DNA of 64,000 nt, taken from Chamaesiphon minutus PCC 6605. GTDB taxonomy: Bacteria; Cyanobacteriota; Cyanobacteriia; Cyanobacteriales; Chamaesiphonaceae. The notes under the pieces are model-generated. The model searched no databases. It was not told the origin of the DNA and was given only the letters and a program-made list of their open reading frames with translations. Where the stretch lies: NCBI RefSeq assembly GCF_000317145.1, contig NC_019697.1:310001-374000 (forward strand), read 5' to 3'. A program made the position numbers and the translations under genes. The first letter of the stretch is position 1. The number at the start of each line of letters is the position of its first letter. This document shows, piece after piece, positions 1 through 64,000 of the stretch.

Positions 1-342
1 ACTGAGGACGAATACGATCGGTTTCTAGCTGTGGCTCAGATGTTAATGCACAAGCGGGGCAATCGCACACCAGAAGATACAGCATTGCTGATGTTAGTAG
101 TGAGACTAATCGAAGATTACGAGTCGATTCACCACAATCTAGATGATTGGGAAAAATCCACACCGAATGAACTGCTACGTCACATCATGACTGTCAGCGG
201 TACTCGCAATGTCGATCTAATTGGCATCATTGGGAGTAGCGGCGTAGTGTCTGAGGTTGTGAATGGTAAGCGTACTATCAGCCGCGAACAGGCGAAGAGC
301 TTGGGTAAGTTCTTTAAATTATCACCAGGGCTATTTATCTAA
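1..342 (+). CDS. HigA-type antitoxin / HTH regulator, 5'-truncated by window edge
   Basis: The reading frame is open from base 1 (reads TEDEYDRFLAVAQML...), so the true start lies upstream and only the C-terminal 113 residues are present. The N-terminal part with EEY-like and RTPEDTALL-like patterns followed by a helix-turn-helix (about DLIGIIGSSGVVSEVVNGKRTIS) matches HigA-like antitoxins that contain an Xre-type HTH and autoregulate a HigB RNase toxin. The toxin would normally lie immediately upstream and is outside the window, so the toxin-antitoxin role is inferred from family resemblance only. A GTG at 31 would give a shorter protein, but the conserved residues upstream of it argue against that start. 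Confidence 0.75.
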   Translation, partial: TEDEYDRFLAVAQMLMHKRGNRTPEDTALLMLVVRLIEDYESIHHNLDDWEKSTPNELLRHIMTVSGTRNVDLIGIIGSSGVVSEVVNGKRTISREQAKSLGKFFKLSPGLFI

Positions 343-343
343 T

Positions 344-381
344 TGAAATACCCCCAACCAATGAAGGCTAGGGGTATTTCA
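344..381 (+). terminator. hairpin after the antitoxin gene
   Basis: A perfect 11-bp inverted repeat (TGAAATACCCC at 344-354 and GGGGTATTTCA at 371-381) with a 16-nt loop begins two bases after the stop codon. There is no T-run after it, so it is either a weak terminator or an mRNA 3'-end stabiliser. Confidence 0.45.
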
Positions 382-544
382 ATCGATGGACTGTTACAAG
401 CAGTTCAAACAAATATCAATAGTACTACATATTATGGCATTATCACAACTAGAATATAAACAGATAACATTGACCGATTGGGGCGAGATTGGGTTAAACT
501 TCTTTTCAAATCTCTGTAATGCTCTCATAGACTCAAACTGTCAC

Positions 545-589
545 GGACTCTTAATCCTCTGGTTCCGAGTTCGAGCCTCGGGTTGCCCA
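545..589 (+). pseudogene. 3' half of a tRNA-Lys(CUU)-like gene (decayed copy or att remnant)
   Basis: The sequence shows an anticodon-loop-like segment GGA-CTCTTAA-TCC (CTT in the anticodon place), then a perfect T-arm: stem CCGAG (565-569), loop TTCGAGC, stem CTCGG (577-581). A 3' acceptor strand GTTGCCC plus discriminator A follows, then TTTTT. No matching 5' acceptor (GGGCAAC) or D-arm is found at the right distance upstream, and the anticodon stem is only three pairs. It therefore looks like a tRNA 3' fragment, such as is left at the edge of an integrated element. A split or highly divergent functional tRNA cannot be excluded. Confidence 0.5.
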
Positions 590-915
590 TTTTTAAATCG
601 ATCGCTATTGTGCAGTCGTGTCAAATACATCTTGTACAGGACAGAAGTTTGAGAATTTGGCTCGATCGGTCAAAGATAATAAATCCTCAGCCGATCGTCG
701 CGATCGATTAGTTAGGATTATTACTGCGGCGGCGATGTAATTGAGGTTTTGCGATAGGGAGCGGATTAGCTATGGGTTGATGAGATCGAGCGCAATATGA
801 GTAGTATCAGATTCCCGAGCTTTAAAATATCCTTCAACTGACAATTTTGGCCGATCCGGGCATTTACATTAGCTTAAAAAATTTCATAAATCTTTATCAT
901 CGGCTGGGATTAGCG
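590..915. other. intergenic region, no gene seen
   Basis: No frame here has a plausible start, ribosome-binding site and conserved-looking product. The stretch is rich in CGATCG words (for example around 690-712). The frame open across 386-652 runs through the tRNA-like fragment and is not considered a gene. Confidence 0.5.
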
Positions 916-955
916 TATACTACGAAAGCAAAGCTTAATCCCATGTATAAAGGAG
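916..955 (+). promoter_or_regulatory. putative promoter -10 and Shine-Dalgarno of crtR
   Basis: TATACT at 916-921 is a good -10 hexamer. Only a weak -35 (TTTATC, 893-898) lies 17 bp upstream. AAGGAG at 950-955 stands 10 nt before the ATG at 966 and fixes the crtR start. Transcription from here is inferred, not shown. Confidence 0.45.
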
Positions 956-965
956 CAAAAATCTA

Positions 966-1874
966 ATGTCGGAGGCGCAGCAGCCCCTCAGAGTCCCTAG
1001 GGAATTTTTGGGACCGCCTGATGACTTGAATCCCAACGTCTTCATGTTCTTTGGCGCAATTGCTTTAGTGACGATCTCGACGATCGGCTATTGGCAATGG
1101 CAGTTACCAGGTTGGTGTTGCTTCGGCTTCAATGTCTTGGCTTTACATATGGCAGGTACCGTGATTCACGATGCTTCTCATAATTCCGCTCATCCCAATC
1201 GGGTGGCAAATGCAATTATGGGACATGGTAGTGCATTGATGCTCGGATTTGCATTTCCAGTCTTTACGCGCGTACACATCCAGCACCATGCCAACGTTAA
1301 CGATCCCGATAACGATCCGGATCATTACGTCTCAACAGGTGGCCCCCTCTGGATGATTGCCGCGAGATTTTTTTATCACGAAATCTACTTTTTCCAGCGC
1401 AAACTGTGGCGGAAAAACGAACTTCTAGAATGGTTTCTCAGTAGGCTGGTAGTAGGATTGGTCATTTATTGGGCTTGTCAACACGGTTATACTGCCTACG
1501 TTTTTGATTTTTGGTTTTCACCAGCATTAGTCGTCGGCATCGCACTGGGGCTGTTTTTCGATTATCTACCCCATCGTCCCTTCAAAGAGCGCGATCGGTG
1601 GAAAAATGCTCGCGTTTATCCAGGGCCGATTTTGAACATCCTCATTTTCGGCCAAAATTATCACTTGATCCACCATTTATGGCCGTCGATTCCCTGGTAT
1701 AAGTATCAATCAGCCTACCAGGCAACCAAACCATTACTGGAATCAAAAGGATGCCATCAATCGCTAGGATTATTGCAGGGTAAAGATTTTCTTCACTTTG
1801 TTTATGACATCTTTTTAGGCATTAGGTTTCACCACAAACCCAAGCCAGTGAGTCAGGAGGCGAGCGATCCTTAG
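966..1874 (+). CDS. crtR: beta-carotene hydroxylase CrtR
   Basis: 302-residue membrane di-iron hydroxylase of the fatty-acid-desaturase superfamily. It adds 3-hydroxyl groups to beta-ionone rings (beta-carotene to zeaxanthin; echinenone to 3'-hydroxyechinenone). All three histidine clusters are present: HDASH near residue 68, HIQHH near 105 and HLIHH near 237, together with the CrtR-specific stretches GHGSALMLGFAFPVFTRVH and FFDYLPHRPF. Hydrophobic helices flank the clusters. Length and start agree with cyanobacterial CrtR (typical N-terminus MSEAQ), and AAGGAG precedes the ATG. It stands alone here, about 35 kb from the ketolase crtW and ocp, with which it cooperates metabolically. Confidence 0.95.
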   Translation: MSEAQQPLRVPREFLGPPDDLNPNVFMFFGAIALVTISTIGYWQWQLPGWCCFGFNVLALHMAGTVIHDASHNSAHPNRVANAIMGHGSALMLGFAFPVFTRVHIQHHANVNDPDNDPDHYVSTGGPLWMIAARFFYHEIYFFQRKLWRKNELLEWFLSRLVVGLVIYWACQHGYTAYVFDFWFSPALVVGIALGLFFDYLPHRPFKERDRWKNARVYPGPILNILIFGQNYHLIHHLWPSIPWYKYQSAYQATKPLLESKGCHQSLGLLQGKDFLHFVYDIFLGIRFHHKPKPVSQEASDP

Positions 1875-2545
1875 TCAGATTTAAAGTCAGATTGCGGTAT
1901 TCAAGAGGTAATTGCTTGAGAATACTTGTTTGTTTGCGGTACCCTCGAGCTAACGATCGACATCGACCAGGCCATGCAAATGCTGAGCCTGGTTTTTCGA
2001 TTTTCTGGCCATCACATTTTGGCAATTTAGCAAAAACATCGCATCGGTCGTGCTTAAATATACTAGTTCTTGGTAAGATTTGCGGACGATCGAGCGCGCG
2101 TAAAAAGGCATAAGCTGCTAGACATCGGCTGAAAGAAAGCGCGCATACAGCTAGCTTATAAGCTGTACATTAGTTAGCAAAATTGCTCTGGATACCGACT
2201 GTTGGTAGCGAGCAGTCGCAACGAGTGCGATCGAATGTGAGTTTTTTAGTCATCGAAGAGTTATTATCTTTGAGGTGGGAATAATATCGGTAATCGGCAA
2301 TTTAGCCAATCGTCAGTACAGCAGCTATTTCGGCAACTCGCAGATCGATAAAACTGTAACTAGTAGCACATTGTTAACGCGGCTAGATAGTGTTTAATGT
2401 GCTCGATTGCTTAAAAAAAATGGTAACAAATATTACTTCACAACGAGCGATTGCTGCTTGAATACTGAATATCGATCGTATTTATTACCTAATTCCTGTA
2501 AAATCTAAGCAAAAATCAGTAATTACCACGACAGTCTCTTGGAAT
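1875..2545. other. 670-bp intergenic region, no gene seen
   Basis: No convincing coding frame; short open frames lack a ribosome-binding site and have no recognisable composition. AT-rich stretches with AAAAAA around 2412-2420 may belong to the murA promoter, but no clear -35/-10 pair was found. Confidence 0.4.
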
Positions 2546-2587
2546 TTGGAGGACAAACATATCAGTAGCACAATCACCACCCAAAAT

Positions 2588-3922
2588 ATGTTAGCAACAG
2601 AAAAGTCTGTGATTCACATCTGGGGTCAACACCCATTGTCTGGAGAAGTCAAAATCAGTGGTGCGAAGAATTCCGCCTTGGTTGTCATGGCTGGTGCCTT
2701 GCTGTGCTCGACTGGATGTCGGCTCCAAAATATCCCCGGACTGGTCGATGTCGATAAGATGTGCCAGATTATTGAAGCCTTGGGAGTCAAGATCGAGCGT
2801 AATGGCGAAGTTTTGGATTTCGATACCACTGGATTCAACTGTCATACACCGCCCTTTGAATTGGTTTCCAAGTTGCGGGCGGCTTTTTTTGCGATCGGGC
2901 CGATTTTAGCGCGGTTAGGGGTTGCTAAGGTCCCATTACCAGGCGGCTGCTCGATCGGCGCGCGTCCGGTAGAATTACACGTTCGCGGCTTGCAAGCGAT
3001 GGGCGCGCATGTCGAAATCGAGCATGGAATTGTCAATGCTTTTGTGACTGGCTCGAACAAACGCCTGCAAGGGGCGAAGATATATCTGGACTACCCAAGT
3101 GTCGGCGCGACCGAAACATTGATGATGGCGGCGACGCTAGCCGAGGGTGAGACGATTTTAGAGAACGCAGCTAAGGAACCGGAAGTTGTCGATTTAGCCA
3201 ATTTCTGTATTGCTATGGGCGCGCAGATTTTCGGGGCGGGTACAGATCGGATTACGATCGTCGGCGTCGATAAGCTACACGAGGCCGATTATAGTATCAT
3301 TGCCGATCGCGTCGAAGCAGCGACATTTTTGGTGGCTGGCGCGATTACCAATTCGGAGTTGAGTCTGTATCCAGTCATCCCCGATCATCTCACCGCCGCA
3401 GTCGCGAAGTTAGATCAAATCGGCGCGAAAGTAGTCATAGATGCCCCAGATCGGATGCGGGTAATTCCCACGGGCACGCTCAAAGGGACGGATATCGAGA
3501 CCCTGCCTTATCCAGCTTTTCCGACCGATATGCAAGCCCAGTTTATGGCCATGCTCGCCGTGAGTGAAGGTAGTAGTGTCATTACCGAAACCGTATTTGA
3601 AAATCGGCTCCAACATGTGGCCGAACTCAAACGGATGGGTGCCAATATTAGGGTCAAAGGCAATCATGCGATCGTCGAAGGCGTACCGTTATTATCGGGT
3701 GCGACTGTCACCGCAACGGATTTGCGCGCTTCGGCTGCGCTGGTACTAGCTGGTTTGGCCGCTCAAGGCAAAACCACGATTCAAGACCTCCATCACCTCG
3801 ATCGCGGTTACGATTGTCTCGAAGCCAAAATGCGCAATCTCGGAGCCAAAATCGAACGGGTACGGGTCAATGCTGAGGGTGAAATTGTCTATCGCTATGC
3901 AGATGAAGTCGTGCGGGTGTAA
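2588..3922 (+). CDS. murA: UDP-N-acetylglucosamine 1-carboxyvinyltransferase MurA
   Basis: Cytoplasmic enzyme of the first committed step of peptidoglycan synthesis, transferring enolpyruvate from PEP to UDP-GlcNAc. The protein has the EPT fold signature ISGAKNSAL near the N-terminus, the PEP-binding catalytic cysteine in [11 protein letters not shown] (about residue 121 of this form) and the late motifs PTDMQAQ and [13 protein letters not shown]. The start is uncertain: ATG 2588 lacks a Shine-Dalgarno. An in-frame TTG at 2546 adds 14 residues. A strong GGAGGA (2548-2553) lies seven nt before an in-frame ATC at 2561. The function is secure; only the N-terminus is in doubt. Confidence 0.93.
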
Positions 3923-4060
3923 CGACAACGATCCCCGATCGGTGACGATTGCTCCACAGACTCGATCGTAAATAAACATGTATAGTACTAGAAGATTGGG
4001 GTAACTTCGTGGCACGATCGTAAGTTGCTCCCGTCCACTTTCACCTCTTTTAGATAGATT

Positions 4061-4696
4061 ATGCAGCTAAGATTAGGGGACACCGTTCCCAACTTCACCC
4101 AAGCTACTACCCAGGGCGAGATCGATTTCTTTGAATGGGCTGGAAATAGCTGGGTAATTCTCTTCTCCCACCCCAAAGATTTCACTCCAGTTTGTACGAC
4201 AGAATTGGGAGAAGTAGCTAAATTAAAACCAGAATTTGACAAACGTAACGTTAAACCGATCGCACTGAGTGTCGATGATGTAGATTCTCATAATGGTTGG
4301 GTAGGTGATATCCTCGAAACCCAAGGTTCCGCACTCAACTATCCCATTATTGCCGATCCAGACAAGAAAGTTTCCGACTTGTACGACATGATTCACCCTA
4401 ATGCAAATGCCATGGTGACTGTCCGTTCGGTATTCATTATCGACCCCAACAAGAAACTGCGTCTGACCCTGACTTATCCTCCCAGTACCGGACGGAATTT
4501 TGACGAGATCCTACGGGTCATCGATTCGCTCCAACTCACCGATAACTACAGCGTGGCAACTCCAGCTAACTGGACGGATGGCGGTGATTGCGTGGTAGTA
4601 CCCTCGATTTCTACCGAAGAAGCCAAGGTCAAGTTTCCTAAAGGTATCACCGAACTCAAGCCTTATCTGCGGATGACTCCTCAGCCAGATAAGTAA
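4061..4696 (+). CDS. 1-Cys peroxiredoxin (Prx6 family)
   Basis: 211-residue thiol peroxidase reducing H2O2, organic hydroperoxides or peroxynitrite. The peroxidatic cysteine is C45 in FTPVCTTE, with the catalytic Thr and Pro in place. The long C-terminal extension ending PYLRMTPQPDK is the Prx6-type dimerisation tail. No second conserved resolving cysteine of the 2-Cys type is seen (the Cys in GDCVVVPS is the common Prx6 one). It starts with ATG after TTTTAGATAG without a clear Shine-Dalgarno. It is the first of two peroxiredoxins in the window, the other being the typical 2-Cys form at 15.6-16.2 kb. Confidence 0.93.
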   Translation: MQLRLGDTVPNFTQATTQGEIDFFEWAGNSWVILFSHPKDFTPVCTTELGEVAKLKPEFDKRNVKPIALSVDDVDSHNGWVGDILETQGSALNYPIIADPDKKVSDLYDMIHPNANAMVTVRSVFIIDPNKKLRLTLTYPPSTGRNFDEILRVIDSLQLTDNYSVATPANWTDGGDCVVVPSISTEEAKVKFPKGITELKPYLRMTPQPDK

Positions 4697-4697
4697 T

Positions 4698-4729
4698 AGG
4701 CTTTAGGTTTTAGGCTTTAGGCTTTAGGT
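4698..4729. repeat. heptamer tandem repeat (AGGCTTT)n directly after a stop codon
   Basis: About four units of a 7-nt repeat with one variant start immediately after the peroxiredoxin TAA. The same unit, or its complement CTAAAGC, recurs at 42.55, 45.82 and 47.44 kb. This is the type of short tandem repeat (STRR) known in cyanobacterial genomes. Confidence 0.8.
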
Positions 4730-4837
4730 GTGAGGGGATTGCAGGTTTTGCAAAGTGCTAGGTCGTACCTCGAATCGGCACTACTCATAAATAATTAACG
4801 ATCGATAAGTCGATCGATTAACTTTCGATCTGACTCA

Positions 4838-4866
4838 CAAAAAAACAGCCTGCTGGCTGTTTTTTA
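4838..4866. terminator. bidirectional rho-independent terminator
   Basis: ACAGCC-TGCT-GGCTGT (4845-4860) flanked by an A-run on the left and a T-run on the right. It lies between the 3' ends of the peroxiredoxin gene (+) and purF (-), so it can stop transcription from both sides. Confidence 0.85.
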
Positions 4867-4952
4867 TTGAATTAACTTTGAGTAATGGATAGGGGGTAGT
4901 GGATGGTAAATGGTTGAGTAAGGAATAAAGAGGGGATGCTTACGTTGGCTCA

Positions 4953-5006
4953 TCTCCCCGTCCCCTCGTCCCCTCGTCCCCTCGTCTCCCCGTCTCCCAT
5001 CTACCC
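4953..5006. repeat. CCCCTCGT octamer repeat running into the purF stop codon
   Basis: Several copies of a (T)CCCCTCG/TCTCCCCG unit lead into CTACCCTCTA, whose first CTA is the complement of the purF TAG stop. It is low-complexity sequence and non-coding. Confidence 0.6.
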
Positions 5007-6497
5007 TCTAGCACCCATTTCCAACATCAGCTTAGATTTTTTCACGCCATCGGGAATTTCGACTGGATAATCGCCCGTAAAACAAGCCGAACAGAAATTC
5101 TTAGGATTCTGGTTGGTGGCGACTAACATCCCTTCCCACGATAAATAGGCAAGGGTATCAACACCGATTTGTTGGGCGATTTCGGCAACAGATTTGGTAG
5201 CAGCAATTAGTTGATCTTGGGTATCGGTATCGATGCCGTAAAAACAAGGATGCGTGACAGGCGGCGATGAGATCCGCATGTGGATTTCGGTCGCGCCAGC
5301 ATCGCGTAAAGCTTTGACTAGTTTTCGACTGGTAGTTCCACGCACGATCGAATCATCGATCACAATTACCCGTTTGCCATTTAAGACATCTCGGAGCGGG
5401 TTTAATTTCATCCGAATCCCCGATTCCCGCATTTCTTGGGTGGGTTGGATGAATGTCCGTCCAACGTAACGATTTTTAATTAGTCCTTCGGCATAGGGAA
5501 TCCCCGATACCTCAGAAAATCCGATCGCGGCTGGAATGCCCGAATCAGGTACACCAATGACGATATCGGCATCCTGAAAGGATTCTTTGGCTAATTGTTT
5601 GCCCAACCGCATCCGATAGCTATACAAGCTCTCTTCATTTACCCAACTGTCAGGACGGGCAAAATAAATCATTTCAAAGATACACAGTTTCGGCTGCGCT
5701 TTTGGTGCCCAATCAATCGCTTCGATCCCTTTCTCGGTTATCCACAAGAGTTCGCCCGGTTTGACATCACGTTCGTAGTCAGCTCCGATGATGTCTAGCG
5801 CGCAGGTTTCGGAAGCTACAACATAATGACTGACACGATCGGGCATCACTCCCAATACTAGCGGACGAATGCCATAAGGATCGCGGATGGCCATAATCCC
5901 GTCGGGAGTGGCGATAGTTAAGCTAAAAGCACCTACGCACTGGCTACAAGCTGCGATGGTAGCATCGATCCAGCCTTTACCCGCATTGACTTCTTCCCGA
6001 ATTATCAACGCAATCATTTCTGAATCGATCGTCGTGCTCGGTTCGCACCCTCTGGCAACTAGATAATCTCGCAACGCCCCAGTATTGACGAGATTACCAT
6101 TATGTGCTAGGGCAAGTTGGCCTAGAATCGTATCGACAATTACTGGTTGGGCGTTACAACGGCGACTCGATCCGGTAGTTGAGTAGCGAGTATGTCCGAT
6201 CGCAAGCTGCCCTGGTAACTGCTCTAAAATCTCTGGATTGAAGACATGAGACACCAGTCCCATATCGCGATGCTCGTGAAGCTGCTGGCCATCAAAAGTA
6301 GCAATTCCCGCCGATTCTTGGCCGCGATGCTGGAGTGCGTACAGACCAAAATAGGTTAATTTGGCAACTTCTTGTCCAGGCGCGTAAATCCCAAACACCC
6401 CACAGGCTTCTTCAGGTTTATCGACAGCGTTATCATCATTAGGTAGAACGAGATCGGCACAAAGATCGGCGTTCGGGTCGCAATCGTCAGGAATCAT
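5001..6497 (-). CDS. purF: amidophosphoribosyltransferase PurF
   Basis: 498 residues; catalyses the first step of purine synthesis, PRPP plus glutamine to phosphoribosylamine. The N-terminal Ntn glutaminase domain follows a 31-residue propeptide; the nucleophile is C32 in EEACGVFGI. The C-terminal phosphoribosyltransferase domain has the PRPP motif VIVIDDSIVRGTTS. Cysteines in CDPN-type positions and in the late FCSACFTGDYP fit the iron-sulfur-binding PurF class. It starts with ATG at 6497. Its stop codon lies at the edge of a heptamer/octamer repeat, and a bidirectional terminator lies beyond it. Confidence 0.96.
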   Translation of the reverse strand: MIPDDCDPNADLCADLVLPNDDNAVDKPEEACGVFGIYAPGQEVAKLTYFGLYALQHRGQESAGIATFDGQQLHEHRDMGLVSHVFNPEILEQLPGQLAIGHTRYSTTGSSRRCNAQPVIVDTILGQLALAHNGNLVNTGALRDYLVARGCEPSTTIDSEMIALIIREEVNAGKGWIDATIAACSQCVGAFSLTIATPDGIMAIRDPYGIRPLVLGVMPDRVSHYVVASETCALDIIGADYERDVKPGELLWITEKGIEAIDWAPKAQPKLCIFEMIYFARPDSWVNEESLYSYRMRLGKQLAKESFQDADIVIGVPDSGIPAAIGFSEVSGIPYAEGLIKNRYVGRTFIQPTQEMRESGIRMKLNPLRDVLNGKRVIVIDDSIVRGTTSRKLVKALRDAGATEIHMRISSPPVTHPCFYGIDTDTQDQLIAATKSVAEIAQQIGVDTLAYLSWEGMLVATNQNPKNFCSACFTGDYPVEIPDGVKKSKLMLEMGARG

Positions 6498-6735
6498 GAA
6501 TGGCTCTAGTGGTAAAGGGTGGCTAAGTACGAGTGGTAGATGCGCGATCGGGGCTATTTTTGATAAGAAAAGCAGTACTAATAGATTTTTGCGATCGACT
6601 CTCAGCTAAAACCCAAAAAATTAGAGCTGAAGATCGATATTCAAAATGATTGTTAAACATAAGTAATTTTAATACTTACATTTTAAGAAAATAATTTGAA
6701 TATTACTAGGTGAAAGTCGTTGGCTTTAAATATTA

Positions 6736-7053
6736 TTAAGCAATCCTTAATAATTCATTAACGATAGCATGAAAATTGCCGATCGGGAATAAACACAGAG
6801 AACGGGCAGCGGTGGCGATCGACTCGACGGCGGACACCAACCTGCAATTCTGAGAAATTGTGACTGACTCTCGCACCGAGTAGCTGCTCATGGGTCGCTC
6901 GGCGCGGGTAGCATAAATATAGCAACAGCCAAACGGTTTCAATTTGTAGCAATGGATCTCGCTGGCGATCGTGCGCTCGAAAGTCAGTTTTGCGGACTTG
7001 CCGCGCAGTCGAGTTTGTGGCATTATTAGCGTGCAGTTAGGTAGAATCGTCAC
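6736..7053 (-). CDS. hypothetical small protein
   Basis: 105 residues from a GTG at 7053 preceded by TAGGAG at a 9-nt spacing, the main reason to accept it as a gene. The sequence is basic at the start (PQTRLRGKSAKLTFER) and has paired cysteines (FGCCYIYATR). It shows no transmembrane segment, signal peptide or family that I recognise. It lies alone between purF (same strand, upstream start 240 bp away) and the WD40 gene on the other strand. It could still be a chance frame. Confidence 0.45.
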   Translation of the reverse strand: MTILPNCTLIMPQTRLRGKSAKLTFERTIASEIHCYKLKPFGCCYIYATRAERPMSSYSVRESVTISQNCRLVSAVESIATAARSLCLFPIGNFHAIVNELLRIA

Positions 7054-7443
7054 GATCTTCTACTCCTAACATTTAAGATCCAAATATCTCTAATCGAGAT
7101 TCAGCTCGGTTACCAGATTTGTACCAACGCTGCTAGGCTGTTGCCAGTGGAATCGATCGTCACCAGAGCCTAAAAAAATTCATTAGGGAAGGACTGTATT
7201 TGGCGTAGACCCAAAACTCACAACAAATGTACTCTCAAAGTTCTCAATTTCATTTGGGATCTAGCTCCAGATCCCGTTGCTAATTGGCTGGATCGATCTT
7301 CAATATATGATTGACTGACTTTGGGCACATCGATATTGTCGCTCGCAAGCATCAGCTAGTCTAGCTCATTGGTTCCTAGCACGCCAGAGAACATCAGCAC
7401 GATCGAGCCGAGAGCCATCCACAATTCATCACCGATAACTGTA
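7054..7443. other. 390-bp intergenic region
   Basis: Divergent promoter space between the small minus-strand gene and the WD40 gene. No hairpin, RNA gene or clear promoter pair was recognised. A TTG at 7369 could extend the WD40 protein by 25 residues into this region. Confidence 0.4.
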
Positions 7444-9072
7444 ATGTCAAATTCTCTGCATTGGCTAGACCTGAGTGAATATCTAGCGATCGCTGTAGCC
7501 GTAGTCGGTACCATCGCCGCCGCTGCATCCTCGACGTGGATTTACGCAGTAGTGCCCATCATCGCAAGTCTGATTCTCAATGCGATCAATCGGTGGCGAT
7601 TGCATCAAGCTCTCCGCCTGCACGATCGCAATTTAGAACGCAAGCTCGATGGCGAACTTCAACAACAAGGCGAAGTTCTCCAGCAAGAAATCGCCCAAGC
7701 ACGCAGCTTTGCCACCGCTCTAGTCAAACAAACGATGGCCGCTCAATCAAACACGCCAGTCGCGCTGGGTGCCACTAATGGTCGAGATGTAAGTCTGCTG
7801 GAGCAGAAATTTGATACCCACAAGCAACTAATGCAATCGATGCAGGAGCACGTTAGCGGCGTTGAAGGCAGTCTCAAAGATGTCGTCGATTTGCTCGAAA
7901 GTAACGCCCTGACGGAACGCGTCGAATACTTAGAACGCCATCTGACCCAGATGTCCGCACAACTAGGCTTCGAGCCGACCGAATTAACTCGATCTCCGGC
8001 TCCTAATATCAAGACCAATTTTGGCGATGATACTGGGGTCGATATTACGCCACTATTGGAAATGATTTCGGAAGACTTGATGTCGAGCGAGTTAATTCCC
8101 GAAAGTCTCAGCTCTGGAGATTTGAGCGGCGATCTGTGGTCGAAACCGACATGGGATCTCCAGCAGACAATTAACGCCCACGATGATTGGGTGCGCTGTT
8201 TGAGCTTTACTCCCGATGGCTCGAAGCTAGCTAGCGGCAGTTTTGACAAAACGATTAAAGTCTGGCAACTCGATACTGGAACAGCACTTCATACGCTCAC
8301 AGATCGACTTAAAGGAGTATTTGCACTGGCTGTCAGCTCCGATGGTAAACTCCTGGCTAGCGGTAGTTGGGATGATACGGTCGAATTATGGAATCTCGAA
8401 ACTGGCACTCTGCTCAAAAACCTCAGCCAGCACCAAGCCTCGGTGAGGTCGCTGGCAATTAGTGCCGACAGTCAAACTTTAATTAGCGGCAGTTTCGATC
8501 GGACGATCGTCCTATGGCATCTCCCCGATGGTACGGTTACCAACACGATCGCCACGCTCGAGCCAGTAGCCGCGATCGCGCTGAGTCCCGATGGGAAATT
8601 TCTCGCCAGTACGGGGGATGATGGAACGATCGAGATTTGGTCGTTGACTTCTGGGCAATTAATTATTAAGTCTAGCGGCAATCAAAATTGTATCGGTTCG
8701 CTAGCGATCGGTGCGGATTCCCGCACGATCGCCGCTGGCACGGTTAATGGCTATTTAATCTTCTGGAAGCTCGACAACATCGAAACCGATCGACAACCAC
8801 AGTTCGAGCTGACTCAGACGATTAAAGCTCATGCCGGACAAATAAATGCTTGCGTGTTTAGCCCAGATGGTGAATATGCGATTACGGGCAGCGTCGATGG
8901 CAAAGCTAAGGTGTGGTATCGCGGTGCAGATCGCCAATTCCACGATAAAGCGCGCAGTATCCTTAAAGGCGATCCGGGTCGGTCGGTGATGTCTGTGGCA
9001 ATTGCGCCTAGTGGCAAACAAATTGCCATTGGCGGAGCTGATGGGACGATCCAACTTTGGCAGCGAGTGTAA
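7444..9072 (+). CDS. membrane-anchored seven-bladed WD40 repeat protein
   Basis: About 542 residues from ATG 7444. The N-terminus has a hydrophobic hairpin (about residues 12-45) followed by a long alpha-helical, probably coiled-coil region rich in Gln and Glu (about 50-175). An acidic linker comes next, then seven WD40 units, each ending in a variant of G-DGTI-IW (for example SGSFDKTIKVW, TGDDGTIEIW). This predicts a beta-propeller scaffold held at a membrane. The partner is unknown. The alternative TTG start at 7369 adds a polar segment and also lacks a ribosome-binding site. Confidence 0.85.
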   Translation: MSNSLHWLDLSEYLAIAVAVVGTIAAAASSTWIYAVVPIIASLILNAINRWRLHQALRLHDRNLERKLDGELQQQGEVLQQEIAQARSFATALVKQTMAAQSNTPVALGATNGRDVSLLEQKFDTHKQLMQSMQEHVSGVEGSLKDVVDLLESNALTERVEYLERHLTQMSAQLGFEPTELTRSPAPNIKTNFGDDTGVDITPLLEMISEDLMSSELIPESLSSGDLSGDLWSKPTWDLQQTINAHDDWVRCLSFTPDGSKLASGSFDKTIKVWQLDTGTALHTLTDRLKGVFALAVSSDGKLLASGSWDDTVELWNLETGTLLKNLSQHQASVRSLAISADSQTLISGSFDRTIVLWHLPDGTVTNTIATLEPVAAIALSPDGKFLASTGDDGTIEIWSLTSGQLIIKSSGNQNCIGSLAIGADSRTIAAGTVNGYLIFWKLDNIETDRQPQFELTQTIKAHAGQINACVFSPDGEYAITGSVDGKAKVWYRGADRQFHDKARSILKGDPGRSVMSVAIAPSGKQIAIGGADGTIQLWQRV

Positions 9073-9252
9073 GTAAATTCACCCATTTACGCGATCGTCC
9101 TGATGCTCGATCGCCGCCCAAACTGAAGATTATCATCGAACAAATGGTGGAAAAGTGCTACTGGTTGTTGCCGATTTAGCAATCTTAGGGAATAATACTG
9201 AAGACACTACCATTGAACTTTTAACCCATATTAAATTTAAAAATTTTAGATT

Positions 9253-10182
9253 ATGCGAATTTTAGTTACAGGTGGTGCGGGCTTTATTGGTTCTCATCTG
9301 ATCGATCGACTGATGAAAGAGCAGCATGAAGTAATCTGTGTAGATAATTTTTACACTGGAACAAAAAGCAATATCAGTAAATGGATCGGTCATCCTAATT
9401 TTGAATCGATCCGTCACGATATTACCGAGCCGATTCGCCTCGAAGTAGATCGGATTTATCATTTAGCTTGTCCCGCATCACCCGTACACTATCAATCTAA
9501 CCCGATTAAAACTACTAAAGTCAGTTTCCTGGGCACCTCCAATATGTTGGGACTAGCCAAACGCGTCAAGGCTAGATTTTTGCTGGCTTCGACCTCAGAA
9601 GTGTACGGCGATCCTGACGTCCACCCACAGCCCGAAGAATATCATGGTAACGTCAATACCATTGGCATTCGATCGTGTTATGACGAAGGTAAACGGATCG
9701 CAGAAACTCTCAGTTTTGATTACCATCGCCAGCATGGTGTCGAGATTCGGGTAGCACGTATCTTTAATACCTATGGGCCGCGCATGTTAGAAAACGACGG
9801 TCGCGTCGTCAGTAATTTTATCGCTCAATCTCTGCAAGGAAAACCATTAACGGTCTATGGAGAAGGCAGCCAAACTCGGAGTTTTTGTTATGTCAGCGAT
9901 CTAGTTGATGGCTTAATGAAATTGATGGATGGCGACCATACTGGGCCGATCAATCTCGGTAACCCTGAAGAGTATACCATTCTGCAACTCGCTCAAAAAA
10001 TTCGCGATAGAATGAACCCCGGTCAAGACATAATCTTTCAGCCATTACCGCAAGACGATCCCAAACAGCGTAAGCCAGACATTACCAAGGCGAAAACATT
10101 GCTAGGCTGGGAGCCGACAATCTCGCTAGAGACAGGTTTGACTGAAACGATTGCCGAATTTACGCAACGGCTAAAGGTTTAA
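9253..10182 (+). CDS. UDP-glucuronate decarboxylase (UDP-xylose synthase)
   Basis: 309-residue short-chain dehydrogenase/reductase that makes UDP-xylose from UDP-glucuronate using bound NAD+. The sequence has the Rossmann motif GGAGFIGSH (7-15), the catalytic TSE (114-116) and Y143-x3-K147, and the UXS-typical stretches [12 protein letters not shown] and [10 protein letters not shown]. The next gene supplies its substrate, so the pair converts UDP-glucose to UDP-xylose. There is a 138-bp gap between the two, and no Shine-Dalgarno is obvious before the ATG (AT-rich leader). It is most likely a precursor gene for the polysaccharide machinery that follows. Confidence 0.93.
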
Positions 10183-10320
10183 CCGATCTATGATGAAAAT
10201 ATCCAAAATTGATAATACGAAATTGAAACACACCACTGGATAGCTGCTTGACGGAGCAGCGACGATACTGGCGAGTTTAAAAGTTGACTGAATCGAGAAT
10301 TAAATTGGGGGTAAATTTAA

Positions 10321-11712
10321 ATGCGCGTTTGTACTATCGGAACTGGTTATGTTGGTTTAGTAACTGGAGCTTGTTTGGCACACATCGGCCATGATGTCAT
10401 TTGTGTAGATAACAATCCTGAAAAAGTAGAATTGATGAAATCCGGACACTCGCCAATCTACGAGCCTGGATTGTCAGAGATCATGAAATCGGCCATGGCT
10501 GCCAATCGGCTGCAATTTACTACCGATCTCGGTGCGGGTATCGAGCATGGCGAGATTCTATTTATTGCCGTCGGGACGCCCCCATTACCCAATGGTTCGA
10601 GCGATACTCAATATGTCGAAGCTGTTGCCAAAGGCATCGGTCAACACCTCAACGGGGAATATAAAGTAATCGTCAACAAATCTACCGTGCCGATTGGCTC
10701 TGGCGACTGGGTAAAAATGTTGGTGCTAGATGGTGTCGCCGAACGCACCAAACAACCGCTACTCGTCGGCGGTGGCGATACCCCTCCCCCCACACAATTG
10801 ACCCCGCAGTTTGACGTCGTCAGCAACCCAGAATTTTTACGCGAGGGTTCGGCGATTTATGATACGCTCAATCCCGATCGAATTGTTTTAGGCAGTAATA
10901 ACCAGCAAGCGATCGACCTAATGCTAAAGTTATACTCACCCATCATCGACAGAGAGTGTGCTGAAGATACTAGTCTGCCACCTGTAGCCGTACTGGCAAC
11001 AGACCTCGGTTCGGCAGAAATGATCAAGTATGCTGCCAACGCGTTCTTGGCTACCAAAATTAGCTTTATTAACGAGATTGCCAATATCTGCGAGCGGGTA
11101 GGTGCCGATGTCACGCAGGTATCCAAAGGGATCGGCTTGGATTCTCGCATTGGTAATAAATTTTTGAATGCTGGCATCGGTTGGGGCGGATCTTGTTTCC
11201 CTAAAGATTTAGCCGCACTCATCCACACTGGGGCGGATTATGGCTATGACGCGCGATTGCTCAAGGCAGCGGTGAGCGTCAATCAACAGCAACGAACGCT
11301 CGTAATTCAAAAGTTGCAAAATTCACTCAAAATTCTCAAAGGTAAAACGATCGGTCTACTGGGATTGACCTTTAAACCCGATACGGATGATTTGCGAGAT
11401 GCACCAGCACTTGATATAATCCACATACTGATCGAGCTTGGTGCTAAAGTTAAGGCATACGACCCAATTATTTCGCCTCAATCCTCAATCAATCCACATC
11501 TAGTTAATGTTAACTTGGTTAGCAGCCCACAGTTATTAGCAACCGACAGTGATGCGCTCGTACTAATGACAGAATGGTCTGAGTTTCAAGAGATAAACTA
11601 TCAACATCTAGCAGGGCTAATGCGCTCTCCCATCGTAGTTGATTGTCGAAATTTTCTATCCCCAACAAAGCTAGCCGAAGCAGGCTTCAACCATATTGGT
11701 ATCGGTTGCTAA
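10321..11712 (+). CDS. ugd: UDP-glucose 6-dehydrogenase
   Basis: 463 residues; a two-step NAD+-dependent oxidation of UDP-glucose to UDP-glucuronate. It shows the N-terminal NAD motif GTGYVGLVTG, the central helix with EMIKYAANAFLATKISFINE, the catalytic cysteine (C292) in GGSCFPKD, and the C-terminal UDP-binding domain beginning LGLTFKPDTDDLRDAP. It starts with ATG after GGGGGTAAATTTAA. It follows UDP-xylose synthase on the same strand and is closed by a strong hairpin. Confidence 0.96.
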   Translation: MRVCTIGTGYVGLVTGACLAHIGHDVICVDNNPEKVELMKSGHSPIYEPGLSEIMKSAMAANRLQFTTDLGAGIEHGEILFIAVGTPPLPNGSSDTQYVEAVAKGIGQHLNGEYKVIVNKSTVPIGSGDWVKMLVLDGVAERTKQPLLVGGGDTPPPTQLTPQFDVVSNPEFLREGSAIYDTLNPDRIVLGSNNQQAIDLMLKLYSPIIDRECAEDTSLPPVAVLATDLGSAEMIKYAANAFLATKISFINEIANICERVGADVTQVSKGIGLDSRIGNKFLNAGIGWGGSCFPKDLAALIHTGADYGYDARLLKAAVSVNQQQRTLVIQKLQNSLKILKGKTIGLLGLTFKPDTDDLRDAPALDIIHILIELGAKVKAYDPIISPQSSINPHLVNVNLVSSPQLLATDSDALVLMTEWSEFQEINYQHLAGLMRSPIVVDCRNFLSPTKLAEAGFNHIGIGC

Positions 11713-11720
11713 ATTTAAAG

Positions 11721-11760
11721 CCCATACTCAGTAACATAATCTCAAAGTACTGAGTATGGG
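11721..11760 (+). terminator. 13-bp perfect hairpin after ugd
   Basis: CCCATACTCAGTA (11721-11733) and TACTGAGTATGGG (11748-11760) with a 14-nt loop, nine bases after the stop codon. Only a short T-rich tail follows, so termination strength is uncertain. Confidence 0.6.
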
Positions 11761-11866
11761 ATGTATTTGCCAGACCTACTTGCAGACAAATAACTATTTT
11801 GCGAATATTGTTAATCGATCGCATTCCGATGGTAAGTTACTAGAATGATCCATATTGACACCTATT

Positions 11867-13010
11867 AGACCTATCCGAAATATAATTCATGGACAAAAAA
11901 GGCACTAAAATCGTAAAATAGTATTTTAGCCATAATGAAAAATCCACTAGAATATATTGAAAACTATCCAGAACGAACAAAGCAAATTATCGGAATTAAT
12001 TACGAGCAGTGGTCGGCATTAGTAGAGATTGCAAAAATTGAGGAAGAAAGATTAAGATTGGCACATGAAAAACAAAAGATTAGGATTAATAAAAAAGGAG
12101 GAGGGAGACCTAAAAAACTCACCTTAGAGGAAGAAATATGTTTGTGTGTATTTTATCTAAGGCATTTGCCGACATTTGAAATCCTAGGGTTGCAATTTAG
12201 TGTTTCCAAAACAGAAGCGAATGATACATTTAATTACTGGATAAAAATCCTGAGAAAAATACTACCATCTAGCCTAATAGAGGGAGCAAGAAAAGACCGA
12301 GAAGAATTGGCAGTGGTGAAAGAAATGCTCGCCGAGTATGAGTTGATTGTAGATAGTTGGGAACAGCCGAGAGAAAGACCTGAAGACAATCAGGTGCAGA
12401 AAGAATATTATTCAGGAAAGAAAAAGCAACACACATTTAAAGGGCAGGTAATTACATTACCATCAGGAAAAGATTTAGTCGATGTAGAGGTGGGCAAACA
12501 AGGTAAGACTAGTGATATTAGTATATTTAGAGAACAGCAAAAGAAATTTAATATTGAGCAGAAATTTACCGGAGACAAAGGATATCAAGGTGGTATTAAT
12601 ATCAAAATTCCTCAGAAGAAGCCAAGAGGAAAAGAATTAACAGATCTACAAAAAGAGGTGAACAAGGAAATATCTAGTGAAAGAATATATGTAGAACATG
12701 TCATTCGCCTAATCAAGATATTTAGGGCGGCCAAAGAAAGATTCCGGATGAAGGGGAATAAATATGAAGAAGTAATACTAACAATATGTGGATTAGTTAG
12801 ATTGCGACTGGGAACATTGATTTTAGCAGTTTGACGATAGTAAAGAAGCTCGTAAATACAAAAAATACAAAATGGCAATTAATGGGCTAGTTTTTAATAG
12901 TAATTAGCTGGACTCCTAGAACTGATTGGGGAAACATATAGAATACACTGTGAAGTGTCTATCGTTCGGAACCTATGCTGAGTCTGCTACACAGGTTTTA
13001 GGATAGGTCT
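11867..13010 (+). mobile_element. IS5-family insertion sequence, copy 1 (1,144 bp)
   Basis: The ends are short imperfect inverted repeats (AGACCTATCCGAAA at the left; complement of TTTTAGGATAGGTCT at the right). They are flanked by direct ATT on both sides (11864-11866 and 13011-13013). Reading the ends one base further in gives a TA duplication, so target-site size (2 or 3 bp) is not resolved. It carries one transposase gene. It sits between ugd and the tyrosine autokinase and breaks no gene. The copy at 58027-59170 has the same length and an identical predicted protein. Confidence 0.93.
11935..12834 (+). CDS. IS5-family transposase (copy 1)
   Basis: 299 residues. An N-terminal helix-turn-helix region of the DDE_Tnp_4-associated type (about 60-105) is followed by an RNase H-like catalytic domain. 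The triad candidates are D140 (VDSWEQP), D214 (TGDKGYQGG) and E254 (YVEHVIRLIKIF). The K/R-rich, AT-rich codon use contrasts with the CGATCG-rich neighbours, as expected for a recently arrived element. The frame is intact, so the enzyme may be active. Confidence 0.93.
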   Translation: MKNPLEYIENYPERTKQIIGINYEQWSALVEIAKIEEERLRLAHEKQKIRINKKGGGRPKKLTLEEEICLCVFYLRHLPTFEILGLQFSVSKTEANDTFNYWIKILRKILPSSLIEGARKDREELAVVKEMLAEYELIVDSWEQPRERPEDNQVQKEYYSGKKKQHTFKGQVITLPSGKDLVDVEVGKQGKTSDISIFREQQKKFNIEQKFTGDKGYQGGINIKIPQKKPRGKELTDLQKEVNKEISSERIYVEHVIRLIKIFRAAKERFRMKGNKYEEVILTICGLVRLRLGTLILAV

Positions 13011-13094
13011 ATTAGATATTACACTCGTTTAAGTCAAATTACTTCAGCCATTTGGCGGTTCATTACCCACTCGTTCTATCAATAGTCTTCCAAC

Positions 13095-15470
13095 ATGAAA
13101 GAGAGCTTTCCTGAATTTACTAATCCTCCCAGACTAATGCAGTCCCCAGAATCAGTGAAACCTCGTCCGACTGGCTTCCCCGAAGCACGGCAAGAGGAAG
13201 GAGTGAGTTTGAGTGCGATCCTCAATGGCTTACGTAAGTATTGGTATGCTTCGGTATTTACCACTGCACTGATGATGGGTGTAATCGGTTATGTAACCTG
13301 GAAGCAAGTACGGATTTATCGATCGGCAGTACAAATCGCCATCGATCTCAAAGGTGGCAATAGTTTTGCCGAAAAACTAGCAGGCGGTGTCGATTCTAAC
13401 GGGCAATCGGAAGATCGGACGATCGCACTAGAGACGATTACCCAATCGCTCAGAAGTCGGAGCATGATCGAACAAGCAATTAACATGATTCCCGATCCTA
13501 AAATGCGTCCTTCTGTAGGGCAAGTTTTGGCAGGATTGGCAATTCAAACGAAGCCAGATAGTAACGTGCTTACCGTCAGCTACACATCGCTGTCGCAAAA
13601 TGAAATTGTCACCGTACTCAATGCTTTAAGTAAAGTTTACATCGACTATAGTATTAAAACCAAAAAAGCCCGCACCAATAACTCGATCGAATTTATCGAG
13701 TCACAATTACCAGCTTCGCGCAAACGCTTAGAAGCTTCGGCTTCCCAAATCGAGCAGTTTCGGATTAAATATCGATTTGTAGATCCGGCAACTTCTGCTG
13801 GTGCCTTAGATGGCTACCGTCAAGGTATCGTCGCCAAGATTAACGAATCTCGCTCTGTTTATTACCAAACTCAAAAGCAATACGAAGAATTAAAGAAACA
13901 ACTGGCTTCAGTAGGGTTATCGTCCGAAGGTAATTTGAGTACCACGATGTTGACACAGGATAGTGCATATCAAGAATTATTCAAGCAACTCAACGATCTC
14001 GAATTAAAATACAACCAGGAAAGCGTTCGGTTTAGTAGCGAAAATCCACTCGTTGTCAGTCTCAAAGAAAAACGCGATGGCGTACTAGTACTATTGAGAG
14101 AACGAGCGCAACAAGTGCTCAAGCGACAAGTCGAAGATAGCGAACTTACCAAAGGTGGAATATCTAATTTTGGTAACAACTTAGCTCAAAACTTAGCCAA
14201 TAAACAAGCCGAGTTAGAAACGAGTTTAGTCGCCCAAACAGCACAGGCTCAAAGTTTGGAAGCAGTATATCAACAAGTTCAAACTCAGATCGCGCAACTA
14301 CCCGGCCTGCAAAAACAATACACCGAAATGCAGCGGGAATATCAAATTGCTTCGCAAGAATTGACAGCATTCTTACAAAAAGTTCAGGAGTTGAAAATCG
14401 TCAACGCCGAACAAGTCGTACCATGGCGGTTATTAGATCCCCCAGAATACCCCAATTTCCCCGTCTCGCCTGACGTGCCGCGCCAATTAGGAATGGGTGC
14501 CGTCGGTAGCTTGCTTGCGGGGATTCTGGTATCGGTAGGTTTGAATAAACTCGACGATCGTGTAGATAATCCAGATAGTGTCAAAGCGATGACTGGAATG
14601 CCAGTATTATCTTTGATCCCAAGAGTAGACGATCTCGATCGATCTTCTTCAATGCGGGGTGGTACCTTTCTGCAAACAGCTAAAGGTAAAAACAAAGATT
14701 ATTCTTACTGGAGTTTTGTTGAGGCGATTCGTACCCTCGCATTGGGGATCGGCCTGACATCCGATCGAGAAGAGAAGCAAGCTGGTAAAATCATTGCCAT
14801 GACTTCTTCTTTACCCAAAGAAGGTAAATCAACCATCGTTTTCCATACTTCTAATACCCTTGCAGAATTGGGTTATCGAGTCTTGCTCATCGATGCCGAT
14901 ATGCATAAATCTAGCATTGCCCAGTTGTGTGCTAACTCACCACTATTTAAGCGTGAAGATTGCGATATCGAAGATGGATTGAGCGACGCGATCGTCGGTA
15001 GCTCCAACTGGAAAGATTTAATTAAAGTTAGCCCAGAATCTCAGTTACATGTTTTGTTTTCTGGGAAGCAAACAGTTAGTTCGATCGTCTTATTTAATTC
15101 ACCACGATTGATTCGCTTGATGGAAGAGTGGCGTAAAGAATATGATTACGTTCTGTTCGATACACCACCGATCGTTGGCGTCAGCAATACGCGATTGCTG
15201 TCGAGTTTAGTAGATGGCTTGGTATATATTGTCAGCCTCAATGTAGCCCAAAAACAAATTATCGATCGCGGTATCGATATTATTTCCTCTGGAAAAACTC
15301 CCGTCTTAGGATTGGCAATCAACCGCGTTGAAAATCATCATTCTGGCTACAATAAATATTATCAGTACTATCATGCTTCCCACGAGCTGCATGAAAAAAA
15401 TGATAAGTCTAAGCTCTTAAATCCCGAACAACAGGGAGTAGAAGTTACATCGATCGTCGATCGCAGATAG
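13095..15470 (+). CDS. polysaccharide co-polymerase / BY-type tyrosine autokinase (Wzc-like)
   Basis: 791-residue inner-membrane protein controlling polysaccharide chain length and export. It has an N-terminal transmembrane helix (about 50-70), a long periplasmic Wzz-type coiled-coil region and a proline motif (PPEYPNFPVSPDVP) before the second helix (about 470-490). The cytoplasmic kinase domain has Walker A SLPKEGKST (about 573-581), Walker A' LLIDADMH (about 598) and Walker B VLFDTPP (about 685). The C-terminal tail is tyrosine-rich (YNKYYQYY), the expected autophosphorylation cluster. Its neighbours upstream make UDP-glucuronate and UDP-xylose, separated from it by IS copy 1. Confidence 0.92.
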   Translation: MKESFPEFTNPPRLMQSPESVKPRPTGFPEARQEEGVSLSAILNGLRKYWYASVFTTALMMGVIGYVTWKQVRIYRSAVQIAIDLKGGNSFAEKLAGGVDSNGQSEDRTIALETITQSLRSRSMIEQAINMIPDPKMRPSVGQVLAGLAIQTKPDSNVLTVSYTSLSQNEIVTVLNALSKVYIDYSIKTKKARTNNSIEFIESQLPASRKRLEASASQIEQFRIKYRFVDPATSAGALDGYRQGIVAKINESRSVYYQTQKQYEELKKQLASVGLSSEGNLSTTMLTQDSAYQELFKQLNDLELKYNQESVRFSSENPLVVSLKEKRDGVLVLLRERAQQVLKRQVEDSELTKGGISNFGNNLAQNLANKQAELETSLVAQTAQAQSLEAVYQQVQTQIAQLPGLQKQYTEMQREYQIASQELTAFLQKVQELKIVNAEQVVPWRLLDPPEYPNFPVSPDVPRQLGMGAVGSLLAGILVSVGLNKLDDRVDNPDSVKAMTGMPVLSLIPRVDDLDRSSSMRGGTFLQTAKGKNKDYSYWSFVEAIRTLALGIGLTSDREEKQAGKIIAMTSSLPKEGKSTIVFHTSNTLAELGYRVLLIDADMHKSSIAQLCANSPLFKREDCDIEDGLSDAIVGSSNWKDLIKVSPESQLHVLFSGKQTVSSIVLFNSPRLIRLMEEWRKEYDYVLFDTPPIVGVSNTRLLSSLVDGLVYIVSLNVAQKQIIDRGIDIISSGKTPVLGLAINRVENHHSGYNKYYQYYHASHELHEKNDKSKLLNPEQQGVEVTSIVDRR

Positions 15471-15504
15471 CAAAAGATCGTGCTGAAATTATGATAATCA
15501 CCTC

Positions 15505-15544
15505 AAAAATATCACCGACTTCTTAGAGAAATCGGTGATATTTT
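15505..15544. terminator. bidirectional terminator hairpin
   Basis: AAAATATCACCGA and TCGGTGATATTTT (15505-15517 and 15532-15544), a perfect 13-bp stem with A/T-rich bases at the foot. It lies between the convergent autokinase and 2-Cys peroxiredoxin genes and can serve both. Confidence 0.8.
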
Positions 15545-15581
15545 GGTATAAATTGAAGATCTTCAGGACTAATTTCAACTA

Positions 15582-16184
15582 TTATACCGATTTAAAATAA
15601 GCTTTAGATCCGCTCGGACTAGGAAACATGGTTTTGGCTCCCGGTTGCCAGTCAGCGGGACAAACTTCATTGGGATTTGCCTGAACGTGTTGGATCGCTT
15701 GAAGGACTCTCAGCGTTTCATCGACACTGCGACCGAAGGAAAGGTTATTGATCGTAGCATGTTGCAAAATTCCCGCACGATCGATAATAAACAATCCGCG
15801 TAAAGCTGTACCTGCTTCGGGATCTAAGACATTGTAGGCAGCACTAATTTCTTTTTTGAGATCGGAGACTAAGGGATAATTAATATCGCCCAAGCCGCCC
15901 ATTTTACGCTCGGTTTCGATCCAAGCTAAATGCGAAAATTCACTATCGACCGATATAGCTAAAATCTCGGTATTGAGAGCTTGAAATTCTGCATATCGAT
16001 CGCTAAAAGCAATAATTTCTGTCGGGCAGACAAACGTAAAATCTAGGGGATAAAAGAATAAAATAACGTACTTACGATAACTAGATAATTTAACCTTCTG
16101 AAACTGACGATCGACAACCGCAGTTGCCGTAAAATCTGGGGCAATTTGACCTACTCTCAGGCAATTTTCATGGTAATTATTCAT
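15582..16184 (-). CDS. typical 2-Cys peroxiredoxin
   Basis: 200 residues; a thiol peroxidase of the AhpC/Prx1 group, normally reduced by thioredoxin. The peroxidatic cysteine is C53 in FVCPTE and the resolving cysteine C175 in EVCPADW. A GGLG motif (about 96-99) of the over-oxidation-sensitive type is present, but the C-terminus ends in KAYFKSV without the usual YF motif. It starts with ATG at 16184, ahead of AT-rich sequence. It is divergent from the sucrose-phosphate phosphatase gene. Confidence 0.93.
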
Positions 16185-16574
16185 ACATTTATTTTCTATG
16201 AAAATTTAGATGCTGCCGATAAGAGTCTGGAAAATATTTACAATTTGTGATAAATAGCTATTCCCATACCACTGCCAACAATTCGCTAGCCACTAGCCAC
16301 GATCGACACTTCGACTGTCACTCAGTGCAAGCTATCCACTATCGTGGATCTCTAATTTGACAAGAGCGAGGGAGTAGCTAGTTTACTAAGTTCTCTAGAG
16401 TTGGGGTTCTGAGCCGACAACAAAAATGTTAGCCTGGAAAATAGTGCTGACAATTGCCGCGTTCGCGTAGCGTCCGCTGTGCGGAATCTACTCTCAGATC
16501 TGCCGCGTCCGCGATCTCCACTGGAAAGCCACAGCTAACGAGCGATATCTATCAATTTGCCATTTTCAGTTAAC
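16185..16574. other. 390-bp divergent intergenic region with dispersed repeats
   Basis: Holds the divergent promoters of the peroxiredoxin and phosphatase genes, though no clear -35/-10 was picked out. It contains two interspersed repeats: one at 16306-16343 shared in inverted form with 22365-22402, and a CGTTCGCGTAGCGTC core at 16460-16474 shared with 43.67 and 59.76 kb. No gene is seen. Confidence 0.5.
16306..16343 (+). repeat. interspersed repeat, about 37 nt
   Basis: The stretch starting CACTTCGACTGTCACTCAGT and ending TATCCACTATC matches, with three or four substitutions, the complement of 22365-22402. Both copies are intergenic. Confidence 0.65.
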
Positions 16575-17336
16575 ATGGTTTCTCTCACAACTTTATCGTT
16601 ATTTATCACCGACCTCGATCGGACCCTCGTTGGCAATGACAGCTCGCTAGATCGACTCAATCAGATCCTCGATCTCTATCGTCAAACTTGGGGGACTAAA
16701 ATAGTGTATGCCACAGGTCGATCGAGAGCATCGTATCAAGAATTAGCGACCGCGCAATCGCTGCTGGCTCCCGACGCTTTAATTGCGGCGGTAGGTACCG
16801 AATTGTACGTCGGTAACTCGGACAATCCCGATCCGGAATGGATAGAGCGACTGAGTACCAATTGGCATCGCGACAAAATTGTAGAAATTGCCAGTCGGTT
16901 TGCTGACTTAGAACCCCAGCCGCCAGCCGAGCAACGTCCGTTTAAAGTCAGCTACTTTCTCTCGCCGAGTGTAGTCGCCGACGTGGTACCACAACTGCAA
17001 CAGTTGCTGGTCGATCGCAACCTTGATGTCGAAATTATCTATAGTGGTAGTAAGGATTTGGATATTTTGCCGCGTAATGGGGATAAAGGTAAAGCCGTGC
17101 AATTTTTACGCGATCGTTGGCAGATCGATCCGAGCCAGACGCTAGTATGTGGCGATTCTGGTAACGATATTTCGCTATTTAAATATGGCAAAGAACGCGG
17201 TGTCATTGTCGGCAATGCCCATTCCGAGCTACGGTTATGGTACGAACTCCATCCAGTGGATTACCACTATTTAGCTGCTGCCGATTACGCCGCAGGTATT
17301 CTAGAAGGACTCAATTACTTTCGGTTTGTCGCATAG
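16575..17336 (+). CDS. spp: sucrose-phosphate phosphatase
   Basis: 253-residue HAD-superfamily hydrolase of the SPP group, which releases Pi from sucrose-6F-phosphate in the last step of sucrose synthesis (a compatible solute). The nucleophile motif is FITDLDRTLVG (D13, D15), the sugar-recognition cap contains WHRDKI and KVSYFLSP, and the Mg2+ motif GDSGNDISLF is present. The overall pattern strongly resembles the Synechocystis enzyme. ATG 16575 was chosen over an in-frame TTG at 16557 because the family begins just before the DxD motif. No sucrose-phosphate synthase is in the window. Confidence 0.92.
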   Translation: MVSLTTLSLFITDLDRTLVGNDSSLDRLNQILDLYRQTWGTKIVYATGRSRASYQELATAQSLLAPDALIAAVGTELYVGNSDNPDPEWIERLSTNWHRDKIVEIASRFADLEPQPPAEQRPFKVSYFLSPSVVADVVPQLQQLLVDRNLDVEIIYSGSKDLDILPRNGDKGKAVQFLRDRWQIDPSQTLVCGDSGNDISLFKYGKERGVIVGNAHSELRLWYELHPVDYHYLAAADYAAGILEGLNYFRFVA

Positions 17337-17631
17337 TTACCAAAGTTTAGTGGGGGAGTCCTCCTTTAGGAAGAGCTAGAGTTGGATTCCCTTCATGTAG
17401 AGTTTTATCAAGATCCCGATCTTGTCGCTAACTTTGGATGTAATCGTATTAAATATCCACAGCGCAATCGATCGAGCGATCTGTACCTGACCGAGAGCGC
17501 GCTCGATCCAGTCATCCCCCCCTTGACAAATTGACAAATATACCCCAACTTGCACATTAGTGGCTGCTGTAGAACACAACTCAACCAACTCACATTACCT
17601 CCCTAATTCCTGACGACCTCAAAACGCCCCT

Positions 17632-20316
17632 ATGTCAACCCTCGTCATTGTCGAATCTCCCACCAAAGCGCGCACTATCGGTAAGTTTTTGCCATCGAGT
17701 TATGTTGTCAAAGCTTCGATGGGACATGTGCGGGATCTGCCCCCCTCAGCAGATGAAATTCCGCCTGAATATAAATCTCAAAAGTGGGCAAAAGATCTGG
17801 GAATCGACGTGGAGAACGGGTTTGCCCCCCTATATATCATCCCCAAGGACAAGCGGAAGATCGTTCAAGAATTGAAAACGGCTCTCAAAGATGCTGACGA
17901 ACTGATTCTGGCAACGGACGAAGATCGTGAGGGTGAAAGTATCAGTTGGCACCTATTGCAGCTCCTCAATCCCAAAGTGCCGACCAAACGAATGGTCTTT
18001 CACGAGATTACCAAAGAAGCGATCCAAAAAGCACTAAAAAATTGCCGCAATATCGACGAGCAAATCGTTCACGCTCAAGAAACCCGCCGCATTCTCGATC
18101 GATTGGTCGGTTATCGGCTGTCGCCGTTGCTGTGGAAGATGATTGGTGGTAAATTATCCGCAGGTAGAGTTCAGTCGGTAGCGGTGCGGTTGTTGGTGAT
18201 GAAAGAACGCCAACGGCGGGCGTTTAAATCGGCTGAATATTGGGATCTGAAAGCACTGCTGGTTCACAATAAACTAGATTTTGACTCGAAACTAGTTACA
18301 GTAGATGGGACGAAGATCGCCACAGGTGCCGATTTCGACCCGAATACCGGAAATTTACTCCCCGGCAAAAAAGTTCGAGTCCTCAATGGGAGCGACGCCA
18401 ACGCACTCAAAGACAGCCTCCAGGACAAAACCTGGACGGTAACTGGATTGGAAGAAAAACCCGTCACTCGCAAACCAGCACCGCCATTTACCACTTCAAC
18501 CCTCCAACAAGAAGCCAACCGCAAACTGCGCTTATCCGCCAAGCGCACCATGCAAGTCGCCCAATCCTTGTATGAAGAAGGCTATATTACTTACATGCGA
18601 ACGGATTCGGTGAATTTGTCCGAACAAGCGATCGAAGCCGCGCGTGCTTGCGTGCTAAACATGTACGGACAAGAATATCTCAGCCCCAAACCCCGCCAAT
18701 ATTCTACCAAAGCCAAAGGTGCTCAAGAAGCACACGAAGCCATCCGTCCGGCAGGGAGCAGCTTTCGCACGCCCAAAGCCACCGGACTCAGTGACGAAAA
18801 ATTGAAACTTTACGACTTGATCTGGAAACGGACGGTAGCCTCGCAAATGGCCGATGCGCGGCAAACCCAGCTCAGCGTCGATTTACAGGTCGAAAACGCT
18901 GGATTTAGATCCTCTGGTAAGCGAATCGATTTCCCTGGCTACCTGAGAGCATATGTCGAAGGCTCCGACGATCCTAACGCGGCGATCGAAGACCAAGAAA
19001 TCATTCTTCCTGCCTTAGTCAAAGGCGATCGTCCCGACTGCAAAAAACTCGACGCGATCGACCACTTTACCCAACCGCCAGCCCGCTATACCGAAGCATC
19101 CCTGGTCAAGATGCTCGAAAGTGAAGGGATCGGTCGCCCTAGTACTTATGCCAGCATCATCAGTACGATTATCGATCGGGGGTATGCTCAGACTCAAAGT
19201 AATGCCCTAGTGCCGACTTTTACCGCCTTTGCGGTCACAGCTTTACTCGAAAAACATTTCCAAGATCTTGTCGATCCGCACTTTACCGCCCGGATGGAGC
19301 AATCGCTCGATGATATCTCTACTGGAGCGACGCAATGGCTCCCCTATTTAGAAAAATTCTATTTCGGCGATACAGGGTTGGATAATCTAGTCAAGCAAGG
19401 GTTTGACAACATCGATGGCAAGCTCGCACGGACGATCGAGTTTGACAATATCGAAGCTAAAATCCGGATCGGTAAATTTGGGCCGTATATCGAATCCGAA
19501 TTCGGTAATGCTTCAATTCCTGAAGGTCTGACACCTGCCGATTTAGCTCCCGAAACGGTCGAGATGCTGATCGAAAAGAAGAAGAGCACTCCCGATATCC
19601 TCGGACATCACCCCGAAACTGGCGAACCGATTTATTCTAAAGAGGGTCGATATGGACCCTACGTACAATTGGGCGACCAAGGTGAAGATCCCAAGATCAA
19701 GCCCAGAATCTCATCCATCCCCAAAGAGATGAATCCCGCAGATGTCACTCTGGAAATCGCCGTCGAGTTACTCAAACTCCCCCGCAGCCTGGGAGTACAT
19801 CCCGAAACTGGTGGTAAGCTACAAACTAATGTCGGCAGATTTGGGCCGTACATCTTGTACGATCGTGGCAAAGAAGGTAAGGAATATCGATCGCTTAAAG
19901 CTCCCGATGATGTCTATACTGTCACACTAGAGCGGGCGGTGGCAATCTTGGCAGAACCTAAAGCTGTACGCGGTGCGCGTGGCAAAAAAGAACCATTGCG
20001 CACGCTCGGCAATCATCCCAACGATAACGAACCGATAGCGATTTATGCTGGACCCTATGGTAACTATATCAAGCATGGTAAAACCAATGCTGGCTTGCCA
20101 GAAGGCGAGACCGTCGAAGGCATCAGTATGGAAACCGCACTGAGTTTGTTGGTAGCCAAAGGTGGAGCGGTGAAGAAAACAACTGCTAAAAAAACCACCG
20201 CCACAGCCAAGAAAACGACCGCAACTAAAGCCAAAACTACTAATACAAAGAAAACTACAGCTTCAAAAACAATTACCGCAGCTAAAAAAACTACCACCAA
20301 ATCGAAGACTAGTTAG
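17632..20316 (+). CDS. topA: DNA topoisomerase I
   Basis: 894-residue type IA topoisomerase that relaxes negative supercoils. It has the TOPRIM domain at the N-terminus (LVIVESPTKA, ATDEDREGE) and the active-site tyrosine Y321 in EGYITYMRTDS. It lacks the zinc-finger cysteine sets of the E. coli enzyme. Instead it carries several C-terminal basic repeat domains (each with G-P-YGPYV/FGPY), then a Lys/Thr/Ala tail of about 50 residues resembling histone H1-like tails, which probably binds DNA. It starts with ATG at 17632. It is followed by two hairpins, the second overlapping the end of the convergent glycosyltransferase gene. Confidence 0.96.
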   Translation: MSTLVIVESPTKARTIGKFLPSSYVVKASMGHVRDLPPSADEIPPEYKSQKWAKDLGIDVENGFAPLYIIPKDKRKIVQELKTALKDADELILATDEDREGESISWHLLQLLNPKVPTKRMVFHEITKEAIQKALKNCRNIDEQIVHAQETRRILDRLVGYRLSPLLWKMIGGKLSAGRVQSVAVRLLVMKERQRRAFKSAEYWDLKALLVHNKLDFDSKLVTVDGTKIATGADFDPNTGNLLPGKKVRVLNGSDANALKDSLQDKTWTVTGLEEKPVTRKPAPPFTTSTLQQEANRKLRLSAKRTMQVAQSLYEEGYITYMRTDSVNLSEQAIEAARACVLNMYGQEYLSPKPRQYSTKAKGAQEAHEAIRPAGSSFRTPKATGLSDEKLKLYDLIWKRTVASQMADARQTQLSVDLQVENAGFRSSGKRIDFPGYLRAYVEGSDDPNAAIEDQEIILPALVKGDRPDCKKLDAIDHFTQPPARYTEASLVKMLESEGIGRPSTYASIISTIIDRGYAQTQSNALVPTFTAFAVTALLEKHFQDLVDPHFTARMEQSLDDISTGATQWLPYLEKFYFGDTGLDNLVKQGFDNIDGKLARTIEFDNIEAKIRIGKFGPYIESEFGNASIPEGLTPADLAPETVEMLIEKKKSTPDILGHHPETGEPIYSKEGRYGPYVQLGDQGEDPKIKPRISSIPKEMNPADVTLEIAVELLKLPRSLGVHPETGGKLQTNVGRFGPYILYDRGKEGKEYRSLKAPDDVYTVTLERAVAILAEPKAVRGARGKKEPLRTLGNHPNDNEPIAIYAGPYGNYIKHGKTNAGLPEGETVEGISMETALSLLVAKGGAVKKTTAKKTTATAKKTTATKAKTTNTKKTTASKTITAAKKTTTKSKTS

Positions 20317-20342
20317 TCTCGATCGAATTTGCGATCGCAACA

Positions 20343-20373
20343 AGCCGCTAATTACTCGATGCAGTTAGCGGCT
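20343..20373 (+). other. hairpin after topA
   Basis: AGCCGCTAA (20343-20351) and TTAGCGGCT (20365-20373) form a 9-bp stem with a 13-nt loop, without a T-run. It stands just before the stronger terminator. Confidence 0.5.
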
Positions 20374-20379
20374 GCATAT

Positions 20380-20403
20380 ATCGGCAGCTCATGCCGATTT
20401 TTT
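20380..20403 (+). terminator. topA terminator overlapping the 3' end of the convergent gene
   Basis: ATCGGCA-GCTCA-TGCCGAT followed by a run of six T. The stem includes the stop codon and last codons of the minus-strand glycosyltransferase gene (which ends at 20389), so one piece of DNA serves as coding end and terminator. Confidence 0.8.
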
Positions 20404-21534
20404 CCCCACTCGATAGAGATTGCCAATCTCTGTGGCCATATTTTGTGCCAAGAACCGACAAGATCCAAGATCGCTAGAGCCAAAAAACGGTGTCAGCGGC
20501 TGAGGATGCTCGATCGCGCGATCCATAGTCTGGGTGAGTTGTTCGATATTTCTGGGGGCGACTAAATACCCATTGACGCCATTGGTAATAATTTCGGGAA
20601 TCCCATCGACAGCCGAGGCAATACAGGGTTTCCCGATCGCTAATGCCTCTAAAAGAGCGATCGGTTGACCTTCCCATAATGATGGCAGCACGAACACATC
20701 GATCGCCGATAAAAATTCATAGATATCGGTGCGCGCGCCTAAAAACATCACCCGTCGATCGATTTTCAATTCATCGGCAAGTCCGATCGATTCGTAGCGT
20801 AGTTCGCCATCGCCAACGATCGCCAACCGTGCGGGATTATTTAACTTAGCAAAAGCTCGTAATAAGTATGCGTGGCCTTTTTGGGCGTGGAGTCTACCGA
20901 CATTGCCAAAGATAAACTCACTCGCCCCAAACCCAAATCGACGTCGAGCGATATCTCGATCGAGGGGTGTGGCAAACTGCTCGATTTCGATGCCATTATG
21001 GACCACCGATGTGTGTGCGGGGTGGGCAACTTTTGCAGCTACCGCTTTCACATAATCCGATTGACAAACACAAATTATCCGATCCGTATACTTTAGCAAA
21101 AATCGATCGAGCAGTCGAAAAATTGCTCTTTTGAATAGTTGGAGGATAACTCCAATCGCGCCTCGTGAAATATGGAGATAGTGCAGTCCGTGATAAGTAT
21201 GCACCATCGTGGGTCGCTCTGTTAGTCCGAGTGCGACTAATCTCATCCAAAATCCTGCCGTCCCCCCATGAGTATGGACGATATCAAATCTATGCGCCAA
21301 TAGTAGTTGGCGGATGCTTTGATAAGACTTCCAGCTTAATTTGTTGGCAATCGTAATCGGATGGACGATCTTACCTAGTTTGCGGACTTCATCCACCAGC
21401 CAACCTGTCTCCTCTGTGGCAACCTCCACCTCAAAGTTTTCCCGATCTAAATACTTGGATAAGAGTAATACATGCGTTTGGCCGCCGCCCAGACTTGCCT
21501 CATCGATCGTCAACAGAACTCGCAATTTTGACAT
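20389..21534 (-). CDS. GT4-type glycosyltransferase
   Basis: 381 residues with a GT-B fold. The N-terminal acceptor domain has a glycine-rich loop (LGGGQTHVLLL), HTHGG and the HTYHGLHYL patch. The C-terminal donor domain has GRLHAQKGHAYLLRAF, VFVLPSLWEGQPIALLEALA and the E-x7-E motif. No transmembrane segment; likely peripheral at the inner membrane. It is the last gene of the minus-strand glycan cluster and shares one base (TGATG) with the gene upstream, implying coupling. The sugar added cannot be told from sequence. Confidence 0.9.
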   Translation of the reverse strand: MSKLRVLLTIDEASLGGGQTHVLLLSKYLDRENFEVEVATEETGWLVDEVRKLGKIVHPITIANKLSWKSYQSIRQLLLAHRFDIVHTHGGTAGFWMRLVALGLTERPTMVHTYHGLHYLHISRGAIGVILQLFKRAIFRLLDRFLLKYTDRIICVCQSDYVKAVAAKVAHPAHTSVVHNGIEIEQFATPLDRDIARRRFGFGASEFIFGNVGRLHAQKGHAYLLRAFAKLNNPARLAIVGDGELRYESIGLADELKIDRRVMFLGARTDIYEFLSAIDVFVLPSLWEGQPIALLEALAIGKPCIASAVDGIPEIITNGVNGYLVAPRNIEQLTQTMDRAIEHPQPLTPFFGSSDLGSCRFLAQNMATEIGNLYRVGKKSA

Positions 21535-22343
21535 CAGATTTTCCCTGACAATCTTAAATAAAATTTCAAGATTTTGAGCTGAATTTCATTCAGATGTTTT
21601 TGATAATAATACAGTTGGCTATCGCGATAGTAGTTATTAATATTTTTTGTAATATTCTTAGAGCTACCGCCTAAAAGATGAATTATGCTAGTACCAGGGT
21701 AATAGATAACCTTGAATTCTAAATCGCGAACGCGTTTGCAAAGATCTTTATCTTCAAAGTACATAAAGAAGGCTGGGTCAAACCCCCCTAGTCTTTGATA
21801 TATATCTCTATGTATCATCAAACAAGCCCCCGTTACCCAACCGACTTCTCGAATTGTCGAATATTGTTTATTATAGATGTTTGCAACTAGACCGTGCCAT
21901 TTCCGATCCAATCCATAGCGAATCTTATCGATAAACTCAATGGCTAGATTTGGTAACATTCCCGATGACAATTGATAGCTGCCATCTTGAAAAGTAATCC
22001 GCGCACCAATGGCGGCGACATCTGGCTCGCGATCGAGATAAGCTGCTAAAATCTGCGGTGTATTCTCGGTAAGGAGCGTATCGGTATTTAAAAATAACAG
22101 GTATTTACCTTGCGATCGCTCCACCGCCAAGTTATTTGCCTTGCCAAATCCTAAATTAACTTCGCTACAAATCAGCCGCACCCAAGTAAATCGCGTGCGA
22201 ACGATCTCGACACTATTATCTGTCGAAGAGTTATCGATAACTATGACTTCACAATCGGCATTAATAAATTTAGCTAGCGAGTTCAGACATTCTGCTAAAA
22301 ATTCAGCACCATTATAATTAACTAGAATAATTGATATACTCAC
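21534..22343 (-). CDS. GT2-type glycosyltransferase (rhamnosyltransferase-like)
   Basis: 269 residues with a GT-A fold: SIILVNYNGAEFLAECLNSL at the start, EVIVIDNSSTDNS, the DxD-like LFLNTDTLL, and the late acceptor-site pattern GWVTGACLMIHRDIYQRLGGFDPAFFMYFEDKDLCKR. This is the WbbL/rhamnosyltransferase-like arrangement. The C-terminus is a short basic amphipathic stretch. It overlaps the next gene by one base. The start ATG at 22343 is followed upstream by a dispersed repeat. Confidence 0.9.
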   Translation of the reverse strand: MSISIILVNYNGAEFLAECLNSLAKFINADCEVIVIDNSSTDNSVEIVRTRFTWVRLICSEVNLGFGKANNLAVERSQGKYLLFLNTDTLLTENTPQILAAYLDREPDVAAIGARITFQDGSYQLSSGMLPNLAIEFIDKIRYGLDRKWHGLVANIYNKQYSTIREVGWVTGACLMIHRDIYQRLGGFDPAFFMYFEDKDLCKRVRDLEFKVIYYPGTSIIHLLGGSSKNITKNINNYYRDSQLYYYQKHLNEIQLKILKFYLRLSGKI

Positions 22344-22364
22344 ATCTAGCGATCGGGAATAGTG

Positions 22365-22402
22365 GATAGTGAATAGCTTGCACTGAGCGACAGCCGAAGT
22401 GT
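22365..22402 (-). repeat. interspersed repeat, inverted copy of 16306-16343
   Basis: Its complement reads CACTTCGGCTGTCGCTCAGT and continues to a CACTATCC-type end, and matches the copy near 16.3 kb. It lies between two glycosyltransferase genes and is flanked by ATAGTGGATAGTGAATAG heptamer-like units. Confidence 0.65.
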
Positions 22403-22439
22403 GGATAGTTAATAGTGGAATATCTAACAGCTTATTGTC

Positions 22440-23936
22440 TTAATAAAGGACTTTAAAATTAATCGCTAAGTTGCGAAGATACTGCCATAACCCCGGAAAA
22501 AGTCGCTTGGCATATTTAAACATCGAAAACCTTTTGGAAAGTGGGACGCGCATGTTTTTGGAGATCTTCCAATTTGGATAAAATTCCTTATATTCTAATT
22601 GATTTGCTAGTTTGGCATGAGACAGACGTAAATCTGCTAACTCGTGTTGCCAAAGAGCAATTTGTAATTGAAGCTGTTCGAGATCTAAGTCTTGAGGTAA
22701 AGTTTTAGCTGGTATCAGTGTTGCTATTTTTTGCGAATCGAAGGCTTCATTTTCCAATCGCTCTTGATATTCAATTACCATCTCCTCTACACTTTTGTGC
22801 TGGAAAGATGATAGTCGATCGCGAATTTCTTGCAAAGTTTTGGGATCGTCGAGGAGATCGTTAACTTTTAGCACGATCTTTTCTGGGTTGGGTGGTACTA
22901 AAAATCCATTGACACCATCTTCAATCCGATCGGCAAAGCTACCGATTTTAGTTGCCAATGTCGGAATACCCATCGACATGAGTTCGCTTAATGTGAAGCT
23001 AAAAGTTTCAGTCCAAACTGACAATAGTAATCCCAGATCTATTTCTAACTTATCGACTATTGCGGCTAACTCTTCACGTTTATAATGGGAGATAATTGTC
23101 ACTCCACGCTTACGCTTGAAAGCATACCCATCATCACCACAGCCAACTAAGTAAACATCGGCAACTTCACACAGGCGATCGCAAATTTGACCGAATAATT
23201 CTAATCCCTTATGGGTAGATAGTTCTCCTAAAATCATAATTCGCGGCCTGTTTTTTGGCGGAGCCTGTAGCTCGGTACTTAATGATTTTACCGTTACTAG
23301 TGGGGAAATACCATGCGAGATAACAAACATCGGTACATCTGCTAATTTAGGTTCTAACGATACCAATCGATCTTTGATAAACGGCGATGGAATAATCAGC
23401 GGAATATATTTACCTTTGAGCATGCGCACAAATGTCTCGCGAATTTCCATCCATTCGATCGCCGAAGTAAATGGAAAGAACCTGACGGGATTTTCGGCAA
23501 AACAAGTTTTTAGGTGACTGAAGTTACATTCTTCACAATTACCTTTGAAATAAGCAATAATTACCGGACAGAATGGATAAAAATCATGACAGATAATGAC
23601 CGTGCGGCGATCGGTGTGTAATAGCTCGAAAGCATGTCCGATAAATGAGGAGATTAAAATACAATCGATTTTAAATACATCGATAATTTCTTGTAAAATA
23701 TAACGATACTCTAAGTGAGTGGCTGAGGTAGAGACAATCGGTTTATCTAACTCCCACATCCGCAGTGGAATTCGATCTTCAATATGACGATATAAATGGA
23801 TTTGTTTGGCAGGTGTGCCATGTTCGCCAATCGATTTGAGTACAAAATTGGTATCGCGGGTATCAGATTGTGCGTATTCTTTCACCCATCGTTCTAACCC
23901 GCCACCCCAACTGTGCATCACATGTAGATTGATCAT
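22440..23936 (-). CDS. glycosyltransferase family 4, with C-terminal helical tail
   Basis: 498 residues. The N-terminal domain begins MINLHVMHSWGGGLERWVKE and contains a cysteine-rich patch (HDFYPFCP ... CEEC ... C) seen in some GT4 enzymes. The donor domain has RIMILGELSTHKGLELF, LLLSVWTETFSFTLSELMSMG and the E-x7-E motif. From about residue 415 the chain becomes a coiled coil and ends in a basic amphipathic segment (KYAKRLFPGLWQYLRN). This tail resembles those of two neighbouring transferases. Substrate unknown. Confidence 0.88.
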   Translation of the reverse strand: MINLHVMHSWGGGLERWVKEYAQSDTRDTNFVLKSIGEHGTPAKQIHLYRHIEDRIPLRMWELDKPIVSTSATHLEYRYILQEIIDVFKIDCILISSFIGHAFELLHTDRRTVIICHDFYPFCPVIIAYFKGNCEECNFSHLKTCFAENPVRFFPFTSAIEWMEIRETFVRMLKGKYIPLIIPSPFIKDRLVSLEPKLADVPMFVISHGISPLVTVKSLSTELQAPPKNRPRIMILGELSTHKGLELFGQICDRLCEVADVYLVGCGDDGYAFKRKRGVTIISHYKREELAAIVDKLEIDLGLLLSVWTETFSFTLSELMSMGIPTLATKIGSFADRIEDGVNGFLVPPNPEKIVLKVNDLLDDPKTLQEIRDRLSSFQHKSVEEMVIEYQERLENEAFDSQKIATLIPAKTLPQDLDLEQLQLQIALWQHELADLRLSHAKLANQLEYKEFYPNWKISKNMRVPLSKRFSMFKYAKRLFPGLWQYLRNLAINFKVLY

Positions 23937-24021
23937 ATATATTATGATAATAGTTGTTTAATTTTTCAGTCTACCGCCACCTTAACTACGCTCTTACCTA
24001 TAATTTAATATACTTTTCTAT

Positions 24022-25197
24022 CTATATAGCTTTTCCCAATAATTTTCTGACAAATCGCCACGAGCGCGATGATTTAATCGAACTCAATTCTGTTTGCAGG
24101 CGCACCAATTCCGATCGCATGGCTTCGGGAGATTCGGTGCTAAATTCGATCGCATCTGAAGTTCCGGTATGCTGACACCATGCAAGATATGATTTGCCCG
24201 GATCTGTAGTGGCAAATGGATCGGGGAATGCTTGTTGCAAATCGACGCGAGAGCGATACACGATTCTCTGTAATTTGGTAATTACTTCACCATTATCAAA
24301 ACATCCATACGCGCACTCAATTTGTCCCAATTTTTCTTGTTCGGCGAGTTGACATTGCTCGATATACCAATCTCTTAATTCAAACAGAACGGGGCTATTT
24401 TTACCGTATAGTTTAAGCATTACTTCTTGATCGCCACTATCGAAGCCGGAGAAGTGATAAAAACAAATTGGCTGTCCGTTAATCTGGATGCCTTTTTCGA
24501 TACTTCCCGTTGCAACTCGATGAGTGAGATTCCAAGTGGCAACATTATAAATCGGCTCGCGAGTAATGCACAAATCGCTAAAAAATGCTGGAGCTAGATC
24601 GACCCATCTCTGATCGGTAAATAATCCGTTTAGCTTATCATCATAGCAATAGTTTTGGAGTCTGGCGGCCCACCAGTCGATAAATTTCAACCCTTCCGAG
24701 CCAGGAGTAGTACGAATCCCTAAAAATCCGAGATTGAAGACACCATGTTTGAGACTGCAAATCTCATTATCGACGATCGCGCGATCGAGTTCTTCGGGTT
24801 CGGTTTGGTGGGGTGTTAGTAAAATACTATTTTTAGTTAACTTAGCTATTAATGAATCGATTGGGGAAAAAATGACGATATCAGGATCGAAAAAGAACAC
24901 ATAATCGGGTTGATAGCGTCTGACAATCTCCTGAAAAGCAAATCCTTTGACCCCCGTACACATCTCGACGAGAGTATGTTTAAAAATCCAACTCTTGCGA
25001 TTGGGAATCGACAATTCCTCGATCGTAATAACAGTATCAAAAGGTTCATTATTAAGATCGAGCCAACTTGGTACTCGATCGGAAAGGACGATATGAAATT
25101 GATAGTCTGGATGAAATTTTTTTAATGACTTGGCAAGTACTCTTGCCTTCGGAATGTAATTTGTGGTGATGCTTGTAAATAAATGTATTGATGCCAT
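24022..25197 (-). CDS. GT8-like nucleotide-diphospho-sugar transferase
   Basis: 391 residues with a GT-A-type fold. It shows the start IHLFTSITTNYIPKARVLAKSL, the metal-binding DxD in FFFDPDIVIF (about residue 125) and the acceptor/metal His region CFYHFSGFDSGD. The C-terminus has a short coiled coil (ELVRLQTEL) followed by SSRSWRFVRKL, a tail typical of glycan-cluster transferases. It is on the same strand as its neighbours with an intergenic gap of about 85-130 bp on each side. The family assignment is by pattern and is less certain than the role as a sugar transferase. Confidence 0.78.
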   Translation of the reverse strand: MASIHLFTSITTNYIPKARVLAKSLKKFHPDYQFHIVLSDRVPSWLDLNNEPFDTVITIEELSIPNRKSWIFKHTLVEMCTGVKGFAFQEIVRRYQPDYVFFFDPDIVIFSPIDSLIAKLTKNSILLTPHQTEPEELDRAIVDNEICSLKHGVFNLGFLGIRTTPGSEGLKFIDWWAARLQNYCYDDKLNGLFTDQRWVDLAPAFFSDLCITREPIYNVATWNLTHRVATGSIEKGIQINGQPICFYHFSGFDSGDQEVMLKLYGKNSPVLFELRDWYIEQCQLAEQEKLGQIECAYGCFDNGEVITKLQRIVYRSRVDLQQAFPDPFATTDPGKSYLAWCQHTGTSDAIEFSTESPEAMRSELVRLQTELSSIKSSRSWRFVRKLLGKAI

Positions 25198-25264
25198 TAT
25201 CTTACTAATAGTTAGTCACGCTGATAAAAATCAAATATTTGAATCCATTAATAGCATACTCGTC

Positions 25265-25298
25265 AACCTAAAAAAAGTATTAGGTTAACTATTTTTTT
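25265..25298 (+). terminator. hairpin with T-run between two glycosyltransferase genes
   Basis: AACCTAA (25265-25271) and TTAGGTT (25280-25286) followed by a T-run only on the plus strand, whereas both flanking genes are on the minus strand. Its role is therefore unclear; it may limit antisense transcription or be chance. Confidence 0.3.
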
Positions 25299-25325
25299 GT
25301 TTAGGAGCAATATCAGCTAATATTT

Positions 25326-26495
25326 TCACCTGAATAGACCTCCAATTAATTTTTTTAATAAAGATCTGAGCAATTTTAATGTCCATACTCCCTCTAGCTC
25401 GATCGCTCTGATTTTATCAGCATATTCCCGCAAGCTAGATTGAGATTGAGTTAATTCAACTTGAGTCTGGTGCAGTTGTGCTTGCGATCGCACTAATTCT
25501 GCTTGAAGTCTACTATTAGTAATATCGGCATCTTTAGTTAGTGCGTATAATTCTGGCAGACCGAAATTATATTTAGACTTTGAAAACCGTAAAGTTTGTT
25601 CGGATTGGAGCAGATCGAACAATTTTTCGATGCCGATATGCCTAAGTAGCGTGAGATCGTGATTTAAATAGATAAAAGCTTTTGCTAGTTCGTAACTATC
25701 ACCTTCAAATAGTTCTAGCCGATCGCTCGCTGCCGGAAAACTCGCCCTAAATAGCTCGATCGGGGTATTGTCGAGAATTTTACGATAGAGTTGGTAGCCT
25801 TCAAAAATCGATCGTACTGAATTATTCGGATCGCTACTTAAGTTGTTGTCGCCCGATCGCACGCGATATTTAACTAATTTAGATTCTAACAAGCATATCT
25901 CATATTTCTTAACAATTTTGAACCACATTTCAAAGTCTTGTTGCTGAATTAATACTGGATTAAATAAGCCACATTCGACTAATATTTCCTTTTCTACTAA
26001 GGCAGTCACCGCACATAAATAGTTTCCCTTCATAAAAAACCAATTTAACATTTCGGCACGGCTGCGCTGCGGATGATTGAAAAAATCTTGGGCGAAGTGC
26101 TTGCCGACAAACGGCTGACTATCGTCATCGATAAAATCCACCCACGAAAACACTACTCTATTGCCAGAATCATGTAGGTGCTGATATTCGACAGCCAAGC
26201 GGTGTGGATAGCACACATCATCCCCAGACATCAGTGCGATATATTTAGCCGACGCTGCTAAGATGCCGTTATTTGCCGCCGCACTCGGCCCTTGATTTTC
26301 TTGGTATATGTAGATAATCCGATCGTCTTGGAAGCTGCGAATAATTTCATCGGTGCGATCGGTCGATCCATCATTGACGACGATCAATTCAAAATCGGTA
26401 AAGGTTTGATCTAAAATGCTCTGAATTGCTTCAGCAATATATTTTTCATGCTGATAGGCGAGCGTAACGACGCTAATTGAAGGGGTTCGTCCCAC
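25326..26495 (-). CDS. GT2-type glycosyltransferase with C-terminal coiled coil
   Basis: 389 residues. GT-A signature: SISVVTLAYQHEKYIAEAI, ELIVVNDGSTDRTDEII, the DxD-like MSGDDVCYP, and QQQDFEMWFKI in the acceptor region. Residues from about 325 form a Gln-rich coiled coil (ELVRSQAQLHQTQVELTQS) and the protein ends LKLLRSLLKKLIGGLFR, an amphipathic membrane-contacting helix. The start ATG at 26495 abuts the stop of the aminotransferase gene upstream, so the two are translationally coupled. Confidence 0.9.
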   Translation of the reverse strand: MGRTPSISVVTLAYQHEKYIAEAIQSILDQTFTDFELIVVNDGSTDRTDEIIRSFQDDRIIYIYQENQGPSAAANNGILAASAKYIALMSGDDVCYPHRLAVEYQHLHDSGNRVVFSWVDFIDDDSQPFVGKHFAQDFFNHPQRSRAEMLNWFFMKGNYLCAVTALVEKEILVECGLFNPVLIQQQDFEMWFKIVKKYEICLLESKLVKYRVRSGDNNLSSDPNNSVRSIFEGYQLYRKILDNTPIELFRASFPAASDRLELFEGDSYELAKAFIYLNHDLTLLRHIGIEKLFDLLQSEQTLRFSKSKYNFGLPELYALTKDADITNSRLQAELVRSQAQLHQTQVELTQSQSSLREYADKIRAIELEGVWTLKLLRSLLKKLIGGLFR

Positions 26496-27596
26496 TTAGA
26501 TGTCCTCCAATAACGTGGCGATCGCGATGTCGAGTTGAAGATCTCTCAAATGCGCTCCCATCGGCAAGCTGATAATTTGGTTGCTAATCCGCTCGGTAAT
26601 CGGCAAGCTACCTTTAGGCATTTCCGGTTGGCAATACGCTGCTGACAAATGCGGTGGCGTCGGATAATGAATTAGAGTTGCCACCCCATTTTGACGCAGA
26701 TGTTGCTCTAAATTATACCGATTAGGGTGACGCACTACAAATAAATGCCACACCGGATCGGCCCAATCGGGAACCACAGGCAAAGTTAAGTGGGGGTTTT
26801 TGCCGAGCGTCGCTAAATATCGATCGGCAACGCTGACGCGACGAGCGTTCCACTCATCGAGTTTGGCGAGCTTGACGCGCAAGAATGCTGCTTGCAATTC
26901 ATCCAAGCGACTATTGTATCCTGGAATTTCATTTTCGTACTTGACGCGAGAGCCATAATTGCGCAGCAAGCGAATCCGCTCTGCCAACTCAGCATTGTTC
27001 GTCGTTACCGCACCTGCATCCCCGATCGCGCCGAGATTTTTGCTAGGGTAGAAACTAAACCCCGCCGCATCTCCCAAACCGCCAGTGCGACGCTGTTTAT
27101 ACCTAGCACCATGACTTTGTGCGGCATCTTCAATTACTTGCAAATTGTGTCGTTTGGCAATTTCATTAATCGCATCCATATCCGCAGGCTGGCCGTACAA
27201 ATGGACTGCCATAATCGCCTTGGTACGCGCGGTAATCGCAGCTTCGATGAGCGATGGATCGATATTGTAAGTATGCTCGTCTGGTTCCACAGCCACGGGA
27301 GTCGCTCCCACCTGCGACACCGCCAGCCAACTGGCAATATAAGTATTAGCGGGGACGATAACTTCATCGCCAGCACCAATCTCCATCGCTCGCAAAATTA
27401 GGTGCAAAGCCTCCAAGCCATTCCCAACGCCGATACAGTATTTAGTTTGGCAATAAGCGGCAAATTCCGCTTCAAATGCGGCTACTTCCTCACCCAGAAT
27501 ATACCAGCCAGATGCCATTACCCGCGCATAGGCGTCATCCAGCTCCGCCTTTAATTCGAGATAAGGAGCCTGAAAATCTAGAAAAGGTACTTTCAT
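26496..27596 (-). CDS. DegT/DnrJ/EryC1 sugar aminotransferase (FdtB/QdtB-like)
   Basis: 366 residues; a PLP-dependent transaminase of nucleotide sugars. It has the N-terminal [17 protein letters not shown], the Asp binding the PLP ring nitrogen in [11 protein letters not shown], and the Schiff-base lysine in [16 protein letters not shown]. It directly follows (one-base overlap) a 3,4-ketoisomerase gene and lies one gene away from a hexapeptide N-acetyltransferase. The likely product is therefore a dTDP-3-amino-3,6-dideoxyhexose. Whether it is the galacto (Fuc3N) or gluco (Qui3N) form cannot be decided here. Confidence 0.9.
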
Positions 27597-28012
27597 CAGG
27601 GCTTGCTCCGCACGGATGCCAGAAACTCATCATAATCGCGGTAATAATCGGATTCGTCATAAAAGATCGAAGCTAATACCATGCACACAGATCCCGAAGA
27701 GAAGTTATCTAGTTCCCGCCACACCATCGGACAGACATACAGTCCATAATAAGAGCGGTTGAGATGAAAACGCTTAGTAGCGCAGCCATCGTCCAAAATA
27801 ACATCAAAGCTACCCGAAATTGCAATAATCAACTGCTGTAGCTCTTTGTGCGCGTGTCCGCCACGTTCGGCACCACCAGGAACATCATACAGATAATACA
27901 CTCTTTGCAGATCGAACGGGACATGTTTGCCGGACTCGACAAAGGTGAGATTGCCACGCGGATCTTGAATTCTCGGTAGATCGATAATTTCACATCGGTC
28001 GATCGTGCTCAT
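27596..28012 (-). CDS. dTDP-4-keto-6-deoxyhexose 3,4-ketoisomerase (FdtA/QdtA-like cupin)
   Basis: 138-residue single cupin domain of the WxcM-like/FdtA group. It shows [33 protein letters not shown] with the two catalytic-type histidines, and the [16 protein letters not shown] strand. It isomerises dTDP-4-keto-6-deoxyglucose to the 3-keto sugar used by the aminotransferase encoded next. The start ATG at 28012 and stop at 27596 overlap the downstream gene by one base. RmlA and RmlB, needed to make its substrate, are not in the window. Confidence 0.9.
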
Positions 28013-28041
28013 TTGTCAATTTAATATATAGATATTTTCGA

Positions 28042-29157
28042 TTATATGAGTTTGACGATAAATTTCCGCAAAGGGTTCTCGATCGCATAATAAGTTATGG
28101 CAGAGCCGAGCAACGTTATCGAAAAGATCGCGAATGCCAATAAATAACGATCTGCTATAAATGGCACATACTGCACTAACATTCGATAATTAGTTTCGAT
28201 AAATAAGAGTGGGATACTCTGAACTAAGTAAAACGAATAGCTAATTTTTCCCAGCACCACAAAAGTGCGATTGGCTAAAATTCGATAGAGATAACCTTTA
28301 GAAATACTAGCGCAATAATACACGATCGCGGCGATCGCGGGAATCGCAACAAAGTTATGAATTACATAGATCTGTGGGACTGCTTTAGCATAAATACTCA
28401 AGTAAGTTAATAAGCCGATCGTCACCAAAACGAGTTTATAGCGATCGGGTACCGACTTGGCAGCAGGACGATCGCTATTAGTAATAAAAATAATGGCGAT
28501 AATTACGCCGATAATAAACTCTGACAATCGGTAGATCGGCAACGCATAGACAGTGGCAAATAACACCTTGGGAACGAGTGGTGATATAAATACTAAGCCG
28601 GGAATTAACGATAAGATATAAAAAATTAGTAGTAATTTTTTTAATCGATCGAGCGATAGCGGCTTGAGAACGAACAGGATATAAGGAAATAAAACATAGA
28701 AAAAACATTCTACCGACAAAGACCAGGTACCGCCATCGATCCAATAATTAAATAATGATGGCAACCAGGCTTGTAATAAAAATACATTTAAAATAACAAC
28801 CAGCAGATAAGTAAGCAAATAAGCGATAGTCCCGATCGCATCTGCGCCTACCTGCGGAATTACCAAGAATGGTAAAGTTAAGATACTGATGAGAATATAG
28901 ACCGGATAAATCCTGGCAAATCGCTTGATTAAAAAAGCTCTGTAGTCTCGAATCGGCTCCTTATTAAAATAAGTATATCCGAGCACAAAACCTGATAAAA
29001 TAAAAAAAATACTCATGCCCAATGGCCCTTGGGAAATAATATTATCGATCGGCCCAGGCAGATCGAGCGGCCAGCGACTATTGACATGAAATAGAAATAC
29101 CCAAAAAGCACTGATAAACCGCAAACTAGTCAGTGGTAGTAATTCGGTTTTAACCAT
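28042..29157 (-). CDS. acyltransferase 3 family (OafA-like) O-acyltransferase
   Basis: About 371 residues and ten hydrophobic helices. It begins TELLPLTSLRFISAFWVFLFH with the conserved R/H region of acyltransferase-3 proteins, then FILSGFVLGYTYF and KRFARIYPVYIL. It probably moves an acyl (often acetyl) group onto a sugar of the surface glycan at the inner membrane. ATG 29157 was chosen because the family starts there; the in-frame GTG at 29193 and ATG at 29187 would overlap the upstream gene. Confidence 0.9.
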   Translation of the reverse strand: MVKTELLPLTSLRFISAFWVFLFHVNSRWPLDLPGPIDNIISQGPLGMSIFFILSGFVLGYTYFNKEPIRDYRAFLIKRFARIYPVYILISILTLPFLVIPQVGADAIGTIAYLLTYLLVVILNVFLLQAWLPSLFNYWIDGGTWSLSVECFFYVLFPYILFVLKPLSLDRLKKLLLIFYILSLIPGLVFISPLVPKVLFATVYALPIYRLSEFIIGVIIAIIFITNSDRPAAKSVPDRYKLVLVTIGLLTYLSIYAKAVPQIYVIHNFVAIPAIAAIVYYCASISKGYLYRILANRTFVVLGKISYSFYLVQSIPLLFIETNYRMLVQYVPFIADRYLLAFAIFSITLLGSAITYYAIENPLRKFIVKLI

Positions 29158-29173
29158 TGCAGTTGTCACGATC

Positions 29174-29935
29174 TTACTCGACTTCATTGACACTTTTAAT
29201 TACTCGCGCGGGATTACCAGCAACCATTTTTCCTGCCGGAATATCTTTACTAACTACTGCTGCTGCGGCGACGATCGATCCCATGCCAATTCGCACGCCA
29301 GGTAGAATATTTGCACCCGCACCAATTGCCACATTATCCTCGATTTTGGGGCCTCGAACGCGGTCTTCATTATATTCGAGTTTGCCGATGGCACGATCGT
29401 TAGTAGTCGCCACTAGCACACTAATAAACACATCATTACCAATCTCACAATTACCCGTAATATGAGTGAGATCCATAATTTTAGTTCGATCGCCGATCTG
29501 GGTATTATAATTAATCGTTACACCTCTACTAATAATACAAAACTCACCAACTATGACTTTTTCGCGAATCGAAGCATTATCTCCAATTAAAGTATTTTTG
29601 CCGATTTTTACATCATAATAAATAACACTATTCGGCCCGATCGAACAATTATCGCCGATCGAGACAATCCGATCGAATTCAGGTTTTCTCGCCATTGCCC
29701 CTGCTCCTTTTGGCTCTTTCCCCAGATAAGCTCCAGGGAAAATCTCAACGCTATCGCCGATAGTTACACCCGATTCGATCGTCACATGCGGATGGATAAT
29801 AACATCACTTCCAATTTGGACATCAGCTTCAATAACGACAAAAGCTGAAATGCGTGTATTGGAACCGATCTTATTTGTTTCGACACAGGCTGATTTGTGG
29901 ATGAAATAATTAAGTTCTGCTTGAGGATTTTGCAT
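29174..29935 (-). CDS. hexapeptide-repeat N-acetyltransferase (QdtC/FdtC-like)
   Basis: 253 residues, mostly left-handed beta-helix hexapeptide repeats (I-G-x-x-V/T type) running from about residue 10 to 240. The core has [13 protein letters not shown] and ends with [16 protein letters not shown], the usual acetyltransferase signature. It has an LpxA-like beginning ([18 protein letters not shown]). With the ketoisomerase and aminotransferase downstream it completes a route to dTDP-3-acetamido-3,6-dideoxyhexose. Start ATG at 29935. An LpxA-type acyl transfer is possible from sequence alone, but the context favours the sugar 3-N-acetyl role. Confidence 0.83.
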
Positions 29936-30092
29936 GAGTTGATATTATTAGAGACGCAAAGGACACAAAGGTCGGAAAAGAAGATTAGTTAGCTTCTTCT
30001 TCTTTCTCTCCGCTCTCTGCATCTCTGTGGTTTAAAATCATTAGCTCGTAAGTAATCTAAATTTAGGAATGAATTAGGCTCTCTATAGTACC

Positions 30093-31454
30093 TTAATTAT
30101 TTACATGCTTGCACTTAATTTCAGCAGGCACGTAAACTTTAGCGGTAAATCGATCGAGTGGATCTTCGGCCATATTAACTTTAAAGACGATCGCATCGTC
30201 GATATAATCTAAAAAGATATGATTCTGATTCATCACTACTGGTAACTCAACGGCAACAGTAAGCGTATAAACACCGACATTGAGCATATTTGGCGATCGC
30301 ATTTCAACGACATATACTTGTCCGGCTGTTGCTGGTGGCATATCGACTTTTTCAACCGATGTCACCGTCCCAATAATATCGATACCTTTGATATCCCTAA
30401 TTAAGTAACCAAAACAAAAGGTAGGAAAATCTTTTTCAAATAAGATTGCAGCTTGGATGATAAACTCTTCGCGCGATTCCAGTTCGGCAGTAGGTTGATG
30501 CTGACTGTTGAGAAGTTTGATATCTAAGACTTTGGCACCACCTTCGCCATAGCGATGGCAACCTTCGGCTAGTTCTGCCTGTTGCTTTGTATCGACAAAT
30601 ATTTCCGAAATGTCGGCATCGATAATTACATTTTTAGCCGATTTACCATTCTGGAGATCGAGATTTTTCTCACTATTTTCGAGATTCTGTTGTAGCTGAA
30701 GTTTCAGATCTTGATTCATATCGCCATGAATCACGCTGATATAACTAGCGACGACATCCGCTGCTTTACCAATTTTTTTTAGTTCGCCACCTTCTAAAAA
30801 AACACCCCTTTGACAAAAACTTTTGACAGAACCAGTATCGTGACTGACAAATAACACCGTCACGCCAGCTTCCATCATCTGGCGCATCCGCGTCATACAT
30901 TTTGCCTGAAAAAACATATCGCCGACAGCTAAAGCTTCATCGACAATTAAAATATCTGGCTCGACATGAATTGCTGCGGCAAATGCCAAGCGCACGTACA
31001 TTCCACTCGAATAATTCTTAACTGGTCGATCGATAAAATCTTTGATGTCGGCAAATGCAGCAATATTATCGAAACGATCGTCTATTTCTGCTTTAGCAAG
31101 ACCCGCAATCGCACCATTCATGTAGACATTATCGCGTCCGGTAAATTCTGGATTAAAGCCAGCACCCAACTCTAATAAAGCCGCAACTCTACCATTAACT
31201 TGAATATCGCCATAAGTAGGGGTTAAAGTTCCACAAATCAGTTGTAGCAATGTCGATTTGCCCGCACCATTACGCCCGATAATTCCCATCGTTTCTCCCC
31301 TCATAATCTCAAAGGAGATATCGCGCAATGCCCAAAATTCCTCAGTATACGATTTACCAGGAAAGATCATCTCTTTAAGTCGATCGACAGGCTGCCTGTA
31401 TTGCTTAAAGCATTTCGAGACATTATTGAGGGAAATGGCAATTTCCGATCCCAT
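30093..31454 (-). CDS. wzt: Wzt-type ABC transporter ATP-binding subunit with glycan-recognition domain
   Basis: About 453 residues. The ABC domain has Walker A GRNGAGKST, signature YSSGMYVRLAFAAA, Walker B ILIVDEALAVGD and the H-loop LFVSHD. After a linker (about 240-290), a C-terminal beta-sandwich of the Wzt_C type begins near HRYGEGGAKVLDIKL; in O-antigen exporters this domain reads the chain's terminal cap. It pairs with the permease gene upstream. ATG 31454 with AGGAG 13 nt upstream is preferred to an in-frame GTG at 31478. Confidence 0.92.
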   Translation of the reverse strand: MGSEIAISLNNVSKCFKQYRQPVDRLKEMIFPGKSYTEEFWALRDISFEIMRGETMGIIGRNGAGKSTLLQLICGTLTPTYGDIQVNGRVAALLELGAGFNPEFTGRDNVYMNGAIAGLAKAEIDDRFDNIAAFADIKDFIDRPVKNYSSGMYVRLAFAAAIHVEPDILIVDEALAVGDMFFQAKCMTRMRQMMEAGVTVLFVSHDTGSVKSFCQRGVFLEGGELKKIGKAADVVASYISVIHGDMNQDLKLQLQQNLENSEKNLDLQNGKSAKNVIIDADISEIFVDTKQQAELAEGCHRYGEGGAKVLDIKLLNSQHQPTAELESREEFIIQAAILFEKDFPTFCFGYLIRDIKGIDIIGTVTSVEKVDMPPATAGQVYVVEMRSPNMLNVGVYTLTVAVELPVVMNQNHIFLDYIDDAIVFKVNMAEDPLDRFTAKVYVPAEIKCKHVNN

Positions 31455-31508
31455 ATTAATACTATTACTCCTCACCACTTAATAAATATCGATCGCTAAT
31501 ATTGCAGT

Positions 31509-32366
31509 TTACAAGACATCCGCAAATACCGGACGCAACCGCTTGTAAACTACAAAACCCCCAGCAAACACGATCGCCGAAATTGCCGCAGTCACACCCC
31601 ATTCGGCCCAATGTTTGACTTCACCTACTAAAATAAGATCTCGATAAACTTCCGAAATTGTCGCCAGCGGGTTCAACCAAAAGATCCAATCGCGAAATTC
31701 TGGGGGAATTGCGGAAGCTGGGTAAATAATCGGTGTCATATAAAACCAAATATTTAAAACCACCGCTAATACTTGGGGAACATCGCGCAAAAAGACCGTC
31801 AAACCTGCGACTAAATAACCTAAGCCAGTCGTCAACAACAACTGCGTCAACCACACCAGCGGTAGTAGTGCTAAAGTTGGATGTAAAGTATGAATGCTCA
31901 GAGCTACAAAGAAAATCAAAGCAATCAGACCAAAAGCACTTTCAATAAATGCCGACACTACTGGTACGATCGGTAATAAAGCTAGCGGAAACACAACTTT
32001 TTTAACTAAATTTGGTTGGGCAATTACGGAGATTGCCGATTGCGTCAAGCCACCCGTAAATGACATCCACGGTATCAAACCAGTAAATAGCCATAAGCCA
32101 AACGTAAAATTATTTTCGGGCACGCCATGCAGACTGAGCTTAACTTTGAGCACGATCGCAAATACATAAGTGTAGATCAGTAATTGCGATAATTGATTGA
32201 CTAACGGCCATAAATTGCCCAACACCGAACCTTTGTACCGCGCCTCCAAGTCTCGCCTCACCAGCGTTCTGAGCAAATCGAATTTCGCCCGCTGGAGATC
32301 GCCCGCAGGCACCAATCGGTCTAATTTACCCACTTTATATAGCACACCCCGCATCGAATCTAACAA
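31509..32366 (-). CDS. wzm: Wzm-type ABC-2 polysaccharide export permease
   Basis: 285 residues and six predicted membrane helices. It contains the ABC-2 stretch RRDLEARYKGSVLGNLWPL, then LLIYTYVFAIVLKVK, GLIPWMSF and the late FYMTPIIYPASAIP typical of polysaccharide exporters. With Wzt it flips lipid-linked glycan across the inner membrane. It is the first gene of the minus-strand cluster. The 161 bp to the divergent surE holds the presumed cluster promoter, but no clear hexamers were found. Confidence 0.93.
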   Translation of the reverse strand: MLDSMRGVLYKVGKLDRLVPAGDLQRAKFDLLRTLVRRDLEARYKGSVLGNLWPLVNQLSQLLIYTYVFAIVLKVKLSLHGVPENNFTFGLWLFTGLIPWMSFTGGLTQSAISVIAQPNLVKKVVFPLALLPIVPVVSAFIESAFGLIALIFFVALSIHTLHPTLALLPLVWLTQLLLTTGLGYLVAGLTVFLRDVPQVLAVVLNIWFYMTPIIYPASAIPPEFRDWIFWLNPLATISEVYRDLILVGEVKHWAEWGVTAAISAIVFAGGFVVYKRLRPVFADVL

Positions 32367-32527
32367 TGATTACCTCCAGTATGTGTTGGCTGTTACGCCA
32401 ATCTACCGACCCCAGCATATTACTTGAAGTTAGAGAAGATAGTCAAACGTCAATATCGAGATTAATTCAGCACGCGCGGCCTCAGATGTGCTAAAAAGAC
32501 ATCAACAGTTACCTCGCATAGATCCGC

Positions 32528-33352
32528 ATGAGATTATTAATTAGCAACGATGATGGGATCTTTGCTCTTGGCATCAAGACACTAGCCGATACGCTCGCCC
32601 TCGCTGGACATGAAGTAATTGTAGTCTGTCCCGATCGCGAGCGATCGGCAACCGGACACGGTTTGACACTCCACGATCCGATTCGGGCTGAAGAAGTTGC
32701 AGGGATTTTTCATCATACCGTGAGGGCTTGGTCGTGTTCTGGTACGCCCGCAGATTGTGTGAAATTGGCACTGGGCGCATTACTAGATCGATTCCCCGAT
32801 TTCGTCCTCTCAGGCATCAATCACGGTGCCAACCTGGGCACGGACGTTTTATATTCAGGAACGGTTTCTGCGGCGATGGAAGGCACGATCGAGGGCATTC
32901 CCAGTATTGCTTTGAGCCTGACTAGTTTCAGTTGTCGGGAGTTTCAACCCGCCGCGAATTTTGCCAGAGATTTAATCGCGCATTTAGAACACCAACCTCT
33001 CTCAGAATCTTTATTATTAAACGTCAATATTCCTCCCGTACCCGCAACCGAAATTGCAGGTGTTAAGATTACTCGCCAAGGACTCAGACGTTATTTCGAT
33101 ACTTTCCAAAAGCGGGTAGATCCGCGCGGTAAAACTTACTATTGGTTATCTGGCGAAGTGGTACAAGATTTGGAACAACCAGAACATTTCCATCTGCCAT
33201 CAGAGATCGAAACCGACATTCAGGCCATCAAGCAAAACTATATTACGATCGTGCCGCTCCAGTTTAATATGACTTCGCCAAACGGTGTATTTGGTCTCAA
33301 AGATTGTGGGGTTGAAGGATTGAAAATAGAATCTTTAATAATTGATAATTGA
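32528..33352 (+). CDS. surE: 5'/3'-nucleotidase SurE
   Basis: 274 residues; a metal-dependent phosphatase acting on nucleoside 5'- and 3'-monophosphates. It has the N-terminal [14 protein letters not shown] (metal-binding DD), the Asn/Ser sites in [14 protein letters not shown] and [25 protein letters not shown]. It starts with ATG at 32528. The last codons and stop lie in AATTGAT heptamer repeats (IIDN then TGA), and the repeat continues past the stop. Confidence 0.95.
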
Positions 33353-33501
33353 TAATTACCCCTTAGTGAAAAATCTACCGCGTACTGACAAGTCTGTATG
33401 AGTTGCTGCGTAGTCGCTTTACCTCACCCCAAGGGTGCGCGCTACGCATCGCAATCAGCAGTTAAAACTGCGGTGAAGTGGTTAACAACCTGGACGATCC
33501 A

Positions 33502-33969
33502 TTAATGTTGGTGACGATAAGCACCGCCTTGTGGGGAAAATGGGGCGATTTCAGCCACTACCTGCAAGTCGCCTAATTGTACCAACATCCGCTCCAATAC
33601 CGAATCGGGAGTCAACCGCAAATAGGTGGGGGCGATCTCCAGACTGACATGGCGATTGCCCAGATGATAAGCAGCTCGCAACAAATCGATCGCATTTTCG
33701 CTGGTGACAGTTAATACTGGCTCTGGTTTGGCAGCAACTTTGACGACAACGCCAGTAGTCTCAGATCCGAGCAGATCGCCATCTACTAGCACAGTACCAC
33801 GCGGTAATTGGAGCGAGACTGGAGTGCCATCTGCTGTAATAAAATGATGGCGGCTGCGGGTGCGTTCTTCTGCTGTCAGCCAGAGCAGCAAAGGTGACGA
33901 TGAATGATGGTGACGATCCAACTTTCGATCGATCGCGATTGCTGTTGTAGACGACGAGTCATTCGACAT
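33502..33969 (-). CDS. ureE: urease accessory protein UreE
   Basis: 155 residues; a nickel-binding metallochaperone that hands Ni2+ to urease with UreDFG. It shows [13 protein letters not shown] at the start, [23 protein letters not shown] and the central [13 protein letters not shown], whose histidine is the conserved dimer-interface nickel ligand. The C-terminal tail is short (GGAYRHQH). GAAGG eight nt before ATG 33969 favours this start over ATG 33984. The other urease genes are not nearby. The N-terminal extension with HHH may add metal sites. Confidence 0.9.
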
Positions 33970-34039
33970 GGGATTGACCTTCATAGCTAATACTTGCTAT
34001 TGTATCTTTATCGAAATCACACTCGATCGCTAATTCTAG

Positions 34040-34501
34040 CTAGTTCATGAAGCTCCGCACTCGATTTTGCAGTTGGGGATTGGAGCGGACAGCCTGAGTG
34101 ATTTGATTGAATCGTTCGATACTCAGTCCGCGACTAGCTGCAATACTCTCACATTGGTTGCAGTATCTGATGAATAGGGATCTTGCTTCGCTATTCAATG
34201 ACTCCATGGTATTAGGCTGATTGCATACCAGATTCGGCAAGGCACCATTATTGGCACGGCTGACTTGAGCGAGTGTCGATTGACGCAGTGGTTCGATTTG
34301 CATCAGTGCCGCAGCGTAGTTGCGCAGATCGGTATCGCTAAATTCATCCGCTCGTGCCGTGCTGCTAAAGATTAAACTTGGTTGCTGGGCGGTCAAATCT
34401 GGCACGATTCCTGCTAAGAGACCTAATAAGCTAGTCATGATGCCCATTACTAATAGGCGAGATAAACGGTCAGAGATACTTCGGGCGTGTGGAGTTGTCA
34501 T
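34040..34501 (-). CDS. DUF4168-family secreted protein
   Basis: 153 residues. It has an N-terminal signal or anchor (basic start, hydrophobic LLVMGIMTSLLGLLAGIV, cleavage likely after STARA) and a helical domain matching DUF4168 by pattern: FSDTDLRNYAAALMQIEPLR, then paired cysteines (LVCNQP ... YCNQCESI), then GLSIERFNQIT. Function is unknown; the family is common in cyanobacteria and proteobacteria and is predicted periplasmic. It sits between ureE and rpsF, transcribed in the same direction. Confidence 0.8.
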   Translation of the reverse strand: MTTPHARSISDRLSRLLVMGIMTSLLGLLAGIVPDLTAQQPSLIFSSTARADEFSDTDLRNYAAALMQIEPLRQSTLAQVSRANNGALPNLVCNQPNTMESLNSEARSLFIRYCNQCESIAASRGLSIERFNQITQAVRSNPQLQNRVRSFMN

Positions 34502-34630
34502 ATAACCAGGTGTGAGACCAAGCGAGCGAATTTTGGTTTAAGTTGCATTTTATTAGAAGTGTTTGGCATCTGATAAGTTCCTGGATACCACCACTCGAAC
34601 TAGATGGCAATCCCTACTTGCATAGAATTT

Positions 34631-34658
34631 GGGCGATCTTTGCCCAAAAAGATCGCCC
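34631..34658 (-). terminator. hairpin after rpsF
   Basis: GGGCGATCTTT (34631-34641) and AAAGATCGCCC (34648-34658), a perfect 11-bp stem with a 6-nt loop, about 45 bp past the rpsF stop. It has no T-run on the minus strand, so it may act with another factor. Confidence 0.6.
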
Positions 34659-34703
34659 GCAGAAGCGAGCGATCGGATGTAATTTTAAATTGAAAGCGAA
34701 TAA

Positions 34704-35048
34704 CTAGGCGTCTTCACCGTTGGCAGCCGCTAAAGCAGCAGCTTTGGCAGCTTTCTTGGGCGGATCGAGTTTGAGACTCAAGTAACGAATGACATCTTCA
34801 CTCAGGCGCATCGCTCTCTCTAACGGCGCGATTTCTTGGCCGGAGCCAGTGTAATTGACCTGAACGTAGATACCATCGCGGTTTTTACCGATGAGGTAGG
34901 CAAGACGACGTTTGCCGCGTTGTTGGATTTCAATTTCGGTAGCACCATTGGTTTCGAGGATGGCTCGATACTTCTCGATCGCTCCATCAGCCTGCTCGTC
35001 CGATAAATCGGGACGCAGGATATACATGATTTCGTATTTATCGCTCAC
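34704..35048 (-). CDS. rpsF: 30S ribosomal protein S6
   Basis: 114 residues: [42 protein letters not shown], then [16 protein letters not shown]-like sequence and an Ala/Lys-rich tail as in cyanobacterial S6. The GTG start at 35048 is backed by AAGGAG six nt upstream. It binds the 16S rRNA platform with S18; rpsR is not adjacent here. Confidence 0.95.
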
Positions 35049-35991
35049 AAATTCTCCTTATGGACATAGTGGCTTTAGCTCGGTTCGTAACTGGGCGGCT
35101 AAAGCAAGGATCATCTATTATATCAGAAATTGGTAACTTATTTGAACCAATTAGGTTGGAAATAAAGATCTTCCACCCCACAGCCATCTAGATTTTGACG
35201 GGGGATATGATGTCTGTGAGAATGTAATTGCCCTAATAGATCCAGGTACTCTCAGACAAGAATCTAACAACCGGAGCGACTAAATACGTTAATGCCGATT
35301 TTTGACCATCAATATTAACTAAACCATTTTGGGAGGTGATTGTCCTGATGTTCGAGATGAGTTGCGATCCACCACCCAAAGGTAGTAAAGCTCAGTAATA
35401 AACAAGTAGACAGAAGATACGCACTAGAGATGATACGGACAATAGTTGGTGCGGAGATGATATCGAACATGGTTCATTACAGCTCAAAGCTGTTGAAATT
35501 GTTTGTGAATCGCCTTATATACGTAATTCTGCTATTTACTACGCGATTGCTGCGGTGTTTTCCAGCACTGTCGAGAGCAATTTACTGTGCTAGACCGACA
35601 AACTTATCGCATTTACATAGACTGGCATTCGCCAACAGACGATCGACCCGATGAATATAACGCTCCCAAATCGAGCTATTTACTCATCTTCAGAAGATTG
35701 AGGTAGCGACATTATCTTCAGCCGCCTCAATCTATAGATTATTGTACCCTTATTTGTTAAGAAATGTTGATGAAAATTCGATTTTTGTCCTCAGTAGCTT
35801 TTAAATCGGCCTCACAGCTCGCCGATCGATCGCGAACACAGGTACCAACAGCTAATGGTAGCTCGATCGACCTATGAAAACAGCTAATCCCTCGATCGCT
35901 ACATACTTATTGACAATTGAGCGGGGAGGGGGGATCGTAGGAGCGCAATTCCAATCCAAAATTCGCAATCCGCAATCCGCAATCCAAAATC
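35049..35991. other. 940-bp region without a recognised gene
   Basis: Short frames (for example 35430-35654) lack a ribosome-binding site and show no family-like pattern. A loose hairpin GATTGAGG/CCTCAATC lies at 35696-35732. At about 35950-35990 a run of CGCAATC/CCAAAAT heptamer-like repeats reaches the crtW stop codon. An unannotated small RNA here cannot be excluded. Confidence 0.45.
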
Positions 35992-36774
35992 CTACTCATA
36001 CAACTGCCACCAAGGAATCTGCGGCGACTCGTGGTGTTTGCGGTGGTAGCCGAAATGATAGCAACTAATTAACGACCACCAACGCGAGCGTGGAATCGTC
36101 TCCGCGCGGTGTGGCTCGATATAGCCACCAACGGGTTCGCGATGCGGTAAAAATGTCCCAAAGTAAAATAGCTGGAGCGAACTCATTAGCGACGGGAATA
36201 CCCAAAAGCAAGCCAGATTTACAGCTTGCCACCACAATGGCTGGGGGAAGAAATAGTGACAGATTGCCACGCCAGCCGCAAACATCGAGATGATCGTTAT
36301 TACTTGCCGCCAAGTGATATGTTCGCTGACAAAATGTCCGAACCAGCCCCAAAAATGCTTTGTTTGTCCGTTATGAAAATCGGGATCGCGATCGCTGGCT
36401 GGATACTTATGGTGCTGGTGATGCTTGGCGCATAGTTGTGGGTAGTCAAATCCTGCATAAAACCACAAACAAAACTGTCCGATGGCGCGATTGACTCTTG
36501 GGGAAGGATAAATACTCCCATGCATGGCATCGTGCGCGATGATAAATAGCCCTGTGTAGATCCAGGTTTGCCAGATAAACAGAGCAATAAACCATATTGG
36601 CTGTAAAGTGTCAAGTCGGATCTGAACGCATTTCCACAGGCTAATTGCCCAGACTCCCACGATCGCGATGGCCACTTGTAATGGTAGGCTATTCTTAAGT
36701 CGAAATATCTGATTCATCGATCTGTCTTTAACATAAGAGTCTAGCCTGTCGAGCCAAAGAATGTCAAAATTCAT
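35992..36774 (-). CDS. crtW: beta-carotene ketolase CrtW
   Basis: 260-residue membrane di-iron oxygenase that introduces 4-keto groups into beta-ionone rings (echinenone, canthaxanthin). The histidine clusters are FIIAHDAMHGS, KHHQHHKYP and HFGYHRKHHESPQIPWW; YFGTFLPHR is also CrtW-like. Four hydrophobic helices. It lies divergent from ocp with 134 bp between, so the two may share control and the enzyme supplies the ketocarotenoid OCP needs. Internal ATG 36717 is a possible shorter start. Confidence 0.94.
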   Translation of the reverse strand: MNFDILWLDRLDSYVKDRSMNQIFRLKNSLPLQVAIAIVGVWAISLWKCVQIRLDTLQPIWFIALFIWQTWIYTGLFIIAHDAMHGSIYPSPRVNRAIGQFCLWFYAGFDYPQLCAKHHQHHKYPASDRDPDFHNGQTKHFWGWFGHFVSEHITWRQVITIISMFAAGVAICHYFFPQPLWWQAVNLACFWVFPSLMSSLQLFYFGTFLPHREPVGGYIEPHRAETIPRSRWWSLISCYHFGYHRKHHESPQIPWWQLYE

Positions 36775-36908
36775 CGGTCGCTAAACTATCCTTGAATCTG
36801 GATATCTTGCCTTTTAGACAGGCGTTGTTTTAATATTGTAACGAATAGTTAAGTTTTATTAACCAAAGCTGACAAACATTAATTTATCCCTTCACAGGTA
36901 ATAATACT

Positions 36909-37871
36909 ATGTCAATCTCACTCAAGTCTGCGCAATCGATTTTTTCTAACACGTTAATTGCTGATGCAGTGCCTGCCGTCACCGCAGCGTTCGAGCAACT
37001 CAGCGTTGAAGATCAATTAGCCTTACTTTGGTACGCTTACACTGAGATGGGAGTTACAATTACTCCAGCAGCCACTGGTTCGGCAAGTATGGCACTCGCA
37101 CAACCACTACTCAACGATATTAAAGCGATGCAGCCTACGGCGCAGACTCAAGTCATGACTGACTTGGCAATGCACACCGACACGCCAATTTGTCGGACTT
37201 TTACATCATTCCGGATGAATACCAAACTGGGATTTTGGTACGAACTGGGACAAATGATGAAACAGGGTTTGGTAGCACCGATTCCAGTAGGTTATCAGCC
37301 TTCTGCCGAAGCAACTGCTTTACTCGAAACCATTAAGGAACTCGATGCAGGCCAACAAATCACTGTACTGCGCAATACCGTAGTTAACATGGGTTACGAT
37401 CCCGCACGCGGTCAAGACTATGACAAACGCGAAGCACCCTTAGTTACTCCTCGTGCTTTTGCAGATCGCTCGCGCGCAGCGATCGAAGGTGTAGATAACT
37501 ATACAGTCCTGAGCTACATCGACAACATGAATGCCTTTGACTTCATGGCAGCATCGGGTTTATTTGCAGAAGAAGGCGCGCTGCAACCTCCATTCCAAGC
37601 TCCAGTTGTCGGTCAAGCGGCGATTCTCACTTACATGCGTGAAGAATGCGTAGGCTTGAAGATGTTACCAGAACGCGGTGTCGTCGAACCGATCGATGAT
37701 GGTTACACTCAAATCAAAGTTACAGGTAAAGTTCAAACCCCTTGGTTTGGTGCCAGTGTCGGTATGAACATTGCTTGGCGGTTCTTGCTCGATCCTCAAG
37801 GTAAAATCTTCTTCGTCGCGATCGATCTTCTCGCTTCGCCTAAAGAATTACTCAACCTTCGTCGCGCTTAA
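36909..37871 (+). CDS. ocp: orange carotenoid protein (OCP)
   Basis: 320-residue blue-light photoreceptor and phycobilisome quencher. The alpha-helical carotenoid-binding N-domain (about 1-165) is joined by a linker to an NTF2-like C-domain (about 195-315). Residues aligning with known functional ones are present: W41, Y44, W110, R155 (salt bridge partner), E246, Y203 and W290 (hydrogen bonds to the keto group; E244, Y201 and W288 in Synechocystis numbering). A27 replaces the arginine of Synechocystis OCP1, and the linker differs. A good terminator follows. No FRP gene is adjacent. Which OCP clade it belongs to needs a tree. Confidence 0.96.
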   Translation: MSISLKSAQSIFSNTLIADAVPAVTAAFEQLSVEDQLALLWYAYTEMGVTITPAATGSASMALAQPLLNDIKAMQPTAQTQVMTDLAMHTDTPICRTFTSFRMNTKLGFWYELGQMMKQGLVAPIPVGYQPSAEATALLETIKELDAGQQITVLRNTVVNMGYDPARGQDYDKREAPLVTPRAFADRSRAAIEGVDNYTVLSYIDNMNAFDFMAASGLFAEEGALQPPFQAPVVGQAAILTYMREECVGLKMLPERGVVEPIDDGYTQIKVTGKVQTPWFGASVGMNIAWRFLLDPQGKIFFVAIDLLASPKELLNLRRA

Positions 37872-37910
37872 GTTTTAGCTTCAACCGATTAATTAATTGC
37901 TATTCGATCG

Positions 37911-37940
37911 GGGTACCTATTTATTAGGTATCCTTTTTTT
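37911..37940 (+). terminator. rho-independent terminator of ocp
   Basis: GGGTACCTA-TTTAT-TAGGTATCC followed by seven T, 40 bp past the ocp stop. This is the best-formed terminator in the window. Confidence 0.9.
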
Positions 37941-37985
37941 GTGGCTCGATCGTGTCGGTTCTGTTTTATTTTGGGGGTTAGAGTT

Positions 37986-38243
37986 ATGACTGCTGAGGAG
38001 TTGTTGGATCGTTATGCCGCTGGGAAACGCGGTTTTAGTGGCATTAATATTCGGGAAGCGCACCTGGAAGGAGCTGTCTTGACTGGAATTAACCTTAGTC
38101 GAGCCAATCTGCAAGTTGCTAATTTGAAAAATGCCATTTTAGATAGTGCTAATCTCCGTGGTGCCGATCTTACTGGCATTGAATTGAGTGGATGTTATTT
38201 GGATGATACTATCATGCCAAACGGAGATATCATCAGTGAATAA
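37986..38243 (+). CDS. small pentapeptide-repeat protein
   Basis: 85 residues from ATG 37986. After a short helical start (MTAEELLDRYAAGKRGFSG), A(N/D)LxX units follow: LSRANLQVANLKNAILDSANL and RGADL, about eight pentapeptides forming a short right-handed quadrilateral beta-helix. The leader GGGGGTTAGAG is a poor ribosome-binding site. Function unknown; it lies after the ocp terminator and is probably a separate unit. A longer form from an in-frame start at 37941 would begin inside the terminator tail and is unlikely. Confidence 0.8.
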   Translation: MTAEELLDRYAAGKRGFSGINIREAHLEGAVLTGINLSRANLQVANLKNAILDSANLRGADLTGIELSGCYLDDTIMPNGDIISE

Positions 38244-38256
38244 AGTAGTAGAGAAA

Positions 38257-38439
38257 CGTAGGGTGGGCAGTGCCCACCGAACATTTAAAGCCATTTCAAA
38301 AAGAATTCAATCTGTTTTTATCGATCTCAATCTCTTCACTAATCGTTCGCAAAGCATACCGTAGGTAATCGACATTAAACACATCAAACATTTGTCTTTT
38401 CAATCAAAATTTGTGTTGGTGGGCACTGCCCACCCTACG
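38257..38439. repeat. MITE-like element, 183 bp with perfect 22-bp terminal inverted repeats
   Basis: The left end (38257-38278) starts CGTAGGGTGGGCAGTGCC, and the right end (38418-38439) is its exact complement. Each end is itself partly palindromic (GGTGGGCA/TGCCCACC). The interior is AT-rich and has no coding frame. No clear target duplication; the flanks TAGAG and CTCTA extend the inverted repeat imperfectly. It may be a non-autonomous transposable element or a large structured repeat. It fills most of the gap between the pentapeptide and helicase genes. Confidence 0.7.
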
Positions 38440-38621
38440 CTCTATTAGATTAGATGTTAATCAATAGAACAATCTCTTCGCTAATCGATCGAGATAAATA
38501 TTGCCTTCAAGAAAACATCTTCACTGCCAACAATAACTCGCAAAAGAGCGATCGAATACACTCATCCACCTATCTACCCTCTTGCGCTACCATAAGGTGT
38601 GCCTACCTTTGAGCAATTTTT

Positions 38622-40127
38622 ATGGCAAGAGTGCCAACTCTGAGCTACGATCGCGGAACATTGTTACTCCATCCACCACCGAAGGGTAGAGGCTGGATGG
38701 AGTATGCAACTTGGGACGATCGCGTCGAGAAATTTCGGATTCCAGGAATTAATTATCGCCAAGTCATCGAAGCACTCCAGCACGACAATACCGACTTTAT
38801 CGACAAAGCCAAAGCTTTTGCCTCGCTCGAACTAGACTCGCAACTCAACCTCGAACCCTATCCCCATCAAGCAGCGGCTCTAATGGCGTGGAAACAGGCC
38901 GGTAGACAGGGTGTTATCGTTTTACCTACCGGAGCGGGTAAAACTCTAGTCGCGCAGCTTGCAATCGCTGCTACCCCCCGCAGCACGTTGATTCTGGTAC
39001 CGACGATCGATTTGATGCATCAATGGTACGCGCAGTTGTTGACGGCTTTTCCGGGAACTGAGATTGGCTTACTCGGCGGCGGTTCGCGCGATCGATCGCC
39101 GATTTTGATTTCGACTTACGATAGTGCGGCGATTCAGATCGAATCGTTGGGCGATTTATATGGGTTATTAATCTGTGATGAATGTCATCATTTACCGACT
39201 GAATTTTATCGAGTAGTGGCAGAATATTCGATCGCGCCATATCGATTGGGATTGAGTGCGACTCCCGAACGTAGTGACGGCAAACATCAAGATCTAGAGC
39301 TGTTATTGGGCAAAGAAGTCTATCGTCAAACTGCGGCAGATCTGGCAGGTTCGGCTTTATCTCCCTATCGAGTCGAACAGATTGAAGTGAAATTAAGCGA
39401 TGAAGAACTCAGCCGCTATCACGAACTAATTGCCGAACGCGATCGTTTTTTGCGAAGTCAAAAAATCTCGTTTGGTAGTATCGATGGTTGGCAGAAATTT
39501 ATCCGCGCTAGTTGTCGATCGACAGAAGGTAGACGGGCGATGTTAGCCCATCGAGAAGCTAAAGAAATCACTTTATCGACTAACGGTAAATTACGAATTC
39601 TAGCAGAAATTCTCGATCGCCATTATCCCGAATCCACGCTGATTTTTACCAGCGATAATGCGACTGTATACCGTATCGCTCAAAGTTTATTAATTCCCGC
39701 AATCACCCACCATACCCCAGTCAAAGAACGCCATCAAATTCTTACCCACTTTCGCGAGGGTACTTATAATGTCTTGGTAGCATCTCAAGTCTTAAATGAA
39801 GGTGTGGATGTCCCAGCAGCAAGTATTGCTGTTATTTTATCTGGTACCGCTTCGCCTCGCGAATATATCCAAAGATTGGGACGAATTCTGCGTAAGGGCA
39901 AAGCCGATAAACAAGCCATATTATATGAGTTAATTAGTAAAGGAACGAGTGAAGAACGCGTCTCTGCTCGCCGACGGGGTGATATGTCTGAAGACGATCG
40001 CTCGGAATCTGCTAAAGTAATTCAGTTACCAATTCGGTATGGTGAAAGTGTAGATCGATCTCTTAAAGTTGCCGAAGCAGATTCAGAATCTAAATCGCCC
40101 GATCGAGATGGTGATTTGAGATATTAG
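38622..40127 (+). CDS. XPB/Rad25-like SF2 DNA helicase
   Basis: 501 residues. A short N-terminal damage-recognition-like region (about 1-85; LSYDRGTLLL, WDDRVEKF) precedes the helicase core. Motif I is LPTGAGKT, II DECHH, III GLSATPERSDG, V ASQVLNEGVDVP and VI YIQRLGRILRKG. The C-terminus is polar and probably disordered. Archaeal and bacterial XPB-like proteins act in DNA repair, often beside a Bax1-like nuclease; no such gene is next to this one. It starts with ATG after TTGAGCAATTTTT without a clear Shine-Dalgarno. Function in DNA repair is inferred. Confidence 0.88.
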   Translation: MARVPTLSYDRGTLLLHPPPKGRGWMEYATWDDRVEKFRIPGINYRQVIEALQHDNTDFIDKAKAFASLELDSQLNLEPYPHQAAALMAWKQAGRQGVIVLPTGAGKTLVAQLAIAATPRSTLILVPTIDLMHQWYAQLLTAFPGTEIGLLGGGSRDRSPILISTYDSAAIQIESLGDLYGLLICDECHHLPTEFYRVVAEYSIAPYRLGLSATPERSDGKHQDLELLLGKEVYRQTAADLAGSALSPYRVEQIEVKLSDEELSRYHELIAERDRFLRSQKISFGSIDGWQKFIRASCRSTEGRRAMLAHREAKEITLSTNGKLRILAEILDRHYPESTLIFTSDNATVYRIAQSLLIPAITHHTPVKERHQILTHFREGTYNVLVASQVLNEGVDVPAASIAVILSGTASPREYIQRLGRILRKGKADKQAILYELISKGTSEERVSARRRGDMSEDDRSESAKVIQLPIRYGESVDRSLKVAEADSESKSPDRDGDLRY

Positions 40128-40243
40128 ATAACCTAAGTTATTACTTTTACTCTAGCGGTTTCAATCGTTGGCATTCTAGTGGGTAGCAACTTGAGTTAGA
40201 TATTGCTCGATGACTGCTAAAATTGAGAGGTGTAAAGTAAATA

Positions 40244-40426
40244 ATGTCAACGCCTACCGATACTCAATTGAGAGGGTTGTATCGTCTCAGCTATTGGCTA
40301 ACATATATCATGATTCAGCCGATATATCTCGTCTGTATTGACGATCGAACAAATAACTTATATATTTTGGCTGGCGAAAACGAAAACTTAGAATTTCAGA
40401 TTACACCAAATGGAGGCGTATTCTAA
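40244..40426 (+). CDS. small conserved protein, DUF6888-like
   Basis: 60 residues: a hydrophobic, aromatic N-terminal half (LYRLSYWLTYIMIQPIYLVCIDDRT) followed by NLYILAGENENLEFQI. From memory this resembles the cyanobacterial family DUF6888, commonly placed next to DUF6887. Its TAA overlaps the ATG of the next gene by one base. The pair may be a toxin-antitoxin-like or other two-component small module; no activity is established. Confidence 0.65.
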   Translation: MSTPTDTQLRGLYRLSYWLTYIMIQPIYLVCIDDRTNNLYILAGENENLEFQITPNGGVF

Positions 40427-40623
40427 TGAGTCAAATTAATTATGCCCAGATGTCAGATGGAGAATTAAGACAGTACTTTCTTAGACATCGAGATGATAAG
40501 AAAGCCTTGAGAGCTTATCTCGATCGAATTGGAGATCGTCAGCACGATCTAATTACAACTGTAGATGACCCAGATTTTGAGGCTAAAATTCAAGCAGCAG
40601 TTAATAAAAAAATTGAGCCATGA
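40426..40623 (+). CDS. small conserved protein, DUF6887-like
   Basis: 65 polar residues: INYAQMSDGELRQYFLRHRDDKKALRAYLDRI, then an acidic/basic C-terminus. The ELRxYxLxHRDD pattern is the mark of DUF6887 as I recall it. Translation is coupled to the gene before it (TAATG; GGAGG at 40411-40415 lies about 10 nt before the start). Charged and helical, it could be the antidote or adaptor of the hydrophobic partner; this is speculative. Confidence 0.7.
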   Translation: MSQINYAQMSDGELRQYFLRHRDDKKALRAYLDRIGDRQHDLITTVDDPDFEAKIQAAVNKKIEP

Positions 40624-40723
40624 ATGGAAATGTTGAATAAAAAATAAAACTAATTTAACATTGCTATATTTAAAAAGATGAGTTTACGGTAAAGTGGTAA
40701 ATATCTAAATTAGTTTCTCGATT

Positions 40724-41116
40724 ATGACTAAAAAAATTATTCAAACCGATCTCGCACCCGCACCAGTAGGGCCATATAATCAAGCGATCGTGGCAACGGG
40801 TAAAATGTTATTTGTATCGGGACAAGTCGCGCTCGATCCAGCGACCAATCAACTAGTTTATGATGGTGATGTGGCTAGACAAACAGAGCAAGTGATGGCC
40901 AATTTAGGCGCAATATTAAAAGAAGCTGGAGCGACATTTGAGGATGTAGTTAAGACTGGCGTTTTTCTCAAAGACATGAATGATTTCGCTACAATGAATG
41001 GAGTCTATAGCCGTTATTTCGATGAAGCCACCGCTCCGGCTCGTGCTTGCGTGGAAGTCGCGCGATTGCCAAAAGACGTATTAGTCGAGATCGATTGTAT
41101 TGCCGTAATTAGCTAA
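40724..41116 (+). CDS. ridA: RidA/YjgF enamine-imine deaminase
   Basis: 130 residues. It hydrolyses reactive 2-aminoacrylate made by PLP enzymes. It has [22 protein letters not shown], and the conserved arginine and acidic site in [24 protein letters not shown]. Typical length for the trimeric archetypal RidA class. It lies between the small-protein pair and a membrane glycosyltransferase gene (same strand, 53-bp gap). Confidence 0.95.
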
Positions 41117-41169
41117 TCGTCGGCGGCTCGGTTAGACTCCCAAATTCTACCTCAATAGTAGTTTTATTT

Positions 41170-42138
41170 ATGACCGAGACTACTAGTCGCTTGATGCCTA
41201 AATATTCGCTAGTCGTGCCAATTTATAACGAAGAAAGTACGATTCCCGCGCTATATCAGCGGGTGAGTGCTGTAATGGATCGATTGGACGGTAATTCAGA
41301 ATTAATTTTGGTCGATGATGGTAGTCGCGATCGCACATTAGACTTGTTAAGAGAATTACACGATCGCGACAGTCGAGTGATATATCTTAGACTAGCACGA
41401 AATTTTGGCCATCAAATTGCTGTGACAGCTGGCTTAAATTACGTTCGAGGCGAAGCAATTATCGTGTTCGATGCCGACTTACAAGATCCGCCAGAATTAA
41501 TTCCCGATCTGCTGGCATTGTGGCAACAAGGCTATCACGTCGTCTATGCCCAACGCACCAAAAGAGTGCGGGAAGGCTGGTTTAAGCGGCTCTGTGCCTA
41601 CCTTTTTTATCGCATCCTCCAACAACTTGCTAATGTCGATATTCCCGCCGATACAGGCGATTTTTGCTTGATGGATCGTCAGGTAGTGGATTTGCTAAAT
41701 CAAATGCCCGAACGCAATCGATATATCCGAGGATTGCGATCGTGGGTAGGATTCAATCAAATTGCCTTTAAATTCGAGCGCGATTTACGATTTGCTGGTA
41801 ATGTCAAATATACGTTTGCCAAAAGTTTCGGGTTGGCAATTAATGGTTTAGTTTCATTTTCGACTGTGCCATTAAGATTGTCTACTTATTTAGGTCTATT
41901 TTCCGCAGTACTCGCGATCGTGATGGCAATTCTCGTTCTCTATTGGCGACTATTTATTCCCCATTCAACTCTAACGGGTTTCGCCACGATCGCGATCGCC
42001 ATTTTCTTTTTAGGTGCGGTGCAACTAATTAGTATCGGTATTTTAGGCGAATACATCGGACGCATTTATGAAGAAGTAAAGCATCGTCCGTTATATACGA
42101 TCGCCGAGGTGGGGCGAAAAATAGAGGGTAGGGGATAG
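41170..42138 (+). CDS. GT2 polyprenyl-phosphate glycosyltransferase (DPM1/GtrB-like)
   Basis: 322 residues. The GT-A catalytic domain has [41 protein letters not shown] and the late [14 protein letters not shown] and [13 protein letters not shown] regions. Two C-terminal transmembrane hairpin helices follow (about 238-260 and 270-292). Such enzymes move a sugar from a nucleotide donor to undecaprenyl phosphate for later transfer outside the membrane. The stop codon lies inside GGGGATA heptamer repeats. Confidence 0.9.
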
Positions 42139-42186
42139 GGGATAGTCGATGGTTATCAATATTGGCGTTGCTAAAACCAGCGATGT

Positions 42187-42459
42187 TTAATCTTCGCCCA
42201 TAACGATGCGCCATTCGTGTAATTCGTAGGTTACACAATGATTTTGCACCAGCGGATCGGCGGCGACAATTTTTTTGGCTTCTACTAGTGAGTCCGCCTG
42301 AAATAGCATCATGCCACCACCACGTTCGCCCCAGTATCCCGTTTTTGCCTGATGTCCGCGATCGATCAATCCCTGTACGTAAGCTTTGTGAGCGGGAACG
42401 TATCGATCGAATTCCGGCTTGGGAACTACTCCCGTTTCAATTTTGACAAACCAAGGCAT
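42187..42459 (-). CDS. YciI-family protein
   Basis: 90 residues from ATG 42459 (MPWFVKIETG). A YCII ferredoxin-like domain with the conserved His-Asp type residues (EFDRYVPAHKAYV), GGGMMLFQADSLVEAKKIVAADP and a C-terminal HEWRIVM. The open frame continues 22 residues further upstream through low-complexity CCTCTCC repeats, but the family starts at MPW. Enzymatic role of most YciI proteins is unproven. Confidence 0.85.
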   Translation of the reverse strand: MPWFVKIETGVVPKPEFDRYVPAHKAYVQGLIDRGHQAKTGYWGERGGGMMLFQADSLVEAKKIVAADPLVQNHCVTYELHEWRIVMGED

Positions 42460-42553
42460 AGAGGGGTGGAGGGGTGGATGAGGGACGGGAGAGGGGAGAG
42501 GGGGAGAGGAGGAGAGGGGAAGCAATGAACCTAGAGAACGCAGTTCCTAATCT

Positions 42554-42592
42554 CTAAAGCCTAAAGCCTAAAGCCTAAAGCCTAAAGCCTAC
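42554..42592. repeat. heptamer tandem repeat (CTAAAGC)5 abutting a stop codon
   Basis: Five perfect CTAAAGC units from 42554 to 42588 plus a partial unit whose CTA (42589-42591) is the complement of the histidine-kinase stop TAG. It is the same family as at 4698, 45818 and 47433. Confidence 0.9.
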
Positions 42593-44064
42593 CCCCTACT
42601 CCCCAACTCCGACAGCGGGAGAAAGATGGTTAAGACTTCGCCTTGTTGGAGATGTTGGCGCACGATTAGTTTACCACCGAGGAGTTGAAATAGATTCTTG
42701 GTGACATTCATATTTAGGCTGAGATTGCCTGTTTCGGGTTGAAACGTCAGCAATCTGCCGATCGAGTGGCGGCGATCGGTTTTGGTAGCGGTGGGGGTGT
42801 CGTCGTCTTCGGAGCGGGATTGGAGCTGGAGTTTGAGCTTATCGCCGACGGGGGTAACTTCGACTTGAATGCGACTACCAGAAGGGAGATTGCGAGTGAA
42901 ATTTTCTACTAAGCCAGTGAGGACTCGATCGAGAATCGTCGGGTTGCTGACGACGGTAGGGAGTTTGTGGGGGATATCTACGGCGAGATTCAGGTTACGG
43001 CGTTCGGCTTGTTGTTGCCAATGGGGCAAATTTTGTTCGAGTAGTTCGCCGATTGACATTGTAGTTAGATCGATTGCCTGGGATGGCTGATTGGTGGCGA
43101 GTTCTACCGCACTAAAAATTAGCTCCATCCGATCGATCTGTTCCGTACATTCCCGATCGATCGCGCTGAGGCGTTTGAGGACGCGCGGGGACAAATCCGG
43201 TTGACGCAGTAGCAATCGCGTCATGGTACGGATGGTAGTTAGCGGGGTACGGATTTCGTGAGTTAGTGCTTGGATCAGTTCGACGTCGGCGGCGACTTTG
43301 GTCGGCACTTCGGCTGTAGGCTGAGTGGGGGCTAGCTGGGCCACAGGCTGGTGTTCGAGTAGAGATTGACTAAATGCTACCACCCACCGATAATCAGGCT
43401 CGATCGGGCTAAATTGCGCGGCTAATTCGTCTAAATACGAGAGGTGCTGGGGTGCTGTAAGCATGATTCTTCCCCGCAGCGATTTCCACGCCAAATCTAA
43501 ATCGTCAGGATCGAAGGAAAATTGACAGTGCGGATTGCCATCTTCTTCGCCTAAGACGACGACTAAACTAAATTGCTCGGTGAGCACCAGACAAAACCGT
43601 TCGTCAGCCAGGGGATCTGTCGGGAGGATCTCGATCGGAAAATGATGGGATCGATTCGGCAGAGCCGACGCTACGCGAACGAGATGGCGATCTCCCATCT
43701 TCGCCTTACAGGGTAATAACTGGCGGCTGGAATTGGGTGTGGTAAAAGTAATCGTTTGCAACTGCGACACGAGCGTCGGATGACTAAATAAGGGCAATGG
43801 CGCGGCAATTAATAAGCCTTCAATTACCGTCTCTTCAGTCAGTTCCGCTCCACCAATCGGCGTGGGTAGAGATTTGAGCAACAACGTCTCTACAGAGGCG
43901 ATCGCGCTGTGCCATTGGCTGTTTGCTTTGAGTTCTAATTCCTGCCGATCTGAGGCTGGCTGCGGATCGGGAGGGCTAAATTCAGGTACCAGCAGATCGA
44001 TTCCCGTCGGCTCTGCTTTGGCTAATACTTCACTCAATGTTGGGAGCAACCACTTTCTGACCAC
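42589..44064 (-). CDS. sensor histidine kinase with degenerate ATP-binding domain
   Basis: 491 residues, no transmembrane helix. The N-terminal about 260 residues form an unrecognised sensory region (begins RKWLLPTLSEVLAKAEPTG). The phosphoacceptor H-box is ALTHEIRTPLTTIRTM, followed by a dimerisation helix. The HATPase domain keeps an N-box-like LVENFTRN, but the usual DxGxG is replaced by an EDDDTP region and GxGLGL by ETGNLSLNM, so ATP binding is doubtful. GTG start at 44064. A GACGCTACGCGAACG repeat core lies inside the gene (43664-43687, encoding RVASAL). No response regulator is adjacent. Confidence 0.8.
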   Translation of the reverse strand: MVRKWLLPTLSEVLAKAEPTGIDLLVPEFSPPDPQPASDRQELELKANSQWHSAIASVETLLLKSLPTPIGGAELTEETVIEGLLIAAPLPLFSHPTLVSQLQTITFTTPNSSRQLLPCKAKMGDRHLVRVASALPNRSHHFPIEILPTDPLADERFCLVLTEQFSLVVVLGEEDGNPHCQFSFDPDDLDLAWKSLRGRIMLTAPQHLSYLDELAAQFSPIEPDYRWVVAFSQSLLEHQPVAQLAPTQPTAEVPTKVAADVELIQALTHEIRTPLTTIRTMTRLLLRQPDLSPRVLKRLSAIDRECTEQIDRMELIFSAVELATNQPSQAIDLTTMSIGELLEQNLPHWQQQAERRNLNLAVDIPHKLPTVVSNPTILDRVLTGLVENFTRNLPSGSRIQVEVTPVGDKLKLQLQSRSEDDDTPTATKTDRRHSIGRLLTFQPETGNLSLNMNVTKNLFQLLGGKLIVRQHLQQGEVLTIFLPLSELGSRG

Positions 44065-44182
44065 GATATACCCGACTGCTAGACTGATATTCCAAAGGTT
44101 AACGGATCTAACATACCCGATCGTAGGTGTAAAACCGAACTTCAGTTATGCTAATATCCGTCAGCACGGGAGCGATGCGAAA

Positions 44183-44869
44183 TTAATAACCATTTGCGGC
44201 TAAAAAATCAGGAGTAATTATTTCGCGTTCCCTGAATGCAGAACGGGGCGACATCGTTAACTTTTCGACATATTTACCTAAAATATCTGCCTCTAAATTT
44301 ACCCACTCATTTAGTTGAAGTTGCGACAAATTTGTCTGGGCGTATGTATGTGGAATTACGGCAACTGTAAACCAATTTCCACCGCGATCGCACTCAGCAA
44401 TTGTCAGGCTCACGCCATTGACAGCAATGCTTCCTTTAGAAACCAGATAGCGACTTAGATAATCCGACCATTGTGCAGTCAGCGACTCAGGTGCGGCAAA
44501 TCGCATTTCCCAGGAAGTTGCGGTACTCTTGCTAGAGACAAGCCTGCCGATTCCGTCAATATGTCCGGTGACAAAATGACCGCCAATTTTGCCACCAACT
44601 CGGAGCGATGTTTCTAAATTCGCATAGTTAGATGTGCGATCTTTTTGACCGATCGTTGTACGATCTATAGTCTCTGGAGAAACAGTTACGATAAATCCTT
44701 GTGGTAAAATTTCTTCGACTGTCAAACACGCGCCATCTACAGCTACACTATCACCAATAGTTAGATCGGTTAAAATGAGTGCGGCATCTTTAGATCTGCA
44801 CAAAACCTCCAACCGATCGTCAGTCAAAAGGCGTAAATTTCCCAGCGATTGGACTAGTCCTGTAAACAT
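44183..44869 (-). CDS. ribE: riboflavin synthase alpha subunit
   Basis: 228 residues with the two internally homologous lumazine-binding domains: MFTGLVQSLG at the start, DGACLTVEEI, then GGKIGGHFVTGHIDGIG opening the second half and VNGVSLTI. It dismutates two 6,7-dimethyl-8-ribityllumazine molecules to riboflavin. The C-terminus (PRSAFREREIITPDFLAANGY) is longer than the usual end by about 15 residues. Start ATG at 44869. Confidence 0.95.
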   Translation of the reverse strand: MFTGLVQSLGNLRLLTDDRLEVLCRSKDAALILTDLTIGDSVAVDGACLTVEEILPQGFIVTVSPETIDRTTIGQKDRTSNYANLETSLRVGGKIGGHFVTGHIDGIGRLVSSKSTATSWEMRFAAPESLTAQWSDYLSRYLVSKGSIAVNGVSLTIAECDRGGNWFTVAVIPHTYAQTNLSQLQLNEWVNLEADILGKYVEKLTMSPRSAFREREIITPDFLAANGY

Positions 44870-45324
44870 CTATTTTCAGTCAAAGTACTATTCGCGATTC
44901 AACGTTTGGTAGGTCATCCTGGAGACATGTCGGCACTAAGTGCCAATACTCAAGCCCATCCGACTAATTACCTCAACTTCTATTTTAAACTTTAATGTTC
45001 TTTAATACACTTGCATCTAAAAAATAACTACCAGCAACTATCCCGAACTCGATCGCAGAATCTGGTATCACCTTATACCTCATGTCTGAAAAGTTTCTAC
45101 TGAAACGATCGAATTAAATGTAGCCTTCCTTACAAAGCTGCCATATCTTATAATTTCCAACTTTAACGTTCGTCACCATCCAGATTCGGTATATAAACTA
45201 GCGGAAACCATCGCGATCGCTCTGAAAGTTGCTGGTATTGCCTCAAACGCCCGGTCTGCGGATTTTCACCTTTAAAGTGCTCACCCACCTGTATCTGTCA
45301 AAATAATTACTAAAGGAACCCACC
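44870..45324. other. 455-bp divergent intergenic region
   Basis: No gene. A GGCACTAAGTGCC palindrome lies at about 44932-44944. CTAAAGGAAC (about 45311-45320) supplies the ribosome-binding site of the plus-strand gene. Promoters were not resolved. Confidence 0.4.
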
Positions 45325-45819
45325 ATGATTGAAATGAAAGTTGCTGGTATCGCTCTGGACGCCGTTTCCCGCAGTCCGATCATTTTACTCAAAGATGCTT
45401 CAGACCGTCGTGCATTACCAATATATATCAGTCAAGAGCAGGCCAAGGCGATCGTCAATGCGCTAGAAAAGCAAACACCACCTAGACCATTTACACACGA
45501 TCTGATGGTTAACATCTTTGAAAGTTGCGATATCAAGGTAGAACGGATTGCGATCAATTCCTTACAGGACAACACTTTCTACGCATCAATCGCGATTAAT
45601 ACCAACGGTCAAATTCGCGAAATCGACGCTCGTCCCAGCGATGCGATCGCGATCGCCATTCGCACTAAAGCACCGATTTGGGTAATCGAAGAAGTCATCG
45701 CCGATGCTTCGATTCCGGTAGATCGCGATGCTGACGAGCAAGAGCGTCAAGCTTTCCGCAGCTTTGTTTCCAATCTTCGCCCAGACGATCTGATTCGCAA
45801 AGGTGGTTACGCTTCTTAG
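45325..45819 (+). CDS. bifunctional nuclease family protein (DUF151/BFN)
   Basis: 164 residues. It has MKVAGIALDAVSRSPIILLKD, LPIYISQEQAKAIVNAL, TFYASIAIN and RPSDAIAIAIRTKAPIWV, the core of the BFN domain; homologues have reported DNase/RNase activity. AAAGGA precedes the ATG. The stop is directly followed by an AGGCTTT heptamer array. Activity in cyanobacteria is not established here. Confidence 0.9.
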   Translation: MIEMKVAGIALDAVSRSPIILLKDASDRRALPIYISQEQAKAIVNALEKQTPPRPFTHDLMVNIFESCDIKVERIAINSLQDNTFYASIAINTNGQIREIDARPSDAIAIAIRTKAPIWVIEEVIADASIPVDRDADEQERQAFRSFVSNLRPDDLIRKGGYAS

Positions 45820-45842
45820 GATTTAGGCTTTAGGCTTTAGGT
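45817..45842. repeat. heptamer tandem repeat (TTTAGGC)n at a stop codon
   Basis: About three 7-nt units begin at the TAG stop of the bifunctional-nuclease family gene. Confidence 0.8.
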
Positions 45843-45852
45843 TAGATGGTAG

Positions 45853-45895
45853 GTTGGGTAGCGGATGCGCGTTTCTCGTTCCGAGAAAACCCAAC
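45853..45895. repeat. palindromic repeat with nested hairpins
   Basis: GTTGGGT (45853-45859) pairs with ACCCAAC (45889-45895); inside it TTTCTCG-TTC-CGAGAAA (45872-45888) forms a second stem. It lies between convergent genes, so it may also terminate transcription. GTTGGGT...ACCCAAC elements are frequent dispersed repeats in cyanobacteria. Confidence 0.65.
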
Positions 45896-45965
45896 ATTAA
45901 CAATCCAAGCTGAGTATGAGGAGTGCGAAATGTTAGATTTAACGCACTCCAAACTGGGCTGTAAT

Positions 45966-47249
45966 CTAAACTAGTGCGGGGACAGGAATACTCAGATGAG
46001 GATAGAGCGGGAAGCCTTCGCACAAAGTAGCGATTCGACGAATGCAATCGTTGGCTACTTTATCATCTTCAGGGTTTAAGAGTCGATCGGCGATAATATT
46101 AGCAATTTCGACAAATTCGGTCGTACTCATGCCGCGTGTGGTCATGGCAGGAGAACCGAGACGCAAGCCGCTAGTGACGAATGGAGATTCTGGATCGAAA
46201 GGTACGGTATTTTTGTTGGCTGTAATATTGACATCGCTGACCAATAAATCTGCCTGTTTGCCAGTCATGCCGATCGATCGGAGATCGACGAGCATCAGGT
46301 GGTTGTCAGTCCCACCAGAAACGATTTTAAAGCCCCGTTGTTGCAGTTGACTAGACAATGCTTGCGCATTGGCAATAACGTTGCCGCAATAGGTCTTAAA
46401 GGCTGGCTGGAGAGCTTCTCCGAAGGCTACAGCCTTTCCGGCAATTACGTGTTCGAGCGGGCCGCCTTGGCTGCCTGGGAACACAGATTTATCGAGTTTT
46501 TTACCTAGCTCGGCATCGCGAGTCATAATCAAACCACCACGAGGGCCTCTGAGGGTTTTGTGGGTAGTTGTAGTGACGACATCACAATAGGGTAGCGGGT
46601 TAGGATGGTAGCCAGTGGCAACCAATCCAGCAATATGCGCGATGTCTGCCATCAGGTACGCACCTACTTCGTCGGCAATCTCGCGGAATTTAGCAAAGTC
46701 GATAATCCGAGGATAGGCAGAATAACCGCAGATCAACAATTTAGGACGATATTTTTTCGCCTGCTCCCGAATCATGTCGTAGTCTAATTGCTCGGTTTCG
46801 GGACTGACGCCATAGTGCTGGACTTCAAACCACTTGCCCGAAAAGTTCACGGGCGAACCGTGGGTAAGGTGTCCGCCGTGGGATAAATCCATTCCCATGA
46901 TTTTGTCCCCAGGGTTGAGGAGCGTCAGGAAGACAGCAAAATTTGCTTGTGCGCCAGAGTGAGGCTGAACATTCGCCGCCGCCGCACCGAATAACTGCTT
47001 GATGCGATCGATCGCAATTTGCTCGATCTCATCGACAAATTCACAGCCGCCATAGTAACGCTTGCTCGGCAAGCCTTCAGCATATTTATTCGTCAGTACC
47101 GAACCCTGTGCCGCTAGTACCGCAGGGGAAGTGAAATTTTCACTGGCAATCAATTCGAGATGACTCCGTTGACGACCTAACTCGGAACCAATTAAGCTCG
47201 CGATCGCTGGATCTGTCTCTAGTAAAAATTCTAAGTTAGTTTTTGCCAT
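45966..47249 (-). CDS. glyA: serine hydroxymethyltransferase
   Basis: 427 residues; a PLP enzyme interconverting serine and glycine with tetrahydrofolate, used in one-carbon metabolism and photorespiration. It has the N-terminal [32 protein letters not shown], the PLP lysine in [15 protein letters not shown] and a late [16 protein letters not shown]. Start ATG at 47249. Length is normal for the family. Confidence 0.97.
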
Positions 47250-47807
47250 GGTCTAGTCTTTGAAGAAATTAGGTTAAGGAGTACTGAATCGATTTTAGGT
47301 TCTATGTGGATATCTATCATAACTAATGGAGCCTACTTCTCCCAATTTGGTGACGGGGAGACTGGGAGACAAGGAGACTGGGGGACTGAGAGAATTGTTT
47401 TTTACCCATTACCCATTACCCCTATTCCCTAACCCCTAAAGCCTAATCCCTAAAGCCTAAAGCCTAAAGCCTAATCCCTAAAGCCTAATCCCTAGATTGT
47501 TTCGATCGATACGGTAATTACGATCGCTAGTAGTGACAATTGAAGTAGGCTTGATAAAATTGAATGTATCAACTATTATCTGTAGCCAATCCAATTTTCG
47601 ATACGATAACTCCATTCTCGGTAGGAGCACAGATTTGGGGCTTCCTTAGTTTTTAACTTTGAACGGTCGTTCTGGCTTAGATCGATCGCGATATTGTGGA
47701 TCTCTCCCATCGTAGATAACCAATTAAGCTCGATTCCACCAGTACAACTTTCAACTTTCAACTTTCAACTCAATCGTCCGTACCCAATCCAAAATTGAGG
47801 GTGGTGT
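47250..47807. other. 558-bp intergenic region with several tandem repeats
   Basis: Contains GGAGACT-type G-rich runs (about 47350-47385), a long CTAAAGC/CTAATCC heptamer array (about 47433-47493) and CTTTCAA heptamers at about 47748-47772. No gene is accepted; a 61-codon minus frame at 47576-47761 ends in the repeats and has no ribosome-binding site. Confidence 0.5.
47433..47493. repeat. heptamer tandem repeat CTAAAGC/CTAATCC
   Basis: About eight 7-nt units, alternating CTAAAGC and CTAATCC variants. It is the longest array of the family that also occurs at 4698, 42554 and 45818, and lies in the upstream region of glyA rather than at a stop codon. Confidence 0.85.
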
Positions 47808-48014
47808 ATGTTAGTAGTGATCCTAAACGATCGAATAGTCGCTCCAGAGAGAGTCTGTCAAGCTTGTCTACTGGCCGATCGCGACGGCCAACCACGCTGG
47901 CGACAAGGTAAACTGTCCTGCGGTAGAATCATCCGCGATCTCAATTGTTGCAGCGAACCACAAGCTAATGCTTATGAGTGTCAGATGGGGTTTAAGTTGA
48001 TGGATCTGGAGTGA
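47808..48014 (+). CDS. small cysteine-rich conserved protein
   Basis: 68 residues from ATG 47808 with GAGGG about nine nt upstream. It starts MLVVILNDRIVAPERVCQAC; cysteines are at 17, 20, 38, 47, 48 and 58, so a zinc-ribbon-like site is possible. I believe similar small proteins recur in cyanobacteria (VCQxCLLAD...GQPRW...CG...MGF), but I cannot name the family. Function unknown. It lies convergent with ntcA. Confidence 0.7.
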   Translation: MLVVILNDRIVAPERVCQACLLADRDGQPRWRQGKLSCGRIIRDLNCCSEPQANAYECQMGFKLMDLE

Positions 48015-48099
48015 AAAAAGTGGAGCGTGGAGCGTGAGGATCGAGGCTTTTCATGACATCGTTCGATCTCTCAACTCAATTTGCCATCGGCAAATGTAG

Positions 48100-48133
48100 C
48101 CACTATCCACTATTCACTATCCACTATTCACTA
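48100..48133. repeat. heptamer tandem repeat (CCACTAT/TCACTAT)n ending at the ntcA stop
   Basis: About four and a half 7-nt units; the last CTA (48131-48133) is the complement of the ntcA TAG stop. Confidence 0.85.
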
Positions 48134-48811
48134 ATTAAACTGTTGACTCAAAGCCACCGGATTATGAACGGTAATTTTTTTCTTTTGAATGGAGATAACC
48201 TGATTGTCTTCATTGCGTAAGTCACCGAGGAGGCGGGTGACGGTGACGCGAGTCGAACCGATGGCTTCGGCGATCGCTTGGTGTGATAACTTAAGATCGA
48301 TCGTGATGCCATTGCCATTGGGGACGCCAAAATCCCTACACAAAATCAGTAAGAAACTAGCCAGCCGCGATCCCATATCTCGATGTGCTAAAGTTTCGAT
48401 CATCATTTCGGTTTGGAGAATGCGGGAAGATAAACCCTTGAGGACGATCGAAGATAGTTCGGGATTTTCCTTAAGAGCTTTCTCAAAGTGGTCGATCGAC
48501 AGAGACAATAGCTCCACTGGGGTAAATGCCACCGCATGATAAAATCTGTCGGACTTATTCCCCGTAATCAAAGATAGGACTCCAAAGACGCTATTTTCGC
48601 GCAGTAAAGCCACGGTAATCTCTTCCCCTGCTTCGTAAACGCGAGACAGTTTTACCGCACCTTTGGTGAGAAAATAGACGCGTTCGGCAGGATCGCCAGG
48701 GAAAAAGATAGTTTTATTGCGATCGAATGTTTCTAATACAGGGGGGAAAGCTCCTCCAGCCAATTGCTGAAAGATACTAGCTAGTGGTTTATCTTGCATC
48801 GCGATCGTCAT
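48131..48811 (-). CDS. ntcA: global nitrogen regulator NtcA
   Basis: About 226 residues; a CRP-family activator that binds 2-oxoglutarate and PipX and recognises GTA-N8-TAC sites of nitrogen-assimilation genes. The cyclic-nucleotide-binding-like domain has [15 protein letters not shown] and [24 protein letters not shown]. The long dimer helix is [20 protein letters not shown], and the [23 protein letters not shown] is as in NtcA. After the [13 protein letters not shown] is about two residues longer than usual in the wing. ATG 48811 was chosen to match the family; an in-frame GTG at 48826 adds five residues. Confidence 0.96.
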
Positions 48812-49302
48812 TTTATCTGCACTCACTTGGAATATTTGGACTTCCGATTCAAACTTGAGAAGGGCGCGAACCTCGATCGCTGGAGATCTAGAATTTCAGA
48901 GCTGTTAACATTCAAACTAATGGCGATTGTGACTCAAGTTCAGGCTACCGTAGTTATCTAACAACGATCTGGAATCTCAGCATCTGCGATCGCTCTTGGA
49001 TCGGTTATCGATCGATAGTCGGTTTTTGCATCTAACTCTTTTAGCCCCCAGTTAGAGGTATTACACAACACTTAATCTGACTTGACCGGAGTTTTTTGTA
49101 TCACAGACTACCGAGTATTAGGAGCGATTGTCGATTGGGAAGTTCGCAATATCGCTCAAACAATTATATATCAAGGACCGCAAGCAATTAGTATCTACTG
49201 AGTCAACCGCACTGAGTCGATGTAAAAAACATGGCTAACTGGTAAGTGCTAACGGCTAACTGATATCATGAGCCGTGCGAGTTAAGATGGAATGAAATTA
49301 TC
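48812..49302. other. about 490-bp divergent intergenic region
   Basis: Promoter space between ntcA (-) and fabI (+). I looked for GTA-N8-TAC autoregulatory boxes and found none that fit exactly. No gene seen. Confidence 0.4.
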
Positions 49303-50079
49303 GTGCTAAATTTAAGCGGCAAAAATGCCTTAGTAACTGGAATTGCCAATAGTCGCTCTATTGCCTGGGGAATCGCGCAACAACTCCATGCGGCTGGAGC
49401 GAATATCGGCATTACCTATCTACCTGACGAAAAAGGCAAGATGGAGCGCAAAGTGGAAGAATTAGTCGCTCCCCTCAACCCGAGTATTTATCTCCCGCTC
49501 AATGTTCAAGATGACGCTCAAATCGATCGTACCTTTGCCGAGGTTGGCGAAAAGTGGGGACGAGTGGATATTCTGATTCACTGTCTGGCTTTTGCCAATA
49601 AAGAGGATCTATCTGGAGATTTTAGCAAAACTTCTCGTGCGGGTTTCGCTCAGGCACTGGATATCAGTACCTACTCTCTCAATCGCCTTGCGGGTGCGGC
49701 TAAACCATTGATGACACAGGGTGGCAGTATTATCACTCTCACTTATCTGGGTGGGGTCAAGGTAATTCCAAATTATAACGTAATGGGAATTGCTAAAGCT
49801 GGTTTGGAAATGAGCGTGCGCTACCTGGCTGCCGAATTTGGCTCTCAAAATGTCCGCGTCAATGGTATTTCTGCAGGGCCGATTCGGACATTGGCTTCTT
49901 CGGCTGTCGGTGGTATTTTGGATATGATTCACCACGTTGAAGAGGTGGCTCCATTACGTCGGACTGTTACCCAAACCGAAGTTGGTAATACCGCAGCCTT
50001 CCTAGCTAGCGATCTAGCCAGTGGAATTACCGGACAAATTATCTATGTAGATGCGGGTTACGAGACGGTGGGAATGTAG
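49303..50079 (+). CDS. fabI: enoyl-[acyl-carrier-protein] reductase (NADH) FabI
   Basis: 258 residues; a short-chain dehydrogenase catalysing the last step of the fatty-acid elongation cycle. It has LSGKNALVTGIANSRSIAWGIA (FabI-type Rossmann motif), HCLAFANKEDLSGDF, the catalytic Y-x6-K in YNVMGIAK, and VRVNGISAGPIRTLAS. GTG start at 49303. The stop TAG starts a TAGAGGG heptamer repeat. Confidence 0.96.
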   Translation: MLNLSGKNALVTGIANSRSIAWGIAQQLHAAGANIGITYLPDEKGKMERKVEELVAPLNPSIYLPLNVQDDAQIDRTFAEVGEKWGRVDILIHCLAFANKEDLSGDFSKTSRAGFAQALDISTYSLNRLAGAAKPLMTQGGSIITLTYLGGVKVIPNYNVMGIAKAGLEMSVRYLAAEFGSQNVRVNGISAGPIRTLASSAVGGILDMIHHVEEVAPLRRTVTQTEVGNTAAFLASDLASGITGQIIYVDAGYETVGM

Positions 50080-50094
50080 AGGGTAGAGGGTAGT
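50077..50094. repeat. heptamer repeat TAGAGGG at the fabI stop codon
   Basis: TAGAGGGTAGAGGGTAG: the first TAG is the fabI stop codon. TGGATTTTGGATTGCGGATT follows as a further degenerate 7-nt series. Confidence 0.75.
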
Positions 50095-50168
50095 GGATTT
50101 TGGATTGCGGATTGATATATTCCCCCCCATCCTACGGTGGTACAGTCCACCCATCTACCCATCCACCC

Positions 50169-50657
50169 CTACTGTGCTTTCAACTTACTGACTTTCAACT
50201 TAAATGCGCCGCTGCTGGTTTCGCCGAATCCTTGAACGCGGATGACATAATTGCCAGTATCTTTGATTCTAGTAAATAGCAGCGAATTACTAGTACCATC
50301 GGGGCCATCGTCATTTTTGCCGATCGTTTTTCCTTCGGAATTTAGCAGTGTTACAACAGCATCAAAAGTTTCCGAAGTCAGATCGATGGCGATTTGGTCC
50401 CCAGCTTTTAATTGAATTGAATAATCTCTGGCAAAGCCACCATCTCCGGTAGGAATATCGCGGTCGGAAAGTGTATCGTTAACTTCGCCACTAACAGGTA
50501 TAGAAATTGGTGCATAGACAAATCTAGTATTTTTGGTCGCAGGTGTTTCAACGATAGTAGTACGGGGAACTGCGCTAGCATTAACACAAAAAATACCCTG
50601 AGCTAGGATTGCAGTAAGGAGTGACAAATAATAGCAATTATTAGTTAGGCTTGACAT
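50169..50657 (-). CDS. secreted protein with PPC (pre-peptidase C-terminal) domain
   Basis: 162 residues. Signal peptide-like N-terminus (hydrophobic LSLLTAILAQGIFCVNASA), then a beta-sandwich of PPC type: VSGEVNDTLSDRD, YSIQLKAGDQIAIDLTSETFDAVVTLL, GKTIGKNDDGPDGTSNSLL and GNYVIRVQGFGETSSGAF. Such domains usually assist secretion of an attached peptidase, but here the domain stands alone with no catalytic part. Probably periplasmic or extracellular; role unknown. Confidence 0.82.
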   Translation of the reverse strand: MSSLTNNCYYLSLLTAILAQGIFCVNASAVPRTTIVETPATKNTRFVYAPISIPVSGEVNDTLSDRDIPTGDGGFARDYSIQLKAGDQIAIDLTSETFDAVVTLLNSEGKTIGKNDDGPDGTSNSLLFTRIKDTGNYVIRVQGFGETSSGAFKLKVSKLKAQ

Positions 50658-50810
50658 GATTAAATGGTGTGCGGGCGATCGAGGTAGTTTTGCCGAACGA
50701 TTCGACTGAAAGATCGATAAATAATAGGGGTAAGTCCCTCATTTTTTAGGTATATTGTCGTTAAAGCGTGGTTTAAAACCAAATATAGCCACCTCGGTAT
50801 TAATCATCAA

Positions 50811-51287
50811 TTAATGAGAGCTAGCTCTTGGCGATCGATCGATAAAATTATGAATTAACAAGCATAAAATACCAACATTAATCGAGATATCTGCCCAATT
50901 AAAGATCGCAAAATTAATTATTCTCAGGTCGATAAAGTCTACCACCGAACCTCCAAAAAATAGTCGATCGATCCCATTGCCGACTGCTCCAGCTAAAATC
51001 AGTCCGTAGCCTAGCTGCTCCCAAATAGTATGAAAAGTTTTAAAGATACCCAGCGAGACTAAAAAGATACTCACCAATAATGACAACCATCCCAACCATG
51101 GTTGTCCTTCAAGCATACTAAATGCCGCCCCATGGTTGCGAATATAAGTAAAATGAAAAATATTGGGAATCAGCGGAATTGATGTGCGCTCGACTTGGAG
51201 AGTAGTGACGATCGCTCTTTTACTAAGAATATCGATCCCAATATTCACAATCGCCGCAATCCAAAAATAATAATTTCTAAGTTTCAT
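50811..51287 (-). CDS. lspA: lipoprotein signal peptidase (signal peptidase II)
   Basis: 158 residues and four membrane helices. The catalytic aspartates lie in GNGIDRLFFGGSVVDFIDL and FNWADISINVG. It cleaves prolipoproteins before the lipid-modified cysteine. It is ten bases after bioY on the same strand, an order seen in other cyanobacteria. A lipoprotein substrate (Psb27) is encoded about 850 bp away. Confidence 0.95.
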   Translation of the reverse strand: MKLRNYYFWIAAIVNIGIDILSKRAIVTTLQVERTSIPLIPNIFHFTYIRNHGAAFSMLEGQPWLGWLSLLVSIFLVSLGIFKTFHTIWEQLGYGLILAGAVGNGIDRLFFGGSVVDFIDLRIINFAIFNWADISINVGILCLLIHNFIDRSPRASSH

Positions 51288-51297
51288 GTCATAAATA

Positions 51298-51891
51298 TCA
51301 ATAAAACATCAGTCGCCGCAGCACGAAAGCGATTAATGTTGCCGTACAACCGAGTACTATTTGACTTAGCAATGGGTAAACAGAGTAAGTAGCGATCGAG
51401 TTTAATAATTGAAATCCACCTAACTTTTGCCAATTAATTAGTTGAAATATTATTAAATAGATAATCCCGATCGTATGAATCGTTATTAACCCACACAAAC
51501 AACTCAAGCCTAAATATTCTAATTGAGGAGCGCGTCGAAATGCAAGTTGGCCGCAGACCCAAGCACCAGGAATAAATGCTAGTAAATAACCGAAGGCAGG
51601 TTTTTGAAGATATTCAATCCCTCCACCATCATTAAAAATTTTGAGCCAGAGCAATCCCAGTAATAAGTAAGTAACTTGAGTGAGTACTCCAGCAGTTTTA
51701 CCACCCAAACAACTTACCAATAATACCGCTCCAACTTGACACTTAAATCCTAATGGATAAGCACTAATCCCTCCACTAAGCCATTGCCAGGGGGCATTAG
51801 TAACATAAGCAGGTAGAAAGTTTGCACCGATTGTCAGAAATAGACCAACAATCGTCCACATCAAAATATAAGGACGAGAAACTGTAGTCAT
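51298..51891 (-). CDS. bioY: BioY biotin-transport substrate-binding protein
   Basis: 197 residues, six hydrophobic helices. Conserved stretches of the BioY family: PAFGYLLAFIPGAWVCGQL, and GGFQLLNSIATYSVYPLL near the end. It is the S-component of an ECF biotin transporter. No ECF ATPase genes are nearby, which is usual for solitary BioY. Start ATG at 51891. Confidence 0.88.
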   Translation of the reverse strand: MTTVSRPYILMWTIVGLFLTIGANFLPAYVTNAPWQWLSGGISAYPLGFKCQVGAVLLVSCLGGKTAGVLTQVTYLLLGLLWLKIFNDGGGIEYLQKPAFGYLLAFIPGAWVCGQLAFRRAPQLEYLGLSCLCGLITIHTIGIIYLIIFQLINWQKLGGFQLLNSIATYSVYPLLSQIVLGCTATLIAFVLRRLMFY

Positions 51892-51953
51892 GTAAGCGCA
51901 GGAGAGATAGGGGCTATTAATTTACGACGAGATTTTTATACCGAGTTACGAGT

Positions 51954-51985
51954 CGTTGACGTAGCCTCTCTAAAAGAGAATCGAC
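51954..51985 (+). repeat. interspersed hairpin repeat (CTCTCTAAAAGAGAATCG type)
   Basis: GTAGCCTCTCTAAAAGAGAATCG forms a short stem (TCTCT/AGAGA). It resembles 60605-60635, which lies inside a methyltransferase gene. Confidence 0.5.
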
Positions 51986-52132
51986 TAGGTTAATCCTTGT
52001 CGATCGATCGCAAATAGTCAAGCATAAGATGTCGATCGTCAATCTTCGTCCCCATCCTATCTCCCCATTGCGATCGGATTCGCGTTAGGATGGACAGTAA
52101 TTTTGGAGTTTTAAATTTCTACGTTATTTATT

Positions 52133-52534
52133 ATGTTTAAGCGTCTGTGGTCGCAGTTATTTGCGTTAGTGCTAGTTGTTGTAGTTGGATTAGCTGGCTG
52201 TTCGGCTAGCCCTGGGGGACTAGTTGGCAATTATCGTCAGGACACAATGACCGTCCTAAATAGTCTCAAAGCTGTACTAGAGATGCCCGATGATTCCCCA
52301 GACAGAGCAGCAGCGCAGTCGCTAGCAAAGCTCAACATCAATGATTTTGCCGCTCGCTACCGCCAAGATCCCGCTTTGACGAAGCTGAGTTCGTTTACAA
52401 ATATGCGAACCGCGCTCAACTCGTTGGCGGCTCACTATGCTGCTTATCCCAATCGTCCGCTCCCAGAAAAGCTCAAAACTAATTTAGAGCAGAAATTCAA
52501 GCAAATTGAGTTAGCATTACAACGCAACGCGTAA
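52133..52534 (+). CDS. psb27: photosystem II assembly lipoprotein Psb27
   Basis: 133 residues. Lipobox LAGC at about residues 20-23 after a hydrophobic signal, then the four-helix Psb27 domain: GNYRQDTMTVLNSLKAVLEMPDDSPDR, LNINDFAARYRQDPAL, SSFTNMRTALNSLAAHY. It binds CP43 on the lumenal side during PSII assembly and repair. Start ATG at 52133. It lies near lspA, whose product would process it. Confidence 0.95.
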   Translation: MFKRLWSQLFALVLVVVVGLAGCSASPGGLVGNYRQDTMTVLNSLKAVLEMPDDSPDRAAAQSLAKLNINDFAARYRQDPALTKLSSFTNMRTALNSLAAHYAAYPNRPLPEKLKTNLEQKFKQIELALQRNA

Positions 52535-52741
52535 GAATCGATCGCGATTGGGTTGCAAAGATAGGTACGAATAATTTAAGTTAGCGAACATCTAATCGGT
52601 CTTGTCTGTGGACTCGGAACTTTATACCGAGATCGGCTGTCCGAACTAAATAAGCTGAGGGGGAAGTTAATCGGTAGATTGGCTTCTCCTTTATCTGTTA
52701 TGATGCTAACCTAAATTTCACCTAAGATCGCGATCGATACT

Positions 52742-54301
52742 ATGGATTGTACGCTACACAAACAGCTTCCAGTCTCACTATTGGGATGGTATCGTCACAA
52801 GTGGCGTCAAAAATTCTTACTCGGACTCTTAGCAACTACTAGTTCGATCGGACAAGCCTTCTACGCTGATGCTACTCTCGCCCAGACCGCGCTCAGCCGC
52901 GTGGACTATTGTCAAATTCCGCTAGCAGAAGCTACTGCCAAAAATACTTTACGTTTAGCCGCTCAAAATGGCGATCGCAATAGTCAGGCTAAGTATAACG
53001 AAATCGTCAAAAAGCACGTCAACTTTGTCGCTCAGTGTCGGCAGAAAAGTTGGCTCAAAAATCAGGCTATCTGGGTACGACTATATCCTTGCGATACTCG
53101 TCCGGGAGCCTTGGAAGAAATCTTCGATCGGATGGTCAATCGCGGCTATAACCAAGTATATGTCGCCACCTTCTATGGTAAAGCACTCTTACCGCGCGCG
53201 AGTAACAGAACAGCTTGGAACTCAGTACTGACATCGCGCGGTACCGATAAAACCGATTTACTCGCCGATGCCATCCAAAAGGGGCGCGAACGCGGCTTAA
53301 AAGTCTATGCCTGGATGTATAGCCTCAACTTCGGCCCTGAGTACGCAGTAACTCCAGAAGGACAGTCTGCGCTCGCCCTCAATGGGCGAGGCGAAACTAC
53401 ACTATTTGCAGGCGAAGAAGGTTTCCAGAGAGCGGCAGACGGTAGTGCGAATTCCGTCTTATTTGTCGATCCTTATAGTAATAGAGCCAAAACCGATTAC
53501 GAACAGTTGGTCAAAGAAGTTATCGCTCGTCGTCCCGACGGGATCTTATTCGATTATATTCGCTTCCCACGCGGACAGGGCGCGCAATCGATTTCTGGGC
53601 AAGTGCGTGACTTGTGGATTTATGGGGATGAATCGCGACAAACCCTGATGGCTCTGGCTAAAAATAGCAAAGGCTCCTACATAATCGATCGCTATTTGAC
53701 CAACGGTACCATTACAGTTAACGACCTCAAGGAAGCCGATAAACTCTATCCATTAGAGGTCGAACCCATGTGGCAAGGTCGCACCCCCCTAGAAAACGAA
53801 GCAAACATGCCCTACGAGGATAAATTTGCTTGGATGGAATGGGATTTATGGCAACTGACGCTCGCTCATGCCAGCCAAGGAGTAGTTAATTTTCTGCAAC
53901 GAGCGGCAACACCTGTAGAACAACAACGGATTAAATCGGGTTCGGTGTTTTTCCCCGAAGCCAATCAACCAGTGGGTAGGCGCGGCTACGATTCGCGGTT
54001 GCAAGCTTGGGATCGATTTACGACTAATGAATGGCACCCAATGGCTTATGCCACCTGCAATCGCAGCGATTGTATTACCAACCAAGTAAGGCGAGTTTTA
54101 AGCTTTGCACCCGCGAGTACAAACGTTATTCCCGCCCTTGCGGGTAACTGGGGCAAACCCACAGAGGGGCGACCATCATTAGAAGAACAAATGGACGGCA
54201 TTCACCGCAGTTTGCCACAAATCAATTCCATCAGTCATTTTGCCTTTTCTTGGCAAGAACCAGAATATGACTATTATCGAAGTTCCTGTCAGTTGAAATA
54301 A
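52742..54301 (+). CDS. glycoside hydrolase-like (GHL10/DUF187-type) secreted protein
   Basis: 519 residues. N-terminal signal anchor (hydrophobic FLLGLLATTSSIGQAFYADATLAQ). The TIM-barrel core starts at AIWVRLYPCDTRPGALEEIF, with GYNQVYVATFYGKALLP, GLKVYAWMYSLNFGPEY, FVDPYSNRAKTDYEQLVKE and DGILFDYIRFPRG (catalytic-type Asp), and ends NSISHFAFSWQEPEYDYYRS. Substrate unknown, likely a cell-wall or extracellular glycan. Start ATG at 52742. A hairpin terminator follows. Confidence 0.8.
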   Translation: MDCTLHKQLPVSLLGWYRHKWRQKFLLGLLATTSSIGQAFYADATLAQTALSRVDYCQIPLAEATAKNTLRLAAQNGDRNSQAKYNEIVKKHVNFVAQCRQKSWLKNQAIWVRLYPCDTRPGALEEIFDRMVNRGYNQVYVATFYGKALLPRASNRTAWNSVLTSRGTDKTDLLADAIQKGRERGLKVYAWMYSLNFGPEYAVTPEGQSALALNGRGETTLFAGEEGFQRAADGSANSVLFVDPYSNRAKTDYEQLVKEVIARRPDGILFDYIRFPRGQGAQSISGQVRDLWIYGDESRQTLMALAKNSKGSYIIDRYLTNGTITVNDLKEADKLYPLEVEPMWQGRTPLENEANMPYEDKFAWMEWDLWQLTLAHASQGVVNFLQRAATPVEQQRIKSGSVFFPEANQPVGRRGYDSRLQAWDRFTTNEWHPMAYATCNRSDCITNQVRRVLSFAPASTNVIPALAGNWGKPTEGRPSLEEQMDGIHRSLPQINSISHFAFSWQEPEYDYYRSSCQLK

Positions 54302-54312
54302 AAAGTATCAAC

Positions 54313-54342
54313 AGATACCGACTGCATCTACACTCGGTATCT
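54313..54342 (+). terminator. hairpin terminator after the glycoside hydrolase-like gene
   Basis: AGATACCGA (54313-54321) and TCGGTATCT (54334-54342), 9-bp stem with a 12-nt loop, 12 bp after the stop, with a weak T-rich tail (ATTTAATGTT). Confidence 0.65.
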
Positions 54343-54639
54343 ATTTAATGTTGCCTTGGCTAAACTGTCGATCGAGCATATTTATTAAGATATTTACAAC
54401 GTTGCATTTATGTATTAAGTATTTGCACGGATTTTATTTTACAGAAAAAAACATATGTTTAGAATATCAATGCGGGTTGTGCTGACAGTAATTATTTTAT
54501 GACCAAAGCTGCGATCGAATACGCAAAGACAATCCGGTCGATCGATTATTTGTGAGGTTGAGTAGTTTTATTCAAAGTAGGCTAGTTTACTGGTGAATTA
54601 AAACTTCGCAACAAATTTTATAAAGTTAGTAATTGAAAT
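54343..54639. other. intergenic region, AT-rich
   Basis: No gene accepted. A 15-codon hydrophobic frame (ATG at about 54455) has no ribosome-binding site and is too short to support. Confidence 0.4.
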
Positions 54640-55173
54640 ATGTCAGAGCACACCAACACTTTAATTGCCATCAGAGATACTAGCGATATTTTACTATCAG
54701 CTAAAGCGAAATATAAAAGCTGTGACTACTACGGGGCAATAGCTGAGTATTCACTGGCGATTGAATTTCATCCACACATGTCTTTAGCATTTTGTTGTCG
54801 AGGTGATGCTTACTACAAATTAGGTGAAGCTCAAAAAGCAATGAATGATTATAACCGATCGAGCGAACTCGATCCTAAATTAGTCATTGTTTACTATCGA
54901 CGAGGTAACTTATACTATTCTACTAAAGATTACGATTTAGCGATCGCCGATTATAGTCACGCGATCGAACTCAAACCAGATTTTGCACTTGCTTATTCTA
55001 GTCGCGGTTGTGCTTACAAAGAATTGTACGGCGAACAAGAAGCTGCGGTCGATTGGCGCGCTGCTGCAAAATTATTTAAAGAGCAAGGTAATTTAGAGAA
55101 GTACAACTATATGTTGGAGTTAACTGCTCTCAGTACTAGTATCGATACTTTGACTTCGGGAATGTTACTTTAG
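54640..55173 (+). CDS. TPR-repeat protein
   Basis: 177 residues with three to four tetratricopeptide units between about residues 20 and 150: YYGAIAEYSLAIEFHPHMS, KAMNDYNRSSELDPKLVIVYYRRGN and YDLAIADYSHAIELKPDFALAYSSRG. No signal peptide or membrane segment. A protein-protein adaptor; partner unknown. The TAG stop begins a TAGATAG/TTGATAG heptamer repeat. Confidence 0.88.
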   Translation: MSEHTNTLIAIRDTSDILLSAKAKYKSCDYYGAIAEYSLAIEFHPHMSLAFCCRGDAYYKLGEAQKAMNDYNRSSELDPKLVIVYYRRGNLYYSTKDYDLAIADYSHAIELKPDFALAYSSRGCAYKELYGEQEAAVDWRAAAKLFKEQGNLEKYNYMLELTALSTSIDTLTSGMLL

Positions 55174-55188
55174 ATAGTTGATAGTTGA
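55171..55188. repeat. heptamer repeat (TAGTTGA)n at the TPR gene stop
   Basis: TAGATAGTTGATAGTTGATAG: the first TAG is the stop codon of the TPR gene. Confidence 0.75.
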
Positions 55189-55242
55189 TAGTCGTCATTC
55201 ATGTTTGGATGTTACCTCAAAGGCACGTTTTATAAATGAAGT

Positions 55243-55263
55243 TCTACCCTCTACCCTCTACCT
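55243..55263. repeat. heptamer repeat (CTACCCT)n at the comF stop
   Basis: CTACCCTCTACCCTCTACC; the CTA at 55251-55253 is the complement of the comF TAG stop codon, and the unit extends into its last codons. Confidence 0.75.
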
Positions 55264-55955
55264 TTGTTACTACCCTCGCCCGCAATGGCGATGACAGCGA
55301 CACCACAGACATTAATATCATGGGATCGTAAGACTGTTGTAGCAGATCGGACAGTCGCACCTGTGGTATAGATATCATCGATTAATAACACTGTGGTACC
55401 AGCTTTAAGTGCAGAATTATTCAGTGTAAATGCATCAGCAACATTTTGCTGACGCTCGGATTTAGATAAGCCAAATTGAGGGACAGTCGATCGAGTGCGG
55501 TGTAGACTGAGATCTAATTTAGCACCCGTTAATTGACAGAATTTGCGAGCGATTAACTCAGCTTGATTGAAGCCTCTGGTTACGAGTTTTTCGGAATGAA
55601 GTGGGATTGGTACGGCAACCAATTGAGTTGGAACATTTGGCGGTGTGAATTTTTGCCAACTCTGAGCGATTAATTCCCCATAAAGATCGCCGATCGATCG
55701 ATGACCATCATATTTAAATTTACCGATCGATCTTTTAATTGCCCCTTGATATTTTCCCCAAGCAAATAGCGGTATATCGCCATGCCAATAACGCTCTGGT
55801 CGTTCCAAGCGTTCGTCGTAGATTTGACGCTGACAATACTCACAGCAGACTGCCATAGCCGAGCGGTCGCATAGGGGGCAATTTGGCCGCAGAAATAGAT
55901 TTAAGGCGCGCTCTTTGAGATTAGAGGCTACGCCAAGGAACCAAGGATCTGACAT
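55251..55955 (-). CDS. comF: ComF-family phosphoribosyltransferase-like protein
   Basis: About 234 residues from ATG 55955. An N-terminal zinc finger (RPNCPLCDRS ... CCEYCQRQI) is followed by a phosphoribosyltransferase domain (AVPIPLHSEKLVTRGFNQAELIA, VLLIDDIYTTGATVRSA). ComF proteins act in DNA uptake for natural transformation, although many homologues are not tested. An in-frame GTG at 56021 would extend it by 22 residues with no family support. Confidence 0.88.
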   Translation of the reverse strand: MSDPWFLGVASNLKERALNLFLRPNCPLCDRSAMAVCCEYCQRQIYDERLERPERYWHGDIPLFAWGKYQGAIKRSIGKFKYDGHRSIGDLYGELIAQSWQKFTPPNVPTQLVAVPIPLHSEKLVTRGFNQAELIARKFCQLTGAKLDLSLHRTRSTVPQFGLSKSERQQNVADAFTLNNSALKAGTTVLLIDDIYTTGATVRSATTVLRSHDINVCGVAVIAIAGEGSNKGRG

Positions 55956-56608
55956 AAGACAGGTTCGAGAATCGATCGTCCTACAAAGGGGATATTCAGG
56001 ATCGTATGACACGATTGGCACTCACGATTGAAGTTTGACTAATTCGATACATTCACTCAGTTCGCGAGCCAAGAGACTGGCATGGTATCGACCGCATTGC
56101 CTACTCGGCATCGGGGTAATTTGGCAACAAATCGCTTGAGACAATAGCCAAAATGCTGAATTAGACATCCAATTATTGAGATAAAATGCGTATTCAAGTA
56201 ATATTTAGTTTGTTTGGTTGCTGCCGCTCAAACTTAGAAATTCACCAACGTCTATTGTTACGGTAAATTTTGGTCAACTTAAATCGGCTGACGATCGAGC
56301 CGATCGACAATTAAGCAGTCGATCGACCTTGCAAATTTATCTTTTAAACAATGTTGTTAAATCGTTTCAAAACTGCTAATACAATATTTTGATGCTCGCA
56401 AAAGCAAGCGTGGTAGCGGTTGTAGCGTATAAAACATGAATTGCTAGTGCTCTTTTATACGTTACTCCCAAACGTGACATATTAGAATAAAAGGTGATAT
56501 TAAAATATTTTTTAGTGAAATTAGCACTAGCCAATGTCTAGAAACAGAGAGTAACGAGCAATAATTGCCGCTGACAAATCTCAAATACTGACATAATAAG
56601 AATTGCAA
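55956..56608. other. about 650-bp divergent intergenic region
   Basis: Separates comF (-) from the cupin gene (+). It contains a perfect AT-rich inverted repeat CGTATAAAA/TTTTATACG (56426-56434 and 56453-56461) about 150 bp before the cupin start, a possible operator or terminator. No gene accepted. Confidence 0.45.
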
Positions 56609-57040
56609 ATGATAGAGCAAATTATCGATCAAAATCAACTTTTGGCCATCATTGTTTCTCAAAAATTTGACAAGCCAGGAGTTAATTTCTTTACATCTGG
56701 TGAAATGTCTCAACAATTAGCCTACATCCACCATCCAGTAGGCAAGATTATTAAACCCCACATTCATAAACCCGTGGTGCGTGAAGTACACTTTACCCAA
56801 GAAGTCTTATTTATTAAGAAGGGTAAATTGCGGGTAGACTTATACGACGATCGGCAGCAGTATATCGCCAGCCGGATCTTGGAAACGGGAGACGCGATCC
56901 TCTTAGCCAGAGGCGGTCACGGTTTTGAAGTCATTGAAGAAGTCGAAGCGATCGAGGTTAAGCAAGGGCCATACGTGGGCGATCGAGATAAAGTTTTGTT
57001 TGAGGGCATTTCAGCAGAGCAAACTACGATGAAAAGCTAG
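56609..57040 (+). CDS. cupin-domain protein of a glycan locus
   Basis: 143 residues from ATG 56609. One cupin barrel: GKIIKPHIHKPVVREVHFTQEVLFI (metal-type histidines), RVDLYDDRQQYIASRIL, GDAILLARGGHGFEVIEEVEAIEVKQGPY. Genes like this often precede DegT aminotransferases, as here (60-bp gap). Its reaction is unknown; an isomerase or binding role in sugar modification is a guess. Confidence 0.78.
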   Translation: MIEQIIDQNQLLAIIVSQKFDKPGVNFFTSGEMSQQLAYIHHPVGKIIKPHIHKPVVREVHFTQEVLFIKKGKLRVDLYDDRQQYIASRILETGDAILLARGGHGFEVIEEVEAIEVKQGPYVGDRDKVLFEGISAEQTTMKS

Positions 57041-58026
57041 TTCGCACGATTTACTAACTACCGCACGACATTACCCCGATCGATCGCATTTAGTCAGTTA
57101 TGAAGCCAATCCCCGTTAACGAACCACTCCTTAATGGCAACGAACAGAAATATTTAAGCGAATGTATCGAAACAGGCTGGATTTCGGCTGATGGGTTATT
57201 CGTGAGACAATTTGAGACGCAGTTTGCAGCTAGTGTCGATCGGCAGTTTGCCATCGCCGTCAGTAATGGTTCTGCTGCTCTAGAAGTTGCTGTTGCGGCA
57301 TTGAGAATTGGTGCGGGTGACGAAGTAATTTTACCCACTTTTACGATTATCTCTTGTGCTGCGGCGATCGTCCGTGCTGGAGCCGTACCTGTGGTTATAG
57401 ATGCCGATCCAGTTACCTGGAATATGGACATCAGCCAGATCGAGGCCAAAATTACCTCCCGCACCAAAGCAATCATGGTGGTTCATATCTACGGATTACC
57501 AGTAGATATGCACCCGATCTTAGAATTAGCCGATCGCTACCACCTCGCAGTCATCGAAGATGCTGCGGAAATGCACGGACAGACATACATGCAGCGTCCG
57601 TGTGGGAGCTTTGGCGATCTGAGCACCTTTAGTTTTTATGCAAATAAACACATCACCACTGGCGAGGGGGGAATGATTGTCACCGACGATCCTGACTTAG
57701 CCGCACGCTGTCGATCGTTACGGAACCTTTGCTTTGAGCCAGTTCGACGATTCGTCCATACTGAGCTGGGCTGGAATCTGCGGATGAGCAATCTACATGC
57801 CGCCGTCGGTGTCGCTCAACTAGAACGTCTAGCCGAGTTTGTCGATCGCAAACGTGCGATCGGGCGGCAATATACCGAATTATTAGCAGGTATCCCCGGT
57901 ATCGAGCTACCGTTGGTAAAAACTAACTATGCCGAAAATATCTATTGGGTGTATGGGATCGTCCTCAAAGATGAAGTTCTGTTTGATGCAAAAGTATTTA
58001 GCGAAAAATTAGCAGCAGCAAATATT

Positions 58027-59170
58027 AGACCTATCCTAAAACCTGTGTAGCAGACTCAGCATAGGTTCCGAACGATAGACACTTCACAGTGTATTCTATA
58101 TGTTTCCCCAATCAGTTCTAGGAGTCCAGCTAATTACTATTAAAAACTAGCCCATTAATTGCCATTTTGTATTTTTTGTATTTACGAGCTTCTTTACTAT
58201 CGTCAAACTGCTAAAATCAATGTTCCCAGTCGCAATCTAACTAATCCACATATTGTTAGTATTACTTCTTCATATTTATTCCCCTTCATCCGGAATCTTT
58301 CTTTGGCCGCCCTAAATATCTTGATTAGGCGAATGACATGTTCTACATATATTCTTTCACTAGATATTTCCTTGTTCACCTCTTTTTGTAGATCTGTTAA
58401 TTCTTTTCCTCTTGGCTTCTTCTGAGGAATTTTGATATTAATACCACCTTGATATCCTTTGTCTCCGGTAAATTTCTGCTCAATATTAAATTTCTTTTGC
58501 TGTTCTCTAAATATACTAATATCACTAGTCTTACCTTGTTTGCCCACCTCTACATCGACTAAATCTTTTCCTGATGGTAATGTAATTACCTGCCCTTTAA
58601 ATGTGTGTTGCTTTTTCTTTCCTGAATAATATTCTTTCTGCACCTGATTGTCTTCAGGTCTTTCTCTCGGCTGTTCCCAACTATCTACAATCAACTCATA
58701 CTCGGCGAGCATTTCTTTCACCACTGCCAATTCTTCTCGGTCTTTTCTTGCTCCCTCTATTAGGCTAGATGGTAGTATTTTTCTCAGGATTTTTATCCAG
58801 TAATTAAATGTATCATTCGCTTCTGTTTTGGAAACACTAAATTGCAACCCTAGGATTTCAAATGTCGGCAAATGCCTTAGATAAAATACACACAAACATA
58901 TTTCTTCCTCTAAGGTGAGTTTTTTAGGTCTCCCTCCTCCTTTTTTATTAATCCTAATCTTTTGTTTTTCATGTGCCAATCTTAATCTTTCTTCCTCAAT
59001 TTTTGCAATCTCTACTAATGCCGACCACTGCTCGTAATTAATTCCGATAATTTGCTTTGTTCGTTCTGGATAGTTTTCAATATATTCTAGTGGATTTTTC
59101 ATTATGGCTAAAATACTATTTTACGATTTTAGTGCCTTTTTTGTCCATGAATTATATTTCGGATAGGTCT
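58027..59170 (-). mobile_element. IS5-family insertion sequence, copy 2 (1,144 bp)
   Basis: Same length, ends and transposase as the element at 11867-13010, but in the opposite orientation. Flanking ATT at 58024-58026 and 59171-59173 (or TA if the ends are set one base inward). Inserted in the aminotransferase gene, with its transposase reading against the operon. Confidence 0.95.
58203..59102 (-). CDS. IS5-family transposase (copy 2)
   Basis: 299 residues, predicted identical to the protein of copy 1 (D140, D214 and E254 as candidate DDE residues). The identity of two copies about 46 kb apart points to recent transposition. Confidence 0.93.
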   Translation of the reverse strand: MKNPLEYIENYPERTKQIIGINYEQWSALVEIAKIEEERLRLAHEKQKIRINKKGGGRPKKLTLEEEICLCVFYLRHLPTFEILGLQFSVSKTEANDTFNYWIKILRKILPSSLIEGARKDREELAVVKEMLAEYELIVDSWEQPRERPEDNQVQKEYYSGKKKQHTFKGQVITLPSGKDLVDVEVGKQGKTSDISIFREQQKKFNIEQKFTGDKGYQGGINIKIPQKKPRGKELTDLQKEVNKEISSERIYVEHVIRLIKIFRAAKERFRMKGNKYEEVILTICGLVRLRLGTLILAV

Positions 59171-59358
59171 ATTGGTAGTCGTCCTTTTTTTTGGTGTATG
59201 CACGAGCAACCAGTGTTTCAAACAATGGGATTATTTGCGGATGTATCTTGTCCTGTGGCGGAACGATTGGCGCGGCGGGGGCTATATCTTCCTAGCGGTA
59301 TGGCCTTAACCGAAGCACAGATAGATCGAGTTGCGCTAGTAGTTAAGCAAATATTAGC

Positions 59359-60300
59359 ATGAAGAAAACGATCGCAAAAATCCCCGTACTCGGACAGGTG
59401 TATCGCTATTTAGCAGCCACCAAATATAAACAAAAGTTTGCTAACGATTGTTATGGTTGTTTTTGGGGCATGTTCGATACGTTTGAAGCAGCAATTAAAG
59501 CCGCACCAACTACCAAAAATATCGGCTATGATTGTGCCGAGCTAGCACAAGAATACCAAAAAATGCTCGATCGCGGTGACTGGGAAGCTAGTAACTCGAT
59601 GGTTAGATCTTTTGATTATCCAGTGCTGTATTGGATTAGTAGGATCGCTCAACAGACCTCGCTCTTTGGCGTTGATGTTGGCGACAGCCTGCCTTTAGAC
59701 ACAGCATCTGGTTCGCAAAGCTTCTCGGAGACAAGAGCAGTCTCTCCTTTCCTGCGGAACGCTGCGCGAACGGAGCATCACATCCATTTTTTTGACTTTG
59801 GTGGTAATTTGGGCATTCATTTTGTAAATTATGCTAACTATCTTGATTTTCCCGACAGTTTGCGCTGGATTGTGTGCGAGTTACCTGAAATAGTCAAAGT
59901 AGGTAACGCCTCAAATAAAGATCCAAGATTGACTTTTACAACTGATTTTGGATTGGCTAATGGTGCCGATCTTTTCTTAGCATCAGGCTCGGTTCAGTAC
60001 GATAAAGATCTGGCTGCAAAAATAAATGGTCTAGAAATACAGCCCAAGCATATATTAATTAACCGCTTGGGATTGTATGAAGGTAAAAGGTTTGTCACGC
60101 TTCAAAATGGTGGCAAGGTTTTTTATCCTCAGTTTATATTCAATCGCCGTGAATTTATTGAATCATTTACATCGATCGGTTACGAACTAATCGATATTTG
60201 GGAAGATAATGTAGATAGTTGTTATATCCCATCTCATCCACAAGTACACGTTCCTTGCTACTATGGACTTTATTTTAAGTTAAACAATGGAATAGTGTAA
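59359..60300 (+). CDS. TIGR04325-type putative methyltransferase with repeat-derived insert
   Basis: 313 residues. A basic N-terminus and CYGCFWGMFDTFEAAIKAAP (family mark), then a helical part to about residue 110. The SAM-binding motif is HFFDFGGNLGIHFVNYANYL, with WIVCELPEIVKVG and LINRLGLYEG later. Between them, about residues 110-140 (SLPLDTASGSQSFSE ... NAARTEH) come from an interspersed repeat inserted in frame. ATGA overlap with the split aminotransferase upstream and one-base overlap with the methyltransferase downstream. Methyltransferase activity is inferred from family. Confidence 0.78.
   Translation: MKKTIAKIPVLGQVYRYLAATKYKQKFANDCYGCFWGMFDTFEAAIKAAPTTKNIGYDCAELAQEYQKMLDRGDWEASNSMVRSFDYPVLYWISRIAQQTSLFGVDVGDSLPLDTASGSQSFSETRAVSPFLRNAARTEHHIHFFDFGGNLGIHFVNYANYLDFPDSLRWIVCELPEIVKVGNASNKDPRLTFTTDFGLANGADLFLASGSVQYDKDLAAKINGLEIQPKHILINRLGLYEGKRFVTLQNGGKVFYPQFIFNRREFIESFTSIGYELIDIWEDNVDSCYIPSHPQVHVPCYYGLYFKLNNGIV
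59700..59775 (+). repeat. interspersed repeat inserted inside a coding region
   Basis: Contains TTCGCAAAGCTTCTCGGAGA and, at 59754-59773, GCGGAACGCTGCGCGAACGG, close to the GACGCTACGCGAACG core found at 16460-16474 (complement) and 43664-43687. The insert keeps the frame. Confidence 0.65.
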
Positions 60301-61091
60301 TGGCAATTTTTGATAATTATGCTCGTTACTACGACCTGCTATATCAGGATAAAGACTATGAAGGTGAAGCTCAATTTGTCGATCGACTAATTCAGACTCA
60401 CGCACCACAGACGAAAACAATTCTCGAACTCGGCTGTGGAACTGGTAACCATGCAATGCTGTTAGCCACAGCAGGCTATCAAGTTTGTGGTGTAGATCTG
60501 AGTGCAGAAATGCTAGAATATGCCAGCCGACAGTGCGATCGAGTATCCCCAGAAGTTGCAGCAAGGCTACAATTTAGTCAAGGGGATCTGCGTCAAGTTA
60601 GATTCGTTAGCGGAGCTTCTCAGAATGAGAATCGCCAGTTTGATGCCGTCATCTCTTTGTTTCATGTTATTAGCTATCAAACCACCAATCAAGATTTATT
60701 AGCGGCGTTTGAAACTGCGAAGATTCATCTTAAGCCAGGTGGAGTATTTATCTTCGATATCTGGTATGGTCCTGCGGTGTGTCACGATCCGCCAACTGTC
60801 AGAATTAAACGTCTGGCAAATCGATCGATCCAAGTAACTCGAATTGCCGAACCGATTGTCTACCCAAATGAGAATTTAGTAGATGTTAACTATCATGTTT
60901 TTATCAAAGATCTCAGTAATGGTGCGATCGAAGAACTAAAAGAAACTCATACCATGCGATATTTATTCAAACCCGAATTAGAACTAATATCTAGTACGCT
61001 GGATCTGGAGATTGTTGAGTGTCGAGAGTGGTTGACAGATCGGCAACCAGGACTCAATACATGGGGAGTTTATTTGGTAATTAAGAATTAA
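60300..61091 (+). CDS. class I SAM-dependent methyltransferase
   Basis: 263 residues. Motif I ILELGCGTGNHAMLL (about 41-55), acidic VCGVDLSAEML, motif II region QFDAVISLFHVISYQTT and post-motif KPGGVFIFDIWYGP. It resembles the methyltransferases of sugar and TDP-deoxysugar clusters. A short insert FVSGASQNENRQ (about 102-113) lies between GDLRQVR and FDAVIS, from a hairpin repeat (60605-60635). It overlaps the gene before by one base (TAATG), and its TAA directly precedes the next gene's ATG. Substrate unknown. Confidence 0.88.
   Translation: MAIFDNYARYYDLLYQDKDYEGEAQFVDRLIQTHAPQTKTILELGCGTGNHAMLLATAGYQVCGVDLSAEMLEYASRQCDRVSPEVAARLQFSQGDLRQVRFVSGASQNENRQFDAVISLFHVISYQTTNQDLLAAFETAKIHLKPGGVFIFDIWYGPAVCHDPPTVRIKRLANRSIQVTRIAEPIVYPNENLVDVNYHVFIKDLSNGAIEELKETHTMRYLFKPELELISSTLDLEIVECREWLTDRQPGLNTWGVYLVIKN
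60605..60635 (+). repeat. hairpin repeat inside the methyltransferase gene
   Basis: CGTTAGCGGAGCTTCTCAGA continues to GAGAATCGC; TTCTCA-GAA-TGAGAA is a perfect small stem. Similar to the element at 51954-51985. Confidence 0.55.
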
Positions 61092-62306
61092 ATGAAAGTA
61101 GCTCTATTTATTAGTAGTCAAACTCCTGAAAGTGGAGGAAGTTATACTTTTGAGAGTCAGATAATAGATGCTTTGTTGGAACTTCATTCTCATAGTAAAC
61201 ATACATTCTTTTTGTATGTGTCGGAGCAAAAAATACCCGAATGGACAGTGGGTATATGTCTGCCGATAGTATCGGTTTATCTCTCTAAGTTATCTAAAAT
61301 TAAGTCGATTGTCTGGACAGCACTTTCTGCTTGCATCAATAAAATACAACATCCAAGAACGCGATTCAAGATTGAAAACTGGCGCGAAAAACATCTACTA
61401 GATTCCTTGGCATTACATCAAATCGATGTGATTTTATCATTGACACCAAATTGTCCTACTGTCGAATATCCATCGATCGCGACTATTTGGGACTTACAAC
61501 ATAAGTTGCAATCGTATTTTCCAGAGGTAAGTGAAGCTGGAGAATGGGACAGAAGAGAAAAATTTTACACAGAAATGTTGAGCCGTGCGGCATTCATTAT
61601 CACGGGAACAGAGACAGGTAAAGCAGAAATTGAAAGATTTTATCAGGTTCCTGCCGCCAGAATTAAAGTAATTCCTTTTTTTACACCTCAGTTTGCGTTA
61701 AATCCGGTTCCCATCGAGCGAAATATCAAGACTAAATTCAATCTTCCGGAGCGATATTTATTTTATCCAGCTCAATTTTGGCCGCACAAAAATCATGTCG
61801 GTCTACTCCTCGCGCTTAAATACTTAAAGGAAAAATACAATTTAGAGTTAGCCTTAGTCTTAGTTGGTGCCAATAAAGGAAATGAGTTTTATGTCAGAGA
61901 GAAAGTCCAAGAACTCGACTTGTCAAAACAAGTATATTTTCTCAATTTCGTCGATCGAGTAGATCTGATATCGCTATATGTCAATGCTTTTGCCATGACA
62001 TTTGTGACTTTCTTCGGTCCCGATAATTTTCCCCCACTCGAAGCAATGGCTCTCGGCTGTCCGGTAATTGCCTCTAATGTGTCGGGGGCACAAGAGCAAC
62101 TAGGATCGGCAGCGATACTAGTCGATCCCAAGCAGCCAGCAGAAATAGCGTTGGCGATCGAGTCTTTAGTTAAAGACGATTTGCTCCGTCAAAAGACGAT
62201 CGAAAATGGCTTAAAAAGAGCAAATCGCTGGACTGCCAAAGATTATATCCAAGAAATTTTTGCCACGATCGATGATTTCGAGGCAATTAGACGTTGTTGG
62301 AAGTAG
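61092..62306 (+). CDS. GT4-type glycosyltransferase
   Basis: 404 residues. N-terminal VALFISSQTPESGGSYTFESQ and IATIWDLQHKLQSYFPEV; donor domain YLFYPAQFWPHKNHVGLLLALKYL and FFGPDNFPPLEAMALGCPVIASNVSG, the usual E-x7-E region. It begins immediately after the methyltransferase stop (no gap) and ends 13 bp before the convergent tyrS stop. Last gene of the operon whose second gene is split by the IS; expression may be reduced by polar effects. Confidence 0.9.
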   Translation: MKVALFISSQTPESGGSYTFESQIIDALLELHSHSKHTFFLYVSEQKIPEWTVGICLPIVSVYLSKLSKIKSIVWTALSACINKIQHPRTRFKIENWREKHLLDSLALHQIDVILSLTPNCPTVEYPSIATIWDLQHKLQSYFPEVSEAGEWDRREKFYTEMLSRAAFIITGTETGKAEIERFYQVPAARIKVIPFFTPQFALNPVPIERNIKTKFNLPERYLFYPAQFWPHKNHVGLLLALKYLKEKYNLELALVLVGANKGNEFYVREKVQELDLSKQVYFLNFVDRVDLISLYVNAFAMTFVTFFGPDNFPPLEAMALGCPVIASNVSGAQEQLGSAAILVDPKQPAEIALAIESLVKDDLLRQKTIENGLKRANRWTAKDYIQEIFATIDDFEAIRRCWK

Positions 62307-62319
62307 TCTGGAGCGGAGT

Positions 62320-63558
62320 CTATTCAATTAACTTTTTAAAACGTTTTTTGCCTACTTGTAAAACTTTCCCAACTAGCTCCGCTGCGTCATTATAGGTAAG
62401 TTCGATGTCAGAGATAGACTCGCCATCCAACCGCACCGCACCACCTTGAATTTGCCGTTTGGCATCGTTACTACCAGTACACAAACCACTCGCCGACAGA
62501 ATTTGGAATATTCTAGCGGGGAAAGTCACAGCAGCCAGCGAAAATTCGGGAATGCTATCGCCACCTGCATTTTGACCGGGTTTGGTAATTAGCGCGATCG
62601 CATCGGCTTGGGCTTGGATGGCGCGCTCTGTACCGTGGTACTGCGAGGTTACCGTCAGGGCGAGCAGCTTTTGGGCTTCTCTGGGGTTCTCTGGCAATCG
62701 AGCGAGTTCTAGGTCGGTCAGGAGGGTAAAGTAATCTTTGATAATGCTGTCGGGCGTTTTCTCTAGCTTAGAGTACATACTCAGAGCGTCTTCGCCCAAT
62801 CCGACATAATTGTTGAGAGATTTGGACATTTTCTGGACGCCATCGGTACCGAGCAGAATGGGCATCAATAGGCCAAATTGCGGCGTCAGCCCGAAATGAC
62901 GCTGGAGATCGCGCCCGACGACTAAATTAAACTTTTGATCGGTACCGCCGAGTTCGACATCGGCGCGGACGGCAACGGAATCGTAGCCCTGCATCAGCGG
63001 GTACAGAAACTCGTGAATAAAAATCGGCGTCTCTTTTTCGTAGCGCAGCGCGAAACCTTCTTTAGCCAGCATTTGTCCCACCGTCATCGTGGACAGCAGT
63101 TCGAGCGTCTGACCCAAATCCAATTTGGAGAGCCATTCGGAATTGTAGCGGACTTCCAACCGTCCTGGCGTCTCAAAATCGAGAATCGGGCGCACGAGAT
63201 CGAGATAAGCTAGAGCATTATCGGTAACTTGCTCCGGCGTCAATTGCTTGCGGACTTCCGATTTACCAGTCGGATCGCCAATGCGGGCGGTGAAGTCGCC
63301 AATAATTAGCACCGCAGTATGTCCGGCATCTTGGAAAGATCTGAGCTTGCGGAGGGGAATACTATGACCGAGGTGGATATCAGCACCCGTTGGATCGATC
63401 CCCAGTTTGACCCGCAGTGGACGGTCGGTTTGTGCTAGTCGCTGGGCAATATTCTCAGCCGGATCTGAGGAACTTGGCTGGTGGGGAAAAATCTCACTCA
63501 CACCTCTAAATAACCAATCGAATCGATCTGATGCTGGCACGGAAACACTTACAGTCAT
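62320..63558 (-). CDS. tyrS: tyrosyl-tRNA synthetase
   Basis: 412 residues; class I aminoacyl-tRNA synthetase. HIGH-like motif in [13 protein letters not shown] (about 62), [18 protein letters not shown] (tyrosine and tRNA site), KMSKS in [15 protein letters not shown] (about 240) and a C-terminal S4-type RNA-binding domain ([18 protein letters not shown] ... VGKKRFKKL). The start ATG at 63558 precedes family-typical sequence. Confidence 0.96.
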
Positions 63559-63887
63559 ATGGATGATGAAAATCGAGCAGAATCTCTAAAACAGTTGCAA
63601 GTTAAGCTTATTATGGTTACTACACAATCCAAAATACCTTTACACGCTCTTTAATATCTTAGAGCCATAACTCCTCCACACGATAAAGCGGTAAAGATCG
63701 ACCCCTTTCGCCTACAGCAAGTTCACTTTGTGTCTTTTGTGTAGCTGCTAGCAGCGAAGATGGCGATCTCTAGTTACGATCGAGACAAGGCGCAAATTAA
63801 GGCTCTTTCCCAACCCTTAATGGCTCGTCTCGAAGATTGGATAGAACTTTGAACTAATTGTCCCTAATTTGAGAGAGAAAGATCCTA
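63559..63887. other. 329-bp region with a 30-codon frame of doubtful status
   Basis: Between divergent tyrS and the truncated last gene. A 30-codon frame at 63760-63852 (MAISSYDRDKAQIKALSQPL...) has a protein-like composition but no clear ribosome-binding site; it may be a gene remnant. A GCTGCTAGCAGC palindrome lies at about 63744-63755. Confidence 0.35.
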
Positions 63888-64000
63888 GTGTCTTCTAGAG
63901 CTTTAAATAAAAAGAACCCCAAACAGAAACCCGACGAACCGATGGATCGCAAACCAGAAGATGGTAGATTCTTCGGCGGTATCGGTCAAATTGCGGGCGG
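63888..64000 (+). CDS. hypothetical protein, 3'-truncated by window edge
   Basis: GTG at 63888 preceded by GAGAGAGAAAG opens a frame that stays open to the window end (37 complete codons): a polar Lys/Pro-rich start (ALNKKNPKQKPDEPMDRKPE) then DGRFFGGIGQIAGG. Not recognised; the Gly-rich end might begin a hydrophobic or secreted part. An in-frame ATG lies at 63945. Confidence 0.5.
   Translation, partial: MSSRALNKKNPKQKPDEPMDRKPEDGRFFGGIGQIAG

Follow-up and report, generated by a model that had tools for sequence, protein, structure and literature searches.

Control of orange carotenoid proteins (OCPs) by the fluorescence recovery protein (FRP) is thought to have been added only on the OCP1 branch: slow recovery and its acceleration by FRP are reported to have arisen there, virtually all genomes with an OCP1 are said to carry FRP, OCP2 is described as recovering passively, and two reconstructed ancestors that precede OCP1 need no helper for their recovery, which takes 166 s and 20 s (Steube et al., 2023; PMC10172135). 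The OCPX proteins now go by the name OCP3 and are divided into subclades a, b, and c (PMC12525769; PMC12059629), of which OCP3c reportedly does not cluster reliably (PMC12525769). Their kinetics vary, with OCPx1 of N. flagelliforme being fast and OCPx2 slower (reviewed in PMC12157317). Furthermore, two uncharacterised clades have been placed between OCPx and OCP1/OCP2, and for the Gloeobacter OCPx AlphaFold is reported to predict no contact with FRP unless Ser264 is replaced by the ancestral Tyr (Steube et al., 2023).

Here we analyze a window of 64,000 nucleotides from the genome of Chamaesiphon minutus PCC 6605 (contig NC_019697.1, positions 310,001 to 374,000) which contains a divergent crtW-ocp pair whose OCP belongs to a little-studied part of the OCP family. 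We propose, with a probability of roughly 0.78, that ocp encodes a photoswitchable member of the OCPX/OCP3 grade, from a distinct Chamaesiphon-Microcoleus lineage, that recovers without FRP and obtains its ketocarotenoid through the divergently encoded CrtW.

The solved relatives of the window OCP are 54-66% identical to it, the best being PDB 7yth (65.8%), which we take to be OCPx1 of N. flagelliforme. The Nostoc OCPX1-like proteins mostly resemble the window OCP in sequence (Gln9 in 27/29 rows, Arg27 in only 1/29, Arg155 in 29/29, Tyr264 in 28/29) and, as in the window's clade, FRP was found in none of their six placed genomes, but they form a separate clade nearer to OCP1. The Gloeobacter-type OCP3a, to which we assign PDB 8a0h, is likewise marked by Gln9 (5/5), by the lack of Arg27 and Asn247, and by 0/4 placed genomes with FRP, as in the window's genome; in contrast, the window OCP is only 54% identical to 8a0h, and all five OCP3a rows have Ser264 and Asp208 where it has Tyr and Phe. 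OCP1 of the Synechocystis type shares with the window OCP the two domains, the R155/E244 bridge, the Y201/W288 ketone site and, sometimes, a crtW-like neighbor, whereas its R9, R27, F240/F241, and N247 are missing from the window OCP. OCP2, presumably represented by PDB 8pyh and 8pzk, also lacks Arg27 but differs in the linker span (28-29 residues vs. 31) and, in most or all rows, at positions 155 and 264.

The crtW-ocp pair and its products

The features of the locus are collected in Table 1. The first-pass annotation of this DNA had described a divergent pair with a 134-bp gap, for which the coordinates and both reading frames proved correct. The genome has 6.76 Mb in three contigs and is 100% complete; the named locus nearest to that of the window comes from a Chamaesiphon MAG with 91% identity.

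Table 1. Features of the crtW-ocp locus (positions in the window)
Feature	Positions	Strand	Size or structure	Description	Basis
crtW	35992-36774	-	260 aa	probable beta-carotene ketolase	NCBIfam match, CrtW tree
Intergenic region common to crtW and ocp	36775-36908		134 bp		upstream alignment
ocp	36909-37871	+	320 aa	full-length orange carotenoid protein	Carot_N and NTF2, trees, residue table
Terminator-like hairpin	37910-37934	+	10 pairs, then a T run	starts 38 bases past the ocp stop	consensus scan only
Small pentapeptide-repeat gene 3' of ocp	37986-38243	+		ATG at 37986; GTG at 37941 also possible	Pentapeptide, 2e-15

The ocp product combines in one protein the Carot_N domain (Pfam, 8e-65), the linker, and the NTF2 domain (5e-11) that define the domain architecture of the OCP family. 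Its residues R155, Y203, E246, and W290, to which the annotation had drawn attention, are all present and align with R155, Y201, E244, and W288 of PDB 5tuw, which we take to be the Synechocystis OCP, so that both the ketone-binding Y203/W290 and the inter-domain R155-E246 pair typical of the family are in place; A27 indeed aligns with R27 of 5tuw. The annotated difference in the linker is real in that the span of 31 residues exceeds that of 5tuw by two, but it falls within the range of the OCP1 rows (27-31), and because these reach 31 residues linker length is not diagnostic and was dropped as a clade marker.

The crtW product is probably a beta-carotene ketolase, as indicated by matches to Pfam FA_desaturase (9e-21) and to NCBIfam BCarotKetCrtW (1e-84; 284 bits against an equivalog cut-off of 350 bits, which was reached in only 1 of 20 related genomes) and by three histidine-rich boxes, HDAMHGS, HHQHH, and HRKHH, read from the sequence. 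By analogy with other OCP systems, we infer that this enzyme would provide echinenone or canthaxanthin, a 4-keto-carotenoid whose keto end Y203 and W290 would hold; strong blue-green light would break the R155-E246 bridge and open the protein, and the N-domain would then bind the phycobilisome and quench it. In the dark, the tree position and the absence of FRP suggest that the protein would return to the orange state without FRP. The scan that yielded the hairpin between ocp and the pentapeptide-repeat gene gave four such sites, compared with 2.3 (sd 1.7) in shuffles, so this hairpin carries little weight.

Tree position and diagnostic residues

After merging of identical proteins, 163 OCPs were analyzed with FastTree and a thinned set of 96 of these with IQ-TREE (maximum likelihood); the OCP groups were named after the tree had been seen. 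The two trees agree in placing the window OCP outside OCP1 and OCP2. In the IQ-TREE tree, the six Chamaesiphon OCPs group together (100/100) within a larger clade (17 rows, 100/97; 21 rows with FastTree) whose other members come from Microcoleus, Tychonema, related MAGs, and one Pseudanabaenaceae MAG. A branch with 100/99 support parts this clade from two Kamptonema-like rows and from three groups: OCP1 (36 rows, 100/100), OCP2 (16 rows, 100/99), and the OCPX1-like group including 7yth (13 rows, 96/87). Beyond these lie 7ytf, the five OCP3a rows, among them 8a0h, and a few isolated rows. The branching order was the same when 23 CTDH-like rows served as the root, with the caveat that many of the CTDH branches are long and that one of the 23, the OCP remnant L018, fell inside OCP1.

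When OCPX/OCP3 is taken to comprise the OCPs that branch outside OCP1 and OCP2, the window OCP belongs to it; it does not belong to a single clade with the Gloeobacter OCP3a, whose rows form a separate clade (100/99). OCPX/OCP3 is a grade in the present trees, and the sequence comparisons support the assignment of the window OCP to this grade, as neither OCP1 nor OCP2. The phylogeny thus bears out the OCPX half of the initial suggestion of an OCP2 or OCPX protein, whereas the OCP2 half fails on the separate OCP2 clade and on Arg155 and Tyr264; the topology test against OCP2 is borderline (see below). When the six Chamaesiphon rows, the only ones moved in the AU tests, were forced into the OCPX1-like group, the result was borderline as well (p = 0.0502), without rejection at 0.05.

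The residue table (163 OCP rows, 75 of OCP1 and 88 others) provides a complementary view. Arg27 is found in all 75 OCP1 rows and in one of the 88 others, and Asn247 in 75/75 and 0/88, respectively; Arg9 is equally universal in OCP1 (75/75) yet is also present in most OCP2 rows. The window OCP has Gln9, Ala27, and Gly249, the last at OCP1 position 247. Given this distribution of Arg27, the Ala27 of the window OCP is a trait of its clade, not a quirk. All 24 OCP2 rows have Phe264, where the window OCP has Tyr (Y266), and position 155, at the inter-domain salt bridge, is Gln in 18/24 and Arg in 6/24; Phe208 is common to the window OCP and 24/24 OCP2 rows. At position 264, which contacts FRP, Tyr is present in 21/21 rows of the window's clade and is replaced by Ser in 5/5 OCP3a rows. 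This Tyr is of interest because, according to Steube et al. (PMC10172135), the AlphaFold contact of Gloeobacter OCPx with FRP depends on the change of Ser264 to Tyr; with Tyr266 kept, the FRP-binding face of the window OCP may be intact.

FRP and the recovery of the protein

A search of the window's genome with the Pfam FRP model detected no FRP at E<=0.001, in agreement with the annotation, which had noted that the FRP gene is missing next to ocp and that a pentapeptide-repeat gene stands in its place. The frp gene that would be expected of an OCP1 genome was thus not detected, and neither the firm grouping with OCP1 nor the frp gene elsewhere in the genome, named at the outset as the observations that would speak against the proposal, was found. 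With the same model and threshold, FRP was found in none of nine Chamaesiphon genomes (six of which are 77-93% complete, with the window's genome and G389 at 100% and G391 at 99%), in both genomes of a sister genus of the same family, Chamaesiphonaceae, and, as a positive control, in 81 of 386 genomes across the phylum. When the threshold was relaxed to E<=10 for 12 genomes, eight of them from Chamaesiphon, three genomes of the genus gave chance-like matches at 0.24-0.49, two of which are crossed by stop codons; the third, the only match in the window's genome (E 0.24, C1:5189037), is likewise taken as chance as it sits inside a 507-residue frame.

Across the 89 genomes with placed OCPs, FRP was detected in 49 of the 50 with OCP1, the sole exception being G054, and in 0 of the 39 without OCP1, in a non-random sample that includes 26 loci (of L004-L033) because FRP was present. 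The former count agrees with the published near-universal presence of FRP in OCP1 genomes (PMC10172135). Within the window's clade, FRP was found in 0 of 21 placed genomes (six of Chamaesiphon and 15 others); locus L132, from which no full-length OCP frame was recovered, was left out, and its genome (G426) also gave no FRP match. Conversely, as a side observation, the assembly G119 matches the FRP model yet carries no more than an OCP fragment (L018). The lack of this helper in the clade genomes checked makes it most likely, judging from sequence data, that the window OCP switches itself off. Thus, recovery without FRP is suggested jointly by the position outside OCP1, by the absence of FRP from the clade genomes searched, and by the published kinetics of OCP2, OCPx, and the reconstructed ancestors.

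The protein could instead be an OCP1 whose genome lost FRP, so that it recovers slowly or with the aid of another factor. A placed OCP1 genome without an FRP match does exist (G054), and the sister genus has OCP1 together with FRP, but the window OCP lies outside the 100/100 OCP1 clade, the AU test rejects the inclusion of the Chamaesiphon rows in OCP1 (p = 0.027), and Arg9, Arg27, and Asn247, each universal in OCP1, are all missing, so that we consider this history very improbable. No greater credence is given to membership in OCP2, the second type that does not depend on FRP: the shared lack of Arg27, the common Phe208, and a borderline AU test (p = 0.0475) are consistent with it, whereas the separate OCP2 clade, the presence of both the window type and an OCP2-clade protein in Chamaesiphon G386 and G387, and the departure of R155, Y266, and M252 from the OCP2 majority argue against it.

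A third reading accepts the absence of FRP but has another protein reset the OCP through the surface around Tyr266, either the pentapeptide-repeat protein encoded behind ocp or a CTDH. When genes on the same strand that start within 1 kb behind ocp were counted (six loci with <1 kb downstream were left out), a pentapeptide gene was found in 18 of the 79 non-OCP1 loci and in none of the 68 OCP1 loci, where FRP commonly occupies this place; moreover, the FRP-contact Tyr is invariant in the window's clade, and 11 of 15 Microcoleus-side loci have a CTDH gene downstream of ocp in the same orientation. Several considerations weaken this case: the 15 Nostoc-group pentapeptide loci are close kin, so that there are only about three or four independent cases; 5/6 Chamaesiphon and 13/13 Microcoleus-side loci lack the gene; such genes are common (45 genome-wide matches in the window's genome and 132 in G039); the window's pentapeptide protein is no nearer to the ocp-linked ones (about 40-48% identity) than to an unlinked one in G039 (52%); and none of the six Chamaesiphon loci has a CTDH near ocp. 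We regard a substitute of this kind as improbable, albeit slightly less so than membership in OCP1 or OCP2, and favor the reading that the window OCP, a member of the OCPX/OCP3 grade, recovers unaided.

A broader conjecture, which we advance tentatively and at less than even odds, is that the OCPs of Chamaesiphon and Microcoleus represent a fourth lineage, as yet without a name, which arose later than OCP3a but before OCP1, OCP2, and OCPX1 separated, never had FRP, and kept the ancestral FRP-contact surface. If so, living proteins could replace the reconstructed ancestors that have been used to date the OCP-FRP alliance, and an FRP-free lineage just outside OCP1/OCP2/OCPX1 with Tyr264 kept would be a natural test of FRP binding without faster recovery. 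Within Chamaesiphonaceae, the sister genus has OCP1 with FRP whereas Chamaesiphon has the present type, in some genomes along with OCP2; the two would be a close pair for the study of a switch between photoprotection systems. Published trees probably include the lineage already, given that its tree position is similar to that of the two uncharacterised clades of Steube et al. (2023), although their identity with it is a guess. In the open-licence PMC literature we found no paper pairing Chamaesiphon with 'orange carotenoid protein', and among the matches listed for OCP, Microcoleus, and OCPX none was, from the text available, evidently about the window's clade.

Genes around ocp

The pentapeptide genes behind ocp are concentrated in the Nostoc OCPX1-like group (15/28 loci: L108, L120, L122, L142-L146, L154-L158, L163, L201), with single cases in OCP3a (1/4, L086), OCP2 (1/21, L085, weak), and Chamaesiphon (1/6) and none in the Microcoleus-side (0/13), Kamptonema-like (0/2), basal (0/3), and 7ytf-like (0/2) loci. 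Pentapeptide frames elsewhere in the loci of five groups number 12 in about 976 kb, so the single Chamaesiphon case in six could be a coincidence. In the Nostoc group the linkage exceeds chance; the full-length genes of this group are mutually orthologous (73-97%), and their position behind ocp may have been inherited as a single arrangement. A pentapeptide-repeat protein is thus a candidate partner of FRP-free OCPs, a lead rather than a finding.

In five of the six Chamaesiphon loci crtW and ocp are divergent neighbors, the gene order being ureE, DUF4168, rpsF, crtW, ocp; G386 has the same order minus crtW. Among the 15 Microcoleus-side loci, three of which (L134, L135, L137) extend <1.4 kb upstream of ocp, none showed the divergent pair, and the best reading is that this arrangement is specific to Chamaesiphon. 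The ocp-proximal ~100 bp of the intergenic region align in all six Chamaesiphon loci; because G386, which lacks crtW, is among them, this conserved element probably serves ocp. A weak lead in the same region is an HLR1-like direct repeat, scored against the RpaB box consensus: such a box reaches 16-17/18 in the ocp upstream regions of all six Chamaesiphon loci, but 4 to 28 of 500 shuffles score equally, and the window's copy (36835-36852, minus strand) lies at another place.

In the CrtW tree the OCP-linked CrtWs form a clade of their own (100/100). The window's genome has three strong CrtW-like places, including two further genes at 4.79 and 6.06 Mb, so the ocp-linked CrtW is not the only possible source of pigment. 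Nor is the pairing of crtW with ocp unique, as crtW-like genes also adjoin OCP1 genes in several other genomes. Separately, window positions 1164-1727 (plus strand), part of a 307-residue frame, give a weak match to the CrtW profile and perhaps belong to a CrtR-type carotenoid hydroxylase.

No OCP1 is among the full-length OCPs detected in Chamaesiphon; three loci (L065, L067, and L071, in G386, G387, and G393) encode a full-length OCP2-clade protein, which in G386 and G387 accompanies the window type, while the window's genome has no OCP2. In the sister genus, loci L072 and L073 (G394 and G395) encode an OCP1, and FRP lies on a different contig; a crtW-like gene sits immediately upstream of ocp in the same orientation, and its profile match contains one in-frame TAA in both genomes. 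The CTDH genes behind ocp are in L075, L126-L131, L133, L135, L137, and L138 and also in the Kamptonema-like L101 and L140; in the window's genome, a CTDH gene and an HCP gene are instead transcribed away from each other (L218, 2447-2863 on the minus and 3086-3586 on the plus strand).
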